Shown here: one piece after another, positions 1 through 38,375 of the stretch
Layout of the letters: each line of letters opens with the position of its first letter
Position numbering within the stretch: the stretch's first letter is position 1
Virus record (IMG/VR): IMGVR_UViG_3300030109_002187
Span: 1 to 38,375 of that record
Source: a virus
Length of the DNA: 38,375 nucleotides
Direction: 5' to 3' (one strand)
Made by a program: the position numbers and the translations under genes
Notes under the pieces: generated by a model
The model's input: the letters and a program-made list of their open reading frames with translations, nothing else
Told to the model about the DNA's origin: nothing
Databases searched by the model: none

Positions 1-1
1 A

Positions 2-178
2 CTAAATAAAATAGTAAAAAATGATAATAGAATAGAATCTTACACAAAAGACATTGACGGGTATTGGATTTATTTAAAAGAGGGCTATAATTGGAGCGGA
101 TGCGGAACTATACACGAAGACACAATAAAAGGAGTATTAAAACAAATACCACATATAGAAAGGGGAGAATGTTACTAA
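2..178 (+). CDS. Conserved phage hypothetical protein, 5' end cut off by window edge
   Basis: An open frame runs from the left edge to a TAA at 176-178, giving 58 residues with no start inside the window. It contains a DGYWIYLKEGY stretch followed by a TIHEDTIKGVL stretch. I recall this 'DGYW-Y-LK ... IHEDT' pairing from small uncharacterised phage and prophage proteins; no function is known to me. It lies just upstream of the next small gene and reads in the same direction, so it is the tail of the same operon. The start and the N-terminal part lie outside the window. Confidence 0.7.
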   Translation, partial: LNKIVKNDNRIESYTKDIDGYWIYLKEGYNWSGCGTIHEDTIKGVLKQIPHIERGECY

Positions 179-179
179 A

Positions 180-455
180 ATGAAATACGCAGTAGAATAT
201 AATGTTTATGCAATAGAAGATAATAAAAAGTTTGAAGGTGTTTATTTTGACTCTGAAGAGTGTATTGATGAAGAGGAATTTGATAGTATAGTAAGGGGAA
301 AAAAAGATATTATAATAGAAGATTTTGAAACTAGTGGTTCACATACTAACAAAGACAAAACCCAAACAAGAGTAATGTATACTAGAGGGTATATAGAAAC
401 CGACAAAGGAAAAGACTATATTATAAAACTAATAAAAAAGAAAGAACAAAAATAA
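180..455 (+). CDS. Hypothetical acidic phage protein (91 aa)
   Basis: This is a small protein with a Glu/Asp-rich centre (residues 20-45) and a Lys-rich C-terminus. The start follows the previous stop by one base, with an AGGGGAG ribosome site about 13 bases upstream, which is rather far. No domain is recognised. It sits in the run of early-type small genes. Confidence 0.65.
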   Translation: MKYAVEYNVYAIEDNKKFEGVYFDSEECIDEEEFDSIVRGKKDIIIEDFETSGSHTNKDKTQTRVMYTRGYIETDKGKDYIIKLIKKKEQK

Positions 456-487
456 ATTAATTACACAATATAAAAGGAGTACAGAAT

Positions 488-751
488 ATGAAAATATTAA
501 GACTAGTAAAGGAATTAGACAAAGATATTCCATTTGGCAAAGTAACTAAAAAAATGTTAAAAAGTATGGAGAACGGACAAGACATAGAACTAGATGACAA
601 TTTCACAATTAGTAAACATTCTGAAGAAGATATGATAGATATATTTCATACTGAAACTTGGACAAATTTATATTCTGTTACTTGGGATTATAGACATAAG
701 TACGATTTAATAAGTTTTGACAGAGTTTACCACATAAACGATAAATATTAG
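488..751 (+). CDS. Hypothetical phage protein (87 aa)
   Basis: The start has a clear AAAAGGAGT ribosome site. The protein looks like a mixed alpha/beta fold: a Lys-rich N-terminal half, then an acidic HSEEDMIDIFH segment, then an aromatic C-terminus with several Trp and Tyr residues. I recognise no family. It is spaced 32 bases after the previous gene and 13 bases before the next one, as expected in an operon. Confidence 0.65.
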   Translation: MKILRLVKELDKDIPFGKVTKKMLKSMENGQDIELDDNFTISKHSEEDMIDIFHTETWTNLYSVTWDYRHKYDLISFDRVYHINDKY

Positions 752-764
752 AAAGGCAAAAACA

Positions 765-1013
765 ATGAACCCATTTAAACAATATAAAGAAAGTAAAAAA
801 GAAATAATTAAAAGTGCTGAAGAGGTGCAACAGAGATTAAAAAAAGAAGAAAAGAAGGAAGAAGCATTACAAAATTTATATGATAAAATTGATGTGATAG
901 AACAGATGCACCAAGTCAGAACACCCATATTTATAAGTAATGAAGAAATGGAATGTTGGATGGCAGTAGGAGAATTAATAGGACTGTGGAAAGAATTTAA
1001 ATTACATAAATAA
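765..1013 (+). CDS. Hypothetical coiled-coil protein (82 aa)
   Basis: The start has AGAAAGG about 8 bases upstream. Residues 1-50 are almost entirely Lys/Glu/Gln with heptad-like hydrophobics, so a helical coiled coil is likely. The C-terminal 30 residues carry an EEMECWMAVGELIGLWKEF helix. There is no recognisable domain. It is the last gene of the first block, and the next 104 bases hold the first copy of the repeated promoter. Confidence 0.65.
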   Translation: MNPFKQYKESKKEIIKSAEEVQQRLKKEEKKEEALQNLYDKIDVIEQMHQVRTPIFISNEEMECWMAVGELIGLWKEFKLHK

Positions 1014-1061
1014 AATGAAATACACACCGATCGAAATAGAAAAAAATAAATAAAATAATAC

Positions 1062-1090
1062 GGAACTATTTATAAATAAATGCGTATAAT
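1062..1090 (+). promoter_or_regulatory. Phage promoter, copy 1 (GGAACT-N13-TGCGTATAAT)
   Basis: GGAACT (1062-1067) is followed by exactly 13 bases and TGCGTATAAT (1081-1090). Read as a bacterial promoter, TATAAT is a perfect -10 box placed 17 bases from the GGAACT hexamer. The same arrangement recurs at 1551 and 4821. It lies in the 104-base gap between genes and faces the block that starts at 1118. The GGAACT box resembles the -35 of sigma-E type promoters, whereas the -10 is of the sigma-70 type. Confidence 0.75.
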
Positions 1091-1117
1091 AAGAAACAAA
1101 CAGAAGGAGATAAAACA

Positions 1118-1303
1118 ATGAAAGTAAATAATATAAGAGCAAAGGCGTTACATTGGTGGAGAGCCTTAGATAACGATATGAAAACTACAATGGTTCTAAA
1201 TCCAAATGTAAATAAAACAGATGATTTTAATGTAAAATTAATTGGTTCTTCATCTTTTAAAGTGGAAAGAATGTTTAAGAATTGGTTAGAGTGGGAGATA
1301 TAA
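1118..1303 (+). CDS. Hypothetical basic protein (61 aa)
   Basis: This is the first gene behind promoter copy 1, with a strong AGAAGGAG ribosome site. It is a small Lys-rich protein with several Trp residues (ALHWWRALDND near residue 15 and a WLEWEI C-terminus). No family is recognised. It is followed one base later by the next start. Confidence 0.65.
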   Translation: MKVNNIRAKALHWWRALDNDMKTTMVLNPNVNKTDDFNVKLIGSSSFKVERMFKNWLEWEI

Positions 1304-1304
1304 A

Positions 1305-1547
1305 ATGACAGAAAAAGAATTTGAGAAAGCAACAGAAGGAATTACCTATAAGATTGTAGAATCTATGCAGAGTACAGAAATTGTTAACCATACAGAAGAT
1401 TACCATTTATACAGATATTCACACGATACAGAATGTTGCGATGGGAAAGGTGGAATCGTAGTATTAAAAGAAAATGAGACAGATGAAGAGATAGCAGTTG
1501 TACTATTAGATAAAGATGAAGAATTATTATTCGATATGTTAATTTAA
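1305..1547 (+). CDS. Hypothetical acidic protein (80 aa)
   Basis: The start is preceded by GGGAGATATAAA inside the end of the upstream gene. The protein is strongly acidic, with a central CCDGKGG turn and a C-terminal beta-like stretch (IAVVLLDKDEELLFDML). Function is unknown. Promoter copy 2 begins four bases after its stop. Confidence 0.65.
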   Translation: MTEKEFEKATEGITYKIVESMQSTEIVNHTEDYHLYRYSHDTECCDGKGGIVVLKENETDEEIAVVLLDKDEELLFDMLI

Positions 1548-1550
1548 TTT

Positions 1551-1579
1551 GGAACTTATTTGATTAACGTGCGTATTAC
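1551..1579 (+). promoter_or_regulatory. Phage promoter, copy 2 (GGAACT-N13-TGCGTATTAC)
   Basis: GGAACT (1551-1556), exactly 13 bases, then TGCGTATTAC (1570-1579). The implied -10 is TATTAC at 17-base spacing. It fills the 52-base gap before the gene at 1600. The flanking text AATTTGGAACTT is shared with copy 3. Confidence 0.75.
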
Positions 1580-1599
1580 TATTAAAACAAGGAGACAAC

Positions 1600-1824
1600 A
1601 TGACAAATAAATTAAAAAAGCTAGTAGATAAATTAGAAAATGCAATAGAAGAAAATAGTTGTGATGTTTGGATGCACGATTTAAGTGATACAACGGGAAC
1701 AAGTTTTGCACATCCTACAAATTACAGATATGAAGATGAAGTAGTAAAATATGACGGATTCTATAAAGATTTTATAACATTAAAAGAAGAGATATATAAA
1801 TTAAATAACAAGGATGTAAAATGA
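1600..1824 (+). CDS. Hypothetical protein (74 aa)
   Basis: First gene behind promoter copy 2, with a clear ACAAGGAG ribosome site. It has a helical N-terminus (KLKKLVDKLENAIEEN), then a segment rich in His, Asp and aromatic residues. No domain is recognised. The next gene starts within its last four bases (ATGA overlap), which suggests coupled translation. Confidence 0.65.
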   Translation: MTNKLKKLVDKLENAIEENSCDVWMHDLSDTTGTSFAHPTNYRYEDEVVKYDGFYKDFITLKEEIYKLNNKDVK

Positions 1825-2003
1825 CTAAAACAGAAAAAGTAATATATGAATTTAACGAGTTAGTAAAGTGGCTAAGAGATAGAAACGCAGATGAAAACAA
1901 TGAATATTCTGATTCTTGGCTAGTTGCAGAGGCTTATTCTCTAGGAGAAATAGACCTAGATGAAAAGAGCAGAGGATATACAATAAACAAGGAGATAAAA
2001 TAA
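1821..2003 (+). CDS. Hypothetical protein (60 aa)
   Basis: The start overlaps the previous stop as ATGA and the stop overlaps the next start as TAATG, so the gene is embedded in a coupled operon. The protein is helical and acidic (VIYEFNELVKWLRDRNADENN near the N-terminus). Function is unknown. Confidence 0.65.
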   Translation: MTKTEKVIYEFNELVKWLRDRNADENNEYSDSWLVAEAYSLGEIDLDEKSRGYTINKEIK

Positions 2004-2332
2004 TGAAGAGAACAATAACAGAGTTTGATTTTATAGCTGGATTTAGAGGGGAGTACGAAGATAGTTTTACGTACGAAGGAATGAAAGCACTATACGAATA
2101 CTTTACAGAGTTAGAAGAAGGAGCAGACTTTGAAATGGAATACGATCCGATTGCAATACATTGCGAGTATACAGAATACGCAGATTTTACAGAATTTCTA
2201 GGGGATTATAAGGACTATGCCGAAGAGCACAATATAAAAGAAATAGACGATATTGCAGAGCATACACAATTAATATATGCTACAAGTTCAGAAGCAAGTA
2301 GTGTAAAATCATTTATAATACAACAATTTTAG
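2003..2332 (+). CDS. Conserved phage protein with FTYEG-ALYEYF ... DPIAIHCEYTEY motifs
   Basis: A 109-residue acidic protein. Motifs FTYEGMKALYEYFTELEE (residues about 22-39) and DPIAIHCEYTEY (about 47-58), ending in an IIQQF C-terminus, match a widespread small phage and plasmid family I know only as hypothetical. The usual family text is close to 'F-S-Y-E-G-L ... LF-YLEE ... D-V-I-A-x-C-C-E-Y'. Its frequent place in early gene runs makes a host-takeover or anti-defence role conceivable, but I have no direct evidence for that. Ribosome site ACAAGGAG. Confidence 0.75.
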   Translation: MKRTITEFDFIAGFRGEYEDSFTYEGMKALYEYFTELEEGADFEMEYDPIAIHCEYTEYADFTEFLGDYKDYAEEHNIKEIDDIAEHTQLIYATSSEASSVKSFIIQQF

Positions 2333-2346
2333 AAAGGAAAATAACA

Positions 2347-2475
2347 ATGACAAAAACACATAGAAAAACATTAAAATTATATATCAGATTTGTAATAAGG
2401 GATATATTAACAACCATAGAACTACAAAAATTACAGAAATTTATTCACGAACAAATACAAGAAAGGGAATACTAA
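2347..2475 (+). CDS. Small hypothetical basic protein (42 aa)
   Basis: A short gene between two larger ones, with an AGAAAGG ribosome site and a TAATG overlap with the next start. The product is basic at its N-terminus (TKTHRKTLKLYIRFVIRD) and is predicted helical throughout. The tight fit between neighbours and the ribosome site support it. No family is recognised. Confidence 0.6.
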   Translation: MTKTHRKTLKLYIRFVIRDILTTIELQKLQKFIHEQIQEREY

Positions 2476-2795
2476 TGGAGATTATACAATTATCATATCA
2501 TAGGAACGGAGTTTGTGGAGATGGTTTTTATACTGGAATCATTAAGACAGAAGATAACGAGAGAAAGGTATTTACTCACTTTCCCGATTGTGATGAAGGC
2601 GGATATATAATTAATGGGGATAATTGCAGAACTGCAATACTAGACTTAGATATATTAAAAGAAAAGGAAGAGACTAGATTTGGACAAAACTCTTGGAGGG
2701 GTGACTATTACCACGATTTTATTGTAAGTGCGATTATAGAAGAGAATGAAAAACTTATAAAAGAATTGGAACAAAAGCATAATAAAGCGGTATAA
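2475..2795 (+). CDS. Conserved hypothetical protein with RNGVCGDGFY and NSWRGD motifs (106 aa)
   Basis: The N-terminal LSYHRNGVCGDGFYTGI stretch and the NSWRGDYYHDFI stretch near residue 73 recall a small uncharacterised family (S-Y-x-R-N-G-V-x-G-x-G-F ... N-S-W-R-G-D) seen in phages and bacterial mobile regions. Family length is usually close to 90-110 residues, so this looks complete. Function is unknown. Its start overlaps the stop of the 42-residue gene and it has an AGAAAGGG ribosome site. Confidence 0.7.
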   Translation: MEIIQLSYHRNGVCGDGFYTGIIKTEDNERKVFTHFPDCDEGGYIINGDNCRTAILDLDILKEKEETRFGQNSWRGDYYHDFIVSAIIEENEKLIKELEQKHNKAV

Positions 2796-2815
2796 GGTGT
2801 AAGAAAGGATAAAAT

Positions 2816-3085
2816 ATGTATAATATGAAAAAGTTAAAAGATAATCATATTTATTATATGATTTACTTTGATGGTATGTTGAACAATGGTGATAAAGCAC
2901 CTGAGGAAATACTAGATATGTTTGACTCAGATGTTTCATTTAAATTAAATGATTTTAATAAATGTATGGATTATGTAAACAAATTAAGTAAACATCATTG
3001 CGATTATGGTTTTTATGTGGAAGTGTGGAACGAGGAAGATGGTAGTGCTGAACATCCAATTACGTTTAGATGGTTAGAATTTTAA
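2816..3085 (+). CDS. Hypothetical protein (89 aa)
   Basis: The AGAAAGGATAAAAT leader places the ribosome site 7 bases from this ATG. A second in-frame ATG three codons later is possible but worse spaced. The protein is acidic with a central helix (DVSFKLNDFNKCMDYVNKL) and a beta-like C-terminus. No family is recognised. Confidence 0.65.
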   Translation: MYNMKKLKDNHIYYMIYFDGMLNNGDKAPEEILDMFDSDVSFKLNDFNKCMDYVNKLSKHHCDYGFYVEVWNEEDGSAEHPITFRWLEF

Positions 3086-3102
3086 ACAAAAAAGGAAATA
3101 AT

Positions 3103-3393
3103 ATGTATAAATACAAAGTAAATCTAAAGCACGAACCTAACCCCGATATAAATTATGTAAATGGTAGTGGCTATTGGGGACTACCTATTGATAAAAACAA
3201 TATTCTAATTACTGCTAATACATTACAAGAGATACAAGATAAGTTTGATGATTGGAAGAATAGAAATGAATTAGGTGGTGGAAACCTACCCTACATTTAC
3301 ATACGAGATACAGAAAACAATAAGATTGCACACATAAGTTATAATTGTAGGATATGGGACATGGATGGTAACGAAATAAAAAAGGAGTTATAG
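3103..3393 (+). CDS. Hypothetical protein (96 aa)
   Basis: I chose the ATG at 3103, not an in-frame upstream ATG at 3070. The later one follows an AAAAGGAAATAAT ribosome site and avoids overlap with the previous gene. The product has a YWGLPIDKNNILITANTLQE segment, then a loop NELGGGNLPYIYIRDTENN and beta strands. It is compact and soluble; function is unknown. Confidence 0.65.
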   Translation: MYKYKVNLKHEPNPDINYVNGSGYWGLPIDKNNILITANTLQEIQDKFDDWKNRNELGGGNLPYIYIRDTENNKIAHISYNCRIWDMDGNEIKKEL

Positions 3394-3394
3394 T

Positions 3395-3616
3395 ATGAAA
3401 TGGAATGAAATCAAACTTACAAAAGATGATAAAAAGAAAAACGAAGAAAAGATAAGGAAAGTTGCTTATTGGATTGCTCACGAATCAGACAACAGATTTG
3501 ATGAGATAGAATGGTTATTGTATGGTCTTTATGGGATAGAAAGTTCAGGATTACCAACAGATATAGATGAAGCCTATGGTGATGTGATAAAAATTATGTC
3601 AGAAGAGGAAGAGTAA
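3395..3616 (+). CDS. Hypothetical acidic helical protein (73 aa)
   Basis: The start follows an AAAAGGAG site one base after the previous stop. It has a Lys-rich N-terminus (residues 6-22), then a central helix IAHESDNRFDEIEWLLYGLYG and a C-terminus that ends in a run of Glu. No family is recognised. Three bases separate it from the MazG-like gene. Confidence 0.65.
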   Translation: MKWNEIKLTKDDKKKNEEKIRKVAYWIAHESDNRFDEIEWLLYGLYGIESSGLPTDIDEAYGDVIKIMSEEEE

Positions 3617-3618
3617 TT

Positions 3619-3906
3619 ATGAATAGCGAAATAATGTCAATGATAGAAAAAAGATTAGAAAAAGGTAAGAGAGAATATGGTGACCAAATAAATGTATATG
3701 ATGGTAGAGATTGGATAGAAGAGACACTAGAAGAAGTGCTAGACGCATTAGTTTATCTTACTGCGGAACTTTTAAAGCTTAGGGATAGTAAAAAGAGAAG
3801 AAAGATTGAAGTGCCACTATACCATTATAAAGATAAAAACGGAGCGTATAACTATGATTTTGAAGCTATGGTACACTATTTTAACAAGAAGTTGGAGGAG
3901 TTATGA
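3619..3906 (+). CDS. MazG-like / all-alpha NTP pyrophosphatase-like phage protein (95 aa)
   Basis: Residues 13-47 read RLEKGKREYGDQ, then a DGRDWIEETLEEVLDALVYL helix. The EE-x2-EE-x2-D pattern (E34, E35, E38, E39, D42) resembles the metal-binding helix of the MazG / all-alpha NTP pyrophosphatase superfamily. Small phage relatives with nearly this text are often annotated MazG-like. True MazG has further acidic residues on a second helix; here the C-terminal 40 residues (VPLYHYKDKNGAY) do not clearly supply them, so catalytic activity is uncertain. Possible roles are nucleotide-pool clean-up or modulation of host alarmones. Overlaps the next gene by 4 bases. Confidence 0.6.
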   Translation: MNSEIMSMIEKRLEKGKREYGDQINVYDGRDWIEETLEEVLDALVYLTAELLKLRDSKKRRKIEVPLYHYKDKNGAYNYDFEAMVHYFNKKLEEL

Positions 3907-4148
3907 TTAAACTTTTAAGAAAAGGAAAAAACCTAGAGCATAAATACTATTCTACAAACAAAGCGGATTACATAATAAAAGATCTGGAGCAGAATGGTTT
4001 TGAAGGGGAGTATATAGAGGTAGAAGGAGTTGTGGTCTACCCTAATTACAAAGAGGCTGATGAGATAGTATCCGCTTGGGTAGGTTCAGAGACAATGGAA
4101 GAAGTAACAGAAAACAGTTGGGAGTATATAGATGACAACAGAGAATGA
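3903..4148 (+). CDS. Hypothetical protein (81 aa)
   Basis: ATGA overlap with the MazG-like gene and a strong GGAGGAG ribosome site. The N-terminus is Lys-rich and the rest acidic, with an EYIEVEGVVVYPNYKEADE beta-rich centre. No family is recognised. The following gene starts inside its last 17 bases. Confidence 0.65.
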   Translation: MIKLLRKGKNLEHKYYSTNKADYIIKDLEQNGFEGEYIEVEGVVVYPNYKEADEIVSAWVGSETMEEVTENSWEYIDDNRE

Positions 4149-4323
4149 TTTAATATTTGATTATCAGTATGAGCAATTTAAAACTGAAATGGATTATGCA
4201 GATGAACCAATTTCTGTAAATGAGTATATGTCTGAGAATGGGATTCCATTACACACTATGCAAGAAATATGGGAGTTATATTTAGAAGAAGTATCTAAAA
4301 GGAATAAGAATGAAAAAAACTAA
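4132..4323 (+). CDS. Hypothetical acidic protein (63 aa)
   Basis: The start lies inside the end of the previous gene, behind a GGGAG site. The protein is acidic and helical, with a segment ENGIPLHTMQEIWELYLEEV that could form a helix-turn-helix-like pair, but this is too short to assign. Overlaps the next gene by 14 bases. Confidence 0.6.
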   Translation: MTTENDLIFDYQYEQFKTEMDYADEPISVNEYMSENGIPLHTMQEIWELYLEEVSKRNKNEKN

Positions 4324-4624
4324 GAAGCAATCTATTTTAAGTGAGTCGCTTGTAAATGCGGTTAAAGGGGGTAGTATCTTTGCTGACGTAATGCTTGGAG
4401 AGAACTTTTTAACTAGATTACAACCAACTGTTTCTAAAGAGTATAAGAGAAGTAAATATAGTGCGGATAGAAATGTTAAAGTATGTCCCGAATGTAATAG
4501 GACTTGGGAAGCAATAAAGCGTACATCGACTAGTCACAAGATAACATTCTATTACAAGGATATGCCGAGATACAAGAAACCATTTAAATTGTGTAAAAAT
4601 TGTAAAGGAGACAATAATGAATAA
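4310..4624 (+). CDS. Zinc-ribbon protein (104 aa)
   Basis: Four cysteines in two CxxC pairs (C59/C62 in CPEC, C95/C98 in CKNC) separated by 32 residues form a zinc ribbon in the C-terminal half. Between them lies a basic YYKDMPRYKKPFK stretch, fitting nucleic-acid binding. The N-terminal half is helical without a known domain. Start chosen by the AAAAGGAAT site. It may bind DNA or a host protein; no closer assignment is possible. Confidence 0.65.
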   Translation: MKKTKKQSILSESLVNAVKGGSIFADVMLGENFLTRLQPTVSKEYKRSKYSADRNVKVCPECNRTWEAIKRTSTSHKITFYYKDMPRYKKPFKLCKNCKGDNNE

Positions 4625-4817
4625 AGAAGAGATAAGAGCAGAACTAGTAAAGATGAAAGATAGGTGGCTTAGGTCAGACGAATTACTAGAAGAGAAAGAT
4701 AATGAGTATAATGATTTACTTGAGCAATTAGGATTGGCTGAGCAATTACTAAGGAAGGCACAAAGACTAGTATTATATGACCAAATACAAGATTATTTTG
4801 ATAGTCAGAAAAATTAA
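4617..4817 (+). CDS. Hypothetical coiled-coil protein (66 aa)
   Basis: The start overlaps the zinc-ribbon gene by 8 bases with an AAAGGAGA site. Nearly the whole product is a charged amphipathic helix with Leu heptads (LRSDELLEEKDNEYNDLLEQ, then LGLAEQLLRKAQRLVLYD). A dimerising coiled coil is likely. Promoter copy 3 begins three bases after its stop. Confidence 0.65.
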   Translation: MNKEEIRAELVKMKDRWLRSDELLEEKDNEYNDLLEQLGLAEQLLRKAQRLVLYDQIQDYFDSQKN

Positions 4818-4820
4818 TTT

Positions 4821-4849
4821 GGAACTTTTTGAAACTCGTTGCGTATAAG
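4821..4849 (+). promoter_or_regulatory. Phage promoter, copy 3 (GGAACT-N13-TGCGTATAAG)
   Basis: GGAACT (4821-4826), exactly 13 bases, then TGCGTATAAG (4840-4849). The -10 equivalent is TATAAG at 17 bases. It is located in the 76-base gap before the gene at 4894, directly after the stop of the coiled-coil gene, the same layout as copy 2. Confidence 0.75.
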
Positions 4850-4893
4850 AAATAAGCAGGAAGCTTAAAATAAATAAAAAAAAAGGAGTTAAA

Positions 4894-5100
4894 ATGAGAA
4901 ACACAAATTGTATTTTTAATTGGTCAGATAATCCTGAACCTTGTAAAAATAAAACAAAATACAAAGGTGATGTATACGGAGAACCTGATGAAAGAGGTAT
5001 AAGAGTAGTACCAATGATTGGTTTTTACTTTTGTGAAGAACATTATCAAGCTGGGTTAAATGATAACGAGTACAAATTCAAGAACATAGAAAAGGTATAA
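4894..5100 (+). CDS. Small Cys/His protein, possible zinc finger (68 aa)
   Basis: First gene behind promoter copy 3, with an AAAAGGAGT site. C6, C17, C47 and H50 (in FYFCEEHY) could bind one zinc ion. The spacing is like that of small treble-clef or RING-like phage proteins, but no family is certain. A GC-rich hairpin follows 7 bases after its stop. Confidence 0.6.
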   Translation: MRNTNCIFNWSDNPEPCKNKTKYKGDVYGEPDERGIRVVPMIGFYFCEEHYQAGLNDNEYKFKNIEKV

Positions 5101-5107
5101 CTAACTA

Positions 5108-5127
5108 GGGGTGGGGCAACCCACCCC
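5108..5127 (+). terminator. GC-rich stem-loop with GCAA tetraloop
   Basis: GGGGTGGG (5108-5115), GCAA (5116-5119), CCCACCCC (5120-5127): a perfect 8-bp stem closed by a GNRA-type tetraloop in otherwise AT-rich DNA. No T-run follows (next bases ATAAAC), so it is not a textbook intrinsic terminator. It may be a weak terminator, a processing site or an mRNA end-stabiliser. It sits between a stop at 5100 and a start at 5145. Confidence 0.6.
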
Positions 5128-5144
5128 ATAAACAAGGAGATAAC

Positions 5145-5303
5145 ATGCAGAAAATAATACATTGGACAATCAAAGTAACTTGGCAAGATGAGTTGGGAGA
5201 TAAGTACGAAGAATATATTAATGATTATCCTACTTGGGTAGTCAAACCGATCGATGAATTTGTAGATAAACTAGAATACGAAGTAAATGAGAGTGAAGAA
5301 TGA
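5145..5303 (+). CDS. Small hypothetical acidic protein (52 aa)
   Basis: ATG at 5145 follows an ACAAGGAG site, and the stop overlaps the next start as ATGA. The product starts MQKIIHWTIKVTWQDELGDK and ends in an acidic helix. The ribosome site, the coupling and the lack of any other frame here support it. Function is unknown. Confidence 0.65.
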   Translation: MQKIIHWTIKVTWQDELGDKYEEYINDYPTWVVKPIDEFVDKLEYEVNESEE

Positions 5304-5575
5304 ATAAACAAACTATACAATCCCTATCAACAGAAGAACTTAAACGATTTACAGAATTGTACTCAGATACTGCAACAGAGAATGCTTACATGGATGGGGA
5401 ATGTTCACAAGCTGAAGGAGATAGGAGATATAAAGAAGCAATCAGGGATTTTACAAAATACTTACATCGTATAAATTTAGATGGAGATTATGAAAACGAC
5501 ATAAGCTTTATGGAAAAAGTATGGGGACTGTTAAGACAAGCAGATAAAGAATTAGAAAAAAGAAAGGATAACTAA
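5300..5575 (+). CDS. Hypothetical acidic helical protein (91 aa)
   Basis: Translationally coupled to the 52-residue gene (ATGA). The protein is helical throughout: an LSTEELKRFTELYSD N-terminal helix, then a region rich in acidic and aromatic residues and a Lys/Glu-rich C-terminus. No family is recognised. Confidence 0.65.
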   Translation: MNKQTIQSLSTEELKRFTELYSDTATENAYMDGECSQAEGDRRYKEAIRDFTKYLHRINLDGDYENDISFMEKVWGLLRQADKELEKRKDN

Positions 5576-5586
5576 TAAGAAATATT

Positions 5587-5772
5587 ATGAGATTAACTGA
5601 AATTATTGATTTCTTAAATAGTAAAACAACACCTAATAAAGAAGAGTATAGCCACTTAGAAATAAGAGAGGAAGTAGAAGATGCTGAGGAGGATGAGTTT
5701 GGAAACAAACCAATGAGATTAATAAAAAAATATAGAGAAATAAAGAAAAATTATAGAAAGGGATTAAAATGA
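5587..5772 (+). CDS. Hypothetical charged protein (61 aa)
   Basis: Ten bases after the previous stop with a poor ribosome site; the next gene overlaps its stop as ATGA. Residues 15-40 are very acidic (EVEDAEEDEFGNK) and the C-terminus is strongly basic (KKYREIKKNYRKGLK). Function is unknown. Confidence 0.55.
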   Translation: MRLTEIIDFLNSKTTPNKEEYSHLEIREEVEDAEEDEFGNKPMRLIKKYREIKKNYRKGLK

Positions 5773-6011
5773 AAGAAGCATATTTAAAATCAACAATAGT
5801 GGGTAAAGATACAACCAAGGGATTACAAACACCTAGATTTAGGTTGCATTCAGGAGAAACAAACCCGCAAGACCTTGTTGTGTTTCACTATGGATTATTG
5901 CCAAGAGCAGTCAATCAACAACCCGAGGTCGAGGTTACTAACACTTATAATGTAGTAGATATATTAAATGAATGTATTGATGATTACCACGAAAGACATA
6001 AAGATGATTAG
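5769..6011 (+). CDS. Hypothetical protein (80 aa)
   Basis: The start has GAAAGGG upstream and is coupled to the previous stop. It has a basic N-terminus and a TPRFRLHSGETNPQDLVVFH centre that looks like beta strands, then an acidic helix DILNECIDDYHERHKDD. No family is recognised. It ends the block; a 65-base gap with a promoter-like sequence follows. Confidence 0.65.
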   Translation: MKEAYLKSTIVGKDTTKGLQTPRFRLHSGETNPQDLVVFHYGLLPRAVNQQPEVEVTNTYNVVDILNECIDDYHERHKDD

Positions 6012-6014
6012 TTT

Positions 6015-6043
6015 GGATTTGAATAACCATTTTATTATATTAT
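6015..6043 (+). promoter_or_regulatory. Candidate divergent fourth promoter (GGATTT-N17-TATTAT)
   Basis: GGATTT (6015-6020) and TATTAT (6038-6043) are 17 bases apart and preceded by TTT, as in copies 2 and 3, but the TGCG part is missing. The position, in a 65-base gap directly upstream of a gene block, matches the other three. The gene at 6077 has little or no ribosome site, so its mRNA leader may be short. Confidence 0.35.
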
Positions 6044-6076
6044 ACGAAGACTAAACCTTAATTTATTTTAAAAACA

Positions 6077-6334
6077 ATGGATATAAGAGAAGAACTAGCA
6101 GATAGAAGTGGTAATGACGAAATGTTATTTGCTGATGGCTATGATGATGCTATTATTGGATATACGGATGGTGGAGTAGCGGTGTACTCCATTGAAAGTA
6201 TTATTATGATAATGATTACAAAAGAAGACATGACACATGAAGACGCATTAGATCATTTTTATTATAATGTGTCTGGTGCTTATGTTGGGGAATACACACC
6301 AATTTATGTACATGATTTAGAATGGGGTGTATAA
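6077..6334 (+). CDS. Conserved phage protein (FADGYDDAIIG ... NVSGAYVGEYTPI), 85 aa
   Basis: The N-terminal FADGYDDAIIGYTDGG stretch (about residues 18-33) and the C-terminal NVSGAYVGEYTPIYV stretch match a common small phage family of unknown function. Homologues usually have the same order: 'FADGFD-A-IG ... V-YS-E ... GM--E-A-E---FNV-GA-VGE-TP'. The length is complete. The start is the only reasonable ATG, though its ribosome site is weak. Confidence 0.75.
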   Translation: MDIREELADRSGNDEMLFADGYDDAIIGYTDGGVAVYSIESIIMIMITKEDMTHEDALDHFYYNVSGAYVGEYTPIYVHDLEWGV

Positions 6335-6335
6335 C

Positions 6336-6839
6336 TTGATTAAGAGATGTAGTCGTTGTAAGAAATTAAGATTTAAGTGGAAATATAATAAATGCAGAGC
6401 AAAGAAAGATGGGTTACAACATCAATGTAGACCTTGTCAACATGACTATCACAATAAAGAATGGTATCCTAGTAAGCGAGATCGACATATTAAGATGGTT
6501 AAAAGAAACAAGTTTAAAAGAAGGCATGATAATTTTAAAAGAGTACTTGAAAGTTATTTTATTAAAGGGTGTATTGATTGCGGAGAAAAAGATATACAAG
6601 TATTAGAATTTGATCATGTTAGAGGTAAGAAAAAAAGAGTAGGTAAACGTGGGTTAGAAGGTGTTTCATATTTAATTAGACATGGATATAAATGGGAAAC
6701 AGTTAAAAAAGAAATAGAAAAGTGCGAGATAAGATGTCGTAACTGTCACAAAAAAAGGACTTGGAAACAAAATAATTATTATAGCGATATGAAAGAATTA
6801 ATAAAAAGCAAGGAGCAAGTATGGCAAGAAAGAAAATAA
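6336..6839 (+). CDS. HNH endonuclease with N-terminal zinc ribbon
   Basis: A strongly basic protein. Numbered from an upstream GTG at 6327, it has an N-terminal zinc ribbon (C8, C11, C34, C37). An HNH nuclease core follows: C82/C85, D96-H97 in LEFDHVRG, and C137, N139, C140, H141 in RCRNCHKKRT. Such proteins cut DNA as homing-type or nicking enzymes, or serve in packaging. I prefer the TTG at 6336, because GGGGTG lies 6 bases upstream and the product then starts MIKRCSRCKK. The GTG at 6327 is the alternative. It is surrounded by unrelated genes and may be a free-standing mobile homing gene. Confidence 0.85.
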   Translation: MIKRCSRCKKLRFKWKYNKCRAKKDGLQHQCRPCQHDYHNKEWYPSKRDRHIKMVKRNKFKRRHDNFKRVLESYFIKGCIDCGEKDIQVLEFDHVRGKKKRVGKRGLEGVSYLIRHGYKWETVKKEIEKCEIRCRNCHKKRTWKQNNYYSDMKELIKSKEQVWQERK

Positions 6840-7189
6840 CTATGTTAATACCATCACCGGGATTAACTCATTTAATAGCAAAGAATTTAAAAGAATATAA
6901 AGATGCTAATTTATGGTCTGAGAGTAGCAGAATGCATATAGCTGATGATATATATCATACAATTTGTGAGTATATAGGTCAGGTTAATCAAGGCATTATT
7001 GATGAAAATCCATTAGCACCGCAACCAAAAAAGAGACAAGTTTTATCTTTAACACCCGAACAGTTTAAAGCTAAACAAGAAGGTAAGAAAATAAAACCAG
7101 TAAAAAGTAAGAAACAAGTAACTAAATTGGAACAAAATGTTAATAGGAAGGTTAGACCTACTAGACAACAACCAACAATAAAAGATTAA
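6821..7189 (+). CDS. Hypothetical basic protein (122 aa)
   Basis: The start lies inside the end of the HNH gene, behind an AAGGAG site. The N-terminal 60 residues are a folded-looking helical part (IPSPGLTHLIAKNLKEYKDA). From about residue 65 the chain is Lys/Arg/Gln/Pro-rich and low complexity (KPVKSKKQVTKLEQ), probably disordered and nucleic-acid binding. No family is recognised. Confidence 0.65.
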   Translation: MARKKITMLIPSPGLTHLIAKNLKEYKDANLWSESSRMHIADDIYHTICEYIGQVNQGIIDENPLAPQPKKRQVLSLTPEQFKAKQEGKKIKPVKSKKQVTKLEQNVNRKVRPTRQQPTIKD

Positions 7190-7216
7190 AGTGGAAGATA
7201 GGAATAGAAAGGTATT

Positions 7217-7432
7217 ATGTTTACAGTAATGAATAGAATAAAAAGCAATATAAAAAGAGATATTAAATCAGTAGAAAAGGAATGGACTGACAATCCACAT
7301 AATGATTATTATTTTGCAGAAATATCAGGTTTGAAAAGAGCATTAAACTATGTACTTAGAGCAGAATCACAAGAATATACTGCATTAGATAATTGGGCAA
7401 ATAATTACTTATCAAAGAATAAGTATAGATAA
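7217..7432 (+). CDS. Hypothetical helical protein (71 aa)
   Basis: The ribosome site AGAAAGG precedes the ATG. The product is helical with a basic N-terminus (MNRIKSNIKRDIKSVEKEW) and a middle segment FAEISGLKRALNYVL. Function is unknown. It is followed by the 119-base structured gap before the Cas4-like gene. Confidence 0.6.
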   Translation: MFTVMNRIKSNIKRDIKSVEKEWTDNPHNDYYFAEISGLKRALNYVLRAESQEYTALDNWANNYLSKNKYR

Positions 7433-7443
7433 ATGATAAAAAA

Positions 7444-7525
7444 GGGGGTAGGTATGATTGGTTTTTCAATCCTTCTTGTTTGCCAATCAGTGTTATTGAG
7501 GTTAGTCTTTCTGCTTCCTACCCCC
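7444..7525 (+). promoter_or_regulatory. Candidate structured leader: GC-rich long-range inverted repeat
   Basis: GGGGGTAGG (7444-7452) and CCTACCCCC (7517-7525) are perfectly complementary over 9 bp and 64 bases apart. Inside, TGATTGG (7455-7461) can pair with CCAATCA (7483-7489). Alternatively GATTG (7456-7460) can pair with CAATC (7467-7471), so two inner hairpins compete. The left arm is also the ribosome site of a small ORF, and the right arm ends 27 bases before the Cas4-like start. It may be a regulatory leader of the nuclease operon; no T-run follows, so a terminator is less likely. Confidence 0.5.
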
Positions 7526-7558
7526 TCCTCCCACATACTAAAGGAAATTAAATGTTAG
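7454..7558 (+). CDS. Candidate small membrane peptide (34 aa)
   Basis: ATG at 7454 follows AAGGGGGTAGGT and reads MIGFSILLVCQSVLLRLVFL, then LPTPSSHILKEIKC, ending in a TAG that overlaps the next start. The first 22 residues could span a membrane. The frame also stays open from an ATG at 7433. It may be a real small membrane protein, a leader peptide that controls the nuclease gene, or a chance frame in a structured leader. Confidence 0.35.
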   Translation: MIGFSILLVCQSVLLRLVFLLPTPSSHILKEIKC

Positions 7559-8280
7559 ATATACAAAAGATTTATGATGATTGGTTACTTTCTAATAATG
7601 ATGCACATTATAAAAAAAGATATGAAGGTAAAGAAGAATGGTTTCATGCATCCGCATCAGGAATGTGCATGAGAAAACATTATTTTCAACATATAGCCGG
7701 GGTAAAACCTAAGCCTATCAATGAAGATACTATGAGGTTATTTAGATTGGGCGACTTAGTTCATGGAGACATTCAAGAAGCAGTAAGAGATTATGCAGAT
7801 AAAACTGGTGCTCAAGTTATGATGGAACGAGAAATACAATTACCCGATGTTAATGTAAGGGGATTTTTTGATCTATTGTTGATAGAAGATGGAGCAATGA
7901 TAGATATAAAAACCTGCAATGCTTGGAAGTGGAAGGGTTTATTTGGTAGAAAACCTGACCCTAACCCTGCTACTAATTATTATTTACAGTTAGGAACGTA
8001 TGGTTGGTGGTACGAAGAAGATTCAGGGAACAAATTGGAAAAACTAGCGTTATTATATTATAATAAAGACAATTCAAGAATGAGAGAAAAAGAAATACCT
8101 ATCTCTTACATAGATTATGCTAAAGAATATTGGTATGATGTAAAAGATAGATTTAAAAAAGGAAACCCACCTATCGAATTAGGTATAGCTCCTGTGTACA
8201 AATGGGAGTGCAATATAAAGTATTGCAACTTTTACCAAGTTTGTGGCGGTGGATTAAAAGAGAAAGGAAATGACTTATGA
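7552..8280 (+). CDS. Cas4/RecB-like PD-(D/E)XK nuclease with Fe-S cysteines (242 aa)
   Basis: The catalytic motifs are in the expected order: H71 in RLGDLVHG, D107 in RGFFDLLL, D118-I-K120 in MIDIKT, and Q146 in YLQLGTYGWW. Four cysteines frame the nuclease core (C39 in GMCMRK; C220, C225 and C231 in CNIKYCNFYQVC), the arrangement of the 4Fe-4S cluster in Cas4, AddB and phage RecB-like exonucleases. The C-terminal spacing (x4, x5) differs slightly from the commoner CxxCx5C. Expected role: DNA end resection for phage recombination or replication. Start has AAAGGAAATTAA. Coupled to the next gene by ATGA. Confidence 0.85.
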   Translation: MLDIQKIYDDWLLSNNDAHYKKRYEGKEEWFHASASGMCMRKHYFQHIAGVKPKPINEDTMRLFRLGDLVHGDIQEAVRDYADKTGAQVMMEREIQLPDVNVRGFFDLLLIEDGAMIDIKTCNAWKWKGLFGRKPDPNPATNYYLQLGTYGWWYEEDSGNKLEKLALLYYNKDNSRMREKEIPISYIDYAKEYWYDVKDRFKKGNPPIELGIAPVYKWECNIKYCNFYQVCGGGLKEKGNDL

Positions 8281-8690
8281 GCGAAAAGCAACCCGATTGG
8301 GATAAAATAACTGAGGGTAAGATAAGGCATGGTATAGCTGTAGAGGCTTTTAGCAAAGGTATGGAGCTTAATGCTGACAACATGAAAAAGATAGAGCAGT
8401 GGGTACAATTTGTGATTCATGGATATGATGGCATTAAAAATATTATAGATGACCATAAGAAAGAAAGTAAACCGCTAACAAAACAAGAAACTGTCGATGA
8501 AGTAAAAGAGAAGTTTGATGGAGAAGAGTTAGATACAGATAAGTATGTAGAAGAAGCAATACATAAAGCTGTTGATGGTTTAAAGACACAATATAAAAAC
8601 AAAGTTCTGTACCAATTAAGAAATGGTGGAATTACAACAGACAACTTAACTGCTTCTTTAGCTAGGATAGAAGAACTAAAGAATAGTTAG
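8277..8690 (+). CDS. Hypothetical protein of recombination module (137 aa)
   Basis: ATGA-coupled to the Cas4-like nuclease. The N-terminus has a QPDWDKITEGKIRHGIAVEA motif, which I have seen in phage proteins next to recombination genes. The rest is helical and charged, with a variable acidic/Lys-rich linker (residues 55-95) and a C-terminal helix. It may be an accessory subunit for the nuclease or the SSB-like protein; this is from context only. Confidence 0.65.
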   Translation: MSEKQPDWDKITEGKIRHGIAVEAFSKGMELNADNMKKIEQWVQFVIHGYDGIKNIIDDHKKESKPLTKQETVDEVKEKFDGEELDTDKYVEEAIHKAVDGLKTQYKNKVLYQLRNGGITTDNLTASLARIEELKNS

Positions 8691-8691
8691 T

Positions 8692-9168
8692 ATGGTAGAC
8701 TTTGGGGATGCTTATTATCCTAATTTTTTAGGAAATGACAGACAATCTGTTCCTGCTGGTAGATACACTGCCACTATTACAGACCTTTCTATATCTGAGA
8801 ATGTCATATTCGGTAATTATATTGCTGATATATTTAAACCTGAATATACTATCGACAAAAAAGAACATCCCCCTTACGATGGTTGTTCAGTGATAGATAA
8901 TGGCATTTTCAGATATAAAAAAGTAGATAACTATGAATATAGTCATAATAAAAACTGGGGGTATGCTAAATTCTTGTCCTGCATGGGACTCCGCAAAAAA
9001 GATAAGGAGGGTGGACAACTGCCCTTCTTATCTAAAAAGGATATAAATGGAGCACAAGTATTAATAGATGTATTTATAAAGAAATTTATAAATGATCTTG
9101 ATTCTGATGTTTCATACCCAGTGGCAAGAGTAATACAACTACAAAGAAGTAAGGATGTTCCGTTTTAA
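8692..9168 (+). CDS. Putative single-stranded DNA-binding protein (158 aa)
   Basis: The protein begins MVDFGDAYYPNFLGND with a beta-rich core, and ends RSKDVPF. The acidic-to-VPF tip recalls the DDIPF-type tail through which bacterial and phage SSB proteins recruit partners. A WGYAKFLSCMGL helix sits mid-protein. Related phage proteins next to Cas4-like nucleases are often called ssDNA-binding or DUF669-like. The position between two nucleases supports the role; an OB fold cannot be confirmed by eye. Stop overlaps the next start (TAATG). Confidence 0.55.
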   Translation: MVDFGDAYYPNFLGNDRQSVPAGRYTATITDLSISENVIFGNYIADIFKPEYTIDKKEHPPYDGCSVIDNGIFRYKKVDNYEYSHNKNWGYAKFLSCMGLRKKDKEGGQLPFLSKKDINGAQVLIDVFIKKFINDLDSDVSYPVARVIQLQRSKDVPF

Positions 9169-9626
9169 TGGACTTTGAAAAATCATTAATTATTGGTCAA
9201 GAATCTGAGGTTATTGTTTTAAATCAGATAAAGAAAAAATACCCTACAGCTTTTATAGTAGAGGGATATCATAAAGAATATGATATTATGATACCTGAAA
9301 TAAATAAGACAGTTGAGGTTAAGAAAGATTTTAAATCTCAACATACTGGCAATATTGTAATAGAAGTAGAGATGAATAATAAACCATCAGGATTATCTAC
9401 TACTACTGCTGATTGGTGGGTAATTCACCCTGAAGAATCTGAATTGATATGGATAACACCTGATAGGATAAGAGAAATGTTAGACTTTGAAGATTTAAAT
9501 GTTGTTGATTTTATAGGTAAGGGAGATGATGTGAGTAAGTTAGCGTATTTAGTCCCTATTAAATACATATATCTATACTCAGATAAAATACAAGAATTAG
9601 AAATAGAAGAGGATGATTTATTATGA
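9168..9626 (+). CDS. PD-(D/E)XK endonuclease (152 aa)
   Basis: Residues E14, D39 (EYDIMIPE) and E50-V-K52 (TVEVKKD) give the full E...D...ExK signature of the PD-(D/E)XK nuclease superfamily. The following strand IVIEVEMN and the TTTADWWVIHPEE segment are usual for phage members. It may act as a resolvase or a structure-specific endonuclease, fitting the recombination neighbourhood. The C-terminus is acidic (EIEEDDLL). Coupled by ATGA to the next gene. Confidence 0.75.
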   Translation: MDFEKSLIIGQESEVIVLNQIKKKYPTAFIVEGYHKEYDIMIPEINKTVEVKKDFKSQHTGNIVIEVEMNNKPSGLSTTTADWWVIHPEESELIWITPDRIREMLDFEDLNVVDFIGKGDDVSKLAYLVPIKYIYLYSDKIQELEIEEDDLL

Positions 9627-9883
9627 GAAAACAAAAATGCATAGCAAATATAAAATTCTCTCAACAAGAAGTTGAGTTAATGATAAACGCATTACAGAAT
9701 CAAATTAGATTTGAGATTCCATATCAAGATACATCTGATTGGAGAAAACCTTACGAAAGCCTTATTAAAGACTTAAAAGAAATAAAGTCTAAAATGATAG
9801 CAAAAATAGACGAAGCAATAGTAAATCGTGAGAGCGAAACAACTTCTACAATCCAAGGTTCAGTGTGTGAGGTGTGTGATTAA
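9623..9883 (+). CDS. Hypothetical protein with C-terminal CxxC (86 aa)
   Basis: Coupled on both sides (ATGA at 9623, TAATG at 9883). It is mostly helical, with a FSQQEVELMINALQNQI helix and a Lys-rich second helix, ending in SVCEVCD. The lone CxxC pair could bind metal in a dimer. No family is recognised. Confidence 0.6.
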   Translation: MRKQKCIANIKFSQQEVELMINALQNQIRFEIPYQDTSDWRKPYESLIKDLKEIKSKMIAKIDEAIVNRESETTSTIQGSVCEVCD

Positions 9884-10038
9884 TGAAAAAAGTAATGCAA
9901 AAGAAAGTAATAGATGGTTATGAAGTTGTGAACTATTTATACGAGTGCAAAGATTGTGAATTTAATTATTGGGCAGAGACTAAGAATTTATTTATGAGCT
10001 GTCCTAAATGTAGAGAAGAACTGGAGTTAGCTTTATGA
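9883..10038 (+). CDS. Zinc-ribbon microprotein (51 aa)
   Basis: ATG at 9883 overlaps the previous stop, and its TGA overlaps the next start. C22/C25 (YECKDCEF) and C40/C43 (SCPKCREE) form a complete rubredoxin-like zinc ribbon with a 14-residue knuckle spacing. The N-terminus is basic. A small nucleic-acid or protein adaptor is likely, in a module of nucleases. Confidence 0.65.
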   Translation: MKKVMQKKVIDGYEVVNYLYECKDCEFNYWAETKNLFMSCPKCREELELAL

Positions 10039-10361
10039 AAAATAAAGAAAATGTAAGAAGAGGTAGAAGAGCAAGACAAAGAGGTGCTGAATTACAGAGA
10101 CAAGCTGTACGCATGGCAAAAGATGCAGGTCTAGAAGCTTTTAATCGTGATAGAGGCGGTGCTCAACATGAACAAGGTGATATAGAAATTGAAGGACATT
10201 GGTATGGATGTAAAAGAAGAACTCGCATTGCTAAATGGTTAAAACCTGAAAAAGAAGAAGAAGGTGTAGTTGTAAGAGAAGATCGAGGAAAACCATTCAT
10301 TGTCTTAGATTACGAATACTTTATAAATATACTATCTATTATGAAAGAACTAGCTAAATAA
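10035..10361 (+). CDS. PD-(D/E)XK-like / resolvase-like protein with a missing catalytic acid (108 aa)
   Basis: A basic N-terminus (RRGRRARQRGAELQRQAV) carries E19; QGDIEIEG carries D49; then HWYGCKRR. In relatives this last motif is usually WH-I-E-C-K-R or similar, with an acid two residues before the lysine. Here that position is G58 (G58-C59-K60). The C-terminal VVVREDRGKPFIVLDYEYF strand pair is typical of the family, which is often labelled phage endonuclease or Holliday-junction resolvase-like. Overall match is good; catalytic competence is doubtful. Confidence 0.6.
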   Translation: MKNKENVRRGRRARQRGAELQRQAVRMAKDAGLEAFNRDRGGAQHEQGDIEIEGHWYGCKRRTRIAKWLKPEKEEEGVVVREDRGKPFIVLDYEYFINILSIMKELAK

Positions 10362-10375
10362 TTTTTTAAAACAAA

Positions 10376-10485
10376 GAGATGGTTTGCTTTGTAAGAATTT
10401 TCTTTAACATTTTATACAATGGTTTAAATATGTTAAAAGAAGAGGTTCTATAATAAGATTGGCTAATCTTAAAGTAAACCATCTC
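10376..10485 (+). ncRNA. Candidate structured RNA, three-way junction leader
   Basis: P1 pairs GAGATGGTTTGCTTT (10376-10390) with AAAGTAAACCATCTC (10471-10485), 15 bp with one G-U. P2 pairs 10394-10410 with 10430-10449: 17 bp with two small bulges (GG at 10444-10445, A at 10438) and a 19-base loop. P3 is AAGATT (10455-10460), loop GGCT, AATCTT (10465-10470). Most of the 142-base gap is thus paired, and P1 ends a few bases before the AAAAGGAG of the next gene. It matches no riboswitch class I know. The wobble pairs favour + strand RNA over a DNA cruciform. Confidence 0.6.
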
Positions 10486-10503
10486 ATAAAAAGGAGAATC
10501 AGC

Positions 10504-10716
10504 ATGGCTGAATACAAACAAAAAGACCAGAGCTTTAAGCTTTGGAAAAACAAGTATAAGAATGAGGGAGACAAAAAACCCGATTATACTGGCAACGGAT
10601 TGATCAATGGAGAGAAAAAAGATATATCTCTATGGATTAATGAAGATAAAAATGGTCAGAGATTCTTATCAGGGCAGATAAACGAACCTTATAAAAAAGA
10701 AGAAGCATCATTCTAA
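10504..10716 (+). CDS. Small SSB-like / DUF736-like phage protein (70 aa)
   Basis: ATG at 10504 follows AAAAGGAGAATCAGC. An in-frame GTG- or TTG-type upstream start near 10459 would run through the structured leader and is unlikely. A KPDYTGNGLINGEKKDISLW stretch, then EDKNGQRFLSGQI, resembles small phage beta-barrel proteins with a 'K-P-D-x-T-G ... W-x-N-E-D-K-x-G-x-x-F-x-S' pattern. These often carry an acidic tail; here it ends KKEEASF. A DNA-binding role is possible. Terminator follows. Confidence 0.65.
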   Translation: MAEYKQKDQSFKLWKNKYKNEGDKKPDYTGNGLINGEKKDISLWINEDKNGQRFLSGQINEPYKKEEASF

Positions 10717-10733
10717 GCTTTTTAGGTTCAATT

Positions 10734-10765
10734 ATAAATAAGGGGGATAAAACCCCCTTATTTAT
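10734..10765 (+). terminator. Intrinsic terminator of the left arm operon
   Basis: Bases 10734-10746 (ending in GGGGG) pair with 10753-10765 (starting CCCCC) over 13 bp around the loop ATAAAA. T-rich text (TTATAATATTTTT) follows. This is a strong rho-independent terminator for the recombination block. Two further genes lie downstream of it. Confidence 0.85.
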
Positions 10766-10848
10766 TTATAATATTTTTAGGCGATACTTACATCGAAAAA
10801 CTTTTTTTATGGCTGTAAACTTGAGATTAGAGGCACTTTTTCAGAGCA

Positions 10849-11106
10849 GTGTTTGAAATTTGTAGCAAAACAGATAGAATGTGTGCATTTTGTTCAAAGA
10901 GTACATGGAATCCTTACAAACAAGATTATAATGGTGATGAGGTATTGTTTTGTGGTGTTTCTTCAGGCTTTGATACTAGGGTTGATGCTTTAGATGAGTG
11001 CTGGCTTAATATGACAAAGTCAAGAAGAAGTTTATTTACTAAAAAGAAAAGAGAAGAATATCAACTTATACAAGCAAGTGGGGAGAATAATGGATATACT
11101 AGATGA
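10849..11106 (+). CDS. Cys-rich hypothetical protein (85 aa)
   Basis: The frame opens with a GTG at 10849 that lacks a good ribosome site; an internal ATG at residue 11 is an alternative start. C12/C15 (MCAFC), C35 and C51 could bind zinc. The C-terminus is Lys/Arg-rich (KSRRSLFTKKKREEY). A small helper protein of unknown role, placed after the terminator; no promoter is obvious in the 80 bases upstream. Confidence 0.5.
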   Translation: MFEICSKTDRMCAFCSKSTWNPYKQDYNGDEVLFCGVSSGFDTRVDALDECWLNMTKSRRSLFTKKKREEYQLIQASGENNGYTR

Positions 11107-11329
11107 TTTTGAAAATTTACCAACCGAGTCATCAAATTGGAAAAAAGATCCTTTTGAGATATATGAATATATTTCAGAAGAACAACAAACTGAGCTAATG
11201 TCTTTAATTATGAAATGTTTAGGTAGGAGAATGCCTACCAATCAATACTATAAAAAGATAAGTAAATTTTGGAGAGATATAGGAGAAGATGAATTTGCTG
11301 ATGAATTATTATTAAAGATAGAGAATTAA
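11090..11329 (+). CDS. Hypothetical acidic helical protein (79 aa)
   Basis: ATG at 11090 is preceded by GGGGAGAATA, better than an in-frame GTG at 11078. The gene overlaps the previous one by 17 bases. The protein is acidic with helical segments (EEQQTELMSLIMKCLGRRM, then KISKFWRDIGEDEFADELL). Its stop overlaps the stop of the opposite-strand virion gene. Confidence 0.6.
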   Translation: MDILDDFENLPTESSNWKKDPFEIYEYISEEQQTELMSLIMKCLGRRMPTNQYYKKISKFWRDIGEDEFADELLLKIEN

Positions 11330-14300
11330 GGTCGTTGACCCTTTTTTATTTTATTTATCATATAATCTGTTATTCTTGTTGGACTCCAATCTTCTGGCAA
11401 TATAGGGTTTTCATTACCAAATGCATTATTAAAGTTCTCAATAATTCTAAAAGCTTTATCACTATCACCATCTATTATTGCCTGCTTTACTTCTGGTAAT
11501 CTAACTTGCTTCAATCTTTTAACGTAAGCCTCTCTTTGACCCTTAGCATATTTTCTTTCAAATCTCTCCAATCCTCTTCTTGGTATCGTTCCTAGTAATG
11601 GTGAAATATATTTAGGTGCTCTAAGTGCTGCACCTATTCCATATGTTTTTGTGTCATTTAAAGTTCTATTAAAAGCACTCCATATTTTATCAAAATCTTG
11701 TACAACCGCTGGTTTAAATGCAAACTCTAATGCTCTTATTCTATTTTCATTTGCTACTATATCTCCAATAACACCAAATGCACCAACAGAAGCAAACCTA
11801 TCAATAAAATCTTCCATTGTAAATTCTCTCATATCAACATCTTGACTCATGCCTCTAGATGTCATTGGTATTGCCTCTGGTAAATCTTTAAATAATAAAA
11901 ATCTATTGTTATCATACACCTTATTACCTGATATGTACTCTGCTAAAAAATCCCTAGCCCAAGTAACCATCTCTCCACCCGCCATACCAGCTGCTGCTAA
12001 TCTCAACATAGGAAATAAATTACCACGTTTTACCTCCATAGTAAGTTGTTCTCTCATCCAGTTAGCTTGCTTAAATCCAAACTTTTTAAATAGAAAAAAT
12101 GGTCGCCATCTTGGATCTAGCATAGCCGAAGCTTCATTAATAACATTTCTTTGTAACTGACTATCTCTTGATAATCTATACATAGCTTCTAGCTCAAGTT
12201 GTTTTCCTTTTTTGCTTTTTAAATTTATAGTGTGATCATTAATACCTAATTCTTTTAAATTTTCTATAGCCCAGTTTCTTCTATTCATCTTAGCACCACC
12301 AAATATAGAAGGTATTCCAATATCTACTAACGAGCTCTTATTGTTAGCTGTTTTCTGTAATGCAGATACCCATTCTTTAGCTGCTGCTGCTGATACTAAC
12401 TGATTAACTTTATTAGCAAATTGAAACCCAGTTGCTTTTGTGGTTATGTTTGCAAAAGTAGAAGTCCATCCTTCAGTTGGTTCTAAACCTGCAATTAGTT
12501 GAAATACGCTAAGATTAGAAACTCCAGATTTTCTTATTTCATCTCTGTATTTTTTACCCTCCTTTGTTGGCATAGCCATTTTTAAAGTACCTTTTATAAG
12601 AGGCATATATCCTGTTTTTACAGCAGTAGATATAAACAACTGAGTAATATTAGGAACTACAGCAAATCCTAATCCTATTTTTGTACCTATTTCTAAATTA
12701 GTTACATCGCTCCAAAACTTTCTAGCGGTAGGTGTTTTCCAGTTATATGTTCTGTCTATTTCTATTTGATTAGTATAAGATTTAAATAGTTGGTCTAATA
12801 ATCTAGCTTCTTCTGATAGTCTTTGTGATAATTTAAAATTTTGAGATATTTGTTGTTTAGCAGCTTGCCTAACACCAGCTATTCGACCATACATTTTTTC
12901 ACCTCTACTACCAAACATTTCAACAAAAGATATTCTTCTTGATAGTTGTTTTGTATATCTAGCAAGTACAAGCCTAGCATCTCTTTCTAAAAATTGCTTT
13001 GGTATCCTATCTGCTGTTCTTGAAATTTCAGCATTCTTAGCTACATTATGATATTCCACAGTAACTCTTTCATTTAGTTCATGTAACGCTTTAGAAACTT
13101 TCCTGTTATATTCTTTAGGGTTATCAACAATAATTGTCTCTATTACATTTCCCTTAGAATCTTTAACTTTTCTTTTTTTAACCCCTCCAAGATCTTCTAA
13201 AACTAAAATAGTATTAGGGTCTAATTTTTTGTTTTTAATATAACTTGAAACAACATCTTGAAATGATTTTTTATTAACTGAATTTTTATCAAATAACAAA
13301 GATGGATTTTCAGAACCTATTTTTGCTATATCTTTAGTAAACTTAGCTAAAAACTCAGGTTTTATCATTTTTGGAAAATAATTTTCTTCGTATTTACCAA
13401 GGTTAACACCGGCTTCTTCTGCCCTATCCCATATATTTTTAAGTACTTTTTTTATTCTTAAAACCTCATCAAAATATGGTAACTCCCTGCCAAGTTTTGT
13501 ATTATTAGGATTATATCGTGGGTCTTCTAAAGCATCAGCTATTTTAGAAGCTTTTTCATTTTGTTTTTTCTTTTTAAATAAACCACCCTCAAGAAGTCCA
13601 GTTGCTCTCAGTTCCTGTATAAATGTACCTAATGTAGTTAATTCTAAAGCATCAGCTTTATTAAATTCTCTTATTGCAAGCTCTCCAAGCTGTGTAGTTA
13701 CTCTATTTTTAGATTGCCTCCAAGCTTTAGGCATGGTAGGTAGTAAGTCGTCTAAGAATCTTTTTTTAGGAAGTAAATCCCCCTCCCAACCAGACTTAGT
13801 AAAAGAATCTTTTAAATCAAATACTCTTTTTTCATGCCTAAGTTCATTTAATAATTTTACTTGCTCTATGGCAGTCAATCCTTTTAATCCCCTAGGATCT
13901 TTTTTATCTAAAGACCCTTCTAATTTAGCAACCCCAGCATATTCTTTTATCTTATCATCGCTAAGACCTAGTAATTTTTGAAGTTTTGTAATCTTAGCAT
14001 TTCTTCCCCTAGCCAACCCTTCTGGTGTTTTAGCAGAACTTTCTCTTCTAAACATAGCTCTATTAAAATCATCATAAGAAACAATTTCTTCTTTTTGTGT
14101 TTCTTTATCTCTTAAAGTAACTTTTTTATCTTTATCATTAAATTTTAAATTATCATATTTTCTATTATTTTTATTTATAAATACTTCTTCTGATTCTGTT
14201 GCTTTTCTAAAAGAAGGTATTTTTTTTTCAGCATCTGGTTGTTTTTCCATAAACCATCTAGCCGCTGTCTCTGCATCCATAATACTATCATATTTTTTAG

Positions 14301-15360
14301 AACGCATAGTATCGAAACCCTTTTTAGCCGCTTTAAATGCATATCTTTGAGCTGTTAAACCACCTATAGTAGCTGCCGCATGAACGTAACCTTCCACATT
14401 TATATCTTCACCGCTAAGGACTGGTGCTATTGTACCAAACTCTGCTGTTTCTATTGCTTTTACTGCTGTTTCCTGTGCAAATTTTTGAGTTTTAGTAGTA
14501 GCGGGTTTTAGTTTATTAAAAAAAGATCTTGCTACTGGCTGAGTGCCACTTGTAACTGCACCTAAAACTGCACCTTTTAATCCTTCTTTTAAGGCTAAGA
14601 CTTCATCTACATCACCATCTTGTATTTTTGTAGCTAAAGCTGTTGATAAGCCACTATAAAAACCTAAACCAGTACCACCGCCAGCTCCTTGAATCAATGC
14701 TCTTTGAGCTACTCTAGGAGCAGCATTTTTTATAGCTCTTTTAGCAGAAACTTCTTTTATTCCAGACCCTACCATCATTTTTAAAGCTTTATCAGGAGCA
14801 TCGCCTAACATTTGCATAGCAACTTTATCGTCTATTTTAGATGCAATTAATTTTTTAGTAGCAGTCTTTTTTAACCCTTGTTTTATGGCTTGCTTTGTAC
14901 CTTCTTTAATTGCAGACTTAGCCGCAAATCCACCGATACCTCCACCAGCTACCATTGTTGCAATATCTAATGGTTGTATAAAAGAAATTAAAGTAGCACC
15001 AACATCTTCTAATAAATTTAAATCATACTCTTTTATAGGTTGTTGTTTCTTAATTCTCTCTGTTAACCCAGTAATACTATTTTGATAACCAGCCTTTACC
15101 CAATCAGGCATCCAACTAGGAGGTTGGTAACCATACATAGTCTCATCTTCACTAGATGTGCTAAGTTTTTTTATTTCAGAATCTCTTTTTGTTATGAACT
15201 GTAAAGGGTCAAACGAATCATCAACATTGTATGCTGATTCTAAATAATCACCTGTAGAATCTATTTGACTTAAAATATTGTCATTAACAGATTTGGGGTC
15301 TTTATATAATAAATCTAGTGTTTTATTGAATAAATTGTATTGCTCTGGCTTAGCAGACAT
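11326..15360 (-). CDS. Large internal virion / DNA-ejection-type protein (1344 aa)
   Basis: A very long protein at the end of the virion operon. It has an acidic N-terminus (residues 1-110), then Gly/Ala-rich hydrophobic stretches (VAGGGIGGFAAKSAI near 140, IQGAGGGTGLGFYSGL near 230, a third near 265-275) that could insert in membranes. A long mainly helical, charged remainder follows, and the C-terminus is basic. The size, position and Gly/Ala segments fit the internal core or ejection proteins of podoviruses (T7 gp15/gp16-like role). I see no lytic-transglycosylase motif and no clear homologue by eye. The stop codon overlaps the opposing + strand gene. Confidence 0.6.
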   Translation of the reverse strand: MSAKPEQYNLFNKTLDLLYKDPKSVNDNILSQIDSTGDYLESAYNVDDSFDPLQFITKRDSEIKKLSTSSEDETMYGYQPPSWMPDWVKAGYQNSITGLTERIKKQQPIKEYDLNLLEDVGATLISFIQPLDIATMVAGGGIGGFAAKSAIKEGTKQAIKQGLKKTATKKLIASKIDDKVAMQMLGDAPDKALKMMVGSGIKEVSAKRAIKNAAPRVAQRALIQGAGGGTGLGFYSGLSTALATKIQDGDVDEVLALKEGLKGAVLGAVTSGTQPVARSFFNKLKPATTKTQKFAQETAVKAIETAEFGTIAPVLSGEDINVEGYVHAAATIGGLTAQRYAFKAAKKGFDTMRSKKYDSIMDAETAARWFMEKQPDAEKKIPSFRKATESEEVFINKNNRKYDNLKFNDKDKKVTLRDKETQKEEIVSYDDFNRAMFRRESSAKTPEGLARGRNAKITKLQKLLGLSDDKIKEYAGVAKLEGSLDKKDPRGLKGLTAIEQVKLLNELRHEKRVFDLKDSFTKSGWEGDLLPKKRFLDDLLPTMPKAWRQSKNRVTTQLGELAIREFNKADALELTTLGTFIQELRATGLLEGGLFKKKKQNEKASKIADALEDPRYNPNNTKLGRELPYFDEVLRIKKVLKNIWDRAEEAGVNLGKYEENYFPKMIKPEFLAKFTKDIAKIGSENPSLLFDKNSVNKKSFQDVVSSYIKNKKLDPNTILVLEDLGGVKKRKVKDSKGNVIETIIVDNPKEYNRKVSKALHELNERVTVEYHNVAKNAEISRTADRIPKQFLERDARLVLARYTKQLSRRISFVEMFGSRGEKMYGRIAGVRQAAKQQISQNFKLSQRLSEEARLLDQLFKSYTNQIEIDRTYNWKTPTARKFWSDVTNLEIGTKIGLGFAVVPNITQLFISTAVKTGYMPLIKGTLKMAMPTKEGKKYRDEIRKSGVSNLSVFQLIAGLEPTEGWTSTFANITTKATGFQFANKVNQLVSAAAAKEWVSALQKTANNKSSLVDIGIPSIFGGAKMNRRNWAIENLKELGINDHTINLKSKKGKQLELEAMYRLSRDSQLQRNVINEASAMLDPRWRPFFLFKKFGFKQANWMREQLTMEVKRGNLFPMLRLAAAGMAGGEMVTWARDFLAEYISGNKVYDNNRFLLFKDLPEAIPMTSRGMSQDVDMREFTMEDFIDRFASVGAFGVIGDIVANENRIRALEFAFKPAVVQDFDKIWSAFNRTLNDTKTYGIGAALRAPKYISPLLGTIPRRGLERFERKYAKGQREAYVKRLKQVRLPEVKQAIIDGDSDKAFRIIENFNNAFGNENPILPEDWSPTRITDYMINKIKKGQRP

Positions 15361-15364
15361 ATTA

Positions 15365-17062
15365 TTATGAAATAATTGATTTTATAGTATCTTTTAATTT
15401 CTCTACAGAAACACCAGTCACATCTGAAAGTCTATTGTAAAACTTAGCTGTATAATTTGCATCTGAGAAATTTCCAGTTTTAGGATTGATAAAACCTTTA
15501 AGCTTAGTAGATATCTTATCACTTAGTTGATTCATAGATGAGCTTAATTTATTTAACCTTCTAGAATTTTTACTTGGATCTGTTTTGTCATACTCATCCA
15601 TTAAATTAAAAAGCTTTTTTACTAAAGTGTTCCTACCTCTACCTAAATCATCAGCAAATGCCGCAGGGACATTTCTATGTTTTAATCTTTTAATTTCTGA
15701 TACAGACTTTAAAGAATCTCCAGTTTCGCTATCCAACAACCCTTGACTTTCTAAAAATTCATTATCTATTTCTTCTTGAGTTTTTGTCTTTTGATTGTTA
15801 GCTCCGCTTAACATATCTATAGCATCAAATTGACCACTATCTACTTTGTCAACAACATCTGAACCAGCACCTACTTGAGTAGTCCTGAGTACATCCGGAA
15901 GAACACTTGTACCTCCCCCAATTTCTGTAGTACTTTCTGTTTCAGCCAAGTCAGTTTCATCAGAACCTATACCGGGAATACCTTCATTAATTTTATTAAG
16001 ATTATTTTCTACTTCTGTTAATGTACTTATTTGATTAGAAACATCAGCCATTTCACTATCTGTTATTGCTGTCTCTTCTGGAATTATATCTGAAGGTATA
16101 GAAGAAACTGCACTAGCCATAGACTGTGCTCCAGCAGGATTCATTTGCATTAAAGCGTCTAACTTAGAAAGAGCCATATTTTCTGTTTCTTTCTTTTTAA
16201 TATCTGAAATTGAATCTAATTTAAAACCACGTCTTATTGCTTCCTGATCAGCAAATTCTTTCTGTATTCTAACATCTAAAGCTTTCTGATCAGATAAGTC
16301 ATTAGTAATTGCTTTTTGATCAGAAAGAGCACTAACTGTTTCTATGCTTTTATCGTATAATTCTTTTGCAACCTTACCTTTTGTTGGATCTACTTGAGTC
16401 CAGTATTTTGGGTCTACATAACCATCACTAGATACTTGATTTAGTCTAGTAATTAATTTATTACGCTTATCTATTACTTTCCCATAAGCAGATGAATTTA
16501 CTTGAAACAAAGGGTTATCTTGGTTTTCTTCTACAAAAGTATTTATATCAAGTAAGCTTTTATTTATAGTTTTTATATTACCAGCAGGGGCTATATCTAT
16601 TATAGGTTTAAGAGAACTATTAAATTCTTCAGTTTCTTTTTGAATTAATCTTAAATCTGAACTATCTACACCCTCTATATCGTTATGTTTTACTAAATAT
16701 TGAAGTGCTTGATGTGGCTCTAGTGCATTTAAAGTAAGTTTTAAATTTTGTAAATTCTTATTATCTTTATCAAGTCTTATTTGCCTAGACCTAATATAAT
16801 CTCTTTCTTTTTTTAATTCATCTTGTTCTTTATTATATCTTTCATCAGCTATTCTTGCTTGTTCTTTTCTAAAGTCTAATTCATTCTTAGCTTGAATATT
16901 ACCACCAATATTTTCAGCTATTTCTAAAGCAGCTTGTGGTAACTGTGCTAATAACCTTTGAAGACCGCTTTGTCTAATTCTCCCAGCTCCCCTTACTTCT
17001 CTAGGTACATCATCGTAAGGATCAAAAACATTACCAACTGTTTGATCGTATTGCCTAGCCAT
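15365..17062 (-). CDS. Coiled-coil internal virion protein (565 aa)
   Basis: Residues about 65-110 are a highly charged coiled coil (EQARIADERYNKEQDELKKE). The rest is acidic and Ser/Thr-rich, with long helical stretches and a low-complexity middle. No enzyme motif is visible. Placed between two other large virion genes with 2-4 base gaps, it is likely a structural or ejection component. Confidence 0.55.
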   Translation of the reverse strand: MARQYDQTVGNVFDPYDDVPREVRGAGRIRQSGLQRLLAQLPQAALEIAENIGGNIQAKNELDFRKEQARIADERYNKEQDELKKERDYIRSRQIRLDKDNKNLQNLKLTLNALEPHQALQYLVKHNDIEGVDSSDLRLIQKETEEFNSSLKPIIDIAPAGNIKTINKSLLDINTFVEENQDNPLFQVNSSAYGKVIDKRNKLITRLNQVSSDGYVDPKYWTQVDPTKGKVAKELYDKSIETVSALSDQKAITNDLSDQKALDVRIQKEFADQEAIRRGFKLDSISDIKKKETENMALSKLDALMQMNPAGAQSMASAVSSIPSDIIPEETAITDSEMADVSNQISTLTEVENNLNKINEGIPGIGSDETDLAETESTTEIGGGTSVLPDVLRTTQVGAGSDVVDKVDSGQFDAIDMLSGANNQKTKTQEEIDNEFLESQGLLDSETGDSLKSVSEIKRLKHRNVPAAFADDLGRGRNTLVKKLFNLMDEYDKTDPSKNSRRLNKLSSSMNQLSDKISTKLKGFINPKTGNFSDANYTAKFYNRLSDVTGVSVEKLKDTIKSIIS

Positions 17063-17064
17063 AT

Positions 17065-18438
17065 CTAAGAACCACTTTGCCCAGCATATAATTCATCCAT
17101 AATATCATTATAGGTTTCTGCTGTTACCCATTCAAGTCCATTCCCAGCATCCATAAAAAAATATGTACTTCCATTATGAACGTACCTATCTCCACCAGCC
17201 GGGCTAGTTGGAGGATTCCAATCTGTATCAGTAGTTGGAACAAGATAGGGATCATAGTTAGGGTCATCTGCTGCTGTTAACTCCTTAAAAGTATTCCCAG
17301 CAGCTTCCATTTTAGCAGCTTGGTCTATAATACCTGATGCATAATTTGATAAAGCAGATGTTGTAGTATCTTCAATATTTTTCCTCGCTGTATCTAAAGT
17401 TGTTTGAACCCTTTGACCTTTACCACCAAACCCTGCTCCTAAACTAGCAAGACCCTGACCTCCAGTCATATCTAATAAATTTTTAGATGCTTCTTTTTTT
17501 GCTGTATCTATTCCAATGGGGTCAAATGCTTCAAATTGCTCTAATTGTACATCTGTTGGATTTAATCCTATATCACCTAAAACACTAGAAGCTGTATAAC
17601 CTCCAGTTTGATAACCTATTAAACCACCATCTTGGAAAGTATATTGACCCGGTAAATTATCATCGTAATAAGGAGAGGCTGTGTCTGAAGCATAGGAGTT
17701 ATTAAGAATATTGCCTGAAGTACTAGGGTTTGATATAAGTGGTGCACTTACAGTACTTGAGCCACCAAAAGCATTAAGACTAGAATCAAATTCAGGAACT
17801 TCTACATCGCCTAATAATCCTTCAGTTTCCATTGGTAATGGATTTGAAGGCTTAGCCCCTATTCCACTTGCACCTATCGCAGCACTTGCACCCGGCATAA
17901 TAAAATTAGATGCAAATTTAATTCCTTCTAATAATTCTTGACCAGATCTTAAACCAACATCTCCAGCTATTCCTGATCGATATTTTATATTGCCAAGTGG
18001 CAACCTAAAAGATTTATCATCCCCTAAAAATTCTTTAGAAGAATCACTTAGTGCTTTAAATCCTTTTTGCCCATACACAGTTCCTGTAGTATCAACATCT
18101 AATTCGCCACCATATCCTTTACTAGTTCCTATATAATCACCAACAGTCCGACCAATAACACCACCTAAACCGGGAATGAATCCTCCAAGAGTCCTCCCTA
18201 TTTTACCCCACTTACTTGCTTTTTCTCTTTTCCTTGCCTCTTGTGCAGCTAAAGCTTTTAATCTTTCCATGTCTTTATTATATTGCTTAGCCCTTCTAAA
18301 TCCAGCAAGAGATGCTGAAGAAGCACCACCAGTTTGCATCATCCCTAATAAACTACCTGAGTCTCCTGTATAATACATTGTGTTAGAGCCTGACATTTTT
18401 GGTTCGTAACCTTGAGATTTTGTGGAAGTGTATTTCAT
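17065..18438 (-). CDS. Gly/Ala-rich internal virion protein (457 aa)
   Basis: The N-terminal part has a Lys/Arg-rich helix (KALAAQEARKREKASKWGK), then a Gly-rich hydrophobic segment (IGRTLGGFIPGLGGVIG, about residues 102-118) of the type found in membrane-active ejection proteins. Further Gly/Ala-rich parts follow, and the C-terminus is aromatic and acidic. Ribosome site AAAGGAATTTT. The position in the operon suggests a core or ejection role. Confidence 0.55.
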   Translation of the reverse strand: MKYTSTKSQGYEPKMSGSNTMYYTGDSGSLLGMMQTGGASSASLAGFRRAKQYNKDMERLKALAAQEARKREKASKWGKIGRTLGGFIPGLGGVIGRTVGDYIGTSKGYGGELDVDTTGTVYGQKGFKALSDSSKEFLGDDKSFRLPLGNIKYRSGIAGDVGLRSGQELLEGIKFASNFIMPGASAAIGASGIGAKPSNPLPMETEGLLGDVEVPEFDSSLNAFGGSSTVSAPLISNPSTSGNILNNSYASDTASPYYDDNLPGQYTFQDGGLIGYQTGGYTASSVLGDIGLNPTDVQLEQFEAFDPIGIDTAKKEASKNLLDMTGGQGLASLGAGFGGKGQRVQTTLDTARKNIEDTTTSALSNYASGIIDQAAKMEAAGNTFKELTAADDPNYDPYLVPTTDTDWNPPTSPAGGDRYVHNGSTYFFMDAGNGLEWVTAETYNDIMDELYAGQSGS

Positions 18439-18499
18439 ATTAAAATTCCTTTGAATTTAAGAAAAAATTATTATATTTAATATAGTAATATTAATTTTA

Positions 18500-19078
18500 T
18501 TATTGTATGTTCCTAGATATTTGAAACCAATTAGTACCATCGCAATATAAAGATATACCACCATAGCTATTATTACTGACATTACCAGCTTCTTCTAAAT
18601 AAATTTTTTGAGTCCCAGATGATTCAACATGTTCAAGAACCCAATTATTACTAACAGCTATTGGAACTATGTGTATTATCTGACCCTTTAAACCATTTTT
18701 AAAACCACCAAACGTGACAGCATTACTAGATGTATCAACAGGAATGATTGTTTTTCCTGTAACGTCATAAGCATCTTGATGTGTAGCTGTACTTACTGTA
18801 GGAGCTACACCTAAAACTGTAGATCCTGTTAAAGCTAAGTTAACAGACGATATAGAACCTTTAACTTTTAAATCTTTATCAATTATTCTGTTTTCATCCA
18901 TATTCATATCGTTTTGCCATAATAAACCTTGGTATTTTATATATCTAACTAATCGATTGTCATTAGATATATATAAAACTTCTTGACCTTCCCTTAAAGA
19001 CCTTGCTGATGGTTTAAATTTTGATATAGATATTTTATCTTGTTTATAATTAGCTAATCGCCTTGTTATTCTATCCAT
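18500..19078 (-). CDS. Small tail-associated structural protein (192 aa)
   Basis: The N-terminal third is basic and helical (RRLANYKQDKISISKFKPS); the remainder is beta-rich (VKGSISSVNLALTGSTVLG, and a YGGISLYCDGTNWFQIS C-terminus). The last motif, a beta hairpin with C-D-G-x-x-W, also occurs in the decoration-like protein at 33253. It directly follows the 935-residue tail protein, with one base shared at the junction. Likely a fibre- or tail-attached protein. The 61 bases after it hold only AT-rich leader and a ribosome site. Confidence 0.5.
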   Translation of the reverse strand: MDRITRRLANYKQDKISISKFKPSARSLREGQEVLYISNDNRLVRYIKYQGLLWQNDMNMDENRIIDKDLKVKGSISSVNLALTGSTVLGVAPTVSTATHQDAYDVTGKTIIPVDTSSNAVTFGGFKNGLKGQIIHIVPIAVSNNWVLEHVESSGTQKIYLEEAGNVSNNSYGGISLYCDGTNWFQISRNIQ

Positions 19079-21885
19079 TAAGCCATTCTCTTTCTTATTA
19101 TTCGATACTCAATACCTATATCGTTTATTTCTGCTAACACCCCTCCAGATGAGACACTTAATCTAAGCATAAATGTACTTGCGGTTACTGGCAAACTACC
19201 ACCAGACCATTTTCCTTTTTGCCAAGTAGCTGAGTTTGTAGTTGATAGACCACTAAGAGTAGTATAATTGCTTCCACCATCAGTACTATATTGAAATTTT
19301 CCAGATAAATCTGTATCTGATTTATAAGTTATATATACAGCATATATTCTTTTCATAATACTAGGATCACCAAATGTAAAATTTTTTGTTGTAAGATTTG
19401 CTGTTATCGTACTTTGATATGATCTATGTAGTCTATAGTGCCTAACACTACTGCCATTATCAGTAGATATTAACGTATTGGGTGCATCTAAAAAATTAGT
19501 ATCTACTGAATTAGTTATTGTATTGTAAACAGAAGCTGATGTCACTCCAGCAATAGCAAATTGATGTAAATAAGTAAAGTTACCCTTTTTTAAATCAAAC
19601 ATGTAGGTATCACCTCTATAATTAGTACTACCATTACCAGCACTTCTAACTACATAAACTAACCCTGTAACTTGATCATATATCACCATTGAATCTTCTT
19701 CTATAAAATCGTGCCACACAGAATCATCTATTTTATTTTCAGATAAGTCTATTATTTTTGACCCATCATATAAATATAAACCATTTTTATTTACCCATAC
19801 CACACCATATTTAGTTTTAGAAACAGCTCCATGAAACTTGACACCCATATATTGTTTACTGTCTTCTAAAAACCAATTAAAATCATTAGGAGAAGCAATG
19901 TTAATAATATCCATGCTATATTGTTTATATGCTAATATTCTATCACCAAAAGATTCTATTGCTACATAATAATCAGAATCACCTTTAGCTGCTTCTATAT
20001 AATTAAAAGAAGGAAATGTATCATATCTATTAGGCATAGAATACATAATTCTATCTGGATAATTTTTTACAGTTGCTGTTAACTTAGTTGTACCGCTATC
20101 TTCATCTTTTGTTGTAACATTGCAAATAAAAGCTCTATTATTTGCAACTGTAGAATCTTTCCAAAACTCACCTTGGTCACCTAAAGCATGACTAAATATA
20201 TCAGAACCAAAACCATTTATAGTCTCATAATTAATAGAATTTAAATCGCTTACTATAAAATTATCTGAAGCTGTAGCTGTAGGACAACTAAATTTATTAC
20301 TACCACGATCAAACCAAATACTATACTCATCAGTAAGCCTAACTCTACAACCTTTTGATAGATGTATATCTACTAATAATAACCATTCAGAATTTGAATC
20401 AACCTCTCTAATGTAAATCCTACCACCAGATATTCTAGGGTCAAATGGTGATGTAGCGGTGACGTTTAATGATAAAACTTTAAAATCATCAGCATCATCA
20501 ACTGTAATGCTTGCAGCTGATGTGTATGACAAAGGTAGGGACTCTTGATTGCCATCATATATAAATGTCTGTGCAAATTCATATACCCCAGCTCTAATTA
20601 AACCTTCCTTACTTTGATTTGTAGCTATGTTTAAACCAAATCCAACACCAGCAGATGGGTGAGATCCAGTTGCTGTAACTGCTGGAGTAGTACCACCATC
20701 AACTAATGAAGTCGTTGCTGAAGGTGTAGATAAATTATTATCTTTTGCAAAGTAACCCATATAAGAATTAATACCAGTAGAAGAAGTATCTATACTAGTA
20801 CTAAGCGTAAAATGCTTTCTATTTATCCATCCATACCATTGAATCTTAGAATCGTTTTTATCAGCTGTATCACAACATCTTATTGAATCTTCAACTTTTA
20901 AATATAAAACTTTTGAATTTATCCCTGAAGCAGTACTTCTTAAAACAATATCATCTTGACCCCACTTACTAACAGTAGCAACCACTAACACAGCAGTATT
21001 TGATGTATTTTCGTGAGGATCTGTAAATGTTATTTCTTCATCTACAGTATAACCTGTTCCCCCAGATGTTATTGTAAAAGTAGGATTTCCAGAGCCATCT
21101 GTTGCAATATTACAAGTTAATCCTGATCCATATTTATTTGAAGTTCCAGTTATTCCTGTATGACTTTGACTAGCTTGCCATGCTGCACCATCAGAAGCAT
21201 CATCTATTGGAGTAGGTGTTAAATCATCTACAGTTAAAATTGCACCACCTGATGAATTAGTAGAATATACATCTATTTTGTGTTCATCTGGGTGAGCCTG
21301 TAAAAGAACTTGATCTCCTAAGCTAAACCCTTTTACAGTAGCTGCCCAAAACTCTTGGGCAGTTTCTATATCTACAGAGATATTTCTATCTAATAATAAG
21401 TTATTACTATTATGCCCAACTACAAAATAGTGACCATTTGAACTACTTCTAATTCTATCACTTTCATTATTTTCATTGGAAGTGACTAATAATTTAATAC
21501 CTATAGGGTAACTAGAAGTTAAGTTAACAGCAGATCCACCTACAGTTAAAGATAGTCCATCAGTTCCTGTATACTTAAATCCACTTTCACTGCCTCCAGT
21601 TTGAACTGAAGTGGCTACAGTTTGAACTATTGCATCTCTTACAAAGTCTGTTTCAAAATAACCTAAACCATAACCCGGCTCAATATGATCTATATGAACA
21701 TTTTCATAAGCAGATAAATAATTATTTGTAGAATTTGTCATGCTATAACCACCACCAACTGCACCTTGCTTTGTAAATGTCATATTTTGGACATTAGAAA
21801 CTTCATTATCAGCTATATCACTAGCGTCTTTTAAATTATTTAACCCTCCAGAAAAATCATTTAATCTAAGTATTTGTTTAGGCAT
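19078..21885 (-). CDS. Large tail / stabilisation-type protein (935 aa)
   Basis: The N-terminus LRLNDFSGGLNNLKDASDIA and the adjoining NVQNMTFTKQGA are the usual start of phage tail-stabilisation or tubular-type proteins ('FSGGLN ... L-D--A ... N'). Mid-protein FGDRILAYKQYSMDIINI and LYLYDGSKIIDLSE show beta-propeller-like repeats. The C-terminal 100 residues are a Ser/Thr-rich beta domain (SGKFQYSTDGGSNYTTL). It probably forms part of the tail tube or knob through which DNA passes. Confidence 0.65.
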   Translation of the reverse strand: MPKQILRLNDFSGGLNNLKDASDIADNEVSNVQNMTFTKQGAVGGGYSMTNSTNNYLSAYENVHIDHIEPGYGLGYFETDFVRDAIVQTVATSVQTGGSESGFKYTGTDGLSLTVGGSAVNLTSSYPIGIKLLVTSNENNESDRIRSSSNGHYFVVGHNSNNLLLDRNISVDIETAQEFWAATVKGFSLGDQVLLQAHPDEHKIDVYSTNSSGGAILTVDDLTPTPIDDASDGAAWQASQSHTGITGTSNKYGSGLTCNIATDGSGNPTFTITSGGTGYTVDEEITFTDPHENTSNTAVLVVATVSKWGQDDIVLRSTASGINSKVLYLKVEDSIRCCDTADKNDSKIQWYGWINRKHFTLSTSIDTSSTGINSYMGYFAKDNNLSTPSATTSLVDGGTTPAVTATGSHPSAGVGFGLNIATNQSKEGLIRAGVYEFAQTFIYDGNQESLPLSYTSAASITVDDADDFKVLSLNVTATSPFDPRISGGRIYIREVDSNSEWLLLVDIHLSKGCRVRLTDEYSIWFDRGSNKFSCPTATASDNFIVSDLNSINYETINGFGSDIFSHALGDQGEFWKDSTVANNRAFICNVTTKDEDSGTTKLTATVKNYPDRIMYSMPNRYDTFPSFNYIEAAKGDSDYYVAIESFGDRILAYKQYSMDIINIASPNDFNWFLEDSKQYMGVKFHGAVSKTKYGVVWVNKNGLYLYDGSKIIDLSENKIDDSVWHDFIEEDSMVIYDQVTGLVYVVRSAGNGSTNYRGDTYMFDLKKGNFTYLHQFAIAGVTSASVYNTITNSVDTNFLDAPNTLISTDNGSSVRHYRLHRSYQSTITANLTTKNFTFGDPSIMKRIYAVYITYKSDTDLSGKFQYSTDGGSNYTTLSGLSTTNSATWQKGKWSGGSLPVTASTFMLRLSVSSGGVLAEINDIGIEYRIIRKRMA

Positions 21886-21890
21886 TTATT

Positions 21891-22139
21891 TTACCAGAGC
21901 TTCCACTTACTTTGTATTACTGCTTTACCAATGTCAAGTGCTTCTTTCATAATAAGATCTTTTTCACTTTTAGTTAATTTGTTATCTCTATAACCAGATT
22001 CTAAGGCTTTTACTAAGTCTCCTATTTCCTTTACAATTTGTCTGTTTTTAGCTGTAACTGTAGTAGCATAACCAGCAACAATCAAACCAATCATATAGAA
22101 AAAATTAGACCAACTTACCCATTCACTTATGAAGTCCAT
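21891..22139 (-). CDS. Single-TM small membrane protein, holin-like (82 aa)
   Basis: One hydrophobic segment at about residues 12-30 (NFFYMIGLIVAGYATTVTA), then a charged helix (QIVKEIGDLVKALESGYRDN). The layout fits class II/III holins or small membrane-anchored virion proteins. Its start overlaps the stop region of the next gene upstream by 17 bases. It is the last member of a block of small membrane genes. Confidence 0.55.
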   Translation of the reverse strand: MDFISEWVSWSNFFYMIGLIVAGYATTVTAKNRQIVKEIGDLVKALESGYRDNKLTKSEKDLIMKEALDIGKAVIQSKWKLW

Positions 22140-22362
22140 TTATATCTCCTTTTATTTCTCTTAGTGTTTGTTTTATTTCAGCTATATCTTTCATTATAAC
22201 TGCAATCTTGTATTCAATCAATTCTTTATTTGCTTTTAACTCAACTTCTTTTTGTACTATCTTTAATTTAGTATCTATAGAACCATAACTAATAGCAACT
22301 GTTGCTAATAGCGTACCAATAACAACCATATTTTCAATACTAATATTTGTATTTAATTTCAT
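22123..22362 (-). CDS. Single-TM coiled-coil protein (79 aa)
   Basis: A TM segment at about residues 11-29 (NMVVIGTLLATVAISYGSI) is followed by a heptad-rich charged helix to the C-terminus (KLKIVQKEVELKANKELIEY). A likely spanin- or holin-accessory-like architecture with an external coiled coil. The start overlaps the previous stop by one base. Confidence 0.55.
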   Translation of the reverse strand: MKLNTNISIENMVVIGTLLATVAISYGSIDTKLKIVQKEVELKANKELIEYKIAVIMKDIAEIKQTLREIKGDINGLHK

Positions 22363-22679
22363 TAATGTTTTCCATTTAGTCTACTTATTACACCTTTAAT
22401 TTCAGATACCTGATTATCTAAATCATTAATTTCTTTTGTCATATTATCAAATTTTCTATCAAGTTTTTCATCAGATTGATTCCACCTATTAATAAGTTTA
22501 ATAATCATACCTTCCATATTTTCAAGAGTTTCTGATTGACCTCTATTTTCTATCTTTAAATCTTTTATTGCTTCTTCTTGCTGCTGTCCTCTTTTGTTCA
22601 TAGAGAAGACCATATACACTAGTAAAGCCCCTACGACACCTATCATGCCCGCCTCTGAATATACTGCTAAAAAATCCAT
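22362..22679 (-). CDS. Single-TM coiled-coil protein (105 aa)
   Basis: A TM segment at about residues 9-27 (EAGMIGVVGALLVYMVFSM) is followed by a long coiled coil (residues 32-100, QQQEEAIKDLKIENRGQSE). The layout is like phage holins with an N-terminal anchor or inner-membrane spanin subunits. The start is coupled by TAATG to the zinc-ribbon microgene. Confidence 0.55.
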   Translation of the reverse strand: MDFLAVYSEAGMIGVVGALLVYMVFSMNKRGQQQEEAIKDLKIENRGQSETLENMEGMIIKLINRWNQSDEKLDRKFDNMTKEINDLDNQVSEIKGVISRLNGKH

Positions 22680-22783
22680 TACTCTTCTTCTTCCTTGTTT
22701 TCTTTTTTACATTTTTCACAATAACCACTAAATGTTTTAATAGGTTTACTACAACGTATACATCTAAATGGAAAAACTGGCAT
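22679..22783 (-). CDS. Zinc-ribbon microprotein in lysis block (34 aa)
   Basis: Reads MPVFPFRCIRCSKPIKTFSG, then YCEKCKKENKEEEE. C8/C11 and C22/C25 form a complete compact zinc ribbon. The start overlaps the previous stop (TAATG) and the stop overlaps the next start (TAATG), so it is coupled on both sides. This fills the only gap between two membrane genes. The role is unknown. Confidence 0.65.
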   Translation of the reverse strand: MPVFPFRCIRCSKPIKTFSGYCEKCKKENKEEEE

Positions 22784-23049
22784 TATTTCTTCCTCATTGT
22801 TAAGTCAATATAAACTTTTAAATCAGATTTTATTTCTGCATTCCATTTTTTTAACTTACCTAATTCATCCATAATTATGTCCAGCCTATGTTGTAAGTTT
22901 TCATGCTTTTCATCAAATCTTTTTAAAGTATCTTCTACTTTTTCTTTTAAAATAAACCTTACTACGCTATATAAAGCAAAAGCTAACCCTATACTAATAG
23001 CAACTGGAAAACCTAGTTCTTGTACTAATGTTATAACTTCAGATGTCAT
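22783..23049 (-). CDS. Single-TM coiled-coil protein, YvrJ/holin-like (88 aa)
   Basis: I chose the ATG at 23049 (MTSEVITLVQELGFPVAIS), not an upstream in-frame TTG at 23070. It follows an AAAAGGAAAAAG site and overlaps the previous stop as ATGA. A TM segment lies at about residues 13-34 (GFPVAISIGLAFALYSVV), then a charged coiled coil. The beginning resembles the YvrJ-like phage family. Confidence 0.6.
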   Translation of the reverse strand: MTSEVITLVQELGFPVAISIGLAFALYSVVRFILKEKVEDTLKRFDEKHENLQHRLDIIMDELGKLKKWNAEIKSDLKVYIDLTMRKK

Positions 23050-23372
23050 TTCTTTTTCCTTTTTTTCCAACTAAATGGATTTAAATTAAGTTCTTGTTCA
23101 AAGAATGATATCCGTTCCTCCATAGCTTTTCTTGTTTTTTGTTCTTCTATCATGTGTTTACCGACAAGTTCTTCAATGTTGGTATCAGCAAGTTCAACTC
23201 TTCGCTCAAGTTCTGCAATTCTATTTTCAACTTGTAAGTACGAATAAACAAGTCCAGCCACAAGTACAAGTACCTGACCAGCCCATTTAAGATTAATACT
23301 AACAACAGTATTGTCCCCAACGACAGATGCTCGGTAACTCCTTGCTGTTTTAGGTGTATTTTCCTCACTCAC
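23046..23372 (-). CDS. Single-TM coiled-coil protein (108 aa)
   Basis: The N-terminal 28 residues are polar, then comes a TM segment (AGQVLVLVAGLVYSYL, about 31-46), then a coiled coil (ENRIAELERRVELADTNIEE). It ends in a Lys-rich tail. It has the i-spanin-like order of a short cytoplasmic end, one TM and a long periplasmic coiled coil, but the family is not certain. Overlaps the next upstream gene by 8 bases. Confidence 0.55.
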   Translation of the reverse strand: MSEENTPKTARSYRASVVGDNTVVSINLKWAGQVLVLVAGLVYSYLQVENRIAELERRVELADTNIEELVGKHMIEEQKTRKAMEERISFFEQELNLNPFSWKKRKKK

Positions 23373-23631
23373 TTTTCTTTCTTACATCTTCCCATATATG
23401 GTGTTTATAACAGTAATTATCTCCCATTTCTATATCATATTCATACCAATGAGAAACGCTATCTTGATCCACTATAATTAAATAAGATATATCAATAGAA
23501 TCAGAAGGGGTGACTTCAATATTTGCAACTGACCAACCATTACTACAAGCATAAAAAGAGGTTATAATAAGATAAAGCCATATTAAAAAACATATCCAAG
23601 TGAATAGTAACCACTTTTCACCTTGTTTCAC
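23365..23631 (-). CDS. Membrane-anchored small protein, possible lipoprotein/spanin (88 aa)
   Basis: A hydrophobic N-terminal segment (WLLFTWICFLIWLYLIITSF) ends in FYAC at C29, a weak lipobox-like site. The following 59 residues are polar and acidic, with two Cys and several His. It could be an outer-membrane-type spanin partner, or simply a TM protein. It is the first member of the membrane block in transcription order. Confidence 0.5.
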   Translation of the reverse strand: MKQGEKWLLFTWICFLIWLYLIITSFYACSNGWSVANIEVTPSDSIDISYLIIVDQDSVSHWYEYDIEMGDNYCYKHHIWEDVRKKSE

Positions 23632-23632
23632 T

Positions 23633-23950
23633 TTACCCTCTATAAGCTATTAATGCAGCTGTAGAATCTGTATGATTTATAACACCGCTAAAGTTACCAT
23701 ACAAAATATCACCCGGAATTAAAAAAAGATCAGCACTTGTATGAGAATCACCAACATTTGAACTAACTTTAATTTTACAGTATGTAGCAGCCGGACTTGA
23801 AGCAGTTAATGAAATAGCCTGTAAAGCTATCCAATTACCAGAATCTGGAGTTTGTGTATTTGTATCGTGTTCCGCAACTACATCAAATCCATTTTGACCT
23901 AATTGTAAATTAAGTGCTTCTGAAGTTGTATATTTATTAATTTCCTTCAT
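23633..23950 (-). CDS. Small beta-sandwich virion protein (105 aa)
   Basis: It contains a GNWIALQAISLTASSP segment and LFLIPGDILYGNFSGV; Ser/Thr/Asn-rich and beta-predicted. The general layout (SEALNLQ ... ALQAI ... GDILYG ... YRG) echoes the 111-residue protein at 29319 on the other side of the fibre gene. Likely a small structural or fibre-associated protein. Confidence 0.5.
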   Translation of the reverse strand: MKEINKYTTSEALNLQLGQNGFDVVAEHDTNTQTPDSGNWIALQAISLTASSPAATYCKIKVSSNVGDSHTSADLFLIPGDILYGNFSGVINHTDSTAALIAYRG

Positions 23951-23961
23951 AGTATTTCCTA

Positions 23962-24237
23962 TTATGTTATTTCTGTGGCAACACCATTAATTAATTTATG
24001 CTTGCCAATTTTTAATTCTTTTATTTCATCTTCAGCTTTTTCAAGAAATGAGGATTGAGCAGTAATAAAAAAATTAGTTCTTTTAATTACTGCCCCATCA
24101 CTTACAACAATGTATTTTTTGTTCTGTGCATCAAAAGAAACAGTTTCATCTTCACTAAATTTATAAGATGAATTTTCTTTAGTCCTAGGTTTAAATATAT
24201 AAACCTTATTACCTTTTGCACATTTACGAACAAGCAT
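23962..24237 (-). CDS. Hypothetical virion-module protein (91 aa)
   Basis: A basic N-terminus (RKCAKGNKVYIFKPRTKEN), then beta-like strands and a charged helix (EKAEDEIKELKIGKHKL). It overlaps the next upstream gene by one base. No family is recognised. Conserved placement near the fibre suggests a fibre or tail accessory. Confidence 0.55.
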   Translation of the reverse strand: MLVRKCAKGNKVYIFKPRTKENSSYKFSEDETVSFDAQNKKYIVVSDGAVIKRTNFFITAQSSFLEKAEDEIKELKIGKHKLINGVATEIT

Positions 24238-24467
24238 TACTTTTCTTCTTCACCCTTTTCAGTTTCTAAAGATTCTCTTAATTTATTAATAAATGCTTCT
24301 TTACCAACTTCTAACTGATCTCTCATAAACTGATTAGTGTTAATCTTGCTTTGCATATCGTTAATGTGGTTTAATAGCATTTTCTCATCATCTGTCATCT
24401 CGTCAATGACATACTCTTTTTCATTAAGAGTGAGAACTGCGGGCTTTTCTTTTTCTTTTTTAGCCAT
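24237..24467 (-). CDS. Phage fibre-associated small acidic protein (76 aa)
   Basis: The product has a beta-start VLTLNEKEYVIDEMTDDEKM, then a helix LLNHINDMQSKINTNQFMRD and an acidic tail. This pattern ('L-x-D/E-K-E-Y ... L-T-D-E ... LNHI-DLQ-K ... NQF--DQL--G') recurs in small genes next to tail fibres in marine phages. Function is unknown. Confidence 0.6.
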   Translation of the reverse strand: MAKKEKEKPAVLTLNEKEYVIDEMTDDEKMLLNHINDMQSKINTNQFMRDQLEVGKEAFINKLRESLETEKGEEEK

Positions 24468-24492
24468 TATGTACTCCTTTGTTTGTTATTGT

Positions 24493-24816
24493 TTAAAGTG
24501 CTTTTAAATCTGTTTCTAGTAATTCCATGTCAGCTAATTCACTTTGCATATTTGCAATATCAGCTTTTATTCTAGTAATATCATTAGCTACCATATTTAA
24601 ATCGTAAGTCATTACTGAATCATCCATTGCTTTACCAGTAGATGCATCAAATCGTTTTTGAACTAACTGTAATTCATTTTTTGATTCTTCAGCTACTGCT
24701 TCTTTTACAACTTTGCCATCATCATCTTTGACTTCAGATACAGCTTCTCTAGTAACAACTTTAGCTTTTTTTACAGACCAGCTTTTAGCATCTTTCATTG
24801 CTTTATAGTTTTTCAT
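24493..24816 (-). CDS. Fibre-associated helical protein (107 aa)
   Basis: The N-terminal 40 residues are Lys/Val-rich, then come an acidic loop and a helix (MVANDITRIKADIANMQSEL). It ends in a Leu-rich tail. It follows the fibre gene without a gap, as fibre assembly or attachment proteins often do. The family is not certain. Confidence 0.55.
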   Translation of the reverse strand: MKNYKAMKDAKSWSVKKAKVVTREAVSEVKDDDGKVVKEAVAEESKNELQLVQKRFDASTGKAMDDSVMTYDLNMVANDITRIKADIANMQSELADMELLETDLKAL

Positions 24817-27800
24817 TTACTTGTCCTCTAATTGTTTCTTGAGTTGTTTTACTTCAGCAGATAACTCTTGAACTGCTTTCATTAATGGTGCTATAAACTG
24901 ATTATAATCAGCTCCTAAATATTCATCACTATCTTTAATTCCAGCAAAATCTTCATTATTGCCTTCTTTTAAAACTTCTTGTACTTCTTGAGCAATAATT
25001 CCATATTTTGTTTTTCCATCATGTTTATCTTTAATGTAATTATATTTAACTGGTCTTAACTTGTTTATAAAGTCTAATCCTAAATCCGTATCTTCAATAT
25101 TTTCTTTTAATCTTTTATCTGAGCTATTTATTGTTCCATCAGCGTATAAAACACCAGCTCCATCACTAGCAACATATAATCTTGTTACATCAGCGTTCCC
25201 AATAACTGCATAATTATCTCCTAATCCAGTTGTAGATGCACCTATAACTATTTGATTTGCTCCGCTATTTGCAGATGGGTCTGAATCAACACCAATACAT
25301 ACATTATTATCTCCAGTTGTGATCACATTTCCTGCATTATAACCAACAGCAACATTATAACTTCCACCATTTCTATCTCCTGATAATGCATTATATCCAA
25401 CACCAACACTTCCAATACAGTTTCCACCATAAGTTCCCTTACCAGCTCTAAATCCAAGCATTACTTCTCTTTGGATTCTGTAAGTGGTTACATTAGAATG
25501 AGCCTCATATCCCATTGCAACATTTTCTATATAGTATTCATTTGTACCACTAGTGCCTCTAACTGCATAATTTCCTACAACAGTATTAAAATCAGAGTCA
25601 TCGTTATTTACACCATCCATACAAGAAACACCAATAGCAATATTTCCAGTTTCATTGTTTGAAGCAGCTTTTAATGCATATCCCCCAATAGCTATATTTT
25701 GACCACCACCATTATTCATATTAGCTTCGTGACCAATATATACTCCATTACTTGCACTTGTAGAGCAAACAGCAGAACCTAAAGCATAATATCCAATAGC
25801 AACTGCTCCAGTTACTGTATTATTTATTGCTCCACCCATAGCAAAGTTTCCTATTGCTACATTTTTAGTAGATGCTTTAGCGTTAGCATCTGCATCTGTA
25901 TCAGCAAAGGCTCTATCTCCTATCGCAACATTGTTTCCTGCTTCTATGGTTTTACCAGCATTGTATCCTATAAAAGTTGAATTTCCAGCGGTAGTTAAAG
26001 CCATACCTGCTTGATATCCTATTGAAGTTTGATTTGCACCTGAAGTCAATGCTTTTGATGCTTCATAACCTATTGCAACAGTTCCATCTATATTACTTGT
26101 GGCTTCATTAGTACCAACAGCATAAGCACCAATTATAACAGTTTTATCTATGTTATCTACCTCTCTTGCAGCTTTTGAACCAATGACTGTATTACCATTA
26201 CCGCCTTCTGACGATGCTTTTCCTTCATGAGCATAAGCACCAAGAGCGACATTATCGCTACCCCCAGTATGAGCTTGACCAGCATAAATGCCTACATAAG
26301 TAGTATCAGAATTTCCGTTACCACTATCATAGGCTTGTCCAGCATAATAACCCACAAAAGTTTGACCAATTCCATTTGTAACTGTTTCTCCTGAATAAGC
26401 ACCAATATAAACATTTCTTTGAGCATTTCCATCCGTAGCAATATTTTTTCCTGAATTTCTACCAATAGCAACTGAATTATCTACAACAGTACCTACGCTC
26501 ATTGCTTGATGCCCTATTGATACATTATTTCCACAAGTAGTTAAGTTTTCTCCTGCACTATGACCAATAGCAATATTATTTAAACCACTAACTAAATCGT
26601 TTAATGCAAAACCACCTATCGCAATATTGTGATCACCTGTAGTGAGACTTGTTAAACTAGAATATCCTAATGTATGGTTATGCTGTGCACCATCTAAAGC
26701 ATTTGACATTGTATTGTATCCAACTGCTGTATTGTATTGAATAGCATTTGAACCCCAAGTACCACTACCTGATTGCCTACCAATAAAAGTACATCTTAGC
26801 ATATTGGGATTATTAGTTCCTAAACCATCACAAGCTTCATCACCAATTACTACATTTTCAGAGATTTGACCAGTACCATGTCTTAATGCCCATGCTCCAA
26901 TAACTGTATTATTATCAGAACTTGCATTAGCAAATCCACCAGCGTTAGAACCAATAACTGTATTGCTATCCATATCCCCAGTAGCATCATCATAAGCTAG
27001 ATATCCAACGGCAGTATTCCAATTTCCAGTATCCATTTGTTCACCAGCTTGGTATCCTATAAAAGTATTTTGTTGCCCATCTGTAATTGAAGTACCTGCT
27101 GAATATCCTATTGCGACTGTTCCATTTGCATCTGTACTATTAATTGCATCCCCTGCTTGATAACCAATGCAAACTGTATTTGATGTATCTGTCGCAAGAC
27201 CTAAGGCTTGGTATCCTAATGCTATATTATACGCTCCAGTTGTAATAGCATCTCCAGTATTATTTCCCAGTAAAATATTGTAATCTCCAGTTGTGATAGC
27301 CTTCCCAGTTTGGTATCCGATTGCCACATTCCCAGCAGCTGCATTCATAGCTCCTGTACCCATCGCTTGATAGCCAATAGCCACATTCCAAAATGGATAA
27401 GCAGTTTCAATAGTTCCACTCATTGCTGAATAGCCAATTGCTACATTTTGAGTAGCCCCAATAGTTCCACCACCATCTAATGCAAAAGCACCTATCGCAA
27501 CATTAGTACCCGATTCTCCAGTTCCCCCACTTAAAGCACTATGTCCAATAGCAACACTATAATCAGTGCTTGTATTCGTGCTATTAGCCATAGCATTATT
27601 ACCTATCGCTGTATTATAATTTTCTCCATTTGCAGCTGTACCCATTGCATTTCTTCCGATTGCTACATTGCCTGCTCCAGTAGTTAAAGCGTCTAAGGCA
27701 TTACCTCCAATAGCGATAGAATTACTAGCTGTTGTTATTGCTTGAAGTGCATTATACCCAACTGCTACATTTACTCCATCTCCAGTTAATCCACTAGCGG

Positions 27801-29310
27801 AGCTTCCACGCATGGCTTGATAGCCAACAGCGGTATTATATTGAGCATCTGTGGTATTTTCACCAGCTTGATATCCCAACATAGTATTCTCACTTCCAGT
27901 TGTGATATCTAACAATGATTGATATCCCAGTCCAACATTTTTATCTCCATCTGTAATGCCTTTTAAAGATTGGTATCCAATCGCAACATTCTCACTAGCA
28001 TCATTACCAGTTGATGCTCCCATCATAGTTTGATACCCAAGAGCAGAATTAGTCGCCCCATCGTCTATATTTCTACCTGAATTATGACCTATGTAAGTGT
28101 TATTACTTTCGGTTTGAATAGTAGCACCCGAGTTTTCACCCATTGCTATATTACCAACTCCACTAGTCACAGCTCCTAGTGCATCAGTTCCTATTCCAAC
28201 ATTTGATGAACCATCTACTAATGCATCTAAAGCACTTTTACCTATTGCTATATTGTAACCACCAGTCGTGGCTGAAGCTAAAGCACTATGACCTATTGCA
28301 ACACTATAATGAGAACCATTCATAGCCCCTTTTAAAGTATTAACCCCAAGAGCTACATTTCCATTACATGCTCCTGCCCAATTACCACCACCTGACTCAG
28401 AACCAATAAATGTATTACCCCAATTATTAAGACCTGAACCATCATAGAAAGCCCTATAACCGATTGCTGTGACTCCACTACCTTGACTATGTTCTTGACC
28501 AGCTTGATATCCTATCATTACACAATTATCAGCAGACGCTATATCCTCACCAGCCTGATATCCAATTATGACATTGTTAGCAGCATCAGCTAATGTACCA
28601 TCACTAGCAACTTCTTCTCCTATAAAAACATTGTAATTTGTACCAGCGTCTATAGATCCTATACTTTTTCCAAATACTGTATTTGATGTACCACTATCAT
28701 TATTACTAAGACTGATGCGAGAGTTGTCATCGAGTTTTAATCTTATATTTCCAGCTACATATAATTGCAAGGCAGTTGTTCCAGCCCCAGTACCTCCTAA
28801 ATAAACTGTTCCTCCATTTGTAGCAAAAACTGCCTTACCATTAGTAACATCTGTGTCAGATACTTGAATGACTGGATATGTACCTTCAACTTCAAAAGCT
28901 GGAGATGCTCCTCCAGTTAATCCATCACCACTAGGTGAGCTAGTTCCTATACCAACTCCACTCCCATCTCTTGGAAGATTAATAACAGCAATATCATCAG
29001 CTAAAGTTTTATTAAAAGTATTATGTGTTCCTATTGTAAAAACATCTGTACCTCCATCATACCTTAATAAACCACCAGCAAATGTAGTTCCATTTTGTTC
29101 TGTCAATCTAACATAAGTATCTTCATTGCCTGTTGTTGGGCTAATAATTAATAAACCATCATCATTAAGTATTTGTATATTGCCTTCTACTATTTCATCG
29201 TATGTAAATGAGCCACCGCCTTCTACTTTTAAATCACCAGTGATTGTGATGTCACCATTTATAGTTCCACCTGAAGATATACTAGCAGCTGTTGTTGTAA
29301 TAAAAGCCAT
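24817..29310 (-). CDS. YadA-head-like repeat fibre with C-terminal S74 chaperone (1497 aa)
   Basis: Residues about 1-200 form a beta-rich attachment part (SSGGTINGDITITGDLKVEG). From about 205 to 1370 come roughly 40-50 repeats of some 24-25 residues with the pattern N-x-A-I-G-Y/H-x-A-x-x-x-x-T-T-G, the YadA/Hep_Hag left-handed beta-roll known from trimeric adhesins. The C-terminal 102 residues are an intramolecular S74 chaperone: SSDKRLKENI supplies the Ser/Lys pair (S1397, K1402), then LRPVKYNYI and YGIIAQEVQEVL, and a terminal coiled coil. The chaperone should trimerise and cleave itself off before the Ser. It probably binds the host receptor. Ribosome site TTAGGAGG. Confidence 0.9.
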   Translation of the reverse strand: MAFITTTAASISSGGTINGDITITGDLKVEGGGSFTYDEIVEGNIQILNDDGLLIISPTTGNEDTYVRLTEQNGTTFAGGLLRYDGGTDVFTIGTHNTFNKTLADDIAVINLPRDGSGVGIGTSSPSGDGLTGGASPAFEVEGTYPVIQVSDTDVTNGKAVFATNGGTVYLGGTGAGTTALQLYVAGNIRLKLDDNSRISLSNNDSGTSNTVFGKSIGSIDAGTNYNVFIGEEVASDGTLADAANNVIIGYQAGEDIASADNCVMIGYQAGQEHSQGSGVTAIGYRAFYDGSGLNNWGNTFIGSESGGGNWAGACNGNVALGVNTLKGAMNGSHYSVAIGHSALASATTGGYNIAIGKSALDALVDGSSNVGIGTDALGAVTSGVGNIAMGENSGATIQTESNNTYIGHNSGRNIDDGATNSALGYQTMMGASTGNDASENVAIGYQSLKGITDGDKNVGLGYQSLLDITTGSENTMLGYQAGENTTDAQYNTAVGYQAMRGSSASGLTGDGVNVAVGYNALQAITTASNSIAIGGNALDALTTGAGNVAIGRNAMGTAANGENYNTAIGNNAMANSTNTSTDYSVAIGHSALSGGTGESGTNVAIGAFALDGGGTIGATQNVAIGYSAMSGTIETAYPFWNVAIGYQAMGTGAMNAAAGNVAIGYQTGKAITTGDYNILLGNNTGDAITTGAYNIALGYQALGLATDTSNTVCIGYQAGDAINSTDANGTVAIGYSAGTSITDGQQNTFIGYQAGEQMDTGNWNTAVGYLAYDDATGDMDSNTVIGSNAGGFANASSDNNTVIGAWALRHGTGQISENVVIGDEACDGLGTNNPNMLRCTFIGRQSGSGTWGSNAIQYNTAVGYNTMSNALDGAQHNHTLGYSSLTSLTTGDHNIAIGGFALNDLVSGLNNIAIGHSAGENLTTCGNNVSIGHQAMSVGTVVDNSVAIGRNSGKNIATDGNAQRNVYIGAYSGETVTNGIGQTFVGYYAGQAYDSGNGNSDTTYVGIYAGQAHTGGSDNVALGAYAHEGKASSEGGNGNTVIGSKAAREVDNIDKTVIIGAYAVGTNEATSNIDGTVAIGYEASKALTSGANQTSIGYQAGMALTTAGNSTFIGYNAGKTIEAGNNVAIGDRAFADTDADANAKASTKNVAIGNFAMGGAINNTVTGAVAIGYYALGSAVCSTSASNGVYIGHEANMNNGGGQNIAIGGYALKAASNNETGNIAIGVSCMDGVNNDDSDFNTVVGNYAVRGTSGTNEYYIENVAMGYEAHSNVTTYRIQREVMLGFRAGKGTYGGNCIGSVGVGYNALSGDRNGGSYNVAVGYNAGNVITTGDNNVCIGVDSDPSANSGANQIVIGASTTGLGDNYAVIGNADVTRLYVASDGAGVLYADGTINSSDKRLKENIEDTDLGLDFINKLRPVKYNYIKDKHDGKTKYGIIAQEVQEVLKEGNNEDFAGIKDSDEYLGADYNQFIAPLMKAVQELSAEVKQLKKQLEDK
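25200..28700 (-). repeat. DNA-level imprint of YadA-like repeats
   Basis: Degenerate direct repeats of about 72-75 bases, in frame with the fibre gene, encode the N-x-A-I-G-Y units. They are diverged rather than identical, consistent with an old duplication under protein-level selection. They could be hotspots for recombination and length change. Boundaries are approximate. Confidence 0.6.
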
Positions 29311-29318
29311 ATATCCTC

Positions 29319-29654
29319 CTAAGCTAGAATAATTCTGACTGTTGCATCAGAACTTTCTTTTCTTTCCATTATTAAATGAACAGCACTTCCTAACCCTCTA
29401 GGAACTTTTAAAGTGTAAATCGTATCTCCACCTTTTAAGTAAAGATCATTTGATGTGCTTATATCTGAATCTGTTCCTGTAGTATTAAAAGTAAAATAAA
29501 TATCTTTATCTGTTAATAAATGTATTTGGTGATATGAAGTAACATCAACTGCTACCCCATCTGCATCTGCGGTTACAGCTGATTGAACTTGCCAGTCTCC
29601 AGCTGATTCTATATTTAAAGACTCATGTGCTCTAAATTTTTGTATATTTGCCAT
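29319..29654 (-). CDS. Small beta-type virion protein (111 aa)
   Basis: It begins MANIQKFRAHESLNIESAGD and continues with strands (VDVTSYHQIHLLTDKDIYFT, LYLKGGDTIYTLKVPRG). Likely a single beta-sandwich. It precedes the fibre in transcription order and resembles in layout the protein at 23633, so both may sit on the virion as fibre adaptors. A 58-base gap lies upstream, with no clear promoter. Confidence 0.5.
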   Translation of the reverse strand: MANIQKFRAHESLNIESAGDWQVQSAVTADADGVAVDVTSYHQIHLLTDKDIYFTFNTTGTDSDISTSNDLYLKGGDTIYTLKVPRGLGSAVHLIMERKESSDATVRIILA

Positions 29655-29712
29655 ATTGTTCTCCTATTAATTTGTTTGACTTGGGGGGCAAGAACATTCC
29701 CTATTCAAACTA

Positions 29713-30141
29713 TTATTTAAAATTTGCTGGTACTACCGCCCTTGTGCCTCCGGTTTTACTTCTTCTTCTTGCACCATATCTTCTAACAGCATCGTTAAAT
29801 CTTTTTTCGTGTGTTGCAGCTAAACCCAAAGAAGCTTGAGCCATACCACCATCTGACGTTTGACCGGCTTTATCCATGTATAAACATCTTTTAACATAAT
29901 CAACTATTGATGAATGAAATAAATTATCTACATCAGGAGTATCTGTAATTGCTGTAACTCTTTTAGGGCTACCATAATAATGTATTAACAAACCATCTGT
30001 AACTGAATGGTCTATTGCTTGATATGCTTTCCTAGAAGTCCTTGTTTCACTAGATGAAGAAAAAGTAGATACTAATCCTAATTGATCTCCACGAATAAAA
30101 TAAAGAACTTGATCTTCTGGATATTTTAAACTACTAGCCAT
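29713..30141 (-). CDS. Head-tail connector-like structural protein (142 aa)
   Basis: The N-terminus SSLKYPEDQVLYFIRGDQLG and the helix VDNLFHSSIVDYVKRCLYMD resemble small connector or adaptor proteins. The C-terminus is basic (RFNDAVRRYGARRRSKTGG). Overlaps the next gene by one base. Assigned as a virion component by position. Confidence 0.5.
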   Translation of the reverse strand: MASSLKYPEDQVLYFIRGDQLGLVSTFSSSSETRTSRKAYQAIDHSVTDGLLIHYYGSPKRVTAITDTPDVDNLFHSSIVDYVKRCLYMDKAGQTSDGGMAQASLGLAATHEKRFNDAVRRYGARRRSKTGGTRAVVPANFK

Positions 30142-30500
30142 TACTCTCCCGGTTCTTTAATTACACCCTCTGAAGTTAAATCAAACATAAGTGGTTCACC
30201 ATCTAAAACTCTAGGTATTTGAATATAATCTCCTTCATTATCCATTATATCAACACGATAAACTTTATTAATACCCATTTTTTCACTACTTGAATCTGTA
30301 GCACTGTCACCAATATTATAATAAGTTTGATTGGCAACTATGCTAACTTTAGCTGATTGAGCTTTCATAGCATATTCACCCATTTCTCCAATAGCGTCGT
30401 TTATTAAAGATATAATATAAGTTTCTGGAGCACTGGGAAATGCTTGCCTAACTCTGCTAATAATTTGTTTTACTGTTAATGTATGTAAAGAATGTGACAT
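30141..30500 (-). CDS. Head-tail connector-like protein (119 aa)
   Basis: The N-terminal helices LTVKQIISRVRQAFPSAPET and YIISLINDAIGEMGEYAMKA match small adaptor proteins that cap the portal in podovirus-like phages. Beta strands follow (KVSIVANQTYYNIGDSAT). It starts directly after the coiled-coil structural gene and overlaps the next gene. Function by context. Confidence 0.55.
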   Translation of the reverse strand: MSHSLHTLTVKQIISRVRQAFPSAPETYIISLINDAIGEMGEYAMKAQSAKVSIVANQTYYNIGDSATDSSSEKMGINKVYRVDIMDNEGDYIQIPRVLDGEPLMFDLTSEGVIKEPGE

Positions 30501-30501
30501 A

Positions 30502-32295
30502 TTACCTCACTAATTGTGCTAAACCTTTTTCGTAATCTGATTGTAACTTTGCTTGTTGTTTTTCCATCCAAGAATACTCTGTGCTGTCTACATTTAACCT
30601 AACAGTAACCTCATTTCCATACCCTTGAGATATTTGTAATTTAGTTTGTATTTCATTTGCAAACCCTTGAGCTGCATTAATATAACCACTTACAACTTGT
30701 CCGTACCCGCTTACTTGAGATATTCTAGCATTTACTTCATTTGCATATGTTTGAGCTTCATTAGCAGATGCATTTGCTTCAGCTAAATAAGCATTTCCAA
30801 CTTCTATTCGAGATCTAGATTCTTCTCTTTTTGATTGGGCTTGCTGTAATCTCGATTGTACTTCTCTTGTATATGCATTAGCAATGTCTAATTTCTTTTG
30901 TATTTCATCACCATAGCCCCTAGTAGTTGTTGCATATCCATTAGCTGTGTTTATATAACCTTGAATTGCTTGTGACTTAGCCCCGGAAAAAGAAACTCTA
31001 GCACTTACTTCACCGGCAAAACCCTGTGCCTCAGCTTGCAACGCTCTAACGCTAGAATTAAATTCTTCTAAATAAGATTTAGCTTTAGATATTTCAACTT
31101 GAGCAATTTGTAAAGAAGATGTTACAAGCTCAGTATCTTCATTTGCTAAAGCTCCATATGCATCTGTTGTTGCTGATGGTTGATTATTATTTATAACATC
31201 ATTAGCAGCTGTTAAAGCAGATATAACTCTTGTTATTCCAGTTCCAGTTGTATACTGAGTTTCATCACCAAACAATGCTGGATCAGAAGCATCTGCTCTA
31301 AACTTATCAAGTGCTGTATTAATAGCATCTAATGCAGTTTCAATATCTCCACTATTATCTGTTTGATCTGCTAATTCTGCTGCTTCTATTTTAGCTAAAT
31401 CAACTTCGGCATTAATAAGACCAACTTCTGTATGCATATTATCTGCAATACTTAAACACTCATCTATCTCAGCATTAATAGCAGTTAAAGCAGTATTAAC
31501 ATCACCCTCCGAGTCTACTTCTCCCAAATCTAAAATAGCATTACATTTATCATATTCTAAATTAGCAAGTGCTACAGCAGTATTAACTCTGCCAGCTGCT
31601 GTTGTTATTGCAGCTAAAGCTGTATCTACAGAAGCATCAACTTGAGTTGCTGACTCTGCAAGTTGTGTTACAGCTGCATCCACTTGAGTATTTAACTCAT
31701 CGCAAATAGCTTGAGTTTCATCTAGCTCTGTATTAATAGCTGTTAATGCTGTAGTTATATCTGAATTACCTGATTTAGAAGACAAAGCATTCTGCAATGA
31801 TTTTACAGAAGCATATAAAGGAATTAAGTATTCTCCATCATCTGGAAATCTTGCTACTACAGAATCTCCAAAAGCTACTGCTGGATATGCTAATGTTTGA
31901 ACATGAGCATTATTAGAATTGCTAGGTTCTGGCACTACACTTAAAATATTATTAACTATATAATAAACAGGATCTGTTGCAGTAGCCGCCATCATATCAT
32001 CTGAGTCCCTAACCCTACCATTTAACTTAGCTGGTATTTTTCTACAAGGCTGGTTAATCGTACCATCATCTCTAGTAACACTAAATACCTCTGAACCTAA
32101 CAATGTTAAATTAACACTACTACTGTTTAAATCATTTGAGGTAGTAAACATTTCTTGCCTTGACCTTGGTAAAGCATTTAATACTTCTTTAGCACCATCA
32201 GTTAAAAACTGTGTTAATTCAGTTTGTGTAGGTGCACTGCTACCATCAATAGATAACCCTGTTAATCCTTCTACCTGTGCTTCAAATGTTGCCAT
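30502..32295 (-). CDS. Long coiled-coil virion protein with internal repeats (597 aa)
   Basis: The N-terminal 160 residues are a mixed domain with connector-like helices (TQTELTQFLTDGAKEVLNAL) and a VYYIVNNILSVVPEPS strand pair. Three copies of a TALTAINTELDE-like unit lie at about residues 182-193, 267-279 and 319-330. The C-terminal 200 residues are an Ala/Gln/Glu-rich helix with repeated GYxNEVQxRL-type units. This is probably a rod or shaft extending from the connector: a connector-like head with a long helical stalk. Confidence 0.6.
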   Translation of the reverse strand: MATFEAQVEGLTGLSIDGSSAPTQTELTQFLTDGAKEVLNALPRSRQEMFTTSNDLNSSSVNLTLLGSEVFSVTRDDGTINQPCRKIPAKLNGRVRDSDDMMAATATDPVYYIVNNILSVVPEPSNSNNAHVQTLAYPAVAFGDSVVARFPDDGEYLIPLYASVKSLQNALSSKSGNSDITTALTAINTELDETQAICDELNTQVDAAVTQLAESATQVDASVDTALAAITTAAGRVNTAVALANLEYDKCNAILDLGEVDSEGDVNTALTAINAEIDECLSIADNMHTEVGLINAEVDLAKIEAAELADQTDNSGDIETALDAINTALDKFRADASDPALFGDETQYTTGTGITRVISALTAANDVINNNQPSATTDAYGALANEDTELVTSSLQIAQVEISKAKSYLEEFNSSVRALQAEAQGFAGEVSARVSFSGAKSQAIQGYINTANGYATTTRGYGDEIQKKLDIANAYTREVQSRLQQAQSKREESRSRIEVGNAYLAEANASANEAQTYANEVNARISQVSGYGQVVSGYINAAQGFANEIQTKLQISQGYGNEVTVRLNVDSTEYSWMEKQQAKLQSDYEKGLAQLVR

Positions 32296-32298
32296 TTA

Positions 32299-32475
32299 TT
32301 ATTTTCTCTTTTTTCTTTTTGCTGTTTTAGCAGATCTTTTAAAAGCTTTTGCTGTTGGAGCACCCTTTGAACCGGGTTTTCTCATTTTTTCTTTACTACC
32401 TGCTTTAATTCTTTTTCTTTTAGCGTGTATATTTGCATATAAACCTTTTTTCTTTTTAGCTTTTTTTCTTGGCAT
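32299..32475 (-). CDS. Very basic small phage protein (58 aa)
   Basis: Reads MPRKKAKKKKGLYANIHAKR, then KRIKAGSKEKMRKPGSKGAP, then a Lys/Arg-rich tail. More than 40 percent of the residues are Lys or Arg. The 'KKGLYANIHAKRKRI-AGS--KMRKPGS-GAPT' text is one I recognise from marine phages near the capsid genes. Ribosome site AAGGAGATAAT. It may bind DNA inside the capsid or a membrane; function is unproven. Confidence 0.75.
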   Translation of the reverse strand: MPRKKAKKKKGLYANIHAKRKRIKAGSKEKMRKPGSKGAPTAKAFKRSAKTAKRKKRK

Positions 32476-32484
32476 ATTATCTCC

Positions 32485-32775
32485 TTACCATTTTACTTTA
32501 TTAGCCCAATAAGCTGCTGACATTTTACCCTTAGCAATATTTTTAGCATGGCGAGCCTTAAATGACTTTCGTCTTGCTTTTTGCTTAGAAGATTCACCAG
32601 CTTTTGGTTTACCAGCTGTTTTAACTCCTTGTTGTCCAAACCGAATAGTTTTTATTTGACTTCCTTGTTTAGCAACAACAATATGTGATTTTGTTTTATG
32701 ACTTGGAGTTCTTTTAGGTTTATTATACCCACTAACTCCAGCCCTTTTTAATCTTGAATCTTTTTTAACAGCCAT
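32485..32775 (-). CDS. Basic phage protein ending in SAAYWANKVKW (96 aa)
   Basis: A Lys/Arg/Ser-rich chain with a beta-like IVVAKQGSQIKTIRFGQQGV centre and the C-terminus KARHAKNIAKGKMSAAYWAN. This C-terminal signature recurs in small basic proteins of marine cyanophages and related phages. It is coupled to the previous gene by TAATG. Possibly DNA-binding; function is unknown. Confidence 0.7.
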   Translation of the reverse strand: MAVKKDSRLKRAGVSGYNKPKRTPSHKTKSHIVVAKQGSQIKTIRFGQQGVKTAGKPKAGESSKQKARRKSFKARHAKNIAKGKMSAAYWANKVKW

Positions 32776-32966
32776 TATTTACCTACTTTTTTCATAGCTG
32801 AAACATGAGACTGTTTAAATGTTTTTCCAGACTTCATACTAGTTACCATTGCTTTTAAATGTTTTACAGTATGATGTTTAGAGTGTCTTTTCATTGCACC
32901 TACTTGTCTTTGGTTTAGCCCAGACATAGATACTCCTTTTATTTTTACAGCTTTTTTAACTGGCAT
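32775..32966 (-). CDS. His/Lys-rich small basic phage protein (63 aa)
   Basis: Start set at the ATG at 32966 (MPVKKAVKIKG), which follows GAGAGGAATT, not the in-frame codon at 32978. It contains MSGLNQRQVGAMKRHSKHHT, then VKHLKAMVTSMKSG and FKQSHVSAMKKVGK. Highly basic with five His. A 'L-x-x-R-Q-x-x-x-M-x-x-H-x-x-H-H-T' motif of this kind is known in small phage proteins of unknown function. It overlaps the zinc-ribbon gene by 11 bases. Confidence 0.65.
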   Translation of the reverse strand: MPVKKAVKIKGVSMSGLNQRQVGAMKRHSKHHTVKHLKAMVTSMKSGKTFKQSHVSAMKKVGK

Positions 32967-33162
32967 AATTCCTCTCATTCATTTCTTTTATATTTTGATC
33001 CATACTTTGTTGACTAAATTCTACATCTGTTCTTTTAGCCATATCCGATATCATATATAGATTTGTAGTAAATGGACTTATAGAAGCTTTTTTTCCACAC
33101 TCTTTACAGTAAAACCACCCTTCTTCATTTGGATGTTTACAATGTATGCATTCTTTTTTCAT
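32956..33162 (-). CDS. Zinc-ribbon protein (68 aa)
   Basis: C5/C8 (CIHC) and C19/C22 (CKEC) form a complete zinc ribbon in the first 25 residues. The remainder is polar and helical (MAKRTDVEFSQQSMDQNIKE). It is first in the block of basic proteins downstream of the capsid hairpin and has an AAAGGAAAAATT site. Confidence 0.65.
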   Translation of the reverse strand: MKKECIHCKHPNEEGWFYCKECGKKASISPFTTNLYMISDMAKRTDVEFSQQSMDQNIKEMNERNYAS

Positions 33163-33178
33163 AATTTTTCCTTTGTTT

Positions 33179-33225
33179 TATAGTTCTGGAGAGAGCCTTT
33201 TTTTGACTCTCTCCACAGTACTATA
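33179..33225 (-). terminator. Stem-loop between capsid genes and small basic genes
   Basis: On the - strand, TATAGT and ACTATA form an outer 6-bp stem and TGGAGAGAG / CTCTCTCCA an inner 9-bp stem around an A-rich loop, with a 2x4 internal loop between. No T-run follows the stem on the - strand. Its position just behind the capsid and decoration genes suggests a partial terminator or an mRNA-stabilising end that keeps capsid transcripts abundant. Confidence 0.55.
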
Positions 33226-33252
33226 AACTGCTTTCCTTATTTATTCGGAAAT

Positions 33253-33720
33253 TTACTGGTCAGCAAACGCTAGGAATGTATCAGTTGCAGAAATGACATG
33301 CCCATTTACATACCATACTACACCATCACAAACCAATTCTACTTTAGTACCCGCTATTGGAGTAAAAATAGTTAGCTGTGAATTACTATTGTTGTCTGAA
33401 TCAATAACAGCAGTATCATCACCACCATTATCTGTGTCATGACCAACTAATCCACCAATCATGTAATTACTATTTCCAGTAGTTTTAATTATCCAGTCTT
33501 GTGCATCAGCAGCTGTGCCGCCATACCAAAACTCATAACTAAGACCTCTTTCTTCAGTAGGTAACGTAATTGTTAGATCTGCTGTCAAATCAGGACATAC
33601 ATGAATCTTACCAGAGTCATTTGCAGATACAGTGTAAGCCGCTGCATCTGGTACGAATACCACATCTTTTGGCTTACCACCATATTTTCCACTTGATTTG
33701 TTACTTGTATCGGATCTCAT
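33253..33720 (-). CDS. Capsid decoration-like protein (155 aa)
   Basis: Beta-rich: GKIHVCPDLTADLTITLPTE, then LSYEFWYGGTAADAQDW, and a C-terminal VVWYVNGHVISATD. Such proteins placed directly after the major capsid gene often decorate or stabilise the head. The perfect TAAGGAGG ribosome site implies high expression. Exact family not certain. Confidence 0.6.
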   Translation of the reverse strand: MRSDTSNKSSGKYGGKPKDVVFVPDAAAYTVSANDSGKIHVCPDLTADLTITLPTEERGLSYEFWYGGTAADAQDWIIKTTGNSNYMIGGLVGHDTDNGGDDTAVIDSDNNSNSQLTIFTPIAGTKVELVCDGVVWYVNGHVISATDTFLAFADQ

Positions 33721-33731
33721 ATCATACCTCC

Positions 33732-35111
33732 TTATAAGGATTCAATGTTATACAGAGCATGAGATTCAGAAAGAGTAATCTCTAAACCGGCTTCGGTTAA
33801 GATCATATCTTTTCTTAAATCTTCATCTTCTGATTGAACATTAGACATTACATGTGTATCACGATTTAGACCATTACCAACAAGTGGTCTGTAAGCAACT
33901 TGACTCATATCAGCCATTAACATAAACCCAGATGCAATACCACGAAATAGTGGTTCTTTTACTAGGTTTAAGCGACCATGTATAGTATCAATAACCATAA
34001 TGGAATGCCCAAATGCACCTTGTCTTGAATCGAAATTCATACGATAAGGCATATTTGATGTTGAGCCGATAGAAGTATCAATAAATGCTCCATCGCCTAA
34101 CTTGTTGAAAAAAGTAATTACAGGTAAACTACATAATACTAGTTTATCTGCTGATCCGCCTCTAGCAGGATCAAAAATTACTTCTAAGTCTGAAAGTAAT
34201 CTATCGTAAGTAAACTCACTTTGAGCTGATGTACGATAATAAGAACTACCAGAAGAATACGAAAATGCCGCATCTGAAGAAGATGGGTTTACGTTCTTCA
34301 CAATATGTCCTACAATACCTTCAGTATATTGAATGCCACCTACACGAGCTTTCTGCCCGAATAACATAGCTCTTTCAATATCTACTTTATGTTCTCTTAA
34401 TTTGTCTGCCCAAATACGACTCCACTCATCATCGTATCCACGATAACGAGTAGCTATTGCTGTATTAGTCATTTCGCAAGCAGTCTTAAAGATCTGGGTA
34501 TACCCATAACTATCTTCAAGCTCACTTGACCAAACATCAGGTGCTCCAGAACCTTCTTCAAATGAAGTACCAATTACTTGGCAACTGTCATTGTCTGCAA
34601 GAACATTATAGCCACTAACATTAGAGTTAGAAACATCAATAATCTTACCAGTAAAAGAAGATGTAGAACCTAAATCAGATACAGCGGAATCGACACGAAC
34701 AATAGTGTGTCCAATACCAGCTGTACCATCAACTGTATTTACAACAAAAACCATGCCTTTGATCAACCAATCAACTGAAGCACCGCCAGAAGTATCAACT
34801 GTGAATGTATATCCTGAGCCTGCTGATACAGCAGATCCACCATTTACAGCCGCAGCCAATAAAAACGAGCGATCAGTCCAGTTAATTTTATTCCGATTTT
34901 CTAAGTAACGGAATACTGGGTCATCAGTAGGAGCTTTCGCAACTTTATTCAAGTAAACGAAAAACGGAGATTCTTCAGGAGCTAATTCAGCAACTCTGTC
35001 GCCAAAATTAAAAATCCGTCTTCTATCCGGTCTTTGTCCTACACTAGCATCGGAGGTAGTAGCAGTTACATCGCTGGACTTTACAGTTCCAGCCCTATAT
35101 GATATAGCCAT
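33732..35111 (-). CDS. Major capsid protein (459 aa)
   Basis: Between scaffold and decoration genes, as expected. The N-terminus SVGQRPDRRRIFNFGDRVAE and AELAPEESPFFVYLNKVAK, the DYGYTQIF-like central segment and the C-terminal part LMADMSQVAYRPLVGN fit HK97-fold capsid proteins of the SU10-like/DUF5309-type group. Length is about right for this group. No cleavage site is obvious. Confidence 0.75.
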   Translation of the reverse strand: MAISYRAGTVKSSDVTATTSDASVGQRPDRRRIFNFGDRVAELAPEESPFFVYLNKVAKAPTDDPVFRYLENRNKINWTDRSFLLAAAVNGGSAVSAGSGYTFTVDTSGGASVDWLIKGMVFVVNTVDGTAGIGHTIVRVDSAVSDLGSTSSFTGKIIDVSNSNVSGYNVLADNDSCQVIGTSFEEGSGAPDVWSSELEDSYGYTQIFKTACEMTNTAIATRYRGYDDEWSRIWADKLREHKVDIERAMLFGQKARVGGIQYTEGIVGHIVKNVNPSSSDAAFSYSSGSSYYRTSAQSEFTYDRLLSDLEVIFDPARGGSADKLVLCSLPVITFFNKLGDGAFIDTSIGSTSNMPYRMNFDSRQGAFGHSIMVIDTIHGRLNLVKEPLFRGIASGFMLMADMSQVAYRPLVGNGLNRDTHVMSNVQSEDEDLRKDMILTEAGLEITLSESHALYNIESL

Positions 35112-35143
35112 TTTTTAACCTCATATTATTTTGTTATTATTAA

Positions 35144-35926
35144 TTACGGAAGAGCACCACCACTACCCGATCCCATAATCGTATCCCAGACCTTATCTTG
35201 GTCTGACTTAGGACTTTGGGGAGCTTGTCCTTGAAGGACTCCAGCTGTTCGAGGAGCTTGTTTGGCTGCACTTACCGCTTCTACTGTGTCATTGTTAGCA
35301 AAATGCTGACCATTTTCCATTTGCCAAAGCTTCACTAAGCTATTTAAGCCTACTTTTTCTTTTGGTTTCGTGGTAAAACTAAGAAAATCTTGAATATCAT
35401 TGTCTGACATTTTATATGTTCCTCTTAATTCGTTTACAGTATTATTCATCTGCATCTCAGCCTGCATTTGCTGTTGTTGTTGTGCTAATCTTTCAGACAC
35501 TATCTGATCCACTTTATTCTCTATTTTTTGATTTACGAATTTTCCTGAAGCAGAATCATCTGATTGAAAAGCATCCCAAGGATTGAAATCATCTACTGGA
35601 ATAGTTTCATTATTTTGAGTTTGTGGTTTAGCTATACCATCCTCAAGCATTTGCACTAGATCAGGTCTTGATTCTAATAGTTGAAGTATTTGACCACCTT
35701 GTTGCAACTTAGCATTCTCGGCTTGTGCTCGATCATACATAGATTGGAACTTCTTGGACTCAGCTTCATAGTCTATTTGACTAACTTGTTCTGGGGCATT
35801 TTGTTGAGTTTCAGCTACCTGATCATTTGAGATAGCTTGTTCATTGACGATATCTTCCACAAAAGCTTCATTTGATGAAGTACTATTGTTTTCGACACTC
35901 ATTTCCTGTTCTTGTAGTGTTGACAT
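35144..35926 (-). CDS. Capsid scaffold protein (260 aa)
   Basis: An acidic, Gln/Asn/Glu-rich, mostly helical protein between portal and major capsid genes. Coiled-coil heptads appear at ESKKFQSMYDRAQAENAKLQ and QKIENKVDQIVSERLAQQQQ. The C-terminus (KSDQDKVWDTIMGSG) is likely the capsid-binding end. Position and composition are those of a phage scaffold. Confidence 0.75.
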   Translation of the reverse strand: MSTLQEQEMSVENNSTSSNEAFVEDIVNEQAISNDQVAETQQNAPEQVSQIDYEAESKKFQSMYDRAQAENAKLQQGGQILQLLESRPDLVQMLEDGIAKPQTQNNETIPVDDFNPWDAFQSDDSASGKFVNQKIENKVDQIVSERLAQQQQQMQAEMQMNNTVNELRGTYKMSDNDIQDFLSFTTKPKEKVGLNSLVKLWQMENGQHFANNDTVEAVSAAKQAPRTAGVLQGQAPQSPKSDQDKVWDTIMGSGSGGALP

Positions 35927-35946
35927 ATATTCTCCTTAGATGTCTC

Positions 35947-37977
35947 TTAGGCTTTCGGAGCTGAACTGACTTCTCTCTGAACTTCCTTCAGATTGCTAGA
36001 CAATTTCTCCACCTCGAGCTTCACCTCGTTTTCTAGTTTACTACGTTGCACCCTTCTGTCTGCTTTAGATTCAGAATTGACTTCGTTAAGTCTTGATTTA
36101 AACTTTTCGACTTCAACTCTCTTTCTATCACTGACAGACTCTCTTTGGGCTGTCTGCAAGTCACCTTGCAAATTCTTAATTTGTTCTTCCATTGCCTGCA
36201 TTTGTTGCTGCATTAATTGCTTTTCTTCTGTTCTTCTCATAATGCCTTCCTTGTCAAATATTTCAGGGTTTTTCTTTAGAACTTCATAGCGATCAACAAT
36301 TCCCATTTGAAATGCTTCTAAGTACACAGCAAGTTCTGCGTACTTACTTGATGGCATTGTAGAGCCGGGCTCTATTCTAATGTCATGTTGGTCTAATAAA
36401 TATTTTTCTTTTTTTAAATCTAAGATAGCACCACTAACATCTGTATAATAATTTGCCATAACTTCTGTCATATTATTATTAGGCTGCGTTAATCTAAAAA
36501 TCTTTTTATAAGTATAATGTCCTTTAGATAAATTATAAAGTACTTTACCTAATTTATTTATACTAAACTCTATATCTCTTAATTTTGACTTTGGTCTTTC
36601 ACTGCCTAGTGCAATCATTCTTTCTGTTGCTTTGTGTGTTTCAGGTGCTGATTCAGCAAAGCCATGCATCATTTCTGGTAATCCAAATATAAAATCTATA
36701 TAAAATTCTGATTGTTGTATTAACCTATAAAACTCACCAGCTAAAGGTTGTGGAGAAGGATAATGAGGCTCTCCTTGTGAAGAGTCTACTTCTATTACAG
36801 CATTTGGATTAGCCCAATCTTTTTCTAACTGATCTACATCATCTACACTGCCAAGTGGTACTAATAATTTTAGCCCCGCTGATGCTTGTGCATGGGAAAG
36901 TGCTAATGACCAAAGCTTGTTTAATAAACGCTGCATTGGTCTAGCCCTCGATACATCGCTCTTGGGATAAGGAGTGCCTGTCCAAACATTTGGTAGCGGG
37001 ACTATTGGATATTCATCTGTATTTAAAATAGATTCATATAAAACAACCTCACCCAAAGTAGCACAAACTTTTACCCTAGTTTGTAAAACTTCAATAGAAG
37101 TAAAAGCACCAATTTCAAATGCTTCAGAATTTTCTTGATAAAACTCAGTAAATTCTTCCTGAGATAATATTTCCTCTTCCTGACTTTTCATATTTATTAC
37201 TCTATAAAAAGGTACTTTTATTTTATAAAATCTTTCTAATACTTGATATTTTTTAACTTCAAAATAATCTTTATCTTTTACTTCTGCTGGAGTAAATACA
37301 CTCATAGAATTTGTATTTTGAGATGATGGGTAATCTTCTTCATCATACATAAACCCAGATAACTCACGAATTAATCCCGGAATCTCATCACCAGTTTCTG
37401 GATCTACAGTATCATTTAATTCAGGGTAGAGGTTGACGACTTGTTCACCTGTTAAGATGGTAGAAAGGATAAGACCATCTGAATCGCTAAACCAACGATC
37501 TCTAGAGCTTGGAGACACATAGACCCTAAATGGATCTATATAAGTAAACTTGACATCACCTCTACCGAAATCTGATTCCCTGTCAACATAAGCATATAAA
37601 TAACCCATGCCTGTTGTAGCGTAATCTTGTATTGCTTGTTTCATTTGCCAGTCTCCATCAGAAGATTGCCAAATATACCCCATAATAGTTCTCCATAAAG
37701 AAGCTGCTTGAACATCAGAGTCTTCTCTAGGACTAATTGTAAATGCTGGGGGTCTGGAGGTAAGCACTGCTTTAAATTTTTCAATAGCAGATGATATTCT
37801 ATCCATAGGTATATCTGCTTGATTTCTTTGAGATAGTTCATCTGACTCATCTGCTGTAAAATGATTTCCTAAAAAGAAATCAATATCCTTACGAGCTTCT
37901 GTATCCCAATCAGAACGAGCATCTCGCCATTGGCGATGCAGTTCTTCGTTGTATAATGCTCTGGGGTCTTTATCCAT
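35947..37977 (-). CDS. Portal protein, P22-like large type (676 aa)
   Basis: The N-terminus begins with an RDARSDWDTEARKDIDFFLG helix, then the DIPMDRISSAIEKFKAVL segment typical of large podovirus portals (about residues 50-67). The core has an FTYIDPFRVYVSPSS strand and GLPEMMHG. The C-terminal 100 residues are a Gln/Glu/Lys coiled coil that should form the portal barrel. It forms the dodecameric DNA channel and docks the terminase, which must lie just off the right end. Confidence 0.85.
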   Translation of the reverse strand: MDKDPRALYNEELHRQWRDARSDWDTEARKDIDFFLGNHFTADESDELSQRNQADIPMDRISSAIEKFKAVLTSRPPAFTISPREDSDVQAASLWRTIMGYIWQSSDGDWQMKQAIQDYATTGMGYLYAYVDRESDFGRGDVKFTYIDPFRVYVSPSSRDRWFSDSDGLILSTILTGEQVVNLYPELNDTVDPETGDEIPGLIRELSGFMYDEEDYPSSQNTNSMSVFTPAEVKDKDYFEVKKYQVLERFYKIKVPFYRVINMKSQEEEILSQEEFTEFYQENSEAFEIGAFTSIEVLQTRVKVCATLGEVVLYESILNTDEYPIVPLPNVWTGTPYPKSDVSRARPMQRLLNKLWSLALSHAQASAGLKLLVPLGSVDDVDQLEKDWANPNAVIEVDSSQGEPHYPSPQPLAGEFYRLIQQSEFYIDFIFGLPEMMHGFAESAPETHKATERMIALGSERPKSKLRDIEFSINKLGKVLYNLSKGHYTYKKIFRLTQPNNNMTEVMANYYTDVSGAILDLKKEKYLLDQHDIRIEPGSTMPSSKYAELAVYLEAFQMGIVDRYEVLKKNPEIFDKEGIMRRTEEKQLMQQQMQAMEEQIKNLQGDLQTAQRESVSDRKRVEVEKFKSRLNEVNSESKADRRVQRSKLENEVKLEVEKLSSNLKEVQREVSSAPKA

Positions 37978-38349
37978 TTATCTAATCATTTCTTTCATGT
38001 TTTCTCCAAAACCCTGTCTAACATTACCTATACCTCTTTGCATGCTTTGCTGTTTCATAAACTCAGATAAATTTCTAAGGTTTGAAGAATCTGTTTGATT
38101 AAAAAAATAATTATCATTAGGCATATAAGGCTCTGACCTTCTTTCAATCCTACTAGAATCAGGAAATGAATTGCCATTATAAAGCTCAGGATACTCTTCT
38201 TGTAATATTCTTAAAATTTTTAATCTATTTAATGTTGTGTCAGCCTTTTGAGTTGTTAGAGAGTTTTCTTGCTCTTTTAAGGCATCTACTGAATCTCTAA
38301 TCATTCTCATCATGTCACCGGGCTGCATACCTTCTGGAATAGTAGACAT
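37978..38349 (-). CDS. Small protein between terminase and portal, possibly truncated at 5' end (123 aa)
   Basis: Starts MSTIPEGMQPGDMMRMIRDS if the ATG at 38349 is used, but no ribosome site precedes it. The frame stays open to the window edge (RPPDSGDT upstream), so the true start may lie outside. It is helical, with an NRLKILRILQEEYPELYNG motif and an SRIERRSEPYMPNDNYFF segment. Function is unknown; it directly abuts the portal gene. Confidence 0.55.
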   Translation of the reverse strand: MSTIPEGMQPGDMMRMIRDSVDALKEQENSLTTQKADTTLNRLKILRILQEEYPELYNGNSFPDSSRIERRSEPYMPNDNYFFNQTDSSNLRNLSEFMKQQSMQRGIGNVRQGFGENMKEMIR

Positions 38350-38375
38350 AGTATCACCAGAATCAGGAGGTCTTT

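Follow-up and report, generated by a model that had tools for sequence, protein, structure and literature searches.

Structured leaders that control the synthesis of a single-stranded DNA-binding protein (SSB) are well documented for T4-like phages only. In T4 and RB69, gp32 regulates its own production from a folded element followed by an A+U-rich ribosome-binding site; the operator consists of a pseudoknot of about 28 nt, situated about 67 nt upstream, together with UUAAA repeats, and is bound by the 301-aa SSB (PMC535899, PMC3014915). The gene 32 pseudoknot may be the sole viral pseudoknot involved in autoregulation, and whether other SSBs regulate mRNAs is described as not known in the T4 literature (PMC535899, PMC3014915). 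The gp43 operator of the same two phages, which also mediates autogenous repression, is a single hairpin of 16-18 nt with conserved loop letters (loop UAAC) (PMC3014915). A candidate RNA called STAXI, found near SSB genes of mobile elements, is made of tandem pseudoknots with UUCG tetraloops and has mixed gene neighbours (PMC2864571).

The locus studied here belongs to the window, i.e. the whole 38,375-nt stretch of the viral record IMGVR_UViG_3300030109_002187, and occupies a 142-base gap between a RusA-like resolvase gene and a gene for a 70-aa SSB-like protein (Table 1). The original prediction, made from the letters alone, was that nearly all of this gap folds into an RNA with three arms, P1, P2 and P3. 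This was confirmed: the fold of 10360-10505 reaches -34.7 kcal/mol versus -19.8 +/- 3.0 for 200 dinucleotide shuffles, none of which was as good (z = -5.0), and all three arms are present in the minimum-free-energy structure as first described. P1 comprises 15 contiguous pairs plus one G.U and, as had been noticed, halts directly before AAAAGGAG; it competes with P3 over 1-2 bases at 10470-10471. The absence of any riboswitch or non-coding RNA class that could be named for this fold also agrees with our search of Rfam 15, in which the window and 12 related loci gave no match at the gathering threshold, the best hits at E<=10 being far below it. At the DNA level, positions 9000-12000 of the window had no match in the phage collection.

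Table 1. Coordinates of the leader RNA, its parts and the adjoining genes in the window
Feature	Position	Strand	Remarks
RusA-like resolvase gene	10035-10361		PHROG 244
P1 5' arm (GAGAUGGUUUGCUUUG)	10376-10391	+	Pairs with 10470-10485
P2, long irregular hairpin	10394-10449	+	Minimum-free-energy fold; lineage-specific insertion
P3 hairpin, AAGAUU-GGCU-AAUCUU	10454-10471	+	From the fold; loop GGCU at 10461-10464
UUGGC motif, in or beside the P3 loop	10459-10463	+	Near-invariant UUGG(C/U) across relatives
P1 3' arm (UAAAGUAAACCAUCUC)	10470-10485	+	Ends 18 nt before the SSB ATG at 10504
A-rich unstructured ribosome-binding site	10486-10503	+	Shine-Dalgarno AGGAG at 10492-10496
70-aa SSB-like protein, GDKKPDYTG family	10504-10716	+	PHROG 18154 'single strand DNA binding protein', E 7.5e-5
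Terminator-like hairpin after SSB	10733-10765	+	AATAAGGGGG..CCCCCTTATT, then T-rich sequence

A search with the SSB protein brought 77 viral loci. Among the 62 close relatives with enough upstream sequence (the window included), 60 have a long helix within the ~100 bases that precede the SSB gene, and its end lies mostly 16-20 nt from the AUG, or 24-32 nt in a few lineages. The helix is kept while its sequence is not, as can be seen from widely divergent pairs of P1 arms such as GAGAUGGUU/AACCAUCUC, GGGCAGGCU/AGUUUGCCC, GGGCGACCU/AGGUUGCCC, GUGGGCUAGG/CUUAGCCCAC, AUGGGUUAG/CUAACCCAU and UAUGAUGAUUC/GAAUCAUCAUA. The helix score is 35 for the window and 28.8 on average for the 62 SSB leaders, versus 17.4 +/- 3.2 upstream of 479 other ORFs of the same contigs. 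A chance fold is thus rejected on three grounds: the shuffles, the comparison of SSB leaders with other ORFs, and the covariation described below. A covariance model seeded with 16 relatives recovers the window with E 1e-4, along with 58 further loci; searched over whole records, it finds one strong match per phage, extra matches being at chance level. The three-way junction proposed originally does describe the window, but it does not define the class: among relatives P2 varies in sequence and in size and may be missing altogether (it is shorter in L002-L011 and L038-L048, and absent in L067 and L088), so that the junction is optional.

In an alignment of 44 distinct rows, P1 is paired in 98.6% of the cases and 11 of its 12 modelled pairs are changed on both sides; its covariation score is 0.67, versus 0.25 for shuffled rows and at most 0.14 when slid. 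Fitting this alignment to the covariance model biases it towards pairing; the raw arms, however, show the same without any model, and the 16-relative seed alone, aligned with MAFFT, also passes the covariation test. Directly above P1, a second segment, P1b, is paired in 78% of the cases, and each of its six modelled pairs has changed on both sides. The family to which the window belongs has no internal loop there, P1 continuing upward instead. Covariation was seen for P3 as well (see below), and it supports the structured RNA of the original prediction. Within P1 there are 65 G.U pairs for a single A.C mismatch; selection thus acts on the + strand RNA, the same strand that carries the SSB message. 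That the functional molecule is the + strand RNA, as had been proposed from the G-U pairs of the window, is therefore borne out by the pattern of substitutions, and the same asymmetry led us to reject a DNA cruciform, a replication origin or an antisense RNA; of the functions suggested at the outset, a cis-acting riboregulator fits best and a DNA structure linked to replication is disfavoured.

The GGCU loop first described for P3 is present in the window, but the informative part, the one that is conserved, is the motif UUGG(C/U), hereafter UUGGY. It is found in nearly all elements, the exceptions being L020 (UGGU) and L060 (UGGC). In relatives with a hexaloop register, all six pairs of the P3 stem are doubly changed, the stem is 87% paired and the score is 0.85 versus 0.26 for shuffled rows; since this set was chosen for the hexaloop register, the test leans towards structure. 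The presentation of the motif varies. In the window and some relatives its two U pair with AA, leaving a loop GGCU or GGCG, and in families where the leader overlaps a gene the P3 hairpin is weak and UUGGC is mostly single-stranded.

The overlapping gene, Orf70 (about 70 aa; L001, L013, L016, L041 and others), lies about 230 bases before SSB and is absent from the window's family. In many relatives its frame extends across the element and ends at the 3' arm of P1, so that its last third shares bases with the structured RNA and is under a dual coding and RNA constraint. Its protein, however, cannot account for the conservation of the motif, because the frame of UUGGC differs between families (frame 0, giving Leu-Ala, in one; frame 2, giving Trp-Leu, in others) and the motif is non-coding in the window and in L022/L038-type and L067-type phages. 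Conservation due solely to Orf70 was therefore rejected, the more so as the 3' arm of P1 lies largely past the Orf70 stop and as L056, L059 and L091 possess Orf70 and lack the RNA. Two pairings with the start region were also considered. The UUGGC loop could, by inspection, pair with codon 2 (GCCGA/GCUGA) in some families, but this is impossible in L067 and L088; the 3' arm of P1 could, again in some families, hide the start codon by pairing with AUGGCU, but this fails in L067, L022 and L060. Being lost in several lineages, neither is general.

The element is linked to the SSB gene, which is always found downstream of it, rather than to the gene on its other side. Upstream stand RusA, Orf70, a homologue of 9623-9883 of the window, a RuvC-like gene with a short ORF, or a TYNPNF gene, and the upstream gene has been lost or replaced several times. 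The original prediction would have been refuted by relatives that conserve the flanking genes and lose the pairing; we see the opposite, since the pairing is kept while the neighbours change. In one relative (L060, 2283-2762), a resolvase identified by eye as of RuvC type (IIIGIDPGRSGAI) occupies the place of the RusA-like gene, as if one Holliday-junction enzyme had been exchanged for another. A second, independent sample, collected with the RusA-like protein instead of SSB as query, gave divergent phages in which SSB is much less similar to that of the window. The model built on the first set finds four of these (L192, L193, L206 and L208; E < 0.02), directly before SSB, and inspection adds L179, L195, L198, L199-L201, L203-L205, L207 and L212, nearly all with UUGGY (L200 has UGGC only) and many with other upstream genes. 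The model search gave no match in the RusA-bearing contigs that are devoid of an SSB gene (L202, L215 and L216).

The distribution also has its gaps. Three close relatives by their SSB (L056, L059 and L091) keep Orf70 and SSB and have no helix, with a fold z between near 0 and -1.3; the element is therefore dispensable for some phages. No convincing element was seen before more distant SSB types (L064, L066, L210, L211, L214, L224-L234, L135 and L136), those of isolated phages included, and we found no isolated phage or host that carries one. A DNA pattern scan returned five extra contigs, none with the element. Among the genome contigs of the GTDB collection, only L091, from a Marinimicrobia MAG (DKQR01000126.1), has this SSB and gene order. 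This sole cellular contig, which belongs to the element-free type, is probably a binned phage contig, and its origin is a weak hint at the host.

The identification of the 70-aa protein as an SSB is of moderate strength: it has matches to PHROG SSB families (E 7.5e-5 and 0.023), and its phage homologues are annotated as SSB and adjoin Sak-like or Erf recombination genes. Its AlphaFold model has four strands (pLDDT 76); compared with the PDB it gave no significant fold match and no confident OB fold. The terminator-like hairpin after SSB is kept in most relatives, with compensatory pairs, although more + strand genes follow it, so that SSB may end its own transcript. Beyond the hairpin, the intergenic positions 10775-10850 keep their sequence (TTTAGGCGATACTTAYATCNAAAAA ... 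TTTTATGGCTRTAAACG ... TAGAGG) among relatives, those devoid of the leader RNA included. This block showed no conserved fold and may be a phage promoter or belong to the start site of the next gene.

How does this leader compare with the systems described above? Like the gp32 operator, it is a folded leader of a phage SSB gene (to the extent that the 70-aa protein is one) followed by an A-rich unstructured ribosome-binding site, here of the AUAAAUAGGAG type. Averaged over 34 leaders with the element, the predicted ensembles leave the Shine-Dalgarno sequence unpaired with a probability of 0.69 (window: 0.56), and the AUG is mostly open. Sequence diverges between relatives in both cases, while function is kept between T4 and RB69, and both are missing from some relatives, RB49 for the gp32 operator and L056, L059 and L091 here. 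The RNA itself is nevertheless unrelated. Among the covarying helices, P1, P1b and P3, which are nested, no conserved 5' pseudoknot of the gp32 type was found, and pairing between loop and start region is not kept; instead, a stem of ~65-110 nt carries a UUGGY hairpin, P1 ends 16-32 nt from the AUG, and the putative binder is an unrelated protein of 70 aa. With the gp43 operator the element shares a conserved-loop hairpin upstream of the ribosome-binding site of a replication protein, but the gp43 operator has another loop and no basal P1. It is also distinct from STAXI, being a single nested element with no Rfam match, in place of at least two tandem pseudoknots with UUCG loops. For a folded leader controlling a phage SSB there is one well-known precedent, T4 gp32.

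The reading that we favour, with a probability of about 0.42, is that of a cis-acting mRNA leader controlling SSB translation, in which the UUGGY hairpin serves as an operator bound by a protein, likeliest SSB itself. Several observations speak for such a leader: the covariation of P1 and P3, the strand, a position 16-32 nt before the AUG, the single copy per record, the persistence under swaps of the upstream gene, the lack of a match in RusA contigs without SSB, and the conservation of UUGGY whatever its reading frame. P1 would stand at the upstream edge of the 30S footprint and present P3 with its UUGGY. In the ligand-free state, Shine-Dalgarno and AUG would be mostly open and SSB would be made; the predicted openness of these sites suggests that the default state is probably 'on' and that a bound partner is needed for 'off'. 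A protein sitting on the UUGGY hairpin and spreading over the A-rich ribosome-binding site that borders P1 could then block initiation. Fixed loop letters on a stem of variable sequence are the usual signature of a protein-binding hairpin, as the gp43 operator illustrates (PMC3014915), and SSB is a natural candidate for the ligand because gp32 plays this part in T4 and RB69. The likeliest repressor would thus be SSB itself, once single-stranded DNA is saturated, in an autogenous control similar to that of gp32 exerted through an unrelated RNA. The main arguments against a tight recognition between SSB and RNA are the element-free group of L056 and the fact that the SSBs of L013 and L057 group with other leader types in a poorly resolved tree; such shuffling of leader and SSB subtypes argues against their tight co-evolution.

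Two other explanations are serious rivals to this operator, even though we regard each of them as unlikely. One is that the leader is a processing site of the RNase III type. The RNase III sites of T7 offer a precedent: like the present element, they are long irregular helices that lie where two phage genes meet, just in front of a ribosome-binding site. A nuclease specific for double strands would cut the irregular helix of ~17-20 bp formed by P1 and the second stem, freeing an SSB mRNA with a defined 5' end from the upstream message. Nearly all lineages do have a long helix whatever its sequence, in many cases interrupted by a small internal loop, and the position at a gene boundary, together with the terminator-like hairpin after SSB, makes a discrete SSB message plausible. 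But putative cleavage leaves unexplained the near-invariant UUGGY and its covarying stem; the T7 sites are not known to have a conserved loop sequence, and in some lineages the helix falls short of the length of classical RNase III substrates (11 + 5 bp in L067). The other serious rival, to which we give similarly low odds, needs no ligand: the stem would shield the SSB ribosome-binding site from pairing with upstream coding RNA and keep this site single-stranded for fast loading. It would account for P1 abutting the ribosome footprint and for the predicted openness of Shine-Dalgarno and AUG, and insulation would be useful in the several lineages where the upstream ORF runs through the element to the 3' arm of P1. 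However, a plain hairpin would suffice for this task, which gives no reason for UUGGY and a separate P3 to be conserved, and no convincing copy was found elsewhere in these phage records.

A riboswitch for a small molecule or a tRNA appears very improbable. UGG(C/U) resembles the UGGN bulge with which T-boxes pair with the NCCA end of tRNA, and UUGGY could do the same or form a ligand pocket. Yet of the T-box features (Stem I specifier, UGGN bulge, antiterminator) we find just UGGY; there is no Rfam match to a T-box or riboswitch, and no alternative fold that sequesters the ribosome-binding site is conserved, the start-codon pairings being lost in L067 and L022, for example. We give the least credit to a trans-acting small RNA or an origin-like DNA structure that merely happens to lie near SSB. 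The fold is compact, and a processed RNA could do without a terminator; the strict spacing to the SSB start codon, the excess of G.U over A.C, hard to reconcile with selection on DNA or on the antisense strand, and the restriction of the element among RusA relatives to those with SSB all stand against it.

In any case the structured RNA is a real class that Rfam does not contain; in uncultured phages it is tied to a single SSB family, and annotators gain a model for it. Our literature search found no description of it, although some survey of structured virus RNAs may already list it. A strongly covarying RNA is fixed to a small SSB, unrelated to gp32, in dozens of uncultured viruses, with element-free relatives as natural controls; short synthetic RNAs and a protein of 70 aa thus allow a direct test of whether SSB autocontrol is general. 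It is a tentative, rather doubtful extension of the operator reading that we are dealing with a new class of RNA operators that a deep lineage of uncultured phages has retained, with the 70-aa SSB recognising the UUGGY hairpin on its own mRNA, an arrangement that would have been invented independently. If true, a normally unspecific single-strand binder would match its own supply to the amount of exposed single-stranded DNA.
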